A DNA stretch of 64,000 nucleotides. Source: Antedon mediterranea. Taxonomy: Eukaryota; Echinodermata; Crinoidea; Comatulida; Antedonidae. The notes under the pieces are model-generated. The model had not been told where the DNA came from. It worked only from the letters and a program-made list of their open reading frames with translations, and searched no databases. Positions 1 to 64,000 of the stretch are shown piece after piece (positions within the stretch are counted from its first letter, which is position 1; each line of letters starts with the position of its first letter). The stretch spans positions 2,728,001-2,792,000 of the forward strand of contig NC_092672.1 in assembly GCF_964355755.1 (NCBI RefSeq). The letters are read 5' to 3'. The position numbers and the translations under genes are program-made.

Positions 1-242
1 TACCTACTCTAGTAATAATATAGTGCTTGATGAACAATTTATACAGATTTTTGTTCTATGTGGCTGCAGACATTGAGTCAGATAGATCCAAATAAAATGA
101 ACGAATTTGAAAATGAAAATCATAATTATATCTAGCTGCTGCAGCTGTTTTGATTACGCGTATGATGTAGACACGCGCACGACAAGGAAGCTGAATATGG
201 ATGAATTTGATTATCACGACCAAATATATAACTAAATCAAAG

Positions 243-248
243 TTTATT
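243..248 (-). promoter_or_regulatory. Candidate polyadenylation signal of NLR-1
   Basis: AATAAA on the minus strand about 210 bases past the NLR-1 stop. The same hexamer sits at the matching place behind NLR-2 (28007-28012), within sequence shared by the two units. Confidence 0.5.
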
Positions 249-461
249 TCTTTAAAAACTACAATTTAAATAACAAATTATTACTAAACAATTTTTATAA
301 CATGTCTATTAATTACATGTCATTTTTATCACAGATACAATTCTATTTTTTAATTACAATATTGACACTTAAGTACTGCGAATTTTACAAAATTAATGCG
401 CTCTTTATATGAATTGAGACGTAGTACATACTACTGTAGTAGGCGGATGATGATCGTGAAA

Positions 462-3400
462 TTATTTATAATAGAACAATATTCTTCTCTTTAAACACTC
501 TTCGGTCAAGTAATTGATTACATCACCTGATAGATTGCAATCCCGCATGTAAAGCTCCCTCAGCTTAGGACACATAATGAGTAATGAAGACAATGAATTA
601 ACAATGTTGTGAAGGTTATTTCGAGAGATATCGAGAATATCTAATGGCAATTGAACTTGTTTGTGAGAACAGTCTGTACTCAAGTGATTGATGACATCAA
701 CTGATAGATTGCAATCCCGCATGTAAAGCTCCCTCAGCAGCTTAGGACACATAATGAGAAATGAAGACAATGAATTAACATCAATGTTGTGAAGGTTATT
801 ACCAGAGATATCGAGAATATCTAATGGCAATTGAACTTGTTTGTGAGAACATTCTGTACTCAAGTGATTGATGACGTCAACTGATAGATTGCAATCCCGC
901 ATGTAAAGCTCCCTCAGCTTAGGACACATAATGAGAAATGAAGACAATGAATTAACATCAATGTTGTGAAGGTTATTACCAGAGATATCGAGAATATCTA
1001 ATGGTAATTGAATTTGTTTGTGAGAACATTCTGTACCCAAGTGATTGATGACGTCGCCTGATAGATTGCAATCCGGCATCCAAAGCGCCCTCAGCTTAGG
1101 AGACATAATGAGTAATGAACACATTAAATTAACATCAATGTTGTGAAAGTTATTACCAGGGATGTTGAGATAAGTTAATGCTAATTGAACTTGTTTGAGA
1201 GAACATTCTGTAACAAAGTGTTTGAATGCATCAGAGTCTCCTATTAGATTCTTAATAATCGTTCGTTCGTCACATTCAGCTATGGCTAAAATGTGTGCAA
1301 TTACTTTTCCCTTGCATTCCCCTGCCATCCTACCACTACTAAAACGCTCGATTTTTTCATCAAAATCCTCCATGCAATAAAGTTGCATAATCAGACGTAT
1401 GAAATGCCCATCACATTGTACATCTGGAAAAATGTGTTTAATAAACAATCTTATGGAATTAGCTATATCGTCCAAATGATTCTTTATTTCTAAATTTTGA
1501 ATGTGATTATTTAATTCATTTATCACATCATTTCTTTGTTTTTTAACAAAATTTAAATGAGCTGGTAGAGAACGGTATGTTGACAAATTATTTGTTATCC
1601 AATGCTTTAAAAATACATTAGCGTTAGCACCAAGGAAACCAATTGCAAACTCTCTTGCTTTGTATAAATACTCACTTTCTCTTATCACCTCCCATTCTTT
1701 ATCATCCAATGGTGCAAGTAATCGTTTTATATCTGTGTTACATCCACACTTCATACCTTTACTTTCACATAATTTACACTCACCCCATGTATTATCATCA
1801 AATGGTGTAAGTAGCCGTCTTACATCGTCTTCGCATTCAAACTTCAAACCTTCACTTTCACATAATTTGCTCAAGTACAGTCCTACCAATGACTCAACTA
1901 TCAACTTGTGGGGTGGCATGAAAACACTTTCAAAGTTAGATTTTAAAATTGGTGCTTCTTCGTAAACAAATCCAAGTTTGACGGCCATGTCAACCAAGTC
2001 CTTATTCGAATGTGTATTATTCAAATCTTTTCTGTTTATTGAAAGTTGATTTTGTTTTAAGCTTTTATACATACACTTTCCTAGCAAAACCATAGCGTAT
2101 ACATACTTCGCTGGGGTGTCTTCAAATTTAGAAATTTTGGCAAATTGTTTTTGTTTGTTAAATTGATTTAAAATACTACGGAAAAGTTGCTTGAAAAGAT
2201 CAGAACTGTCACTAGGAAGACTTTGATCGTTTTCCCATAGCATACAGATTGAAAGAAGTGACATTGGGTTTTTGCACATTGAATATGCTTCTGGATGTTT
2301 TGGAAAATAATTAGTTTGATTATATAATTCCCTTTTAAGCGATTCTCCCAATTGCGGTTCTCTAAAATATTTAAAATATTTATCAATATACTCCCATATC
2401 CTCTCTTGATTAAATCCCTTAACTCTTACATGTACGTTACACTCTCTTTTAAATTCATCTATGTTTTCTGATCGTGAAGTAAGTATCACAGTACTTTTTT
2501 TAAAGTTGTCTTTTCTGAAAAGACTAATAACGCTTTGATTATTAAATCTCAATTCATCTAATCCGTCTAGTAGCAAAACAATTTTGTCTTCAAGTATCTT
2601 TATACATTTCTTAATTAACCGTGGATCTTCTGGGAGATCTGTCTCTAAATTGAAATCTGTCATATCCAGTTGCTTTACAATTAAATCATAGATATCGGCA
2701 TCTTTTTCCAAATCTCTCAGACATAAAAAAAATACAATTTTACCTTCAAAGATATTATTAGATTGATTAGGTGTGGCCCACATGTATGATAAATGTCTTA
2801 ATATGGTAGTTTTACCAATTCCACCTTCTCCTTCTATGAGAGCTTTACATCCAGGTTTAGAACTGATAACATCAATCTCTTCTTCCAATGTTGTTGGGTT
2901 GCCTCCTTTATTGTTTTCAGTTTCCTTCTGTAGTTCCATATCGGTAAACATCTGTGAAATGTCAACTTTGTATCTATTATTCATTATTGCAGGTGTAAAT
3001 ATACTGGCCTGGCTGCACTTGTCCGTTTGTATTTTAATCAGATATGTTTGTATCTTTTCTAAAAACAACGAAAGTTATTCAATAGAGAGAATCTTATACT
3101 TAATCATATTCTATTAAGCATTTTATATATTATTATTATTATTCTTGATATAAATTCATCTTAATTACCGTATTTATTTATATTTTGTTTATTTTAGTAG
3201 GCCTAAGTTGGTAACAATTATAGTGGTTAGGTTGTACTTTTTACAGGCCTAGATAATGTCCATCCTGAAATATTTTATAAAAAATTGCTATAATATTAAT
3301 TTATTATAGCAATTTTAAACTATTTACTTAATAGCAGACTCTGTGGTATAGATATTTGTATTGTGCTTTTTGTAAATTATTAAGGTTTTAGAGGGCGACA

Positions 3401-6400
3401 AACACATTTTCTTTACTATCAGAAACAGAAAACTGTAATTGATCAAGAGGGCAGCAAACCGAAAAATAAATTTATCACAAATCAATACTGTAGATGTACG
3501 TTCAGGCCGGTAGACCACGATATTTCAGATTTAAATCAAACTAACTCGGTCAAAAAACGATATATGTATGTAAGTTTCATATTTAGTTGTTAATTTCTTA
3601 ATTTTCGCTGCAATAAAAGAGTTGTTCATATGCGAGCGACTGCACTGAGAGAAACAATTTAATTGTTGAAATACGATTGTTGGAATGAGGTGTAGACAAG
3701 AGGAATTGTTCTATATTGTAATTATATAATATCATACTAATCCTAATTATAATTACATTGTTCATGTTTTTTTCTTTTATAAGACTTGTTTAAAACTTAA
3801 CTCAATAAATCAAAATTTACAACAAGAAATTTTCTACTGCATAAAAAAATCGTCTTATTTAATTATACAATACATTCTAATAACTAACCTGTTTCTGACT
3901 CAACCTTATTCTGCGTTTCTTGTCCTTTGTTACTAGTAGTCGACACATCCACTGTTTAATAAATAAATAAATAACTGTCTTAATAATTATTATCAAACCG
4001 ACCTTATTACTTTACAATTATTCTACCGCATAATAAACTTCTTTATAGGAGAAAACTTTTAGAGTTTACAGTTATTAACTAACCTGTTTCTGCTTTTTGC
4101 GTTCCTTGTTCTTCGTTACTAGTGTTCGGCACATTTACTGTTTAATGATAAATTAGAATAGATAAATAGTTTAGTTAATTAAAAATAATTATAAATTTCA
4201 TAATATATAAATACAATTCTAATATAAAGAAATACAGTTTTCATTGCAGAAATATTCCAATTTAAGTAGTCAAGATATATTGCAATTAAGGTCTTTTTTT
4301 ACCAAAAAAAAAAAATCCTTTTTAGTAACGCACTTGTATATAGAGGGCGACAAACACAAGTTGAAATCAATCAGAAGGAGAAAACTTCAATCTCTGTACT
4401 GACATGATCGGAAATGACGTCAAACTGGTTTTTTTATAAACCAAAAGAGACAATAGGCCTAACCAAAGTAAAACAAGACTAAATATTCAACAAAATCCGA
4501 GATTAGATACATTTTACAGAGAGCATAAATTTAGAAACCTTCCACCCATTGAATTGTAATATTATTTGTTAATCTGTAACTCACCAGTTTCTGATTTAAC
4601 TTCTTTTTGTGTTTCTTCGTTAGACCTACCACTGGTCGGCGGCACTTCCTCTGTTAATAAAAATAACAGGAGAAATCTGAATTTACAATAATTTTAGGGA
4701 TTCATTTAAGCATAAATAATATCTAATTAAGATATAAAAAAACCTAAACCATTCGAATTAAATTCAAATAATGGCCAAACGAGTTTTGTTACATATTAAA
4801 CAAATCAATGGTGATGTGATTGATTGTTGTTTTCCCCGTAAATATTTGTAGTATGCCCTGCTCAACCTACCAGTTGATTTTAGAGTCAAAGTTTTCTAGA
4901 TTTATAATAATCCTTCTTTTCACAAATTTGTTGAATTAGATTAGGAATGATGAATGGAATGTATTTGTGGTTGATTTGGCTTCAATAATATCATCTCTAT
5001 ATTATATTTGTTCAATAATTGAAAACATGCCTCTGGATATCAATCAATCAATCAATTTATTTGGAAATTGCACCTTTACATCGGTGGCACACACAGTAAG
5101 TGGTGCATCCATATTAAACACAATTAACATAAAATGACGGATACTTAAGCTAATTTACAAAGTTAAAAAATTTAAAAAAAAAAATTTAAAATTAGTACTA
5201 TATACTGTGGCAATATTTGTATGAGTTGATACATCATTTTAGTTAAATATATAGATATTGGTTCCATGTGTGTTAAGGAACCTCCATCTTTTATCGGTTT
5301 TCTCAATCGTCATATTCATTTATTTACAATAAGGTAAGTATAAAAAATGATGATAACGTTGTATCTTAATGAGTAGTTATTAAGCTATCGTCTAATAAAG
5401 GTGTTAATAACACTACCAAATATTGACTGGAAAACAATCACAATTATACAATATGTCGTGTTACGACTTGTTTGGTTCACACTAACGTAACGCAATAATG
5501 TAGACCCAACGCAAGCGAATAGACCAATGATAAGCGACAGTTTGAATAATGCATCGCTTGTGATTGGTCAATTCACGACGTTGCTAAATATTTAATGTAT
5601 ATCTCCAGGCCTCATAACAGTAACTAACCTGTTTCTGATTTAACTTCTTTTCGTGTTCCTTCATGACTACTGGTCGTCGGCAAACAATCTGAATTAATAT
5701 TAAGAGCGCAATTCAGCATAGAATAATTTATACAAAAAAAAACTATTTACCATTATATACACATTACCAACAAAATGAAATCATTTTGTTATTGTTTACT
5801 GTATGGCCAAACAGTTGTGACTAACCTGTTTCTGACTTCATATCTGTTCTCATTCTTGTGTTACTACTATGCACTTCTGATAGATAAAAACAAATACAAT
5901 GACTTTTACCTAATGAATAAAATGATTATTTCTAGATATTGTTTATTTTCAAAATAATACGTTTGTGAATGTTATTCAAATTGAATTGTATTATGTTATG
6001 GTTAATGTAGGCCCTATATACTGTAAATACAATACCTGATTCTGACTCAGACTCGTTCGCCTGCCTATTTTTCCTTTCTGTCATTTTGGATCCGCCGCTG
6101 TTATCCTCTGCTTGTATTCCTGGTTCGTTGTTAGGTCTACAACTGGTGGTTGGCATTTGTTCTGTTTAAAAGAATAAACTGAATTTACAATATGGTATCT
6201 ATCTCGTGAACAACCAATGATCGGAGTATAAAATCAGCTAATAATAACGTATTAATTTGGAAATTAGTTAGGTTTATAGAGGGCGACAAACACAATTTGT
6301 GATCGACAAAAAGTAAATCACAAATCTGAAATAAACCAACACAAAACCGTATATCATATTTATTCGAACAAACGCCTCTCTCAAATAAACGCCCCATTAA

Positions 6401-7852
6401 AACAACATTTTGTATGTAGGCCTACAAAGTAGAATTTATTGACTTTCATGATCTCTACAATTTAGCAAACATATTAATTATATTGATACAATTGTTAATT
6501 TTGTTACAATAACGGATTTTGTTATATCCGACTGCACAATGAGGTGTAGGCTATAAGACATGAATTGTTCTAATACTAGATATAATGTTTTTTTTCGTAC
6601 AGTACAGAAAACATAATTACTATTACTAATAACTCACTTGTTTCATGTTCTACCTGTACTATTTGTTCTTCGTCACTGGTGTTCGGTGCATTTACTGTTT
6701 AATAAGAAACAATACAAATACAAATAAATGATAAAATAATAATATTCTACTCCATCAAATCAAATTGGGAGCCTTAGTATAAAAATAAGATTAATTATAT
6801 TAGCGGCGGTAAACACGGGCATATATTTGTTGGTCATTGTGTGTACCTTTTTTATTCGGACATAATGCGTTGAAACACCGGTTCTCGTCAGATTACCGGA
6901 AGTTAAGCAATTCGTTGGCCTGGTTGCGTTTGGAAATACCTCCGTCTGGAAATATCGCGTCGGCTGCTGTTATAGACCAGTGGTGAAATGATGGGAATCG
7001 ATAGCTAGGATAGGCATGAGTTCGTCCATATCTGTACCATGCTGATTGTTGTGTCATTAGGCAAGATATGCTTTACTCTCTCATTGCTTTGTTCTAATCC
7101 AATTCTAAGTTACGCTTGGGGACGATAATAACTAGGCCTACTACCTTTAATGTGGATGTTTTACACATAGGCTATTCATATAGTATTCTTCAATTAATTA
7201 TTTGTTTGCTAATTCGTTCCTGTTACATACCTTGTGTCAGGCATTTCATCGTTGATGCCACTCCAATTTTGTTAAGAATGTTAATAAACTCTTCTTTTCT
7301 TTCTTCACAAAGTATTTGTCTTTGTTCCAAGTCTATAATCATACTCCAAGAGTCTTCATAATTCTTTAATGGATTGTTGAAGAGTGCATCAATTTTCTTA
7401 ACAGCAGCCTTTCTTAGTTCGTTTCCAAAATCTGCAATCCAGTGTCGATATGGGGTGAAATTTATAATTTGTATTTCTTGAACTTCGAAGAAAGATTGTT
7501 GAAAAACGTTGATAGCTCCAAACGTTTGGGTTACTTTTATCGTTTCATAAAGTAACTCCAGATTGCCTGGGCTTAAACGCCCTGTTTTCCTCAATGCATT
7601 CAGTAGATCTATCGTTGTGTTGGCTTTGTCTATGTCTGCTACTGAAATTAAATCGTGGTATAAAACCTTCAGCTGTCTGACGAGGTTGTTTTTATCATAC
7701 CATTCTGAAAAGTTCACCAAGTCCACATTAAAATCTATTTCTAAAAATATAAAAGTGGGAAAAAGAGAAGATTAGAAAAAACATTTTTAAAATTGTTCTA
7801 CTCGATGCAATACAAAAAAGACTATTTATTGTTTGTTACCTGTTGCCGCCAT
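462..7852 (-). CDS. NLR-1: DED-like / NACHT / LRR innate immune receptor, ten coding exons
   Basis: Probable cytosolic pattern receptor of the NLR family. Minus-strand exons by splice sites and phase: 7840-7852 (start, MAAT), 7231-7740 (DED), linker mini-exons 6638-6694, 6036-6161, 5826-5876, 5629-5688, 4585-4650, 4084-4137 and 3889-3951, then 462-3058 (NACHT-LRR and stop). They sum to 3597 nt, or 1198 residues, in one frame; every internal junction is phase 1. Residues about 20-95 resemble a death-effector domain (conserved pattern LRKTGRLSPGNLELL). Walker A is GEGGIGKTT near residue 410, Walker B LLLDGLDEL near 495, sensor-like TVILTSR near 521. The C-terminus holds four near-identical 59-residue LRR units. 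The start rests on a short exon whose equivalent in NLR-2 gives MAT, so it is well supported but not proven. Family assignment is firm; the ligand and whether the DED signals to caspases are unknown. Confidence 0.85.
500..1205 (-). repeat. In-frame 177-bp LRR repeat array of NLR-1, four units
   Basis: Units are spaced 177 nt, one of them 180 nt because of a single extra leucine codon. Each unit encodes 59 residues, in effect two LRRs, with the pattern ISGNNLHNIDVNSL then CPKLRELYMRDCNLS. Three of the units are nearly identical at the DNA level, which points to recent unequal exchange or conversion. NLR-2 has only two units (about 28300-28620). Confidence 0.85.
5040..5160 (-). mobile_element. 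Probable LINE 3'-end relic in an NLR intron
   Basis: The minus strand ends in AAATAAATTGATTGATTGAT, the kind of short-repeat tail found at the 3' end of some non-LTR retrotransposons. The same piece is present in the NLR-2 intron (about 32080-32190), so it predates the duplication. No coding part remains. Confidence 0.35.
5466..5590. mobile_element. MITE fragment related to the 56134-56343 element
   Basis: Shares ACGTAACGCAA, CCAATGATAAGCGA-like and CGCTTGTGATTGGTCAATTC motifs with the complete short element at 56134-56343. A matching copy lies in NLR-2 (32519-32637), so the insertion predates the NLR duplication. Confidence 0.5.
6856..6975 (+). pseudogene. 5S rRNA-derived sequence (5S pseudogene or 5S-headed SINE)
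   Basis: Resembles animal 5S rRNA along nearly its whole length: CACCGGTTCTCGTCAGATTACC (block A region) followed by GAAGTTAAGCAA, then GGAAATACC and the terminal CGGCTGCTGTTATAG. Several substitutions and small indels rule out a functional gene. It sits in the 6530-7210 segment of the NLR-1 intron that NLR-2 lacks. A SINE with a 5S head is an alternative, since unrelated sequence continues directly downstream. Confidence 0.7.
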
Positions 7853-8409
7853 GATGTCAATTCAGTTTTCTATCTTCATTTCTGAAAAGCAAAATTTTTG
7901 TTTTTACAATAAATGCTGTCAAACCATGTCACCAGTGCTTTTCAGAGTAGACCTCTCTTTTTAAGTTACTTATTATGTCCCTCTACTTCTGTTCATTCAT
8001 TGCCTTAAAGAGTTCCCTCTGCTAAGGAACAGTTAAAATGTTCATTTTCTTCCCAATGGTTAGCTGTTAAGGACAAAATAAACTAAGTTCTCAACAACTA
8101 ATGATGTGAATTCAAAGTATATCTGATAACATAGGCGTTTGCGCTGATTAGAGCACCAAACAATGGTATGATGGACAAAGGTTACGTTTATGGTGTATGG
8201 CGTGATGTCTAATCACTAAATAAATACACTTTTAACTTTTATAAATGTGTTTACTTCCATGCTATAAGTCACGTAGTCAGAGCCCTATTTTCTACCCTGC
8301 CCCTGTACCCCTCAATTATCTTTTTTTTGCGAAGAGCCAAAAATACGTAAACAATGGAAATACAGTGGTCTATATTAATATTGATTATGACCATGATGTA
8401 TCTACAAAT
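7853..8409. other. Upstream flank of NLR-1, no recognised gene
   Basis: Contains the probable 5' UTR and promoter of NLR-1. The part from about 8110 to 8345 is repeated, with changes, near 8740-8915 and 59100-59285. No coding exon was recognised. Confidence 0.4.
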
Positions 8410-8725
8410 GTTATCTATAATCATACTCCAAGCGTCTTCATAATTCTGTAAGGGATTATTGTAGAGTGCATCAATTTTCCTAATGGCAGCCTTTCTGAAT
8501 TCGTTTCCAAAATCTGCAATCCAGTGTCGATATGGGGTGAAATTTATACTCTTGATTTCTTGAACTTCTTCAAGAACAGATTGTTTATGTTTTGTTTTAC
8601 ACCAACCTGTTGGTTACTTTTATTGTTATATAAAGTAATGTAAAATTGTCTGGTCTAAATGTCCTGTTTTCTTTAAATCATCCAGTAGTTCTTTCGTTCT
8701 ATTGGCTTTGCTTTGCTACTGAAAA
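8410..8725 (-). pseudogene. Decayed duplicate of the NLR DED exon
   Basis: On the minus strand this matches the C-terminal two thirds of the 510-nt DED exon: the coding equivalents of YEDSWSMIIDLE, the ALYNN/NPLKNYED region and WIADFGNE are readable. It is broken by small deletions, especially near 8600-8640 and 8705-8720, with no open frame across it. Flanking sequence is duplicated as well, so this is a partial tandem duplication of the NLR-1 5' end and not a retrocopy. Confidence 0.8.
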
Positions 8726-8939
8726 AAATTAACGTAGTAACAATGGTCTGTTGGTAAGGACAAATGTTACGTTCATGGTATGCCCAGGTGCATGGCGTGT
8801 CTAATCAATAAATAAATACACTTTTAACTTTTATAAATGTGTTTACTTATCTGATGGCACTGCTCTCGCCCCTGGACCCCCTCCACTCGATGGCACGTTT
8901 TCGTGAAGAACCAAGGTACTGTATGTGAAATTGGGAAAA

Positions 8940-9065
8940 TCTATTCTATTTAAAACCTAACAAAGTTATAGTCTGCTGCCCTCTACACATTTCAGTTAGT
9001 GCAACTTTTGACAAGATACTGTACGCATCATGGTTTTAAATTGATAGTATTAATATTGGTTATGA
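8940..9065 (+). pseudogene. Fragment of a GSTK1 3' end (segment A)
   Basis: AGTTATAGTCTGCTGCCCTC followed by TTTCAGTT...AACTTTT...CAAGAT...ATCATGGTTTTAA parallels the end of the last GSTK1 exon and its 3' UTR at 26440-26545. No coding capacity is left. A similar fragment lies in segment A' near 59330-59370. Confidence 0.5.
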
Positions 9066-9680
9066 AAATGAACGTTTTAACGGTATAAACTTAAGCATTC
9101 AGCAATAAGTTGCATTGTATTTAAGTACAGTTCAAATCATTAAAAATAGGCATACACATATCTCTGACAAAACCTAATAACACAACCATGGACTACTATT
9201 AAACAAATCGAGGCAAAACTCCATTGACGCGGAGGAACAGTCACTCTATATTAATCAATAATACCTTCAAATTGGCCCAATTGTATTTTTTTCTTTTTAA
9301 AACTATATTGTTTTTGTTTATGTAGGTTATTTTGAATAATTTACTTTCATATGTTCTCTATAGTATAGTATTCAATTTAGTTGCATTTGGAGATAAATAA
9401 AGGTACAAAAAATATATAACGATGAACATTTAAAAATAAAAAGCTCCATGATCTAACTCATGTCTAAGGTATGGTTCATGCCTAAAATGTTTTTTTTAAC
9501 TGGCTGTTCTTAAATAACACTACCTGGATATAACGCAGTCTTGCTAAACCCTTGTATAGAATTATTTAAAGATTTCAGAAACTAAAAAGTATGTTGAAAA
9601 ACAAACTGTATTTATTATGTATTGCCACCTCTAGGCCTATTGGATTTTTTTTGCTCATACCATTTTCGCAGTACGTCTAG

Positions 9681-9763
9681 AGCCGATCCAGGTCTGCTTG
9701 AAGGAGGTGCAATGGAATCAGAAGAAGGCTAGATATCACAGTTATCGACGACACCAAAGTTAA
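9681..9763 (+). CDS. Candidate exon of an unrecognised plus-strand gene (segment A)
   Basis: After an AG acceptor, an open frame encodes PIQVCLKEV, WNQKKARYHSYR and RHQS before TAA. The equivalent in A' (59490-59578) keeps the same frame, and the two differ by whole codons: one GTG and one CGA. This pattern suggests selection for coding in the recent past. I do not recognise the protein. The donor is weaker than in A' (CAAA followed by GTTAAA). Confidence 0.35.
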
Positions 9764-10080
9764 ATAATTGTGTACAAGATAACCACATAACTATATTATT
9801 ATTATTTAACTTTTACTTATTTTTTTCTTTTTACTTTTATTTATCATTATTTAAAGGAAGTAAAAAATATCATGGCATCATAGTCTAATGACCACGTTTT
9901 TTAAATGTTTTTTTTTTGTATTGCGATTTTTATTTAAACTTGTCTTCAAAGATAATATTTAATTCCTGTGTTGCGCCGTCTCCTTATTTTACACGCACGC
10001 TACCATGTTAACAAACTTTTTTTTAACGACAGCGTCTCGGGCAGCGTCTATACTATTTGTTTTAGGCCGCGCCTCCCTAT

Positions 10081-10193
10081 AGCTCTGTCTACACTATCAA
10101 ACTACTTTGAAATGGTAGTTCTATGACATCATCATGTCCATATGGACACATCACACTTTTTGTCACATAGAGTTTGACAGTGTAGACAGAGTT
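10081..10193. mobile_element. Short MITE with CTCTGTCTACACT ends
   Basis: Terminal inverted repeats of about 22 bp: AGCTCTGTCTACACTATCAA at the left, with its complement in GACAGTGTAGACAGAG at the right. The inside is also palindromic (TCATCATGTCC...GGACACATCAC). A longer relative lies at the same place in A' (59876-60036). Related partial copies follow GSTK1 (27151-27265) and the dead GSTK1 (from 44908). Confidence 0.75.
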
Positions 10194-10446
10194 CAAACAT
10201 CACGTCGCGATAGTTGTTTCAAAATACCCGCGCACAAAAACCAAGCAGCCAAGTAATGCGTGCGTAACTATTAGGAAGAGCAAGAGCTCAAATCATAAAT
10301 GTTACATTAATGATTATTGATTAACTAATCAGTGTAAAATAACAAATATTCGACCAGATAGAGGACAACATTTTAGCCTCAACGCGTCAAATGTTTGTGG
10401 TCTTCGTCTAAAAATCTAGGCCTGTGTGTGCATCCAGATGGATGAT

Positions 10447-11231
10447 ATATATGTTATGCGCGATTTGAACGATTTGCGCAATTTGAAATTGCGCAAAAAA
10501 AATCCTTGCGCAATTTGAATTGAAACATGTGTTTCAAATTGCGCAAGCAACGTATTAAATTGCGCAAGTAATCTGCAAATTGCGCAAGGTTTTTCGACAG
10601 ATTGTGAAATCATGCACACCCATATTTTTATAGTAATTTCTAAGAATGATTCAAAATTAAAGATAAATATCGCATTTCCTTATTTTAGTAGTGCAAATAT
10701 TGTTATAAGTTAGCATACCGTCGAAGAACCGACGAAGGAAAACGAAGCGGTGGTGTTCCACCAGGCGGGCGCGGCGCGGGCGGCCGGCTATACTACTCTA
10801 GCCTAGCTAGGGTCTGGACTACTGATACTGACAAGGTTACATATTAAAAACTTAAAAAGTGAGTATTAAACATTATCTTCATTGAAATGGTCTTATTTAT
10901 ATAATAAAATACTAAATGTTAAACTCCTCTGCCTAGTAGGCCTAGCCTAGCCATGTATGGGAAAATTTACAGTTCGTTTTCAAATTGCGCAAAGGTGTCA
11001 TATTGCGCAAGAACTATCTTGCGCAATTTACAAATTGTGCAGCGCAATTTAAAATTGCGCAAAGATTTTCTTGCGCAATTTGGAATTGCGCAAGTTGATT
11101 GCGCAATTTGAAATTGCGCAAAAAAATCCTTGCGCAATTTTAAGAATTCTTTGCGCAATTTCAAATTGCGCAACGATTTTTTTGCGCAATTTCAAATTGC
11201 GCAAATCGTTCAAATCGCGCATAACATATAC
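10447..11231. mobile_element. Foldback element made of TTGCGCAATTT repeats
   Basis: Long imperfect inverted ends starting TATGTTATGCGCGATTTGAA, followed at both ends by arrays of the palindromic unit TTGCGCAATTTGAAATTGCG. Segment A' has an empty site at this point (near 60278), which shows that this is an insertion. The middle (10640-10960) is unique and more GC-rich. No transposase is present, and the target duplication could not be defined. Confidence 0.8.
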
Positions 11232-11313
11232 ACAAGTCATTCCAAGTCAGCCTGAGGAGAGTATGCCCAGCCGGCGAACTACCACAGGAGTCATGCAGTT
11301 CAAACTCAGTGGC
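11232..11313 (+). pseudogene. Second candidate exon of the unrecognised gene, split by the foldback insertion
   Basis: Matches the A' exon at 60272-60365 (VIPSQPEE...VMQFKLSG) and ends near a GTGAGT donor. In this copy the 5' part of the exon is separated by the 785-bp foldback element. Two compensating one-base indels also change the middle of the peptide. It is therefore probably inactive in segment A. Confidence 0.35.
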
Positions 11314-12189
11314 ATGGTGAGTTAGCCTGCCTACATTGGTGTCAATCTAAGTACATAAAACCTTTATTGAATATGATATTTTATACTTATTTATTCATTT
11401 TACTTTAATTTACAATATCATTCTATTTTATAATATATTTTTTTTGGAAGAAGGAAGTCTGTTTTACTAACTTTATGGGAAATTCGGAGGTTGTTGTTGG
11501 TACATACTTAATCTGAAAAAGGATGCATTCTTTCAATGGCGCAGATCCGTTTTTAATACTTTTAGTCTACTTATGCTGGGAGGGCCAGGGGGCCGCCAAG
11601 GGCCCCTTGTTGGGGTACAGGGGGCGAATCCCCCTTGGAAGACTGGCTCTTTGTTTGAGTAATTTATAGGTTGTTTCAATCGATTTGTGAGAACATACAA
11701 ATTCCGCTCGGAAGAATACAATTATTTTTGCGGGTTACGCACTTTTTAGGCACTGGTCCCTTTAGGCAAAGTTGAGCTGCCGACCAAAGAATGTATTTAC
11801 CCAAAAATCCCTCTAGGCAATGGTGAATAAAGACAATGTTGAGTAAAGACAATGTTGAGTAAAACCTTTATACTCAATAATGATGGCGAGTACCTGGCCC
11901 GGTTTTCACGATGGGTCAACTTTGCGCCATAATATTTAGACTAGAATTTTTCTTTGGTTGAATCATGGATTAAGGAATCCCTTAATCCATGATTGAATAT
12001 GCCATTTTAATGTCACAATAGTTATTCACCAACAAAATTATTTACCTTACAAAATTGTAACATAGTCAAATTGTCGGTCAGAAAATGTTTTTTTTTTAAT
12101 TTAACCATTTATGGTTTTTTTTTTTTGAAATAATTATTTATTAAGATTTTATTAATCTTCATTTTTAAAGTTTTTGGGAGAAAACACAT
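11314..12189. other. Intergenic stretch with a transposon scrap and a G/C-rich motif
   Basis: Contains GGGGGCCGCCAAGGGCCCC and a following AGGGGGCGAATCCCCC-type motif (11580-11640), related to the end of the hAT-like element at 52693-54314. Short direct repeats of AAAGACAATGTTGAGTAAA lie near 11830-11860. No gene was recognised. Confidence 0.45.
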
Positions 12190-15100
12190 CTTTAAACTAA
12201 TTTCTTTATGATCATACAATCTTAAGTACAATCAAAATTTCAAAAATTTAGACGAACAAAACAGAGAAAAAAAAGAGTTCTACTGTAGCATGTAGCTTTT
12301 ATTAATCTGAACACTAGAGGGCACTATTACATTCAACAGATACTTCTTTCAGTTCTCTTAGTATATCATGTGACCTTAGTATATCATGTGACTAAAACAT
12401 GCTTTAAAATGTTTGTACAGAACATGATACTTTAAAAAGTAAATAATTAAACAAAAGTTCCATATAAGGTAATATGTCTTCCATATACCTGATTTGTTTA
12501 GTGGAATGATACTAATAATAGCTACACTACTTTTATATGACAAATTTAATACACGTATAAACATCCCTACATACAGAATCACTGTTGTTACCATCTACAC
12601 AAGCTAAACATTTGGTATTCAATATTCTTTGATAAATATTTTTTTAACAAAAAAGAAAGTGAACATAATTTTAACATTTTTTTCTTATTTAGCATTGTGA
12701 TTGATGCTACCATATCCATTCATCATCCTATGCCTACCATAAAAGGGAAGACTATAGGAATTATTTGTAGGCTAAATACAACAAAAATATTTATACAATA
12801 TTTTTAGTCACAATATATAGCGACGTCTAAAGACACTAAACAAATTTGGCAAGTAGTTTACAGTATAATAATAAATAATTGAGAAATTCTCATAAAACAC
12901 TATTAAAATAATATTTTTGTATTTAAATTACGTTTTTTTTTTTGCATTTTACATGATTGCTTTAGGTTGCTTAATTTGCATACCAATTATTCAGTTTTGT
13001 TGACGGATGAGAATTTATAGATTTGGTCACATTTCATTAAGTTTTATTACTGTTTTAGAAAAAAATGATCATGGAAAAATTGGTGTGCATTAAAACAAAA
13101 ATTAATTTCTTTAATTGTTATATTCTGTTGTGATTAGTAATCAATAATTTGTGATTATAAATAGTGGGTATAATAAAACAAAATGGTGGTTCATTTAACT
13201 TTAATTAAGAATTAAAACGATAAAACATGTTTATTACGATCAATATTATCACATGAAAAGCCTATGCAATAATGTGATAATGTACTAAACCCCAAAACAA
13301 ACATGAAATTGCATTCATAAGTGGCGCGGCATGTAACAACATAGCCTGGTGATACATTCAATGTATTATTCCTGTGTGACTGATATTCAACCATTCCTTG
13401 TTCCAATTATCCTATATCCTCAATAGATAATGTATCTCCCTGAAGATACAACTAATAATTAGCAAGTCTTTTTTTTTTACAAAATAAGTTAAAGAAAATT
13501 TAAATATATTGTTTGTATATTCAATTTCACACCATAGTACTTTATCATTTTAGTGTGAACATTATACTCTCATTACGAAAGGCTACAAATATCATAAATA
13601 ATATATTACAATCTATACATGGCGTTCCCATCCGCTTTATATATAATAACATAAGTGACTTATTAACTACATATACTAATTAGGTGGTGTATTAAACATA
13701 AAGCTACTGTACTTAATAAATAGTGAGTGAAAAAAAATAGACACATGCAATAACTTGGAACATCTGAAATTTATGGAGTGCCCCCTCTATTTGGATGACT
13801 CAGAAACAAATGTAGGCTTGGTAGTCCAGCTTGCATGGTAACAGAAGTAGGTCGGTTCCTTGTAATCAAGTTATAATGAGAACATGCGATTCCCAACACA
13901 CATTCTCCATGGGGGAAAATTCCATACGAAAAGAGTAAGAGTAAATCAGGTCGAGGCAAATGACAAAGATAGGCATTGGGAAGAAACCTCTGGGAACCGA
14001 TTAGGGACATCACCATTTGGGCATTTTTTTTTTAAAGCAATGCGACATGCATTTACATTAACACTACTTTGCTTCAAATTCTAATCCTGTTCAGTTAAGT
14101 TTACAAGTAACCAATATCAATGTCCCGTATCAATGCGCAAAACAGTATATGTACCATTAGCTCTGCCCAAAGCTTATTACCATTAACTAGGTCATTTACC
14201 ATCTACACCCAAATTTAAAAACCCCAAATATTTGTTAATAAATAGCAATAAACACATGGTATGAAAAATGAGTCTTAAAATAACCACAAAAAATGTATAA
14301 ATAAATTATAAAAAATATTACTAAATATACAAAATAGTTCTTTAAAATTATTTGCTTTCGCTAAGTTGGATATGATATATCTCTTTTACAGAAATCAATA
14401 TGTTAAATCTTGATTAAATTTCACGTAATTTTTCAGCACCATTATTTACTGCCTTGTCGGGCCTAACAACATGTTTAATAAATGTGACACACTTATCGAC
14501 AAGTCACTATACATTTGAAAACATGAAATGAAAAATGCAAAGTAATTAGGAGAAAGCATGGGTGAAAATGATCACGACACCTTTTTTACACTAAGGCAAA
14601 TTCGTTGTAGTCTTGTCAACACAAATAAATACCTTAATGTTTGATATCATGACAGTTTTATTCATGTTTAATAGATCAACAGGAAACAAGATAGTAATAA
14701 GTGTTTTAAAAAAATAAGTTTTAAAATTTCCCCAAAAAATACTGAATTATTTTATTGGGAGTAGTAGTAGATAATTTCTTTCAATAAACATTATTTATGT
14801 TCATATTAGGTTAAAAAAGGAAAAATTAACGAATAGGGCCTATTCGTTAATTTTTTAAGCCTACATTTATTTTGAACAAATAAATTAAAAATTAAAATTT
14901 CACCATTATTGTGAGTAATTAATAATAAAAATGTATATAAATATATATATATATACATTTTTTAATATGTTGGAATGTAAAAATAATTGTGTACATTTTA
15001 AATATTCATAATAAAAATCAGTTACATTATTTATTTAAACACTAATATTTAATTTAAATAAAACAATTGTATACTATAACATTAGGAATTAAATGGGCTG

Positions 15101-15435
15101 AGTTTATTAAAAGTAAAATTTTATATAAAAATGATTCTATTGTAATTTGAAACTCTGATGAATTGAATATTTCATTGGAAAGAATAAAAAAAAAAATTAC
15201 GATTCATTTTTTACAACAATCTTAACTTGTTATTTATTTCCTCAATCTAGAATTTGAGTAAATTATTTTGTTAAAATTTCGGCAACAAATTAGAAGTAAC
15301 AAATAGATACAGATAGATGGATATCACAATTTAATAGTGAAAATTGGTAGACGGGTAAAACAAACCAGATTTATACTTAAGTTGCACCAAAAGCTATTGA
15401 ATGTATTCATGGCTATGTATAACTTTCAAACACTA
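12190..15435 (-). other. Highly conserved 3.2-kb block, copy A; possible minus-strand 3' UTR
   Basis: Nearly identical to 60846-64000, whereas flanking parts of A and A' differ far more. No long coding frame exists on either strand. On the minus strand an AATAAA (12298-12303) followed by a T-rich stretch lies about 110 bases inside the low-coordinate edge, as expected if the block is the 3' UTR of a minus-strand transcript extending beyond 15435. A short frame at 13771-14016 is shared with A' but does not resemble a known domain. Confidence 0.35.
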
Positions 15436-17225
15436 ATTTAGTCACGAATGTCTCAAAATACCCAACGTAATGAAATCCACGAATTGAGATTTGGGATATT
15501 TCATTCAGTTAACTGGCTTTAACTGACCCCATTCTAATAAATCCAAAGTATTTTTTTACAGTTTGAAAAATGCAAAGTTTTAGAATTCTAAAATAGAATA
15601 AATAACTGTTAAAGTGTTATAATATTTTAAATAACTTGAGCACCTTTCAAAAAAAAGTTAATAAAAAATGCCATAAAACATTTTTTTTAAATAACACTTG
15701 TTTCGACACAATTTGCAAATGTTTTATTTGAGATAGAGTTGTAAATTTAATATGTTACTAGATAGAAAACCAAAAGTATTTATTATGAGTCCATCATGTA
15801 TATCATGTGTGCAGGGCACAGGCATTCATGACACTAATAATAATGTGAGAAAATGTATAAAGTATATTTTATTGGGCAAGAGAAGGCTAAGTTATACACT
15901 GTTAAGAAGTCAATACTTTAGCTGTTCTATTGTCAAAAATGTTGGCGTGTTTTTAATACAACCTGAATAAAAAATAGCGTACGATTATTATACTTAAAGA
16001 ATGGAGAAATAAGTTACAAGTACATAACTGCAAGGAAACAAATGGTTGTTTTTATCTATTTTGAGATGTTTCTTTGTAAGGTTGCTTTCTCCATCCTTAT
16101 GGTACTGTACCTTTCCTCAGTGTTGTCGAGGAAATGCTTCCCTAAATCGGGGTGGCAAACCTTGCAATTACACTGGATTACCTATGCAAAAACTTACGTC
16201 ACTTATAAGGGCAATACTGATCACTGCAATTTAAAAAGGGCAGACATTTTTATTCTTTGAGTTTATGATTGTTAGTTCGGAGCTTTATGTGGGAAAGTAA
16301 ATATATATAGTTGTAGAATCGGTGACCTTTAGAGATTTTACTGTAAATACTTAAATAGAAGTGCCTGGTTTGAAAGATGCAATGTGAATGGGAACTTAAC
16401 AATGATATTAACATGTTTATTTTAAGATGTATGCTAACAATTGTATATTTCTATTGACTGCTCTACTATAATATATTCTGTGTAATCAAAATATGTATTT
16501 TATATTTTAATATGAGTTGATGTGTGCAATAATGCATTAATAAAAATGAAGAAGCTGGATTCGTCAAACCAACTTGTGTCACTTAACCATTTTAAATGTT
16601 AAATGTAAAGACAGAATTTGTACATGATTACATGTACTTTATTTGTCTATTTGGTTTTTAAGTAAATTGAAGAGTACGAAATATTATTGTACGATTTTGT
16701 TATAGGCGGACCCAGGATGGAGGGGGGGGGGGGGAGGGGGTTTGGAGTTTCCAGATCTCCTCCATGTGCAGAGGTAATCAAATCTACTGATTGTTATTGC
16801 ATATGTCAATTGAAGTATTGCCGACCTCTGACATATCTGTAGACTGTCACAAGTCTTATACTATGTTAGGCCACCCCTCAGGACGTGTTTTGATTTTGTC
16901 TAAAGTATTATACGTATGAAACGCCATTTTTGCCAAAATATTTATAACCTAGACTAGCTTATAAACCAAAGTTTGCTTGCTTGTAGCTGTGTTCATTAAT
17001 TATAAAAAGAAATAAGTATGTTTCTATACATACCGACCCACAACCCCTCCTCTGACAAAACTCTGTTACCTGGGGAAAGTTTTCAGAATACATTAAACAA
17101 TTTGATTTTGGCCTTAAGTATTAAGCGGACTTGGCTTGCCATACTCAGGTATCCAGTTTACTAGGTGTTTCTTTTATGATATTGTAGTAGGATAACACAC
17201 ACAAAACAAAAGGGGACAAATTAAT
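15436..17225. other. A+T-rich stretch with no recognised gene
   Basis: Short plus-strand frames at 15752-15970 and 16042-16260 have no domain signature and no paralogous support. An AATAAA occurs on the plus strand at 16539-16544. The part around 16296-16445 recurs near 44990-45085. A G-run lies at 16722-16739. Confidence 0.35.
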
Positions 17226-17236
17226 AGTTTATGTCA

Positions 17237-17242
17237 TTTATT
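17237..17242 (-). promoter_or_regulatory. Candidate polyadenylation signal of the first NUDT8-like gene
   Basis: AATAAA on the minus strand about 270 bases past the stop. The hexamer and its surroundings are conserved at 45486-45491 behind the second NUDT8-like gene. Confidence 0.5.
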
Positions 17243-17509
17243 CCACTAATATAAATATAAAATTATGTTTAAAATTGATTTAATATAATATTGCATATTA
17301 TCAATTTAAGTTTTAAGACATTTGCTGCAGCACGCCTACCTGTCCAATATGGTTATGCTGTTACAGAATTTTTGGTAAAACCGATACTCAACATTTTATA
17401 ATTAAGCACCCGTATTATTGATTTTTATTTATCTTTTTTTTATCTCCTGCGTGTCTACCATATACTTTATATTTTATTGGTAATTGAATAATTAAATTAA
17501 AGGCCAACA

Positions 17510-19670
17510 TCAACTTCTTGAGACAGGCTGCTTTGTTGAATTGCCAGAACTCGCTTTGATATCCAACACCTGTTTAACAGTTGGAGTGTACATTTCCCGT
17601 AAAACCACTTTCAAGCATTCGTCCGTCGCTATTGCTGACAAACCCCAAACTTTGTGCGCACCTCCTAGAAATACCGGCATAGTGTATGTGAAGCTTGATT
17701 GTGTGGGCGTTGCAGGTTCTCGAAAACGGGTATAACGGGTGAACAGTGGGTCTGAAAGGACAGCGATGGGGATGCTGAATATACTTGTAACCTGTATATA
17801 CAAAAAAAAGTACAAAGAATTTGATTGGTGAAAAGTTCTATAGCAGAAAACACTGCTTTTGATTGGTGGGATGTTTTATAACAAAAGATTCTGTTTTTTG
17901 ATTGGTGGGATTGTTTCAAAACAGAACATTATTATTATTTGTCTGTTAATTAGGATATTTCATAACAGCAAATACTGCGGAAGGTTCTATATAGAAAACA
18001 CTGATTTGATTGGTGGAATGTATTGTTTTTTAAAAAATGCTGTTATTTGATGGAATGTTGTGGAATGTTTCATAACCGAAAACACTGTTATTTGATTGGT
18101 AGAATTTTTCATAAAAGAAAATACTGTTATTTGATTGGAGGAATGTTTCATAATTAGCAAATGCTGTTATTTGATTGGTGGAATGTTTCATAACAGAAAA
18201 CCGTGTTATTTGATTGGTGGAATGTTTCATAACAGAAAACCCTGTTATTTGATTGGTGAAATGTTTCATAACAGAAAACCCTGTTATTTGATTGGTGAAA
18301 TGTTTCATTAGCAAATGCTGTTGTCTGATTTGTTTTTAACCTCACTCACCTCTGATTGATTAAATTTTACTTGATCCAATTCAATTTTTCCTATGTTACA
18401 TAAAACTGGAGTTACTGCAATTGTCTTGGTCTGTTGAAATAATAAAAATAAAAAAAAACAGAGGGTGAAAAGTTAGCCATTGTTTTTTTTAGACCATTGT
18501 TACAGGGCCTTTAGGATGGTGCTATTTATTATACCATCCCGGTATTGTGTGGTAGTATTACATCAAAAGTACATACATAGTCTGGAATAGGGTTTAGCTT
18601 TCCCCAGACTTCCACAGAGCTTGGCAGGATATCTATCTCCTCATGCATTTCTCTCAGACCAGTTGAAATGATGTCAGCATCACCTTCCTGCCATTTACCT
18701 CCTGGAAAACTGAAAAACAAAGAGAGAATGGAAAATAATTACTCGCTTACCAATTCCAAAGTATTGGGTTCAAATCCTGTCCAATGGCAATTGTTGTTCT
18801 GAGAGACATCATGTATGCTACAGAGAATCCTAACTGTATGACTGCATCAGGATTATGACATTTTAATTAGATATAATGGTCAAGTTCAGGTTTACTTGCG
18901 CTAATGCACAGCTAGAGGCAAGACTATCTTTAGGGCTAGATTCAACCATGGACCTATAAATTAGAAGTCCATGGTTCAACTAATGATAATGCACTTGTCA
19001 ATTGTATTGCCCACTTTGTGACCCCTTTCATTTGTACAATGTGCATCATACCTTATGAATACCATGATGCATGCACCCCTGTTTAAAAAATGTGACTTAC
19101 CTTTAGGCGACCATGACGCATCCATTTTGATGCACTGTTACCATGTTGTTTATGATATGATGGGTGGGTGGTAAAGTGACGGACATTGACACACCATTGT
19201 TCATTGATGTGACGTACCATCTACTGTAGGTTTTTTGATGCACCCCAGTGTCAATAATTATTTGTAATGATGCATCCATGACGCGGGTCGTGTGGGTCAC
19301 AATTGACAAGTGCATATAAGCGTTGCCGTGTCCTGGACTAACCCTAAAGACAATCTCGGTGTGATAAAGTGCAGTAGCGTCGATTGACCTACCTAACTTG
19401 ACCTCTATGAGATTTAAGCTCTGTTGACCTTAGAGTGAATAAGATGGATGGTTGATTGTTCACTGTACACATTGGGATACAAACGGCTGCATTTAATTTC
19501 AACCCTTTCAACATTCTTCTTAGAGGATGTACTTGGTCCATTATCTTTATTGCTCTTTCTTTGTTGTTTGACGAGAAAACATTTTCTGTTATCCAAGAAG
19601 AGGATGTTCTGTTGCAATAGTGACAACTACGCAGGGAAAAGACAACTTGATACCGAAGTGACCGGTACAT
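17510..19670 (-). CDS. NUDT8: NUDT8-like mitochondrial coenzyme A diphosphatase, four exons (copy 1)
   Basis: Nudix hydrolase, expected to split CoA and acyl-CoA into 3',5'-ADP and phosphopantetheine. Exons: 19393-19670, 18577-18709, 18350-18430 and 17510-17791; 774 nt, 257 residues, all phases consistent. The Nudix box spans residues about 96-120 (SFPGGKWQEGD...GLREMHEEIDI), and its REMHEE is the metal-binding core. Downstream, TMPVFLGGAHKVWGLSAIAT matches the family's conserved PVF..G.H.VWGLTA stretch. The Arg/Ser-rich N-terminus (MYRSLRYQVV) suits a mitochondrial presequence. I chose the exon-2 donor at GTATGT after PIPDY because it fits the length of human NUDT8; a downstream donor would add a foreign insert. 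The gene is head to head with GSTK1. Substrate is inferred from family only. Confidence 0.85.
17815..18330. repeat. Intronic minisatellite in NUDT8 copy 1, 38-40 bp unit
   Basis: About a dozen imperfect units of TTTGATTGGTGGAATGTTTC followed by ATAACAGAAAACCCTGTTA in the last intron. The copy-2 intron holds a shorter version (47517-47870), so the array predates the duplication and changed length since. Each unit carries GATTGGT, the reverse of a CCAAT-like box. Whether that matters is unknown. Confidence 0.9.
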
Positions 19671-20061
19671 GCTTGCAAACGTTAAATTTTATTGTAAATA
19701 AATCCTAAGATGCATGGTTGAACCTGATAAATAAAATAAAAATAATCATATTATTATAGTAAATTAGTTGAAAACAGCATATTAATTAAACGTTTGAAGA
19801 CGGTGTTCTTTCTGAGTGCTATTAAGATGTCAACGACTAGGCCACTTCTACTCTACTAATAAAATTATATTAGTTAGTAATTACTAATAATAATTATAAC
19901 ATTAATACTGTAATACTGAAATTGCACAGCTGGTTTACCACACTGGCACCGTACTTGCCACACCCCTGCCAACAGTCACAAGCTATATGCAAAAAAGTGC
20001 AGGTACTCTTTATCAGGATATCCTAGGTAGGCCTACTACTAGCCTACTAAAGCTACTACTG

Positions 20062-21086
20062 TTCTTGATAACAGACAACAAAGAGTCAAAGTGCGTCATG
20101 CTTCGTCCAGTTGGGCTGATGTAATTAGTGGAGTTCCACAAGGCTCGGTGTTGGGCCCTACATTGTTTGCATTATATATAAATGACCTACCAAAGTATGT
20201 GTCTAGTCATATAAAGCTATTTGCTGATGATACAAAGATCTACTCAGTAGTTAACAACAGAAATGATGGGCAATTATTACAAGAATCTTTAAACAATGCA
20301 CTGCAGTGGAGTAAAGAATGGATGTTGGCTTTTAATAAAAGCAAATGCATGGTGATGCACTTCGGGCATTCAAATGTTCATTTTAAATACCAAATAGATG
20401 AAGTTGAACTGGAAACAGTTGAGAAAATAAAGGACCTAGGAGTACTAATTACTAATGACTGTAAACCAAGCCAACACTGCGCCAAAGTATCTCAGCGGGC
20501 CATGAACTGTTTAAGAAGCATCAGAAGGACTTTCGTATATATGGATAAGGATTGTTTTAACGTCATCTACAAGCATTATGTACGCCCACATCTCGAATTT
20601 TGTGTTCAAGTATGGAATCCGTATCTTCAAAAGGACATAAATGTAATTGAAAGAGTACAACGTCGTGCGACTAAATTAGTTCCATGTATCCGTTCATATT
20701 CATATGAAGATCGTTTAAAGTTTCTTGGCCTAACAACCTTGTATGACAGAAGAATTCGAGGTGACCTGATTGAAGCATATAAAATTGTTAAAGGTTTCGA
20801 GGGTGTAGCCAAGGATGACTTTTTCCAAATGAGAAGTAACATTAGCAGAATTACTCGAGGGCATCACCTGAGATTTTTCAAGCCTACTTTCCATAAAGGA
20901 TTGAACTGTAGAAGACATACCTTCTCGCAACGAGTAATTAACCATTGGAACAGTTTACCAGCCGACGTTGTCAATTCTGAGACCGCTAATACCTTCAAGA
21001 ATCGCATCGACACAATGTAGTTGATATGGGGTTTAAAAAGGCACATCGCCTAAACTTTCCCATTATAACTAAACTAAACTAAACTG
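20062..21086 (+). mobile_element. 5'-truncated non-LTR retrotransposon with TAAAC-repeat tail
   Basis: Open frame from 20064 to TAG at 21018-21020, encoding the C-terminal part of a reverse transcriptase: the SGVPQGSVLGP motif, the catalytic FADD box, then the thumb and C-terminal region (YVRPHLEFC, QRRATKLVP, SQRVINHWNSLP). The tail is three to four ACTAA repeats at 21066-21086. Possible 8-bp target duplication TACTACTG (20054-20061 and 21087-21094), but the region is rich in CTACTA, so this could be chance. The intact frame indicates a young insertion. Copy 2 lacks it near 57140. Jockey/CR1/L2-like; the exact clade is uncertain. Confidence 0.85.
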
Positions 21087-21109
21087 TACTACTGCCTACT
21101 GTACTGAAG

Positions 21110-21781
21110 GGGATCCAGTCAAGTCGCCCCATCGCAAAGTCGCCCCATACAAAGTCGCCCAATACAAAGTCGCCCCATCGCAAAGTCGCCCCAAAACAAA
21201 GTCGCCCCGGCACAGTCGCCCCATCGCAAAGTCGCCCCATTACAAAGTCGCCCCAACGCAAAGTCGCCCCAACGCAAAGTCGCCCCATCGCAAAGTCGCC
21301 CCATCGCAAAGTCGCCCACGCAATTCGGTATGATTATGAAGCGCCGCCGCTAGTAGTACGCTATTTTCCCTCTGGTAAGCGCACGTTAGTGCGACCGCGG
21401 AGTGATTGTCGGGGTTTCCTCTCTGATGATGGGGGAGGGGGGGGGGGAAGTGCGTGCCGATCGTGTGACCTGAGACTACATAGCGGGGCTTCCCCTTTTA
21501 TGCCTACACGTTCCGTGTTTTGTGTATCATTGTGACATTTTACGCACTTGTAAACTATTTTTTTAACGTTTTGGGGCGACTTTGCGATAGGGCAACTTTG
21601 TGATGGGGCGACTTTGCGATGGGGCGACTTTGCGTTGGGGCGACTTTGCGATGGGGCGACTTTGCGATGGGGCGACTGTGTCGGGGCGACTTTGTTTTGG
21701 GGCGACTTTGCGATGGGGCGACTGTGTAAGGGGCGACTTTGTATGGGGCGACTTTGCGATGGGGCGACTTGACTAGCATCC
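21110..21781. mobile_element. Nonautonomous TIR element built of 16-18 bp CAAAGTCGCCCCATCG repeats
   Basis: Left end GGGATCCAGTCAAGTCGCCC; right end is its inverted equivalent (GGGCGACTTGACTAGCATCC). Both ends consist of ten or so tandem AAAGTCGCCCC units, in opposite orientation. It is flanked by a direct 8-bp repeat TACTGAAG (21102-21109 and 21782-21789), suggesting a hAT-type transposase. The centre (21330-21560) is unique, with a G-run, and there is no transposase frame. It has landed 16 bp beyond the retrotransposon tail. Confidence 0.85.
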
Positions 21782-22360
21782 TACTGAAGTACCAGGGATG
21801 TAGGTCCCTCCCTGGTACTATCTGGTAGTAGGCCTAGGTAGCTAGAGTAGTAGTACATACAAGTACCCCCTCCCATGGAGTATGCTCCTCCACCACCACC
21901 ACTACTAATAATAATACCTGCGCTGCGCTGTCATTCATTTCAAATCAATCATTTTGTCAAATGATTGTTCAAAAAACACAACTCGTTAAATAACGGGATC
22001 TTGTTTTGTACTTCTTCAATGTGTTAATTTACTATAAATGAAACAACAACAGTGTTTTTTGTTTGTTTTTATACTATAAATACCTAGGCCCTAGGCCTGC
22101 ATACCTACGGTATCCTACTGCAATACTGCATTCCTCCTCTCTAAACGACTTTTTTGATCTGTGATCTGTTGTTGTTTATTGTTTATCAATATTGCGCCCT
22201 CACCGCCGACGGAGAGAAGTTCGCGAGAGTGTAGGCCTCGCCTCCTCCGATCCTAGTATAGAGCCACTCTCCTAGGTGGGAAGTATGGACTTTCTGCGCA
22301 ACAAAACTCAACTGGCTGGCAGCAGAGAGGACTAGGCCAGGGCCTAACTAAATAAAGAAA

Positions 22361-25300
22361 ATGGCTGCGCCTATAAAAAAAACGATAGAGTTGTTTTACG
22401 ACGTTATATCACCATATTCTTGGCTTGCATTTGAAGTAATTATTAATAATAATACACTTCAAAATCTTAGTCTTGACTCTTATTACTTAGTCTTAGCTAC
22501 TCTAGCTACAAACTAAAACTAAAACTTAAAAGGCAAGCTAAGTCTAGCCTAGCTAGGCTTAGTCCTCCCATGCATGGAGAGTAAAGGTCCTGCTCCTGGA
22601 GGCCTAGCTAGGCCCTAGTAGTATAGATTTTAGGCCAGACAAGAGGCCAGGCTAAAATAAAAGGCTGTGCTGTATGCTCTTCTGTCTGCGTAGGAGCTAG
22701 GCTTACTGGCTACTAGCTAGGCGGGCCAACAAACAGTGTTACAACACGGGTGTCACGAAAGCTCAGACCACGAAAGCTCAGACCCCCTAAGACCTAAGAT
22801 CACGAAAGCTAAGACCCAACACCTAAGATTACAAATAATAAGATATACTACAGCTTAAAAACAATACTTGTTTATCCATACATAATTTTAAACACAGTAG
22901 GTTTCATTTATTACCATAAATATAATTTAATACTACCGCAAAACATAGATAAACTCACATTATTTTCGCCCGTTGAGTAAATGTATATTTTTTCTTTACA
23001 ACAAACAAACTTGACGGGTTGTTTGTTGGTATATATTTACTCCATTGTGTTGGTTCAGAGGATGTTTTTCTTACGCACCTGCCTTTCTTGTACAGTATTT
23101 TGACTCCAAATTTGTTGACTAACTTTATCCTGAACACCACACTTTAAAATTAGGACTTATAAGTACTTTCAGAAGGAGAAACACATAATAACAAATAAAT
23201 AAATCCTTTAAATTGATGATTTTACAGATGTGTTTCTTTGTACTGTATACTGTAATGACAATGTAACTCCTCGAGCTCCCATGCTCAATGTTTTTGTTTC
23301 TATGGAGCGCCAAAAGAGCAACAATAATAGTACAAGTATAAAAACAGAAAGAAAACGAAACAAAAAAACTTATCATGATTTTTAAATTAAAATTTATTTG
23401 CCAGTATTTATTTCTTCGTACTTGCATGATTATACTATTATCATTACAATTTTGATTTTACATTGTTCCATCCACACTGTAGATGGACTCCACAGAGTTT
23501 TCAGCCCTCTATATAATTTTTGCTCTTTTGACGTTCCATAGAAACAAAAACATTGAACATGGCCCATGGGGTAGGCCTACTGTACTGTAGGCTAGTCATT
23601 TTGTGTGCGAGAAAAACGTCTGTAAAATCATCAATTTAAAAATGTATTTGTTACTTTTTATGTGATTCTTTTTCATGAAAGTGCCAATTCTAAGGTGTGG
23701 TATTCAGAATAAATGTTGGGAGTTAAAATACAAGGCAGGTGCGAAAGATAAATATTTGTAATCTTAGGTGTTGGGTCTTAGCTTTCGTGATCTTAGGTCT
23801 TAGGGGGTCTGAGCTTTCGTGGTCTGAGCTTTCGTGACACCCGTTACAACACGTCTTTTTTTAGATATGGTCTTCCCAGCATTGAACATTGTTTGACAAT
23901 TGTCTAGTAGCATGATCATTTATTCATTGCATTGTTTTGTTTGTTTTTTTTTGCATTGAAAGTTTTCTATTTTGGGACGGCCAACAATCAATCATTGACA
24001 TTTACATTGAATAATTATTATTTATTGTTTTAGATATTAGGAAGGTACAGGCAAAGATGGAATATAGACTTGCAATACAAGCCGTTTTTTCTAGGAGGTA
24101 TAATGCAGGGAGCAGGTGATATAACATTTGTTATTTCTATACTGTATCAAGGTCTGAAGCATACATGCCAACACTTCCATTTTTGGCTCATATCTCGGCC
24201 AAATATTGTGCTCAATAGCTGTGCTGTAAAAAAATGTCGTTTATCGTTCATTGACCTTCACACCAAGTGTACCTAAACTAGCACCTGATTAATAATAGAG
24301 TTTACGATTTTTTATTTATTTTTTTTTCTGTTTATACGTTTATTAATATGGATGATATATCCGAAATAAAAAGAAATTGAAATTGAATAATAAGTATAAA
24401 CTAAGATAGTTTGAGTAGCATTCTATAGGATTTTACTTGTAATATTTAGATGTGGTGAAACTTAAAGACCCCTTCCCTGCAATTTTGGACGTTTTTTGGA
24501 AAATGATACATATATATCACTTTAAAAACATTAAACCATGTCATTCCTTGTCTTAAATGTACTTTTTATGGTAAATTATGATAAAAAGTGAGAAACAATG
24601 CACTACCTAAGTAGCTCGCGGCGATCGACCTCTCGTGGACGGTCTTAGGCCTAGCCTAGCTAGGCTTAGTTTTGTAGGCCTAGCTGGTAAACATCGGTAA
24701 CGTACGAACATCGTACGCGAGCTATATACCTAGCCTGACGTTGTATAGTTGCTGCATTAATTGTCTTTCTATTTTTGCCAGACTCCGTTGATACAAATTG
24801 GGGAAAACCCGGTATTTTCGCTGAAAAGTTAGGAGTCTTCCATTTGTTTTGGCCTCACGATCGATCGAAAAGTGGGCGAATTACAGGTGAAAAACAAAAA
24901 TATCAATCCGCGCGCAATGCATTTTGGGATTTATAGCGGGCCGCTATAATTATTAGAATCGACTTATTTTTCACATTTTTAACCGTTTAAAGACGAAAAA
25001 AGTTATCGCAATAGGACCATATAGTATTATTTTTACATTAAATATAGTTTGTGATCTTAAATTAGATCTAAAAAACGTAGGGAATGGGGCTTTAACTTAT
25101 TTTTACATTTTTCAGATAATAAGCCGCCAGGGTTGAATCCAATGAAAGCAGTGTACATGTTTGATGACTTAGCAATGCAACGTGATTACACCGGTGTTCT
25201 GTTTTCAAAATCCGTCCCAACGTCATTCTTTGAACAAAGTAAGTTTGAAGGTTTGCATGGCGAAGACAAACAAAGGTTCAGGGATATCATGTTACCGTAC

Positions 25301-26448
25301 CACAAAACTGACTTTTAAATGTGTTAAGAGGATTAGAGTTTCTCTAAATGTATTAAATTATACTTTGTTACAGTTTTGATAAATGTCATTTTGTCATTCT
25401 AGGTTCTTTGACGGCACAGAGATTTTTGACCGTTGTAAATGACCAACATCCAGATGACCTTGAAGAAGTATCAAGACAATTATGGATAAGAATGTGGTCA
25501 AAGGTCAACTAGTTCAAACATTTATTATTTATATATAATATAATTATATTAACTTAAAATGTATACATCTCAGACTAAATTTTCCCCATATTAGTATATG
25601 TTCCCAATTTTAAAACAATCGAACCGCAATGGAATATATAATTTTATTGACTTATCTTATTATTACATAAATATTATAATATTATATATTACATATATAA
25701 ATTTTAGATAATTTTTTTTAACAGAATAAAGATATTACAGATCCCACATCCGTTCTTGAGGTATGTGAATATCTATTTTTTTTTTTTTACTTTTTTTTTG
25801 CAATCAAAATTACAAAAAGCTGGATTAATATTTTTGTTGATTGGGATGAAAATTTAAATTTAATATTATATTACATGATATTTATTGTCATATCAAATCT
25901 ACATCTTCAATTATTTTTAGGCAGCCCAGGCTGCTGGAATGTCTGAAGAGGTTGCTAATAAATGCATGTCAGAGGTCAAAGATCAATCAACAAACGAAGA
26001 GTTAAAAAGAATAACGGGCATTGCACTCGAAAGTGGTGTAAGTAGTTTGAATTTAAAGTTTATTTTATTTTTTAAATTAATTCAATTTACAGTATATATT
26101 GGCGAGTCTGTTGTATACAATTACATATTCAAATAAAAAACGTGATTTTAATTTGTAGGCATTTGGCGCACCATGGATATTAGCTCACAATGACGGAGAA
26201 GTAAAGACATTTTGGGGAACAGATAAAATACCTCTTTTAGCTCATGTAATAGGTAAAAACGCAAACAAATTATCAAATACTTGTAGTAGGCATACGTATT
26301 TTAGTATTTTAAAATCACTGTATTATTATCAGTATTGTCATCATATCTTTGTCAATGTTTTCATTAGAAATTAATACTGTGATAATATTATTTTATACTT
26401 ACAGGTGAAAAATGGGAAGGTCCATTAAAACCATCATCAAAATTATAG
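22361..26448 (+). CDS. GSTK1: Glutathione S-transferase kappa 1, eight exons, peroxisomal SKL end
   Basis: Kappa-class GST of the thioredoxin-like DsbA fold, acting in mitochondria and peroxisomes. Exons: 22361-22435, 24034-24115, 25116-25238, 25403-25503, 25725-25760, 25921-26037, 26159-26252 and 26405-26448; 672 nt, 223 residues, close to the 226 of human GSTK1, with consistent phases. The N-terminus has the signature LFYDVISPYSWLAFE including the catalytic SPYS serine. The rest aligns readily: NIDLQYKPFFLGGIM, NKPPGLNP, RFLTVVND, LWIRMWS, AAGMS, SGAFGAPW and LLAHVIGEKWEGP. The protein ends in SKL, a canonical PTS1 peroxisomal signal, where human has ARL. Intron 1 holds a 1.1-kb element and intron 2 a MITE. 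The exon 3 to 4 junction gives Ser-Ser-Leu. Confidence 0.93.
22748..23842. mobile_element. GGGTGT...ACACCC element with 10-bp target duplication (copy in GSTK1 intron 1)
   Basis: Inverted ends GGGTGTCACGAAAGCTCAGA / its complement, followed by sub-repeats of CACGAAAGCT and CCTAAGA. Flanked by GTTACAACAC (22738-22747 and 23843-23852), ten bases. The interior is itself inverted: GTTTCTATGGAGCGCC pairs with GACGTTCCATAGAAAC. No transposase was found. Target length and foldback structure suggest a Mutator-like group. A second copy, in inverse orientation, is at 45933-47009. Confidence 0.88.
24466..25091. mobile_element. TTAA-flanked MITE in GSTK1 intron 2
   Basis: Inverted ends AGACCCCTTCCCTGC and the complement of GTAGGGAATGGGGCT, each next to TTAA (24462-24465 and 25092-25095). 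The dead GSTK1 copy has an empty site here (around 41960). TTAA targets point to a piggyBac- or Kolobok-type transposase. The interior includes AGGCCTAGC runs and no frame. Confidence 0.8.
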
Positions 26449-28231
26449 TCTGCTGCCCTCTACAGGTTTCAGTTTGTCAAACTTTTTAAACAAGATCAAC
26501 ATTACTGCTGTTTTAATCAAAAATTGTATCATGGTTTTAATTGTGATTGTAAATAATATTTGTAGTTATCTATTATATTCATTGCAACCACTATTTTTAA
26601 TTCATCATTACAAGAAACCAATTTAGGATGTAATATTGTAAAAAATTGATTATAACCAAACCTTTAAAATTTATGAATACTGTATTAAAATCAACGATAT
26701 TTTATAAACAATATATAATATAAACGGTGACTTTGTTGTAAAATAATGTGTAACATTAAAGTAAAGGAATTATCACCAGTTTATTTGCATAGTGTATAGT
26801 TTTTATTGAAACAGCTAAAATATATATTAATCGAAGACTTAGACCTTTACAAAAAATGACAGAAATTAAATTTAGAGTAAGTTAGGTCCATCCCCTCAAA
26901 CACTCTCCCCTGCCAAACCATTGTATTGTCTCTATTATAACACTACATCTGTATCCTCACTTTAAAGTGATCTGAGCATCTCGCAAATAGTAAATCAAAA
27001 ACACTCCTTGTATTAGAATTATTAGGTTGGCATTTTGACTGAACTTTAAAAAATAACATTTTAATTTACTTCTGGTTTAATTGATTAGGAGGAGATGGAT
27101 AGATTTTTGAATGTTTTTATTAATTTGTTTTTTAATGGGTTTGCTACTAAAGCTCTGTCCACACTGGAGAGCAAGAAGTGTGATGAATTGTAAAGCTCTG
27201 TATTTACACTTTATGTGACATTATGATGTCATATCTCTAACATATTTGGGCATATCACACTTGTTTATATTTAGACTAAAAAAATGAAGTGATTTTGGGT
27301 GACAAAGGGTGGACCTCGCGAAACTAGTGCTACCCCTCCCACTGGACCTGCCCCTGATCACATGATTATGACATCATGGTCTCTGCAGGTTTATTTTTGA
27401 CATACTGTAGACATCACACAATACTAAGAAAAGATAACATTTAAAAAAACTTTATTATTAATTTTGTCCTCAAGAAAAAGTTATTTTACTTGAGTCATTG
27501 GAACAACGTTCATAATAATTAACATTACTATCAATATCAACAATAATTACATAAAAATATTCCAAAAACTTAACAATAATATACAAAATAATAATATTTA
27601 ATAAGTATACACAGATGGAATATAACCGTACAGAACATATTACTTTAAAATGACAATTGTTATTTATTAATAATTATACTGCAAAGTAGATTATTAATAT
27701 ATTATTAAATGATTTAATTTTTGTTTTCTTATAATAACCATTATATAATACTATAGGCATTCATACACAACTATCACATAATGTAATCACTGTATACACA
27801 TTCACATTCACTACAAATGAAATCTATCAAGATATAAGTTCTAGACCTATTTAGGCTAGGCCTAGGCCTACAGAGTTTTCAGCTAGTATACTATAGTATA
27901 GTTGCAGCTGTTTTGACTACGCGTATGATGTAGACACGCGCGCGACAAGGTAGATGAATATGGATGAATTTGATGATCGCGACCAAAATATATAACTAAA
28001 ACAAAATTTATTTCTTTAAAAACCACAATTATAATAACAAATTATTACTAAACAGTTTTTATAACATATCAATTAATTACATGCCATTTTTAGATTTACA
28101 GATACAATTCTATTTTTTAATTACAATATTGACACTTGTATACTGCGACTTTTACAAATGCGCTCTTTATATCAATTGGGATGTAGTGTACATTTACATA
28201 CTGTAGTTATTGGCGGATGATGATCGTGAAT
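26449..28231. other. GSTK1 3' flank and boundary to unit 2
   Basis: The GSTK1 3' UTR has ATTAAA near 26754; the sequence to about 27100 is matched behind the dead GSTK1 copy. A partial MITE lies at 27151-27265. From about 27900 the sequence repeats that at 130-460 behind NLR-1, marking where the NLR duplicate begins. Otherwise no gene was seen. Confidence 0.5.
28007..28012 (-). promoter_or_regulatory. Candidate polyadenylation signal of NLR-2
   Basis: AATAAA on the minus strand about 220 bases downstream of the NLR-2 stop, at the position equivalent to the NLR-1 signal. Confidence 0.5.
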
Positions 28232-31200
28232 TTAATAACAGAAAGGTATCTTTCTCTTCAAACACACTTCGGTCAAGTAATTAATTTTTTCACCTGATAG
28301 ATTGCAATCCCTCATGTTAAGCCACTCCAGCTTAGGACACATAATGAGTAATGAAGACATTGAATTAACATCAAGGTTGTGAAGGTTATTACCAGAGATA
28401 AAGAGATAACGTAGTGCTAATTGAACTTGTTTGAGAGAACATTCTGTACCCAAGTGATTGATGACGTCACCTGATAGATTGCAATCCCTCATGTCAAGCA
28501 CCCTCAGCTTAGGACACATAATGAGACACAGTGAATTAACATCAATGTTGTGAAGGTTATTACCAGAGATATCGAGATAACGTAATGCTAATTGAACTTG
28601 TTTGAGAGAACATTCTGTAACGAAGTGTTTGAATGCATCAGCGTCTTTTAATAGATTCTCAATAATCATGTATTCGTCATATTCAGCTATGGCTAAAATG
28701 TGTGCAATTACTTTTCCCTTGCACTCCCCTGCTATCCTACTACTACTAAAATGCGCGATTTCTTCATCAAAATCCTTCATGCAATAAAGTTGCATAATCA
28801 GACGGTTGAAATGTCCATCACACTGTTCACCTGGACTTATGTGTTTAATAAAAAATCCTATGGAGGTAGCTATATCGGCCGAAGGATTCTTTATTTCTAA
28901 ATCTTGAATGTGATAATTCAAAGCATTTACCACAGCATCTTTATGGTTTTTTTTAACAAACTTTAAATTACTCGGCAGAGAGCGATATGTTGACAAACTA
29001 TTTGTAACCCAGTGCTTTAAAAAAGCATTAGCGTTAGCACCAAGGAAACCAATTGCAAACTCTCTTGCTTTGTTTAAATACTCACTTTCTCTTATCACCT
29101 GCCATTCAGTATCATCCAATGGTGTAAGTATTCGTCTTACATCTTCTGTGAATTCATTCTCGATACCATCACTTTCACATAATTTGCTCAAGTACAGTCC
29201 TACTAATGACTCAACTATCAACTTGTGAGGAGGCATGAAAACACTTTCAAAGTTAGATTTTAAAATCGGTGCTTCTTCATAAACAAATCCAAGTTTTACG
29301 GCCATGTCAATCATATCTCTTGTAGAATGTGTATCATTCAAATCTTTCATGTTTATTGAAAGTTGATTCTCTTTTAATTTTTTATACATACATTTTCCTA
29401 ACAAAATCATAGCATGTATATATTTTGCTGGAGTGTGTTCAAATTTAGAAATTTTGGCAAATTGTTTTTGTTTGTTAAACTGATTTAAAATACTACGGAA
29501 TAGTTGTTTAAAAAGATCAGAACTGTCACTAGGAAGACTTTCATTATCCTCCCATAGAATACAAATTGAAAGAAGTAACATCGGGTTTTTGCACATCAAA
29601 TAGGCTTCTTCATGTTTTCTCCCAGCCAAATAACTGTGAATATCCAACTCTTCTTTAAGCGACTCTCCCAATTCTGGTTTTCCAAAATACTTAAAATGAT
29701 TGACAATATACTTACCTATACTATCTTTGTTAAACCCCTTAACCCTTACATGTACGTTGCACGATTTTATGAAATAATTGATGTTTTCTGATCGGGACGT
29801 AAGCACTACAGTACTTTTTTTAAAGCTATTCCCGCTGAAAATTCTGGTTATGGTTTGATTATTAAATCTTAATTCATCTAATCCATCTAGTAGCAAAACA
29901 ATTTTGCCTTCATGTATCTTTATAAATTTCTTAATTAACCGTGGATCATTTGGGAGATCTGTTTCTAAATTAAAATCTTCCATATCCAGTTGCTTTACAA
30001 TTAGGTCAAATATGTTATCACCTTCTTCTAAATCTCGTATACTTAAAAAAAATACAATTTTACCTTCAAATGCTTTAATTGATTGACATGGAGTGGCCCA
30101 GTTGAATGATAAATGTCTTAATATGGTAGTTTTACCAATACCTCCCTCGCCCTCTATAAGAGCTTTACATCCAGGTTTAGAACTGATAACATCAATCACT
30201 TCTTCTAATGTTGTTGGTTTGCTGGTTTCTTTATTGTTTTCACTTTCCGTTAGTAATTCCATATCGGTAAACATATGTGAAATGTCAACTTTGTATATAT
30301 CATTCATTGTTGCAGGTGTAAATGTACTGGCCTGTTTGCACTTTTCCGTTTGTATTTTAATCAGATATGTTTGTATCTTTTCTAAAAACAAAGAAAGTTA
30401 TTCAATAGAATATTATACTTAATCATATTCTATTAAGCATTTTATATATTATTATTATTATTCTTGATATAAATTCATCTTAATTACCGTATTTATTTAT
30501 ATTTTGTTTATTTTAGTAGGCCTAAGTTGGTAACAATCATAGTGGTTAGGTTGTTCTTTTTACAGGCCTAGATAATGTCCATCCTGAAATATTTTATAAA
30601 AAATTGCTATAATATTAATTTATTATAGCAATTTTAAACTATTTACTTAATAGCAGACTCTGTGGTATAGATATTTGTATCGTGCTTTTTGTAAATTATT
30701 AAGGTTTTAGAGGGCGACAAACACATTTTCTTTACTATCAGAAACAGAAAACTGTAATTCATAAAGAGGGCAGCAAACCGAAAAATAAATTTATCACAAA
30801 TCAATACTGAAGATGTACGTTCAGGCCGGTAGACCACGATATTTCAGATTTAAATCAAACTAACTCGGTCAAAAAACGATATATGTATGTAAGTTTCATA
30901 TTTAGTTGTTAATTTCTTAATTTTCGTTGCAATAAAAGAGTCAACCTTTTTCTGCGTTTCTTGTCCTTTGTTACTAGTAGTCGACACATCCACTGTTTAA
31001 TAAATAAATAAATAACTGTCTTAATAATTATTATCAAACCGACCTTATTACTTTACAATTATTCTACCGCATAATAAACTTCTTTATAGGAGAAAACTTT
31101 TAGAGTTTACAGTTATTAACTAACCTGTTTCTGCTTTTTGCGTTCCTTGTTCTTTGTTACTAGTGTTCGGCACATTTACTGTTTAATGATAAATTAATAG

Positions 31201-34200
31201 ATAAATAGTTTAGTTAATTAAAAATAATTATAAATTTCATAATATATAAATACAATTCTAATCTAAAGAAATACAGTTTTCATTGCAGAAATATTCCAAT
31301 TTAAGTAGTCAATATATATTGCAATTAAGGTCTTTTTTTACCAAAAAAAAAATCCTTTTTAGTAACCACTTGTATATAGAGGGCGACAAACACAAGTTGA
31401 AATCAATCAGAAGAAGAAAACTTCAATCTCTGTACTGACATGATCGGAAATGACGTCAAACTGGTTTTTTTATAAACCAAAAGAGACAATAGGCCTAACC
31501 AAAGTAAAACAAGACTAAATATTCAACAAAATCCGAGATTAGATACATTTTACAGAGAGCATAAATTCAGAAACCTTCCACCCATTGAATTGTAATATTA
31601 TTTGTTAATCAGTGTAACTCACCAGTTTCTGATTTAACTTCTTTTTGTGTTTCTTCGTTAGACCTACCACTGGTCGGTGGCACTTCCTCTGTTAATAAAA
31701 ATAACAGGAGAAATCTGAATTTACAATAATTTTAGGGATTCATTTAAGCATAAATAATATCTAATTAAGATATAAAAAAACCTAAACCATTCGAATTAAA
31801 TTCAAATAATGGCCAAACGAGTTTTGTTACATATCAAACAAATCAATGGTGATGTGATTGATTGTTGTTTTCCTCGTAAATATTTGTAGTATGCCCTGCT
31901 CAACCTACCAGTTGATTTTAGAGTCAAAGTTTTCTAGATTTATAATAATCCTTCTTTTCACAAATTTGTTGAATTAGATTAGGAATGATGAATGGAATGT
32001 ATTTGTGGTTGATTTGGCTTCAGTAATATCATTTCTATATTATATTTTTTCAATAATTGAAAACATGCCTCTGGATATCAATTAATCAATCAATTTATTT
32101 GGAAAAATTGCACCTTTACATCGGTGGCACACACAGTAAGTGGTGCATCCATATTAAACACAATTAACATAAAATGACGGATACTTAAGCTAATTTACAA
32201 AGTTAAAAAATTAAAAAAAAAAAATTAAAAATTAGTACTATATACTGTGGCAATATTTGTCTGACATGAGTTAATACATCATTTTAGTTAAATATAGAGA
32301 TATTGGTTCCATGTGTGTTAAGGAACCTCCATCTTTTATCGGTTTTCTCAATCGTCATATTCATTTATTTACAATAAGGTAAGTATAAAAAATGATGATA
32401 ACGTTGTATCTTAATGAGTAGTTATTAAGCTATCGTCTAATAAAGGTTTTAATAACACTACCAAATATTGACTGGGAAACAATCACAATTATACAATATG
32501 TCGTGTGTTACTTGTTTGGTTCACACTAAGGTAATGCAATAATGTAGACCCAACGCAAGCGAATAGACCAATGATAAGCGACAGTTCGAATAATGCATCG
32601 CTTGTGATTGGTCAATTCACGACGTTGCTTAATATTTAATGTATATCTCTAGGACTCGTAACAGTACGGTAACTAATCTGTTTCTGATTTAACTTCTTTT
32701 CGTGTTCCTTCATTACTACTGGTCATCGGCACTTCCACTTTATAAATATATAATTAACAGAAAACAATCTAAATTAATATTAGGAGCGCAATTCAGCATA
32801 GAATTAATTTATATATAAATACTATTTCCATTATAATTATACACATTACTAACAAAATGAAATCATTTTGTTAGTGTACGTCTATACATATTGGTAACAA
32901 AATTAACAATTTTCTGACTTCATATCTGTTCTCATTCTCTTGTTACTACTATGCACTTTCTCTTATAAATAAAAACAAATCTAATGACTTTTACCTAGTG
33001 AATGAAATGATTATTTCTAGATATTGTTTATTTTCAAAATAATACGTTTGTGAATGTTATTCAAATTGAATTGTATTATGTTATGGTTAATGTATATACT
33101 GTAAATACAATACCTGATTCTGACTCAGATCCGTTCGTCTGCCTCTTCTTCCTTCCTGTCATTTTGGATCCGCCGCTGTTATCCTCTGCTTGTATTCCTT
33201 GTTCGTTGTTAGGCCTACAGCTGGTGGTTGGCAATTCTTCTGTTTAAAATAACAAACTGAATTTACAATATTATCTATCTTGTGAACAACCAATGATTAG
33301 AGTATCAATCCAGCTAATATACAACATTACGTATTAATTAGGTTTTTATAGAGGGTGACAAATAAAATATGCTCAACAGAAGGCAGTAAAATAAAAAAAA
33401 AATAAAAAATCTGTAATAGATGTTTAGTCAGCGATCTTTCAGATTAAATACAAAACCGTATATCAAATTTATTCGACTAAACGCCTCCCTTTGAATACAC
33501 GCCTCTCTCAAATAAACGCCCTATTAAAACATCGTTTTGTATGTAGGCTTACAAAGTAGAATTTATTGACTTTCATGATCTCTACAATTTAGCAAACATA
33601 TTAATTATATTGATGCAATTGTTAATTTTGTTACAATAACGGATTTTGTTTGATAATTAGTTCCTGTTACATACCTTGTGTCAGGCATTTCATCGTTGAT
33701 GCCAGTCCAATTTTGTTAAGAATGTTAATAAACTCTTCTTTTTTTTCTTCACAAAGTATTTGTCTTTGTTCCAAGTCTATAATCATACTCCAAGAGTCTT
33801 CATAATTCTTTAAAGGATTGTTGAAGAGTGCATCAATTTTCTTAACAGCAGCCTTTCTTAGTTCGTTTCCAAAATCTGCAATCCAGTGTCGATATGGGGT
33901 GAAATTTATAATTTGTATTTCTTGAACTTCAAAGATAGATTGTTGGAAAACTTTGATAGCTCCAAACGTTTGTGTTACTTTTATCGTTTCATAAAGTAAC
34001 TCCAGATTGCCTGGGCTTAAACGTCCTGTTTTCCTCAATGCATTCAGTAGATCTATCGTTGTGTTGGCTTTGTCTATGTCTGCTACTGAAATTAAATCGT
34101 GGTATAAAACCTTCAGCTGTCTGACCAGGTTGTTTTTATCATACCATTCTGAAAAGTTCACCAAGTCCACATTAAAATCTATTTCTAAAAAAATAAAAAG

Positions 34201-34289
34201 TGGGAAAAAGAAAAGATTAGAAAAAACATTTTAAAATTGTTTTCGATGCAATACAAAAACACCATTTTTTGTTTATTACCTGTTGCCAT
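28232..34289 (-). CDS. NLR-2: DED-like / NACHT / LRR innate immune receptor (paralogue of NLR-1)
   Basis: Exons with intact sites: 34280-34289 (MAT), 33675-34184 (DED, 510 nt, same length as NLR-1), mini-exons 33114-33239, 31623-31688 and 31125-31178, and 28232-30381 (NACHT-LRR). They sum to 2916 nt, 971 residues, one frame. Walker A GEGGIGKTT near residue 333 and Walker B LLLDGLDEL near 417 are preserved. Only two LRR units are present, against four in NLR-1. The DED exon differs from NLR-1 at only a handful of codons, while the NACHT exon is more diverged, particularly around SYLAGRKHEEAY. Three further mini-exons have lost splice donors and are probably skipped; skipping preserves the frame. 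Probably functional, with a shorter linker. Confidence 0.83.
30940..30995 (-). pseudogene. NLR-2 linker mini-exon truncated by a 280-bp deletion
   Basis: Matches NLR-1 exon 3889-3951 up to GAAACGCAGAA, then joins intron sequence (ACTCTTTTATTGC). The segment equivalent to 3622-3899 is missing, including the donor. The acceptor and peptide start (VDVSTTSNKGQ) are intact. Confidence 0.75.
32686..32970 (-). pseudogene. Two NLR-2 linker mini-exons with destroyed donor sites
   Basis: The equivalent of NLR-1 exon 5629-5688 (32686-32744 region) has its donor changed from GTTAGT to ATTAGT, although its acceptor is in better shape than in NLR-1, which carries a deletion there. The equivalent of 5826-5876 (about 32907-32955) ends in GAAAATTGTTAAT in place of GAAACAGGTTAG, which removes the donor and brings in a stop. 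Both would have been phase 1-1. Confidence 0.7.
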
Positions 34290-36048
34290 TTTGTCAATTC
34301 AGTTTTCTATCTTTATTTCTGAAAAACAGAATTGCTGTATTTAAGATAAATGCTGTGCATCCGTTTTTCAAATTGAAGACCTTCTTTAAACAAGAAATAT
34401 TTCTTACAAAAAAACGCTGCTCGCTTATTGACTTATTCACTTTGGTTCATTTTATTGCTAAGGTCAAGTCGGGGGTCACTTCATCACGCCTAGATACATG
34501 GACTGTTTTAATAATAATTCATTGATTTATCTGACACCAAATTACAGTATTATATAATATCATGGGACTCATAAATACCAGAAATGCTTTGGGATTTGTC
34601 ATTCAACCGTTAGACTCTTTTCCCAGACGTTTTTGGGTCTAGCAGGTGGGACCTATAAATTATGGTGGAGTTTACATTTTCGCAAAAATGTCAGTCCCTC
34701 AGTACTAAAACTGCTGCTGCTTTATATCGGATTACGTCATCTCTTGTGACGTAGCGGGCTAAAGCAGCAGCGTGAAAAATGTTTAAAATTAAACAATAGG
34801 CCTAATGTAAATAAATAATTTTGTTTGACAGATCCAGTAAAGAATTTACTCACATTCTTTAGCTTTCGCCATCTTGGCTGATGGCTTGATCACAAGTGAT
34901 CCGGTCCACTGCTACTTCCTGGAAATCTGATGTTATTGTTTCTATATGACGTCATACTTTTTCGTAGCAATGATGTGTATACGTGATATGATATATTGCT
35001 GAACGTTTCCTCTTGTTTATTTCTTGAGATCCCCTTAATAGGAGTGTCCCCTGAATATAGGTGCCTAAAGGAGGTGAATACTTAATTTTAACTACTGTAA
35101 ATACAGAACGTCTATTAAGAGGACACCCACTTCATTAGATCTAGTTAATAATAATAATTCAAACCTAAAACTATTTCAAAAGATGACAGAGGAGAAAAGA
35201 CCACGGTCACCTGGATTACCACGTGACACGATGTTGGAATCGTAAAAGGACAGTTTATCACAATTAAAATGTTTGTTCTGTTCTCGTGTTGTTTGTGGCG
35301 AAATTAGCAAAACAATTAATATATCTTTCTTTCTTTCTTTCTTCTATCTTTCTTTCTGAAAAAATGATGTAAATTCAACATAGCTGATAAAATATGGCGA
35401 TTAGCACATTTTACATTGGTGGTATGGACAAAGGTTATTCATGTGCATGGCCTGATGTCTCAATAAAGTTATACGTAACGTAACGTACGATGAGAGTAAA
35501 TAAAGAATTACAAAATACGCCATGAGAACGGAGGCCAGACACAACATTGAATTGGTGGCTCGTATATGAGTGGCAATAAGCATTATAGTGATCAATTTTA
35601 GCTTTTTTCCCCCAACAATGGACATTTTAAGATGAGTAAATTACAATTGCATATTTGGTCTATATATATTTCCATCCAAGGAAAACGAAACTCTTCGCAC
35701 ACAAGAAAACAAATGTAGCACGAGTAAGTATTGCACTCACTACAGCGCACCATGTTTGATGAGTTGATTTGTTACAATACACATGAGCTATCAATATGTG
35801 TTGTACTATATAGTGTACTAAAGCATAGACTGAGAGATAGGGACATATACAACACTGTAGCTGTACTATGCTTGCACAGCCACTAAAATGCTGAGCTCAG
35901 TCTGAAATGGTAATTATTATAGGGAGTCTAAAAATTACAATTATATTTAGAAGAAATTAAGTTGACAGAGGTCCCAACTTAGAAAAATGAAAGTCAGAGG
36001 CGTGGCCAAACCAACAATAGACGATCCTTGAATCAGGGCCTTGCTTTA
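34290..36048. other. NLR-2 upstream region, no recognised gene
   Basis: Probable NLR-2 promoter side. Holds a TTTC microsatellite (35325-35360) and a piece near 35400-35480 related to the 8160-8230 flank of NLR-1. A short ATG with a strong GTGAGT donor occurs at 34854-34872 on the minus strand, but its phase would give a stop if joined to the DED exon. Confidence 0.4.
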
Positions 36049-36606
36049 ATTCAGAATCACCAAAATATGATCTTTGTTATCACCCGTCGGCGGATCCATG
36101 GTTTAATTAAAAAACAGACTATTTTACAATAAATTAAATTGCGAACTTACATTTTTAGCTTTAAAAGTGAATTTGACTGGAAGATCTCATAACTTGTAAT
36201 AACAGGAATACATAACGATAGGCCAACAGTCAATATTTGTGACGATTTCATACCAGTTACTGTACCACTCCTTTTAACGGGTCAACTTTAATATGTGTAT
36301 TCATATCACATATTGACGTTGGCCATGACGTCACAAAAGCTTTTCACGGTTTATGCATTTCTTTCCTTATAATGCACAATACACGATTACGAAAGTCTGT
36401 AGATATTTTATTAAAAAATCCACACAAGTTATTTATAGAAAAGACACAGAATCATTTGAAATAATTTATATATTTAAAATAAAGTTGTATATACCCACAT
36501 AATAATAAACACATTTGATTAAACCCTTGTTTAAGACTTAAATGCACTTTTTTCAACTTTAAATTTACCTAAATTTGAGATAGCATTTAACATACGAACG
36601 TTTCAG

Positions 36607-36835
36607 TACTGTAATCGAAAGAGCGACAAACTGAATAGCCACAACTAAAATACAATAACGTCTACACCCCGACGACGACGACGAGGATAAAAAGAGCGCG
36701 ACACACTGAATAGCCACAACTAAAATACAATAACGTCTACACCCCGACAACGACGACGAGGATAAAAATAGCGCGAAACACAATAGCCACAACTAAAATA
36801 CAATAACGTCTACACCCCGACGACGACGACGAGGA
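36607..36835. repeat. Three tandem units of about 72 bp with GAC triplets
   Basis: Units contain AGCCACAACTAAAATACAAT and ACGTCTACACCCCGACGACG followed by GACGAGGATA. B2 has only one reduced unit (40377-40435), so the array expanded in B1 after duplication. Confidence 0.85.
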
Positions 36836-37373
36836 TACAAATTAATAGGCTACTACAATAGTAGTTTCTCCTTGGTATATATTGTGTCAGTCAGTACGCA
36901 CCTAGGAGACTGATGATCAAATCTGTCATCAAAATGACAGGTACAGTGTATTAAACAATTTGTAGCCAACTCCCAGAGTGATCATTTTTACAACATTTTG
37001 AAGTATAGTAAAGTGTAAGGTGTGATAAATTCACAGATAGGTTATTCGATCGCCAGGATTGTTTTAGATGGTCACGTGTGCACATAATGTTAAGTTGTCT
37101 ATTGCAGCGTCAATCGTACCTGCATCCTTACATTGGATATCAGCATGAGTGGTAAGCCAATAGTCACTATTATGGTGTGAAGTTATCGAGCTGTGCATTC
37201 CTATTGGCCCGGTACCGTGAGTTTAAACGCCATATTTTGTGTCGAAACAATCGACCATCTAAGAGCATTATTGCACTGTTGAATTTAATGTTATACGTTG
37301 TGAATATAACATCAACGGTTGGGGATATCAAAGCTTTGTTATACGTTACGAATGACAATACTCTATGTATATA

Positions 37374-38708
37374 CATGGATTAAAGAATAGAAGGATATGC
37401 ATCAACGTGAGATCAAGGGTTCCTTGACTCTCGCCGACAGACCGCGGACCGCCCACAATGTTATCAGTTTAATTAACCGCATGGTAACAACGAAACGGTC
37501 GCGTGCCTATTATATTGTTTACTGCACATGTGCAACGACATTTAACCTTGTTGGCTACGCTTCTTTCGCACGTTCTTTGGTGGCATGATGTTTTAGCGCT
37601 AGCAACAATGGCGACGAACAATTTATACGACGACGAATTTAGTTATAACCTTTCTGATGAGGAATTGTAGATGCTATAATTGTAATTAGTATAGGTTTCT
37701 GCCGCGATTGATCTACGCTAATGTTTTTATGACCTGTAGTAGCCCTACATCTGAGACAATAGGCCTAACTATTTGTTGTCTCATCCTCCTACATGTAAAA
37801 TTACAAAATCAGCAAGGATACTAGGCCTAGGCTTTCTAGGCTTACTAGTAAACCATATGATTTGCCGACATTGATACTGCCTAGGTAGACAACGTGTAAT
37901 CATGATCTATATACTCACCGTTGTCTTACTTCTTGTGTGAATAATAATACGTACTTCGTTTGTTCGTGATTAAGTTTGCCCTGCGTGTACTTTTCAAAAG
38001 GACCGCTAGGTAACGAATCGCAACTATACATAGCCAGCCAATCCCGGATCAGGGATCGCTGTTTTCATTCAATTAGACCCGGTGATTGGATGTGATGTGG
38101 ATGACATAACCACTAGCCAATCACCAGGCACTACAATTTAAATATAATCACATCGATAATTAAGGAGATTTATGAAGAAACCACTGCTTAGCCATTTATT
38201 AAAACCACGATTGTTGCATGGGTGAACACCGGCCACGCTAACAACATACATGGTCAAATGCATAATTTAATATTCTATAGATTAACGCAATTTTTAATGA
38301 CAGAAGATGGCAGGCAAATAATGATAATTTAAATATAAAAATTGCATATTTTATTAATATTACCAACTACTTAAAATTACCAGTCGTAAGAAAGTGAACT
38401 TTTCGTAGTCCGATTGTGATGAAACTAAAACAGAATTATTCAGCAATATATTTTTGTTGTCAATTAATCATCGACGCAGACATGTCAATAGAACATTCAG
38501 ACTGCGCATACGATTTCTACATGGTTACGTTTTGGTCTAAAAAAATGTAACAGTTGATTCGCAGCGTTTTACAGAGGGCCGCGGTTAGAGACACGGGGTT
38601 CAATGAACGTGTTTGTTTGATTGGCAGCAGTGCTTTAGTATAGGCAAGCGCGTTGTAAAATCGTTTGATGTCACCGTCGATGCATATCCTTCTATTCTTT
38701 AATCCATG
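37374..38708. mobile_element. 1.3-kb TIR element inserted in B1
   Basis: Perfect inverted ends of about 30 bp, beginning CATGGATTAAAGAATAGAAG and continuing GATATGCATC. Apparent direct repeat GTATATA (37367-37373 and 38709-38715); B2 shows the empty site GTATATGCAAAGG at 40950. Inside, an isolated short frame at 37608-37670 begins MATNNLYDDEFSYNLSDEEL and stops. It could be the remnant of a transposase N-terminus or mere chance. Superfamily not assigned. Confidence 0.8.
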
Positions 38709-39710
38709 GTATATACAAAGGATATCAAGTAACAGCCTCTGATTGGATGCTGACTTGCACAAGATGTCACTTGTTATGCAAATTAGCATAGTAGAATAAT
38801 AGTTACTGGAACAGGATATAGGTATTTTAACCTGTACAGTATACTAGTCGTACAGAATATGGGCTATGAGGGTATAATTGTTGTACACCTTAGCTAAAGG
38901 AACAACTAAGGATATTTCAGTTGTGCACTTAAAAAACACCCAGTACGACGTGAGGACATATCGACACTAAGCACTGTATAATAATGTACTATAAGAGTGA
39001 TGCGTGCTATTTAATCATTTTGTTAGGCTTTGTGAACATGTATAATTGTGTTAGATCATTTTAGATTTGTAATATTACCGATATAATTATTTACTAGAAA
39101 ATGTTTATTGTATATTCATTATGTTAGGCCTACTATAATTTTGGTCGTCGTCGAGGAAGAGGAGACTGATGATATAGGGACAGCCACGTGACAATTCATA
39201 GGGATATACACGTGACAATTCATAGGGATAGCCACGTGACAATATTTATAGGGTCATGTTATACGTTACGAATGACAATACTCTATGTATATGCAAAGGA
39301 TATCAAAGTTTTATTTGAGAGGCGTTTATTCAAATAAATACCATCCTAATAATTAATACATTATTTAATTTAAACATCTTTTGAAACTAACTTCAGTGAC
39401 AGAGTGGGCCGTTTCGGCTCAAGAAAGAAGACATTACAGCTTGCAACATGGGCAGACATCTCGGTCCTAACGGGACACAGATAGCCTACAGTTATTCCTG
39501 CCAGCTTACTCAATATATAAAACTCGGCATCGGGATTTCACTCGATTTTAAACAAAATGTCTTATCATCAAATCTCCCTATGTAATTTTATAATACTATT
39601 CCCCACAATATATTCCGATTCTTTATGGCGTATATTTAATTTGATCTTTATTAATTTGCAGTATAATTTTTATTTTTTAATTATTCTACTACATCCGGGA
39701 TCTGCTTAAA

Positions 39711-41455
39711 TCACCAAAATACGATATTTGTTATCACCCATCGGCGGATCCATGGTTTAATTACAAAAAAGACTATTTTACAACTCTCAACATTATTCCC
39801 TTCCTATACCATCAAACGTACAACATAAACTATAAATACTTTTAGGTTTGACAATTATAAATCTAAATTGCAAACTTACATTGTTGGCTTTAAAAGTGAA
39901 TTTGACAGGAAGATATCATAACTTGTAATAACAGGAATACATAATGATAGGCTTACAGTCAATCTTTGTGACGGTTTCATAGCAGTACTGTACCACTCCT
40001 TTTTACGGGTCAAATTTAATATGTGTATTCATATCACATATTGACGTTGGCCATGACGTCACAAAAGCTTTTTACGGTTTATGCCTTTTCTTCCTTTATA
40101 ATGCACAATACACGATTACGAAAGTCTGTAGATATTTTATTAAAAAATCCACACAAGTTATTTATACTTATAGAAAAGACACAGAATCATTTGAAATAAT
40201 TTAATTTATATATTAAAAAAACCCCGTAGAAGTTGTATATACCCACATAATTATAAACACATTTGATTAACCCTTGTTTAAGACTTATCTTAAAAATGCA
40301 CTTACAGTTTTTTTCATCTTTAAATATTTACTTACATTTGAGATTTACGAACGTTTCAGTATACTGTAATCGAAAGAGCGACACACAATAGCCACTAACT
40401 AACCTCTCACATCCCGACGACGACGAGGATACAAATTAATATGCTATACTACAATAGTAGTTTCTCTATGGTATATATTGGTGTCAGTCAGTACGCCCCT
40501 AGGGCTGATGATCAATCTGTCATCAAAATGACAGGTACAGTGTATTAAACAATTTGTAGCAAATTTCCAAATTGATCATTTTTACAACATGTTGAAGTTC
40601 AGTAAAGTGTAAGGTGTGATAAATTCACAGATAGGTTATTCGATCGCCAGGATTTTTTTAGAAAGTTACGTGTGCACATAATGTTAAGTTGTCTATTGCA
40701 GCGTCAATTGTACCTGCATCCTTACATTGGATATCAGCATGTGGTAAGCCAATAGTCACTATGGTGTGGAATGTATCGAGCTGTGCATTCCTATTGGCCC
40801 GATGCGTTTAAACGCCATATTTTGTGTCGAAACAATCGACCATCTAAGAGCATTATTGCACTGTTGAATTTAATGTTATACGTTGTGAATATAACATCAA
40901 CGGTTGGGGATATCAAAGCTTTGTTATACGTTACGAATGGCAATACTCTATGTATATGCAAAGGATATCAAGTGACAGCCTCTGATTGGATGCTGACTTG
41001 CACAAGATGTCACTTGTTATGCAAATTAGCATAGTAGAATAGTTATTGGAACAGGATATAGGTATTTTTTGTACTAGTCGTACAGAATATGGGCTATGAG
41101 GGTATAATTATTGTACACCTCAGCTAAAGGATATTTTAGTTGTGCACTCAAAAAACACCCACGTGAGGACATATCGACATTAAGCACTGTATAATACTGT
41201 ACTATAAGAGTGTGCTGCGTGCTATTTATTCATTTTGTTAGGCTTTGTGAACATGTATAATTGTGTTAGATCATTTCAGATTTGTAATATTACCGCTATA
41301 ATTATTTACTAGAAAATGTTTATTGTATATTCATTATGTTAGGCCTACTATAATTATGGTCGTCGTCGAGGAAGAGGAGATGATATAGGGACAGCCACAT
41401 GACAATTCATAGGGATATCCACGTGACAATTTATAGGGTCATGATCCATGCGACA
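39711..41455. repeat. Noncoding duplicated block B2
   Basis: Uninterrupted counterpart of B1, ending in AGCCACATGACAATTCATAG repeats next to the dead GSTK1. It provides the empty site for the B1 insertion. A short frame at 40771-41034 is not shared in frame with B1. Confidence 0.75.
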
Positions 41456-41567
41456 GTTCTCATTATTGTAAGTTGCTACACATTGTCACTTATTTTGCAA
41501 TCATTTTCAATTTTATTTTTTTATTAATGCCATTATTTAGGATTAGGCCTATTTCTTGTTGTTTTAG

Positions 41568-44198
41568 ATATTAGGAAGATACAGAAAAAACTTGAATATA
41601 GACTTTCAATACAAGCCATTTAGGTGGTATATAATGTATTGTCAATAAAGGTCGTTGTGTCCCATTTATGTAGAGATTCAATGTACAACCATAGAAACCT
41701 TTTGTTTTTACAACTCATCATGTCCATAATACAGGACAAGTCGAAAATTCATTCTATGCGCATACAGAAAAATGAGCATGCGCAGAATGACTATTAGACT
41801 CAATAGCTGTGCTGTAAAAACAAAAGTGGCTAAGTGTTTCGTTCGTTCACCTTCACACCAAGTGTATCTAAAATAGCACCTGATTAATTTGTATACGCAA
41901 AGGCAGTTTGAGTAGCATTCTATAGGATTTTACTTGGAATATTTAGATGTGGTAAAACTTCACTTATTTTTTAATTTTTCAGATAATAAGCCGCCAGGGT
42001 TGAATCCTATGAAAGCAATGTACATGTTTGATGACTTAGCAATGCAACGTAATTACACCGGTGTTCCATTTTCACAATCCGTCCCAACGTCATTCTTTGA
42101 AAAAGTAAGTCAAAAGAAATTACGAAAACATGAAGATTGTTTGAAGGTTTGCATGACGAAGAAAAACAAAGGTTGGGGCATATCATGTTACCGTACCACA
42201 AAGGTTGGGGCATATCATGTTACCGTACCACAAAGGTTGGGGCATATCATGTTACCGTACCACAAAGGTTGGGGATATCATGTTACCGTACCACAAAGGT
42301 TGGGGATATCATGTTACTGTACCACAAAGGTTTGGGGATATCATGTTACTGTACCACAAAGGTTGGGGGATATCATGTTACCGTACCACAAAGGTTAGGG
42401 GATATCATGTTACCGTACCACAAAGGTTGGGGAATATCATGTTACTGTACCACAAAGGTTGGGGGATATCATGTTACCGTACCACAAAGGTTGGGGAATA
42501 TCATGTTACCGTACCACAAAGGTTGGGGGATATCATGTTACCGTACCACAAAGGTTGGGGATATCATGTTACCGTACCACAAAGGTTGAAGGGATATCAT
42601 GTTACCTTACCACAAAGGTTGGGGGATATCATTTTACCGTACCACAAAGGTTGGGGCATATCATGTTACCGTACCACAAAGGTTGGGGGATATCGTGTTA
42701 CCGTACCACAAAGGTTGGGGCATATCATGTTACCGTACCACAAAGGTTGGGGGATATCATGTTACTGTACCACAAAGGTTGGGGATATCATGTTACCGTA
42801 CCACAAAGGTTGAGGGATATCATGTTACCGTACCACAAAGGTTGAGGGATGTCATGTTACCGTACCACAAAGGTTTGGGGATATCATCTTACCGTACCAC
42901 AAAGGTTGGGGGATATCATGTTACCGTACCACAAAGGTTGGGGGATATCATGTTACCGTACCACAAAGGTTGAGGGATATCATGTTACCGTACCACAACG
43001 GTTGGGGATATCATGTTACCGTACCACAAAGGTTGGGGCATATCATGTTACTGTACCACAAAGGTTGAGGGATATCATGTTACCGTACCATAACGGTTGG
43101 GGATATCATGTTACCGTACCACAAAGGTTGGGGGATATCATGTTACCGTACCACAAAGGTTGGATGGATATCATGTTACCGTACCACAAAACTGACTTTC
43201 AATGTGTTGGGAGGATTAGAGTTTCTCTAAATGTATATTAAATCATACTTTGTTACAATTTATAAATTTCATTTTGTCATTCTAGATTCTTTGACGGCAC
43301 ATAGATTTTTGACCGACATCCAGATGACCTTGAAGAAGTATCAAGACAATTATGGATAAGAATGTGGTCAAAGGTCAACTAGTTCCAAGCATTTATTATT
43401 TCTATATAATATAATTATATTAACTTAAAAATAATTTTTTTAACAGGATAAAGAAATTTCAGATCCCACATCCGTTCTTGAGGTATGTGAAGATTAAATT
43501 TTTTTTTATAAAACTTTTTTTTTGGCAATCAAAATTACAAAAAACTGGATTAATATTTTTGTTGATTGGGGTGAAAATTTAAATTTAATACTATATTATG
43601 ATATATGATATGATATCTATTGTCATATCAAATCTACATCTTCAATTATTTTTAGGCAGTCCTGGCTGCTGGAATGTCTGAAGAGGTCGCTAATAAATGC
43701 ATGTCAAAGGTCAAAGATTAATCAACAAAGGAAGAGTTAAAAAGAATAACAGGCAATGCACTCGAAAGTGGTGTAAGTAATTTGAATTTAAAGTTTATTT
43801 TTTATTTTTAAAATTAATTCAATTCACAGTATATATTGGCGAGTCTGTAGTATACAATTACATATTCAAATAAAAAACGTGATTTTAATTTGTAGCCATT
43901 TGGCCACCATGGATATTAGCTCACAAAGATGGAGAAGTAAAGACATTTTGGGGAATAGATAAAATACCTCTTTTAGCTCATGTAATAGGTAAAAACGCAT
44001 GCAAATTATCAAATAATACTTGTAGTAGGCATACATTTAGTATTTTAAAATCACTGTATTATTAGCAGTATTGTCATCATATATTTGTCAATGTTTTCAT
44101 TTTCATTAGAAATTAATACTGTGATAATATTTTTTTTAACTTTTATACTTACAGGTGAAAAATGGGAAGGTCCATTAAAACCATCATCAAAATTATAG
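41568..44198 (+). pseudogene. Dead GSTK1 duplicate lacking exon 1
   Basis: Retains equivalents of GSTK1 exons 2-8 at 41568-41640, 41983-42104, 43286-43373, 43447-43482, 43656-43772, 43896-43988 and 44154-44198 with most splice sites. Breaks: no exon 1 in the window; exon 2 is frameshifted after YKPF; exon 3 is one base short; exon 4 lacks 14 bases; exon 6 has a TAA at 43719-43721 in place of a Gln codon; exon 7 has lost a base. The terminal SKL codons persist. Intron 3 contains a large minisatellite. A fragment or lineage-specific noncoding transcript is conceivable, but not an enzyme. Confidence 0.93.
42168..43195 (+). repeat. 31-32 bp minisatellite, about 32 units, in the dead GSTK1
   Basis: Unit: GGTTGGGGGATATCATGTTA plus CCGTACCACAAA, with small variations (GGGG, GGGGG, TGAGG). 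GSTK1 has one related unit at the same intron position (25263-25305), so the array arose by expansion from a single copy. The unit has no stop in any plus frame, so the array yields several false open frames of 120-200 codons. Confidence 0.97.
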
Positions 44199-45485
44199 TC
44201 TGCTGCCCTCAACAGATTTCAGTTTGTCAAACTTTTTAAACAGATCAACATTACTGTTATTTTAACCAAAACATTGTATCATGGTTTTCATTGTGATTAC
44301 AAATAACATTTGATTGTTTTTATCTACCAATATTATCTTCAGTGAGACCACTATTTTTAATTCACACTACAGAACATCAATTTAGGGTTTATTATTGTGA
44401 AAAATTGATTATAACCAAACTTTTATAATTTATGAATACTGTATTAAAATCGATATTTTATAAACAGAATATATTTATAAATGATGACTTTGTTGTAAAA
44501 TAATGTGAAACATTAAAGTAAAAGAATTATCAGCAGTTTATTTGCATAGAGTTTTTATTGGAATAGCTGAAGTAAAAAAATGACAGAAATTAAATTTAGA
44601 GTAAGTTAGGTCCATCCCCCCATCCATTGTATTCTCTCTATTATAACACGACATCTGTATCCTCACTTTAAAGTGATCTGAGCATCTAGAAAATAATTAA
44701 TCAAAAACACTCTTTGTATTAGAATTATTAGGTTGGCATTTTGACTGAACTTATCACTGGTACAAACTGAACATAAAGCATTACTTTACTGTGCAAAATA
44801 TTAAAAAATAACATTTTTGTTTACTTCCGGTTTAATTGATTAGGAGGAGGTGGATAGATTTTTTAATGAAAGTTTGTAATAATTGGTTTTGTTATGGGTT
44901 TGCTACTAAAGCTCTGTCCACACTGGGGATCAGCAAGTGCGATCAATTGTAAAGCTCTTTATTTATACTTTATGTGACACTCAGTTAAATATAGTTATAG
45001 TTATATAGAATCGGTGACTTTTATAAATATCTATAATTTTCTTTGAATGAATGATATTAACATGTTTATTTTAGGGTGTATGCTAACGCAAACTCTGAGA
45101 AACCTTGGGAGAAAGTATTGTCATTGAATAGTTGGGTACTGTGATTGGTCAGTTAAATTCCAGGGCAACACACATGCACAGTACAAACTCCCAAGACATC
45201 TTGGATGAAGAAAACAGGCCTCAAAGGTGTGTTTTTCTCCCGAGTTCAACAATGGACACCTGCGAAATCTCGGGAGATTTTCCTCAAAATTGTCTTCACA
45301 CTATGCAAACCTGGTTACAACTTGTTACATTTTTGCAGATGTGAAAAGGGTATTAGAAAACTAAGTTTTTTTGATGTACACATTTTTGTTACACTCTAAT
45401 CCTGATAAAAATTCATTATCATCCTGGAAAAGTAGTTCTCAGCAATACAACAAAACAGGACAAATTAGTAGTTTATATAACAACA

Positions 45486-45491
45486 TTTATT
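45486..45491 (-). promoter_or_regulatory. Candidate polyadenylation signal of the second NUDT8-like gene
   Basis: AATAAA on the minus strand, conserved in position with the first copy (17237-17242). A transposon insertion (45933-47009) now lies between it and the stop codon, so the 3' UTR would be about 1.7 kb if this signal is still used. Confidence 0.4.
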
Positions 45492-45674
45492 CCACTAAAA
45501 TAAATATAAAATATCAAACCTGATTTAATTTTATTGTATAATATTATCAGTTAAAACATGAGACATTAATGTTAAATACTGATATTCAATATTTAGCACT
45601 TAGTTTATTAACTTCTGTTTAACTTTTCTTTAAAATATTATATTATAAATGGGGGAAAGATAAAAGGAAAATAA

Positions 45675-45757
45675 GGGAAAGCCAAAGGTCAATTGAAGGC
45701 CAAAGGTCAATTGAAGACCAAAGGTCAATTGAAGGCCAAAGGTCAATTGAAGACCAT
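45675..45757. repeat. 18-bp tandem repeat CCAAAGGTCAATTGAAGG
   Basis: Four to five units alternating GAAGGCCAAAGGTCAATT and GAAGACCAAAGGTCAATT in the 3' flank of NUDT8 copy 2. Each unit contains AGGTCA, a nuclear-receptor half-site sequence; a function is speculative. Confidence 0.85.
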
Positions 45758-45932
45758 CCAACATTTGACTACAAAGTATTAAATTGTTAGATGTAGATGC
45801 TAGAAAAATCTTTATATCAGTTTCACATTTTAAATTTTGTTATATACTTGTGCATGATAACGACCATTTTCAAGTTATCAACATCCTTACTTTTTGTTTC
45901 AGTCTTGTCTATTGATGCTGATGTCACAAAAG

Positions 45933-47009
45933 GGGTGTCAAACCTAAGACCACGAAAGCTAAGACCCCTAAGATAAGACCTAAGATCACGAAAGCTAAGA
46001 CCCAAGACTTAAGATTACAAATATTTATCTTTCGCACCTGCCTTGTATTTTAAATCCCAACATTTATTCTGAATACCACACCTTAGAATTGGCACTTTCA
46101 TGAAAAAGAATCACATAAAAAGTAACAAATACATTTTTAAATTGATGATTTTACAGACGTTTTTCTCGCACACAAAATGACTAGCCTACAGTACAGTAGG
46201 CCTACCCCATGTTCAATGTTTTTGTTTCTATGGAACGTCAAAAGAGCAAAAATTATATAGAGGGCTGAAAACTCTGTGGAGTCCATCTACAGTGTGGATG
46301 GAACAATGTAAAATTAAAATTGTAATGATAATAGTATAATCATGCAAGTACGAGGAAATAAATACTGGCAAATAAATTTTAATTAAAAAATCATGATAAG
46401 TTTTTTTGGTTCGTTTTCTTTCTGTTTTTATACTTGTACTATTATTGTTGCTCTTTTGGCGCTCCATAGAAACAAAAACATTGAGCATGGGGAGCTCGAG
46501 GAGTTACATTACAGTATACAAAGAAACACATCTGTAAAATCATAAATTTAAAGGATTTATTTATTTGTTATTATGTGTTTCTCCTTCTGAAAGTACTTAT
46601 AAGTCCTGATTTTAAAGTGTGGTGTTCAGGATAAAGTTAGTCAACAAATTTGGAGTCAAAATACAAGAAAGGCAGGTGCGTAAGAAAAACATCCTCTGAA
46701 CCAACACAATGGAGTAAATATATACTAACAAACACCCCGTCAACTTTGTTTGTTGTAAAGAAAAAATATACATTTACTCAACGGGCGAAAATAATGTGAG
46801 TTTATCTATGTTTTGCGGTGGTATTAAATTATATTTATGGTAAAAATAAATGAAACCTACTGTGTTTAAAATTATGTATGGATAAACAAGTATTGTTTTT
46901 AAGCTGTAGTATATCTTAGAATTTGTAATCTTAGGTCTTGGGTCTTAGCCTTCGTGATCTTAGGTCTTAGGGGGTCTTAGCTTTCGTGGTCTTAGGTTTC
47001 GTGACACCC
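45933..47009. mobile_element. GGGTGT...ACACCC element with 10-bp target duplication (copy in NUDT8 3' region)
   Basis: Same family as 22748-23842, inserted in the opposite orientation. Flanked by GTCACAAAAG (45923-45932 and 47010-47019). The ends carry tandem CTAAGACC/CACGAAAGCT units, and the core is palindromic around the AAAGAGCAA motif. Confidence 0.88.
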
Positions 47010-47183
47010 GTCACAAAAGCTTATTAAAATCTTGATTTAACTGTATCTTCATATCAGCCAAAATAGCACGCCCTCTGTATTTTGCTCAGTCTCTGAGCAC
47101 TTAATTTTGTTTAGATCTTTTTAGTAAAAATCCTGTCCACTGTATCTGATAATTGAATAAGTAAAACCTAAAAAAGTACATCA

Positions 47184-50100
47184 TCAACTTCTTGATACAG
47201 TCTTCTCAGAATCGTCCGAACTCCTTTTTGTCTTTAAGGCTGTTTGTACAGATTGAACACCTGCATACAACACCTGTTTAACAGAGGGAGTGTACAACTC
47301 ACGTAGAAGCACTTTCAAGCATTCATCCGTCGCTATTGCCGTCATACCCCAAACTTTGTGCGCACCTCCTAGAAATACGGGCATAGAGTATATGAAGCTA
47401 AAATGTGTGGCCGTTTCAGGTACTCGATAACGGGTATAACGAGTGAACAGTGGGTCTGAAAGGACAGCGATGGGGATGCTGAATATACTTGTAATCTGTA
47501 TGTACAAATAAAAGTAAAAAGAATTTGATTGGTGAAAAGTTCTATAGCAGAAAACACTGATTTTGATTGGTGGGATGTTTTATAACAAAAGATTCAATTT
47601 TTTTTATTGATGGGATGTTTCAAAACAGAAAACTGTTATTTGTCTGTTAGGATATTTCATAATAGCAAAATACTGTTATTTGATTTGCGGAAGGTTCCAT
47701 AAAACACTGCTTTTGATTGGTGGAATGTTTCATAACCGAAAACCCTGTTATTTGATTGGTGGAATGTTTTACTTTAACAAAATGCTGCTATTTGATTGGT
47801 GGAATGTTTCATAACAGAAAACCCTGTTATTTGATTTGTGGAATGCTTCATTAGCAAATGCTGTTATCTGATTGTTTTTACCCTCACTCACCTCTGATTG
47901 ATTAAATTTTACTTGATCCAATTCAATTTTTCCTATGTTACATAAAATTGGAGTTACTGCAATTGTCTTGGTCTGTTGAAATAATTGAAAAATTAAAAAA
48001 ACAGAAGATGAAAGTTAGCCATTGTTTTTTTTAAAACTATTGTTACAGGGCCTTATACATCCCGGTATTGTGTGGTAGTATTACATCAAAAGTACATACA
48101 TAGTCTGGAATAGGGTTTAGCTTTCCCCAGACTTCTACAGAGCTTGGCAGGATGTCGATCTCCTCATGCATTTCTCTCAGACCAGTTGAAATGATGTCAG
48201 CATCACCTTCTTGCCATTTACCTCCTGGAAAACTGAAAAACAAAGAGAGAATGGAAAATAATTATTGATATATTAAGTGGAGTTTTTTAGCTGTGATACC
48301 TCGCTTACCAATTCCAAAGTCTTAGGTTCAAATCCTGTACAATGACAATTGTTGTTCTGAGAGACATATGTACAGTATACTACAGTCACGAATCCTAACT
48401 GTATGATTCATGATTGCATCAGGATTATGATATTTTAATTAGATAAAATGATTGAGTTCAACTTTACTTGCGCTAATGCGCAGCTAGAGCTAGATCTTTA
48501 ATTAAGGCTAGGTTCAACCATGGACCTATAAATTAGAAGTCCATGGTTCAACTAATGATAATGCCCTTGCCAATTGTATGACCCACAAGACCCCCGTCAT
48601 TTGTCCGTATGTGCGTTATACCTTTGAATACCATAATGCATCCGTGCGTAAAAAAATGTGACTAATAATTTATGTTTTCCTGTCGACGAATCGGCGATCT
48701 CCTACGTAATCATTGAAATGTTAACGATTTACAGGAAAAGGTAATTTTTTAACTAACAACGACGGTACAAAACGTCGGCGATTTACAGGAAAAGGTGTAA
48801 TAATCGACGGTAATCGACGCTACAAGTTGCAATCGTTGACAATCGCAAGAGTTGAATCCAGTTCAACTCTAGCGCAATATCGCAACGCTAAAACGTAAGA
48901 ACTGACCAATCATCTTGGAGATGCAGCACATGACGTCACGATGGAAAATTCTGCTGACTGCATTTATTTTTGTTGCATCGCGGCCAAAGCTAGGTCTTGC
49001 CAAAGTGACTATAAAATAATGTTTCGGAAATTAGGTGTGGGGATATTAGGTTAGGTATTTGGGCTAGGATAGGCCTACTGAAAACGAACAACCATCCGTA
49101 TAGAGATATTCAAGCCGTTTTATCATTTACCTCTGAATTAAACTTGAATACATTGCACTGAAGTGCAATACATTCAACTTAAGTGCAATTACATTCGACT
49201 TCAGTGCAATACATTCGACTTAAGTTTAAATGATTTGCACTGAAGTTGAATACAAATTTTAATTAAACTTAAGTTAAATACAATTGCACTGAAGTCATTT
49301 TGCCCAATTCGACTTCAGTGTAATTGTATTTCACTTCAGTGCAATACGATCGTGTTTTGGTTGATTTCACTTAAGTGTAATGTGATTGGTCCGTGTGTTT
49401 ATTATCGTCCTATTAACATTAAGTAATTTTGATTGGTCCGTGCGTTTTATTATCATGGTTTGCCCACGCCACGGCAGGCGCGCAAGTTCACTACACAGTG
49501 AGCCTAGGCCTATAGTAAACATTCTTTGGAGATTGGCTTTATTTAGACCAAACAATGGTGGATAATTGTAATGTAGATATGATTTCATATAAAAATTAAG
49601 CATGGATGATGTCATGTGATGTTATCATTGGCATCTCTTCATCATTTAATAGAAAGCGCACCGTGCTTCTACGTGTCCAATTTTATTCCAAATCTGCTAA
49701 AAATGTTATTTTCTGAACCTGTTTTCTTCATGTTTTATTTCGATAACGTCATCATACCAAAAATAAGAACATATTTGGGTCTCTTAATTTCACCTATGCT
49801 ACACATAGATAGATAATATTTACTGTATAATATATTCTATGATGGCACATACTAGGACAACTCAACAGATATAAGCGTATATCAGGTCATAGAATGGCAT
49901 ACATTAACGTTATGATCTCATTATTTTAACGTATTTTTTAGAATTAAAATGTAAGTAAAATTATCTTTCATTACACTGATCACTTTTCGTCAAAGTTACT
50001 TTATTTGCCCTCATTTTTAAATTTTCATGGTGACAATCATATTTGGCTACAAAATTCCATAGTGTTTGTATTCATTCCAATCTGTATAGATTTGACAATT

Positions 50101-53100
50101 TCCTGCTGTCATTGTCGTCAAAATTCCTGAATAGAACCTGATAAACCTGGGCATTTACACAATATAGGTTGCAACACACCTTTTACGACCTTGTATAGAT
50201 AATTCTAGGCCTTAGCCGATCGAGTGACGTCATTATTGCAAGAAGCGATCTATAGAAATACACTCAAACTGACCAATCACATTATACTTAAGTTCAAATG
50301 TTGGCAAATACAGTCAACCAATAACGTCCACTTATGTTAATGCATCACAGCAAGGCAATCTTGGATACAGTTCGGACGGGACTGAAACTACCGTGTACTT
50401 CCAACTGTGAGGTCGCGTGTGACAATTAACTTACGCCTCTGGCTATAAAAAATTAGAAAACCATCGGGACGAAAAATCCACCAACTTTACTGGTTGTTTC
50501 AATCCCATTCCAATTACACGCTGCCTCGGGGTGTATAATTAATCAAGCGTTAACGGGGTCATGTCAAATCGCGACCTCAAATAAGCTTTCTTATTGTTTA
50601 ACAATTATTATTGTTTAAAATGTTTTTTTTTCGTTAATGCGAATGTATATCTATTGTTTTGTAAAATTATATATAAATAATCAACTCGTTGGTTTTTTTC
50701 CGGTGACCTGAACTTGCGAATCGGTGGCTTATAATGTACATGTAACGGCAGGGAGTTCTGTATTGTGGTAGCCTGGTGTCTGTGAATTACCACATCAACC
50801 GTTCGGGTGTGTAGAAAGCGACGACCTCGAATTGGACGACCCCAACGACCCGGGCGACCTCGAATTGAACGACCTCGAATTGAACGACCCATAACACGAA
50901 ACCGACGACCCCTATAGCCTAGCCTAGCCTAGGCCTAAGTGTGGTATAACATCCCGAAGCCGAACATAGAAAAAATACAGAAATATCGCCATTTGATACT
51001 GATTGTGTCGACACGAACAAACGAAAAGATATGGAACGCCAAGAGTGCATCATTAAAACTGCATTCGACATATTAAAAAGAAATTAAAAAGAAATAAATA
51101 TTATACAACACATGGTTAAACCATGGACGTATAATTACATCTCGTCTTCTTATAATGAACACTATAGGCCTACCAAGCAGCGTAACATGTGCATGGGGGG
51201 ATATGACCGGTTGGGCCGCCGACAAATTGAGCCGCCGGTAATTTCTATGACACGGCCAGTGCGTCTTTTACGACATTTCGCGTAGTGATAGAGTGGTGTC
51301 CTAGTAGGCCCTACATAAGTTCATGGTCTTTAGGTTTATTGTGTCATGAAAATAAATAATAATTACATACTACAATTTTGTTGGTTTGAAACAGCAAAGG
51401 AAAGTAGTCATATTTAATAATTTAATTGTTTTTAATCTTTCAAGGTAAAAATGCAGTGCACTCCATAATATTTTTCTCGCGTGTATGCCTACCACGTAAA
51501 ATCACGTTGTCTCTCAGGACTAATAGAGTATTGATATTCTTCGAATGAGGTTAAATAATTATTTTTAATTTACTATCTTTTAATATCATATTTTATTGAA
51601 TTTTACAATGTTAATACACAAAATATTTTACTAAAAAACGGTGATTTTATGCAATTATTTTACATCAACTGCCGCCTGAGGGGGCCGGGCAACATGTTTA
51701 CGTTATTTTTGGCTAAAAACGATCATTTTCGGTCATGTTTTAGGCCTTATATTTTGGAATCTACAAGTCAGATATTCATAATTATTTCTCTTTAATTATA
51801 ATATTTAATAATATATACTAAAAACCGTGATATATAAACTTTGGAATATACATCGTTATATCTAATAATTAATATAAATAGAACTTCTATTAAATAGAAA
51901 CGAGCACCGGCGAAAGTAAGCATTTGGCGTTTCATAGAAAATAACGTTTTTCTGGCGGCGCCTCAACTTGTCGGCGGCTCAACTTGGCCTAATCCTGCAT
52001 GGGGAGGGCCATAAGAAAGCTTTACATTTCACACATGCATTGTATACGGTCAAACCATGGAGGTATTTTTATACCTCCATGGTCAAACCGTCAAACCTTC
52101 CCTGCCGCTGAAAAAGGGGCCTGGTTTGCCATGTTTATGATATTTCGTGTGCTAATCGAGTCGAATGCAGTTTTAATGATGCACTCTTGGCGTTCCATAT
52201 CTGTTCGTTTGTTCGTGTCGACACATTCAGTATCAAATGGCGATATTTCTGTATTTTTTCAATCAATTGCTTGCTTGCGAGTATTATATACGGTATGGTT
52301 TAAAGATCTTTGGTTATGTTCGGCTTCGGGATGTTATATCATACTTAGGCTAGGCTAGGCTATTATAGGGGTCGTCGGTTTCGTGTTGTGGGTCGTCCAA
52401 TTCTAGGTCGTCCAATTCGAGGTCGCCCGGGTCGTTGGGGTCGTCCAATTCGAGGTCGTCGCTTTCTACACACCCTCAACCGTTCGGCTCGCACGATAAG
52501 AGGGGTACAGTGCGTGTTAAATGGAATTTTTACAACAATTGTTCGGCTCGCACGATGAATACACGTGGTAATTTTTACAAGAGGGGTACAGTGCGTGTAC
52601 ATTAAATGGAATTTTCACAACAATAGTTCGGCTCGCACGATAAATACACGTGGTGATTTTTACAAGAGGGGTACAGTACGTGTACATTAAATCAGGGGTG
52701 GCGCCAGGATCTTCCCGACGCGGGGGCTACATTCCCCGACGAGGGGGCTATGCGAGCGAAGCGAGCATCACTAGGCTGGGGGCCAGGGGGGGCGCCAAGG
52801 GCCCCCGGTGGGGGTCCAGGGGGCGAAGCCCCCGGAAGCAACGCGTTCTAGCGTCATTTGAGGTCATTTTAATCAGATTTAGGGTAGCCATTTTTTATAA
52901 TGCATAAATAAAATACTAAAATACTGCGTGCAAAAAAACGATGCGCGATGACTGTTTCAATCTATATTTTTCAATTTAAAAAATAAAAGTTCAAAGAAAA
53001 TTTAGAAAAATAGAGTTTTGGAGGTCCCGGAAATTGAACTTATTATACTTCAAAACATGAAACAAAATATATAAGTCCCTATCAAGGTTGTGACTGAGCT

Positions 53101-56100
53101 AAGAAATGTTGAAAAATAGAGATGTTAGGTCCCGGAAAATGCACTTCTTGTACTTCGAAATATGACCAGCTTTATTGTTGGGGCTGAGCTAAGAAACTGT
53201 TTAAAACTAGAGCTGCAGGTCTTCAAAAAATTGCATTTTATACTTCGGAAAAATCAGGCCTAGAGGCTTAAAAAAAGCAAGCGTAGACCTTTTTCAGTCG
53301 GGGAAATAAGTTTATTCCTCCCAAGTGTATGCGTGCGTACCATCTGGACTCCCGAGTGGTGAGAAATTCATGACATACAGGACATTGAAAATGTAATAAC
53401 TTAGCTATAATAAGATGTTGGCTAAGCGAAAATGGCATGTTTTTTTGTTTAGTAATGGATGAAAAATGTTTTTTAGGTGCCCCACGGTACAGAAGGTTAC
53501 TTGTAAATTTAAAAAATTGGTGAACATACGAACAATTAACATAATTCGTTTTTGCTGTAGTGTAGCAGTACACGATGTAACCGTCAGTAAACTTCGCCTG
53601 GAAAATAACTACAGTACACATTTTGGTCCCTGGATAGAACATGATATCACGCGTCTCGACCCAACGTTGAACGATTCGTACAAAGGGATACCGCCAGACA
53701 AGTGCGAACCTAGCTATTGTTTAGTAGTAAGTTAGATCGCTGGCAATAATGAATGCATATAAAGTGCATAATATCACTCTGACGTAGGCCTACTCTCACG
53801 GTCAATGAAACGTCGCGGTTTTCTAGGCGCTGAAGCAAGCTAGCTACGAAGTGAACGCGAACGCTTTTTACTGTATATTATATTCCCCGACAAAAAGTAC
53901 CCGTGTTCCCTTCGGTAACCGTCGGTAAACTTCGCCTAGAAAATAACTACATTACACATTTTGGTCCCTGGATGGAACTCGATATCACGCGTCTCGACCC
54001 AACGTTGAACGATTCGTACTGAGGGATACCGCCAGACAAGTGCGTACCTAGCTAATGTTTAGTAGTAAGTTAGATCGCTGGCAATAAATGAATGCATAAA
54101 AGTGCATAATAGCCCTCTGACGTACTCTCACGGTCAATGGAACGTCGTAGTTTTCTAGGCGCTGAAGCTATATGAAGTGAACGCGAACGTTTTTTATTGT
54201 ATATTATATTCCCCGACAAAAAGTACCCGTGTTCCCCGACGGGGGGGCTAGGCTCCCCGACGAGGGGGCTAGAGCCCCCGTAGCCCCCCCCCCCCCCCGC
54301 TGGCGCCACCACTGCATTAAATGGAATTTCCACAACAATACTTCGGCTCGCACGATAAATACACGTGGTGATTTTTACAAGAGGGGTACAGTGCGTGTAC
54401 ATTAAATGGAATTTCCACAACAATAGTTCGGCTCGCACGATAAATACACGTGGTGATTTTTACAAGAGGGGTACAGTACGTGTACATTAAATGGAATTTC
54501 CACAACAATAGTTCGGCTCGCACGATAAATACACGTGGTGATTTTTACAAGAGGGGTACAGTGCGTGTACATTAAATGGAATTTCCACAACAATAGTTCG
54601 GCTCGCACGATAAATACACGTGGTCAACAAACAACATACGTTAGCAGGATTTTCGATCATTATTTATTTAAAAAGTAAATTGTATTCGATGTATTATAAA
54701 TATATAGGTCTGGTTGTCGATTGAAAAATAATAATTGAACGATTTGCGCGCGAAACGACATGCAATATCCAGTTGAATTTGTCAACACGCCATGTCAATT
54801 GATATGGGTCGACGCACAGAGGGCGCTTTTTTGACCTAAGAATTCCGATCTTAATTGGTTTCGTGTCAGCTTACCGGTACTTTGTTTATTCGTACGAACG
54901 TCGTATGGGTTTTACCCCAAGGGTAAAAACCAAATAAACGTGTATTTCAATCGCCGTACGAACACGATCTGATTGACCCGTTTGTTATTTGGTCTTTCTC
55001 CTATGACCTAAACACCTTTGATGGCCAATCACGTTTACTTAATATAAATACACCAAACGGACCAATCACACATTGTTGACAATTAAAGTTAAGTTGAATG
55101 CAATTCGAGTTAACTGCAATTCATTTGCACTAAACTTTGAATACAATTCGAGTTAAGTGTAATACAATTGCAGTTAAGTAGCCTACAATGCAATTTAACT
55201 TCAGTGCAAATAAAATGTATTGCACTTAAGTCGAATGTATTGCACTTAAGTTGAATACAATTGCACTTCAGTGCAATGTATTCAACTTAAGTTTAATTCA
55301 GAGGTAAATGATAAAACGGCAATTGCCATAGGCCCACGTCTCCTGCACTGTGAGCAGCCTACTACTAGTACTAAAGCCTGTTTTCCTGTCGACGTTATTC
55401 GACGCTATCGTTAACAAAAATCGGCGATCTTCAACGTAAACATAGAAATGTTAACGATTTACAGGAAAAGGGACTTTTTTAACTAACGATGACGATACAA
55501 AATGTCGCCGATTTACAGGAAAAGGTGTAATAATCGACGGTAATCGACGCTACACAAGTCGCGATCGTTGACAATCGCAAGAGTTGAATCCAGTTCAACT
55601 CTAGCGATATAGCAACGCTAAAACGTAAGAACTGACCAATCATCATGGCGATACAGCACATGACGTCACATAATTGATGGCAAATTCTGCTGACTACATT
55701 TATTTTTGTTGCATCGCGGCGCGGTCAAAGCTAGGCCTAGCCTTCCCAAAGTTACTATAAAATGATGTTCCGGAAAGTAGGCGCGGGGATATTAGGTAGG
55801 TCAAAGTCTTTAGCCTAGTCCAAAATGCTATTTGGACTAGGATAGGCCTACTGAAAACGAAAAACCATCAGTATAGAGATATTAGTATGCCTAGGCCCAC
55901 GTGTCCTACACTGTGAGCCTACTGCTAGAGGCAGGGGAGTCCTCTATTCATTTTTGCGCGTTACGACGACGTCGAGAAAGAAGACCGGAGTTTCAACTCT
56001 AACGTTCAACGCTAGAAATCAGATGTTCGCGCTATCGTTAACATTTCAACTTGATCGTTTTCAAACGATTGTCGTTGAACTTTTAAGGATTAACGATGAT

Positions 56101-56846
56101 AGCGTCGACTAATGTCGACAGGAAAACAGGCTTAAAGCTTGGTTCCCACTAGAACGTAACGTAAGGACGTAAACGCAACGCAAGCGTTTTAACCAATGAC
56201 AAGCGAAGTTATAGACAGTTTTAGCAATCACAAGCGAATAAGCCATCGCTTGTGATTGGTCAATTCACTTGCGTTGCGTTACGTCCTTGTGTTGCGTCGG
56301 TGGGAAAAGGGAATTTACAACTCCCTGGTGGGAACCACGCTTTATAGAGGCAGTGGAATCCTCTATTCATTTTTTCGCATTACGACGACGTCGAATTGAT
56401 CGTTTTAGAACGATCGTCGTTGAACTTTTAACGATTAACGATGAATGATGATAGCGTTGACAGGAAAACAGGCTTAAGTCGACAGGAAAACAGGCTTTAG
56501 GTGACCGTGACGCACCCATTTTGTCATGGACTAACCCTAAAGACAATCGGTAGCGTCAATTGACCTACCTAACTTGACCTCTATGCGATTTAAGCTCTGT
56601 TGACCTTAGTGTGAATAAAATGGATGGTTGATTGTTCACTATACACATTGGGATACAAACGGCTGCGTTTGATTTCAACCCTTTCAACATTCTTCTTAGA
56701 GGATGTACTTGGTCCATTATCTTTATTGCTCTTTCTTTGTTGTTTGACGAGAAAACATTTTCTGTTATCCAAGAAGAGGACGTTCTGTTGCTATAGTGAC
56801 AACTTCGCACGGAAAAGACAATTTGATACCGAAGTGACCGGTACAT
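47184..56846 (-). CDS. NUDT8: NUDT8-like mitochondrial coenzyme A diphosphatase, four exons (copy 2)
   Basis: Exons 56569-56846, 48100-48232, 47892-47972 and 47184-47495; 804 nt, 267 residues, phases identical to copy 1 and no stop. Nudix box GGKWQEGD...LREMHEEIDI is unchanged, and MPVFLGGAHKVWGMTAIAT is preserved. The C-terminus is ten residues longer (ends SDDSEKTVSRS) owing to a 30-nt difference in the last exon. Intron 1 is 8.3 kb here versus 0.7 kb in copy 1 because of a nest of transposons. Coding exons look maintained, so the gene may still be expressed if the long intron is spliced. The tail after the shared exon-2 donor differs from copy 1, supporting the upstream GTATGT donor as the real one. 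Confidence 0.8.
47517..47870. repeat. Intronic minisatellite in NUDT8 copy 2
   Basis: Shorter counterpart of 17815-18330, with GATTGGTGGAATGTTTCATA units and more decay. Confidence 0.85.
50805..52475. mobile_element. E4: foldback element, GGGTGT...ACACCC ends, 10-bp target duplication
   Basis: Ends GGGTGTGTAGAAAGCGACGA and its complement; repeats of CGACCTCGAATTGAACGACC follow. Flanked by TCAACCGTTC (50795-50804 and 52476-52485). The arms pair over several hundred bases (for example GAACGCCAAGAGTGCATCAT). Same terminal hexamer and target length as 22748-23842 and 45933-47009, but otherwise unrelated sequence. Confidence 0.85.
51199..51995. mobile_element. 797-bp TIR element nested in the loop of E4
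   Basis: Ends GGATATGACCGGTTGGGCCG and the complement of CAACTTGGCCTAATCC, both leading into GAGCCGCCGACAA motifs. Direct 9-bp repeat TGCATGGGG at 51190-51198 and 51996-52004. No frame inside. Confidence 0.8.
52486..54625. repeat. 85-bp tandem repeat array, split by an insertion
   Basis: Units contain TTCGGCTCGCACGATAAATA, CACGTGGTGATTTTTACAAG and AGGGGTACAGTGCGTGTACA. Two to three units lie at 52486-52692 and three to four at 54315-54625. They gave rise to short minus-strand frames with a repeated peptide, which I regard as artefacts. Confidence 0.9.
52693..54314. mobile_element. hAT-like nonautonomous element with 8-bp target duplication
   Basis: Ends CAGGGGTGGCGCCAG and CTGGCGCCACCACTG. 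Flanked by CATTAAAT (52685-52692 and 54315-54322); the intact array unit reads CATTAAATGG, so the duplication is certain. CAG ends plus 8 bp is typical of hAT. G/C-rich CCCCGACGAGGGGGCT motifs lie near both ends. Inside, a segment of about 340 bp is tandemly duplicated (53578-53919 and 53920-54240). No transposase. Confidence 0.9.
55373..56134. mobile_element. E1b: complete MITE with AAGCCTGTTTTCCTGTCGAC ends
   Basis: Inverted ends AAGCCTGTTTTCCTGTCGAC and TGTCGACAGGAAAACAGGCTT. Same family as E1 and inserted into it. The interior shares CTCTATTCATTTTTGCG and the GGCGATCTTCAACG motif with E1. Confidence 0.85.
56134..56343. mobile_element. 210-bp MITE with TTGGTTCCCAC ends
   Basis: Inverted ends AAAGCTTGGTTCCCAC and GTGGGAACCACGCTTT. 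The interior is palindromic: ACGTAACGTAAGGACGTAA pairs with TTGCGTTACGTCC. Abuts E1b. Older fragments of the family are in NLR introns (5466-5590 and 32519-32637). Confidence 0.85.
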
Positions 56847-56879
56847 GCTTGCAAACGAGAAAATTTTATTGTAAATAAA

Positions 56880-58814
56880 TCCTAAAATGCTTGGTTGAAC
56901 CTGATAAATAAATAAAAATAATCATAGTAAATTGGTTGTTCTTTCCAATCGGGTGCTATAAGACGTCACGACTAGGCCACTACTACTACTCTACTAATAA
57001 TATTAGTAATAATTATTACATTAATAATACTGAAATTGCACAGCTGGTTTACCACACTGGCACCGTACCGTCCCGCAGATATCCTGCCACACCCCTGCCC
57101 ACAAAAATCTATATGCAAAGTTCAGGTACTCTTTATCCTAGCTAGGCTTACTCTACTACTAGGCATAGTACTCCACTCTGTAGTACCTCCTGCGCCTTAC
57201 TACAGCAACGCACGTATCTTGGCTGCCTAAAACTTGTTTTAAACTATACTGCTCTACTGCTGTAGGCCTATGTAATGTACCGACAAATCAAATAAATCAT
57301 TGTCAAATTATTTTTCGAAGAACACAAATTCGTTAAACAATCAACGAACGGGATCTTGTACTTCTTTCAACGTGACATTGTTAATAGCAAAAATGTGTTA
57401 ATTTACAATAAATATACAATATAAAACAGTGTTTTTTGTTTGTGTTTATACTCTAAATACCAGGTCTACCTACCTACCTGCAATTGCTGTACGAACTCTA
57501 ACTAAACGACTTTGATTGGGTCCTACTAAATACCACCAGATACCAGCAGATACCTACCAGAGCAACAAATCCTACCACCAGAAAGCAGCCACCTGTTTAG
57601 AATTATTAATGGTATATTACAAATTTTAATTCTTTCAGAAACTGATAAAATTGAAGTTAGAAGCAACTCCTCCCTGTTAAAAGTCGAATGTCTCGCCGTC
57701 GCAATTCCAGAATCGAATTCGTTCGATCTTATAATCCGTGTCTGTTGTGTATTGTATTCAGCGGTCAACATTACCGTGTGGCGCTATAATGCATTTATTT
57801 GGTCAAATAAATTCATTTATTATTTATTTCATTCCAGACCAACAGCGAAACATCGCCACTACTCAGGCCGGTTAAAATCTTAATAAAAACTACTTTAGAT
57901 AAACAATTTAAATCATTAAAACAAGATGACATCGATCGAATATAGAAAAACGATATTTCAGGTTAAAAGTGATGTAAAATAATAGAATGGAAAGAAGCGA
58001 TCAATATTGGTGCTATTACTTAGGGAATTATATCGCATTTTGGTCAAATAAAATCAGAAATCATTTTCTGTACACTATAACATTTAATAATAAATAAAAC
58101 TAATGTTTACACATTTTTTGTCTTTTAAAAAAAAATGAAACCATAGAATTGACTAGAACGGTCATTTCAGTATTATGTTTAATAATGCGTGTGTCTTTTT
58201 GATCATCTATAATTGTACCCAAAGTATTTATTCATACACAATCCAAATGTTATCGATTTTCATGTAATTAAAAAGAATTGTTACAAAAATACAACAGAAA
58301 ATGACGCACAGAAATTCAAGGCTATTTATTTCAAAACAAGGTTGAATTGGATGACATGACTTCCAAAAAATGTCGATTTACTAAAGGAAAGATTCTTTAA
58401 AGAAAATCTTGATTTTGGTAAAATACGCTATTTTGCCGCCGAAATCAAACACATGTTAGCCGTTTGAGTGGATTGAAATTCTAGTGAGTACATTAACAAT
58501 ATTAAAATTAGCAACTGACTGGGAAACATTAAAAGTAGCCGACCTGATTGACAAGATAAAGGATCGTGAAACCAAAAAGTCATTTTAACCCTTTTGTATG
58601 ATAAACTTCCAACAATGTTATTTGTTATATGTTACTTTTTGCCATACGAATACGATAAAAATATAAATCGGCGTAATGAAAGAAATCGCGCAACGGCGAT
58701 TGGTGTATTTTTTTGTACCAATTTTTTAAGCTGTCGTACATATTTCTCCAGATGCTGTAGCTTACATATATATATGTAAGCTATAGCTATACAGCTTATA
58801 ACATTACAACTAAC
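56880..58814. other. Upstream side of NUDT8 copy 2, no recognised gene
   Basis: To about 57515 this matches the NUDT8/GSTK1 intergenic region of unit 1, without its transposons; GSTK1 exon 1 is absent. 57516-58800 has no paralogue in the window and no recognisable coding exon. Confidence 0.5.
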
Positions 58815-58894
58815 CTGTTTCTGATTTAACTTAACTTCGTCATCTCCATGACTTCGTGTTCCTTGGTTTTCGTTACTACTGGTCGGCATTTCAC
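58815..58894 (-). pseudogene. Orphan NLR linker mini-exon
   Basis: Between an AG acceptor and a GTTAG donor, encodes EMPTSSNENQGTR and DDEV, clearly the NLR linker theme. A short duplication (GTTAAGTTAAATCAG) makes its length 80 nt, so it is no longer phase 1-1. No DED or NACHT exon is adjacent. It is a relic of a third NLR copy between NUDT8 copy 2 and segment A'. Confidence 0.75.
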
Positions 58895-59489
58895 CTGATT
58901 TAATAAATAAATAACAGAATGAAATTCGAATACCGTATACAGTGCTAAATAAAAAAAAGAGAAAGAAATGAAATACTTCGTCTTCTTTTATAAAAACACA
59001 CCTAGTGTAGCATGTGCAGATTTTCCAAGACAATCTTTAAACCTAGTAATTCTTATAGAAGGTTTTCTGTATCTAATACGAATACAACATCTGTGAATTC
59101 AAATTTATTCAGTTCATCATAATCAATAAATAAATACACTTTTAACTTTTATAAATGTGTTTACTTCCATGCTATAGTCACGTAGTCAGAGTCCTAATTT
59201 CTACCAACTCGAATCTGATAGCCCTGCTCTCGCGGCGCCCCTGGACCCCCTCCCCTCGATGGCAATTTTTCGTGAAGAACCAAGATCGGTTCAAATGGGA
59301 AAGTCAATTCTATCCAACAAAAACAAAGTTATAGTCTGCTGCCCTCTACAGATTTCAGTTAGTAAAACTTCAGAAATATTTAAAGATTTTATAAACTAAA
59401 AAGTATGTTGAAAACGAATATACTGCAACTGTGTTTATTATGTATTGCACTACTGTATTGTATTTTTGTCACTCATTTTCACTGTTTAG

Positions 59490-59578
59490 AGCCGATCCAG
59501 GTCTGCTTGAAAGAGGTGGTGCAATGGAATCAGAAGAAGGCTAGATATCACAGTTATCGACACCAAGATGTAAAATAA
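59490..59578 (+). CDS. Candidate exon of an unrecognised plus-strand gene (segment A')
   Basis: AG acceptor, then PIQVCLKEVVQWNQ, KKARYHSYRHQD and either a GTAAAA donor after GAT (59570) or read-through VK and stop. If the donor is used, the exon is 80 nt, phase 1 to 0, and joins in frame with the exon at 60272-60365. Conserved in A with codon-sized indels. Protein unknown; upstream exons not found. Confidence 0.4.
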
Positions 59579-59875
59579 TTGTGCATAAGATAACCACATA
59601 ACTATTATTATTATTTAACTTTTACTTATTTTTTCCTTTTTTTTACTTTTATATATCAATATTTAAAGGAAGTCAAAATATCATGGCATCATAGTTTAAT
59701 GACCACGTTTTTTGACCATGTTTTATTTTGTATTGCGCTTTTTATTTAAACTTGTCTTCAAAGATAAAATTATAATCTGGAATATTTTGCGCCGTCTCCT
59801 TATTTTACACGCACGCTAACATTACCGAACTTTTTTTAACCACAGTGTAACTATTATTTAGGCCGCGGCTCCCTA

Positions 59876-60036
59876 AAGCTATGTCTACACTATCAAACTA
59901 CTTTGACAAAAATTGTGATGTGCCCATATATGGGAGTGCTATGCTTAAATATGGTAGTTCTGACATCATCATGTCCATCTATATATGGGCACATCACATT
60001 TGTTGTCACTTAAAGTTTGACAGTGTAGACAGAGCT
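59876..60036. mobile_element. MITE with GTCTACACTATCAAAC ends (segment A')
   Basis: Longer relative of 10081-10193, with an inner palindrome GATGTGCCCATATATGGG / ATATATGGGCACATCAC that is reduced in the A copy. Confidence 0.75.
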
Positions 60037-60271
60037 TAATTAAAACAACACGTCGCGATTTTTGTTTCAAAATACCCGCGCACAAAAATCCAGCAGCCTA
60101 TGCGTGCCTATTATTAGGATTAACAAGAGCTCAAATCATAATTAATGTTATCGTAACGATTATTGCATAACTAATAAGTGTAAAATATAAAATCTTCGAA
60201 CAGATAGAGGACAACATTTTAGCGTGAAATATTCAAATGTTTGAGGTCTAAGTCTTCGTCTGAAAATCTAG

Positions 60272-60365
60272 GCCTGTGTGTGGAAAAAAGTCATTCCAAG
60301 TCAGCCTGAGGAGATACGCCCAGCCGACGAACTAACCGCAAGAGTCATGCAGTTCAAACTCAGTG
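60272..60365 (+). CDS. Second candidate exon of the unrecognised gene (segment A')
   Basis: Flanked by TCTAG acceptor and GTGAGT donor; 94 nt, phase 0 to 1, encoding ACVWKKVIPSQPEE, IRPADELTARV and MQFKLSG. Open across its length here, interrupted by an insertion in segment A. Phase matches the preceding candidate exon. I do not recognise the family. Confidence 0.4.
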
Positions 60366-60579
60366 GTGAGTAAGCCTGCCTACATTGGTGTCAATCTAGG
60401 AGTACATACAACCTTTATTGAATATGATATTATACTTATTTACTTTAATTTACAATATCATTCTATTTTATAATATATTATACTATTTTTGTTGGAAGAA
60501 GGAAGTCTGTTTTACTATCTAACTTTATGAGAAATTCGGAGATTGTTGGTAATCTGAAAAAGGATGCATTCATTGAACG

Positions 60580-60797
60580 GCGCAGATCCGTTTTTAATAT
60601 CGGAGGGGGGGGGGGGGGAGGCACGTATAAAAATGAAATACTTTTTAGTACATTTAGGCTGTCATGCACGTCATAGAAGTCATACTTTCTATTCATTTTA
60701 ACAATTTAATGATTTTTCTGTTGGGAGTGTGAGGGGGACAGTCCCCACTAAAAATATGTGGGAGGGGGAGACATGTCCCCACCAGGATCTGCGCAGG
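60580..60797. mobile_element. Short element with GCGCAGATCC ends
   Basis: GGCGCAGATCCGTTTTTAAT at the left and AGGATCTGCGC at the right are inverted. Contains a G-run (60604-60619) and repeated GGGGACAGTCCCCAC-type palindromes. Segment A keeps only the left part (11535-11560). Confidence 0.45.
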
Positions 60798-60845
60798 TGA
60801 TTCCTTGGCAATTAAACTAATTCCTTGGCCCCTGTAGGCAATTAA

Positions 60846-63800
60846 ACTAATTTCTTTATGATCATACAATCATAAGTACAATCAAAAGTTCAAAAATTTA
60901 GACGAACAAAACAGAGAAAAAAAAAGAGTTCTACTGTAGCATGTAGCTTTTATTAATCTGAACACTAGAGGGCACTATTACATTCAACAGATACTTCTTT
61001 CAGTTCTCTTAGTATATCATGTGACCTTAGTATATCATGTGACTAAAACATGCTTTAAAATGTTTGTACAGAACATGATACTTTAAAAAGTAAATAATTA
61101 AACAAAAGTTCCATATAAGGTAATATGTCTTCCATATACCTGATTTGTTTAGTGGAATGATACTAATATAGCTACACTACTTTTATATGACAAATTTAAT
61201 ACACGTATAAACATCCCTACATACAGAATCACTGTTGTTACCATCTACACAAGCTAAACATTTGGTATTCAATATTCTTTGATAAATATTTTTTTAACAA
61301 AAAAGAATGTGAACATAATTTTAACATTTTTTTCTTATTTAGCATTGTCATTGATGCTATCATATCCATTCATCATCCTATGCCTACCATAAAGGGGAAG
61401 ACTATAGGAATTATTTGTAGGCTAAATACAACAAAAAATATTTATACAAATATTTTTAGTCACAATATATAGCGACGTCTAAAGACACTAAACAAATTTG
61501 GCAAGTAGTTTACAGTATAATAATAAATAATTGAGAAATTCTCATAAAACACTATTAAAATAATATTTTTGTATTTAAATTACGTTTTTTTTTTTGCATT
61601 TTACATGATTGCTTTAGGTTGCTTAATTTGCATACCAATTATTCAGTTTTGTTGACGGATGAGAATTTATAGATTTGGTCACATTTCATTAAGTTTTATT
61701 ACTGTTTTAGAAAAAAATGATCATGGAAAAATTGGTGTGCATTAAAACAAATATTAATTTCTTTAATTGTTATATTCTTTTGTGATTAGTAATCAATAAT
61801 TTGTAATTATAAGTAGTGGGTATAAATACAAACTTGATGGTTCATTTAACTTTAACAATTAAAACGATAAAACATTACGATCAATATTATCACATGAAAA
61901 GCCTATCCAATAATGTGATAATGTACTAAACCCCAAAAAAACATGAAATTGCATTCATAAGTGGCATTTAACAACATAGCCTGGTAATACATTCAATGTA
62001 TTATTCCTGTGTGACTGATATTCAACCATTTCTTGTTCCAATTATCCTATATCCTCAATAGATAATGTATCTCCCTGAAGATACAACTAATAATTAGCAA
62101 GTCTTTTTTTTTTACAAAATAAGTTAAAGAAAATTTAAATATATTGTTTGTATATTCAATTTCACACCATAGTACTTTATCATTTTAGTGTGAACATTAT
62201 ACTCTCATTACGAAAGGCTACAAATATCATAAATAATATATTACAATCTATACATGGCGTTTCCATCCGCTTTATATATAATAACATAAGTGACTTATTA
62301 ACTACATATACTAATTAGGTGGTGTATTAAACATAAAGCTACTGTACTTAATAAATAGTGAGTGAAAAAAAATAGACACATGCAATAACTTGGAACATCT
62401 GAATATTATGGAGTACCCCCTCTATTTTGATGACTCAGAAACAAATGTAGGCTTGGTAGTCCAGCTTGCATGGTAACAGAAGTAGGTCGGTTCCTTGTAA
62501 TCAAGTTATAATGAGAACATGCGATTCCCAACACACATTCTCCATGGGGGAAAATTCCATACGAAAAGAGTAAGAGTAAATCAGGTCGAGGCAAATGACA
62601 AAGATAGGCATTGGGAAGAAACCTCTGGGAACCGATTAGGGACATCACCATTTGGGCATTTTTTTTTAAAGCAATGCGACATGCATTTACATTAACACTA
62701 CTTTGCTTCAAATTCTAATCCTGTTCAGTTAAGTTTACAAGTAACCAATATCAATGTCCCGTATCAATGCGCAAAACAGTATGTACCATTAGCTCTGCCC
62801 AAAGCTTATTACCATTAACTAGGTCATTTACCATCTACACCCAAATTAAAAAAACCCAAAATATTTGTTAATAAATAGCAATAAACACATGGTATGAAAA
62901 ATGAGTCTTAAAATAACCACAAAAAATGTATAAATAAATTATAAAAAATATTACTAAATATACAAAATAGTTCTTTAAAATTATTTGCTTTCGCTAAGTA
63001 GGATATGATATATCTCTTTTACAGAAATCAATACGTTAAATCTTGATTAAATTTCACGTAATTTTTCAGCACCATTATTTACTGCCTTGTCGGGCCTAAC
63101 AACATGTTTAATAAATGTGACACACTTATCGACAAGTCACTATACATTTGAAAACATGAAATGAAAAAATGCAAAGTAATTAGGAGAAAGCATGGGTGAA
63201 AATGATCACGACACCTTTTTTACACTAAGGCAAATTCGTTGTAGTCTTGTCAACACAAATAAATACCTTAATGTTTGATATATATCATGACATTTTTATT
63301 CATTTTTATTAGATCAACAGGAAACAAGATAGTAATAAGTGTTTAAGAAAAATAAGTTTTTTAATTCCCCTAAAATATACTCAATTATTTTATTGGGAGT
63401 AGTAGTAGTAGATAATGTCTTTCAATAAACATATATTTATGTTCAAATTAGGTTAAAAAAGAAAAAAACAACGAATACATTTATTTTAAACAAATAAATT
63501 TCATCATAATATTGTAATTACTAATAAAAAAAATGTATATAAATATATATACAATTTTTAATATGTTGGAATGTAAAAATAATTGTGTACATTTTAAATA
63601 TTCATAATAAAAATCAGTTACATTATTTATTTAAACACTAATATTTAATTTAAATAAAACAATTGTATACTATAACATTAGGAATTAAATGGGCTGAGTT
63701 AAAAAGTAAAATTTTATATAAAAATGATTATATTGTAATTTGAAACTCTGATGAATTGAATATTTCAATGGAAAGAATAAAACAACATAAAGATTCATTT

Positions 63801-64000
63801 TTGACAACAATCTTAACTCGTAATTTATTTCCTCAATCTAGAATTTGAGTAAATTATTTTGTTAAAATTTCGGCAACAAATTGGAAGTAACAAACAGATA
63901 CAGATAGATGGATATCACAATTTAATAGTGAAAATTGGTAGATGGGTAAAACAAACCAAATTTATACTTAAGTTGCACCAAAAGCTATTGAATGTATTCA
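60846..64000 (-). other. Highly conserved 3.2-kb block, copy A' (runs off the window)
   Basis: Counterpart of 12190-15435, including the minus-strand AATAAA (60948-60953). Differences are mostly single bases and small A/T indels. The short frame at 62406-62711 is longer than its partner because of a one-base difference in a T-run, which argues against real coding. Confidence 0.35.

Follow-up and report, generated by a model that had tools for sequence, protein, structure and literature searches.

Mini-exons of symmetric phase form a modular linker between the DED-like and NACHT domains in an expanded NLR family of Antedon mediterranea

N-terminal repeats encoded exon by exon are known from the zebrafish NLR-B30.2 genes (NLR-C; Howe et al. 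2016, PMC4852459), a large NLR expansion in which repeats of ~30 amino acids, one exon each, adjoin death-fold domains upstream of a large NACHT exon and vary in number among genes, with evidence of exon shuffling (PMC4852459; PMC11192531). In NLRP3 and other human NLRs, the leucine-rich repeats (LRRs) are built from modular, alternatively spliced exons, encoding folded LRR pairs (171 bp) whose skipping, proven at the RNA level, keeps the frame and alters activity (Hoss et al. 2019, PMC6642158). The linker between PYD and NACHT in NLRP3 is encoded by a single exon, exon 3, and its designed deletion changed oligomer size and the route of activation (PMC13226650). In titin, many short repetitive PEVK exons encode a disordered tether, with length variants arising by splicing and by evolution (PMC6469411). 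The segment that joins death fold to NACHT is often treated in NLR research as passive.

The genes described here share with the zebrafish family its large expansion, its single-exon repeats in numbers that vary among genes and the position of these repeats, which lie next to a death fold and precede a large NACHT exon. The likeness is one of arrangement, and the repeats measure 16-24 amino acids (rarely 42) rather than ~30. Unlike the zebrafish receptors, the Antedon genes use a DED as death fold and carry their LRRs in the NACHT exon; in a Pfam scan (E up to 0.1) of the NACHT exons of the two genes studied most closely, FISNA (PF14484) was not found, and neither was a B30.2 domain in these receptors. 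Repeated, frame-preserving exons are common to the NLRP3 LRR region and to the Antedon genes, but the Antedon modules, read from DNA, encode a probably disordered linker. NLRP3 exon 3 offers a parallel in that it, too, encodes the linker that joins death fold and NACHT, although it does not belong to a repeated set. The resemblance to titin lies in the short repetitive exons and the disordered tether; protein and composition differ, and no homology is claimed. Per-exon N-terminal repeats and modular LRR exons are thus known in NLRs, and here it is the linker that is modular, with the LRRs sharing the NACHT exon. The earlier note on this DNA had held such a linker to be without a standard description, which goes too far, given that the zebrafish repeats precede it (PMC4852459).

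The window analysed is a 64-kb stretch (G000:C3:2728001-2792000; G+C 33.6%) of a genome that spans 354 Mb in 18 contigs. Its minus strand carries two NLR genes, A (462-7852) and B (28232-34289). In both, a very short exon bearing the ATG is followed by a DED-like exon of 510 nt, by small exons and by a single large NACHT-LRR exon. The exons of gene A are as follows:

7840-7852, minus strand: exon 1, ATGGCGGCAACAG (MAAT), ending in phase 1
7231-7740, minus strand: DED exon, 510 nt, phase 1-1, DED-like and possibly a tandem DED
6638-6694, minus strand: mini-exon E1, 57 nt, VNAPNTSDEEQIVQVEHET, missing in gene B and in paralog L031
6036-6161, minus strand: mini-exon E2, 126 nt, with a weak donor, GTATTG
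5826-5876, minus strand: mini-exon E3, 51 nt, EVHSSNTRMRTDMKSET
5629-5688, minus strand: mini-exon E4, 60 nt, DCLPTTSSHEGTRKEVKSET, its acceptor unlike those of B and L031
4585-4650, minus strand: mini-exon E5, 66 nt, EEVPPTSGRSNEETQKEVKSET
4084-4137, minus strand: mini-exon E6, 54 nt, VNVPNTSNEEQGTQKAET
3889-3951, minus strand: mini-exon E7, 63 nt, VDVSTTSNKGQETQNKVESET
462-3058, minus strand: NACHT-LRR exon, entered in phase 1, with Pfam NACHT (E 1.4e-21) and LRR_1

The encoded proteins are DED-NACHT-LRR receptors, in which death fold, NACHT and LRRs are all present. The NACHT NTPase domain was recognized in A and B (Pfam PF05729, E 1.4e-21 and 7.9e-20), and LRR_1 scored above its cut-off in both. 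The NACHT-LRR exon contains tandem repeats that code for LRRs. Gene A has four of them, each 177 nt long (506-1212), and gene B has two of 171 nt (28290-28632), so that LRR number, too, differs between the neighbors. The N-terminal death fold is DED-like, matching Pfam DED with E 2e-8 at 34.7 bits, against a gathering score of 35.9; the exon also weakly matches c-FLIP tandem-DED chains (E 0.0014), and its structure model is helical at low confidence (mean pLDDT 50.9, built from two near-identical sequences). Directly upstream of gene A lies a broken DED copy (8392-8712, minus strand) with three stops and 56% identity to the DED of A.

Seven phase-1 exons of 51-126 nt had been noted between DED and NACHT, and all seven were found there (E1-E7; 3889-6694, minus strand), each bordered by an AG acceptor and a GT donor and each a multiple of three in length. 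Like the DED exon, every mini-exon is phase 1-1, and phase 1 also holds for the first intron and for the one that precedes NACHT; introns among and flanking the mini-exons measure 132 to 978 nt. When the ATG exon, the DED exon, E1-E7 and the NACHT exon are joined, one open protein of 1198 amino acids results, with a linker of 159 amino acids rich in E, T, S and N. The assertion that any subset splices in frame is borne out, since the frame is kept in 128 of 128 subsets of E1-E7, giving 66 distinct linker lengths. Six of the seven mini-exons (all but E1) end in G; the codon at the joint then begins with G, which makes a stop impossible there. The exons had also been described as variants of one motif. 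That description suits E1 and E4-E7 well, applies loosely to E3 and holds in part for E2, with its 42 codons.

Gene B, the direct neighbor of A, has a closely similar linker region in which several of the modules have decayed:

34280-34289, minus strand: exon 1, ATGGCAACAG, placed by alignment
33675-34184, minus strand: DED exon, its protein 98% identical to that of A
33114-33239, minus strand: mini-exon E2, splice sites intact
32909-32963 (ends approximate), minus strand: E3 remnant, donor region replaced
32678-32734 (start approximate), minus strand: E4 remnant, donor GT changed to AT
31623-31688, minus strand: mini-exon E5, intact
31125-31178, minus strand: mini-exon E6, intact
30938-30992, minus strand: E7 remnant, 3' end and donor deleted
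28232-30381, minus strand: NACHT-LRR exon, Pfam NACHT E 7.9e-20

Three of seven mini-exons (E2, E5 and E6) are usable in B, for a linker of ~82 amino acids against 159 in A, and the DED and NACHT frames are open despite the damage to E3, E4 and E7. E1 and ~1.1 kb around it are missing. Paralog L031 also lacks E1 and has the same damaged E4 donor as B; given these shared features, E1 may represent a gain in A or a loss shared by B and L031. Within the block missing from B, in the DED-E1 intron of A, lies a 5S rRNA-like fragment (6852-6950, plus strand; 25 bits, below the Rfam gathering score) that is probably a 5S-derived repeat.

How widely is this arrangement distributed? A pattern that takes no account of frame or gene (AAACAG, 45-60 bases, GAAACAGGTTAGT) matched 21 times in the whole genome and its reversed control 0 times; a wider DNA pattern gave 31 matches genome-wide and 3 in the control. 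Among pattern matches in NLR/DED loci read whole, all 28 were multiples of three and open in phase 1, and all 28 carried stops in phase 2, while one match outside NLRs, checked likewise, had a length that was no multiple of three. A scan combining a splice-site score with a peptide profile over 154.6 kb from A, B and 23 further loci, 25 linker regions in all, returned 52 mini-exons; the same scan returned none on the reverse strand of these regions and none in 10 dinucleotide shuffles. Because the scan accepts only open frames whose length is a multiple of three, it tests sequence similarity and not phase, for which the pattern search is the test. Genome-wide, the relatives of the gene A DED number at least 150 DED-like exons, and NACHT relatives run to dozens, again a lower bound. 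The genome of Antedon mediterranea thus holds a very large DED/NLR expansion, and the modular mini-exon linker is a feature of the whole NLR family.

Comparing mini-exon number across the NLR loci of the genome, the check that the earlier note had proposed, gave 0 to 7 per gene, some counts being lower bounds where the linker region stops short of the DED-to-NACHT span:

0 mini-exons: L043 (a distant NLR) and L047
1 mini-exon: L041, L050 and L051
2 or 3 mini-exons: L032, L033, L039, L044 and L045
4 to 5 mini-exons: L031, L035 and L053
7 mini-exons: A and L052

Exon+intron modules have been duplicated and lost gene by gene, in agreement with the duplication that had been proposed for gene A. 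The strongest evidence comes from tandem units of ~176 bp in two paralogs: L053 has four exons at a spacing of 170-177 nt, with exon+intron units that align (466 nt, 83%), and L044 has three at 175-178 nt (280 nt, 82%). L052 carries two copies of a two-exon block (308-564 versus 3263-3525, 88%; 617-765 versus 3524-3672, 85%), and in L049 the duplication falls within an exon, EEVPRSSSIDTRMQIEEVPRSSSSDTRMQIEE. A linker intron of L053 also contains a 69-nt minisatellite (3490-4205).

Second to these tandem units as evidence stands an intron motif, AGAGGGCGACAAACACA, which had been reported as shared by the introns of gene A and which occurs in three of them:

6278-6294, plus strand: AGAGGGCGACAAACACA in the E1-E2 intron of A
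4342-4358, plus strand: AGAGGGCGACAAACACA in the E5-E6 intron of A
3390-3406, plus strand: AGAGGGCGACAAACACA in the E7-NACHT intron of A

The window holds five exact copies and one with three mismatches, versus 0.13 expected, and the likeness between introns around the motif spans ~42-51 nt. The motif is not exclusive to gene A, as the genome contains 32 exact copies, 18 of them within ~2 kb of NACHT exons of the family of A (hand count). Given its occurrence outside mini-exon introns, the motif agrees with module duplication and is by itself no proof of it. Seven exact copies lie on one strand within 1 Mb on another contig (G000:C5:12746272-13726155), distant from the listed NACHT genes.

Composition points to a linker that is intrinsically disordered and a DED that is ordered, with mean hydropathies of 0.329 for the gene A linker (boundary 0.445) and 0.476 for the DED (boundary 0.424) in charge-hydropathy terms. 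Mini-exons of different genes share a common core, VxTSxNEEQG..K..KSET. Within the exons of 63 nt, codons 11 and 19-21 (Q11, S19, E20 and T21) are nearly invariant, third positions included, whereas the others vary. The conserved end TCA GAA ACA G runs on directly into the donor GTTAGT, and for this reason part of the 3'-end conservation probably serves splicing. Pooled pN/pS is ~0.7 for the 63-nt mini-exons versus 0.26 for the DED of close paralogs; the mini-exon value is weak evidence, owing to short exons and mixed paralogous pairs, and one shifted frame yields a similar figure (0.77).

We consider it probable that the mini-exons encode an expandable, disordered tether between DED and NACHT that is resized in small exon+intron units. 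Under this model, the tether would lengthen by tandem duplication of such units and shorten by their decay and deletion; phase 1 at both ends, together with the terminal G (except in E1), would leave the frame intact and the joint free of a stop whenever a unit is gained, lost or skipped. The mini-exons are predicted from their sequence to be spliced into the receptor mRNA. During NLR activation, oligomerization of NACHT brings death folds together. From this general mechanism, and from the NLRP3 linker-exon deletion, a longer tether would be expected to alter the reach and local concentration of the DEDs. How freely the DEDs of neighboring protomers reach one another could then depend on tether length and on how many acidic Ser/Thr modules the tether holds, and the signaling threshold would thereby be tuned. 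Length diversity arises mainly between genes, with linkers of 159 amino acids in A, ~82 in B and ~17 in other paralogs; a single gene probably also skips exons occasionally. The weak amino-acid constraint on the mini-exons relative to the DED speaks for a spacer role; the near-invariant Q11, S19, E20 and T21 hint at a role beyond neutral spacing, although the 3' end doubles as donor context.

Could the variety instead be generated within single genes? Combinatorial alternative splicing of different E1-E7 subsets would let one gene yield many receptors with linkers of 0 to 159 amino acids, a possibility we regard as open to considerable doubt. All 128 subsets stay in frame, and exons of 51-66 nt are near the lower size limit for efficient exon definition. 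The mini-exons are also purine-rich (0.71 versus 0.48 in introns) with ~4 GAA each, as expected for exons that rely on purine-rich splicing enhancers; the E2 donor is weak; and in-frame skipping is established for NLRP3 LRR exons (PMC6642158). Most splice sites, however, are uniform and near consensus (donor GTTAGT in 29 and acceptor AAACAG in 31 of the 52 mini-exons), which fits constitutive inclusion, and phase symmetry is equally what tandem exon duplication alone would leave: only symmetric exons duplicate without a frameshift, so that symmetry is expected either way and does not prove combinatorial splicing. In the strongest version, regulated or stochastic mini-exon inclusion would make one gene the source of dozens of receptors with the same sensor and effector, differing only in tether length (0-159 amino acids, 66 possible lengths), and this we think rather unlikely; if true, cells could set or randomize the activation threshold of an innate receptor.

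A further reading takes copy number as valency and not as length, the repeats acting as multivalent short linear motifs for docking or phosphorylation in an acidic Ser/Thr context. The recurrent core and the nearly fixed codons 11 and 19-21 amid variable ones argue for it; the fixed 3' end may, however, be kept by splicing rather than by the protein, the remaining positions are loosely conserved, and no known motif was identified in the repeats, all of which makes this reading unlikely. That the mini-exons are relics of old duplications, no longer present in mRNA, would accord with the visible loss of splice sites in several copies (E3, E4 and E7 of B). It is nonetheless highly improbable, given the intact splice sites, lengths divisible by three and open frames in all 28 NLR/DED-locus matches read, and given that A and L031 on average resemble each other more closely in their exons than in their introns (0.88-0.98 for E2-E7 versus 0.854).

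Recent paralogs with nearly identical DEDs and very unequal linkers offer a natural length series in which tether length can be set against DED clustering. The family also shows clearly how immune genes are diversified when exons duplicate in tandem without disturbing the frame, a parallel to the fish genes.

Two other elements were observed in the window. A fragment of a retroelement reverse transcriptase lies at 20043-21020 on the plus strand (Pfam RVT_1, E 5e-14), and a 32-nt minisatellite of 32 copies occupies 42166-43190, where several frames are open because the unit length is no multiple of three.
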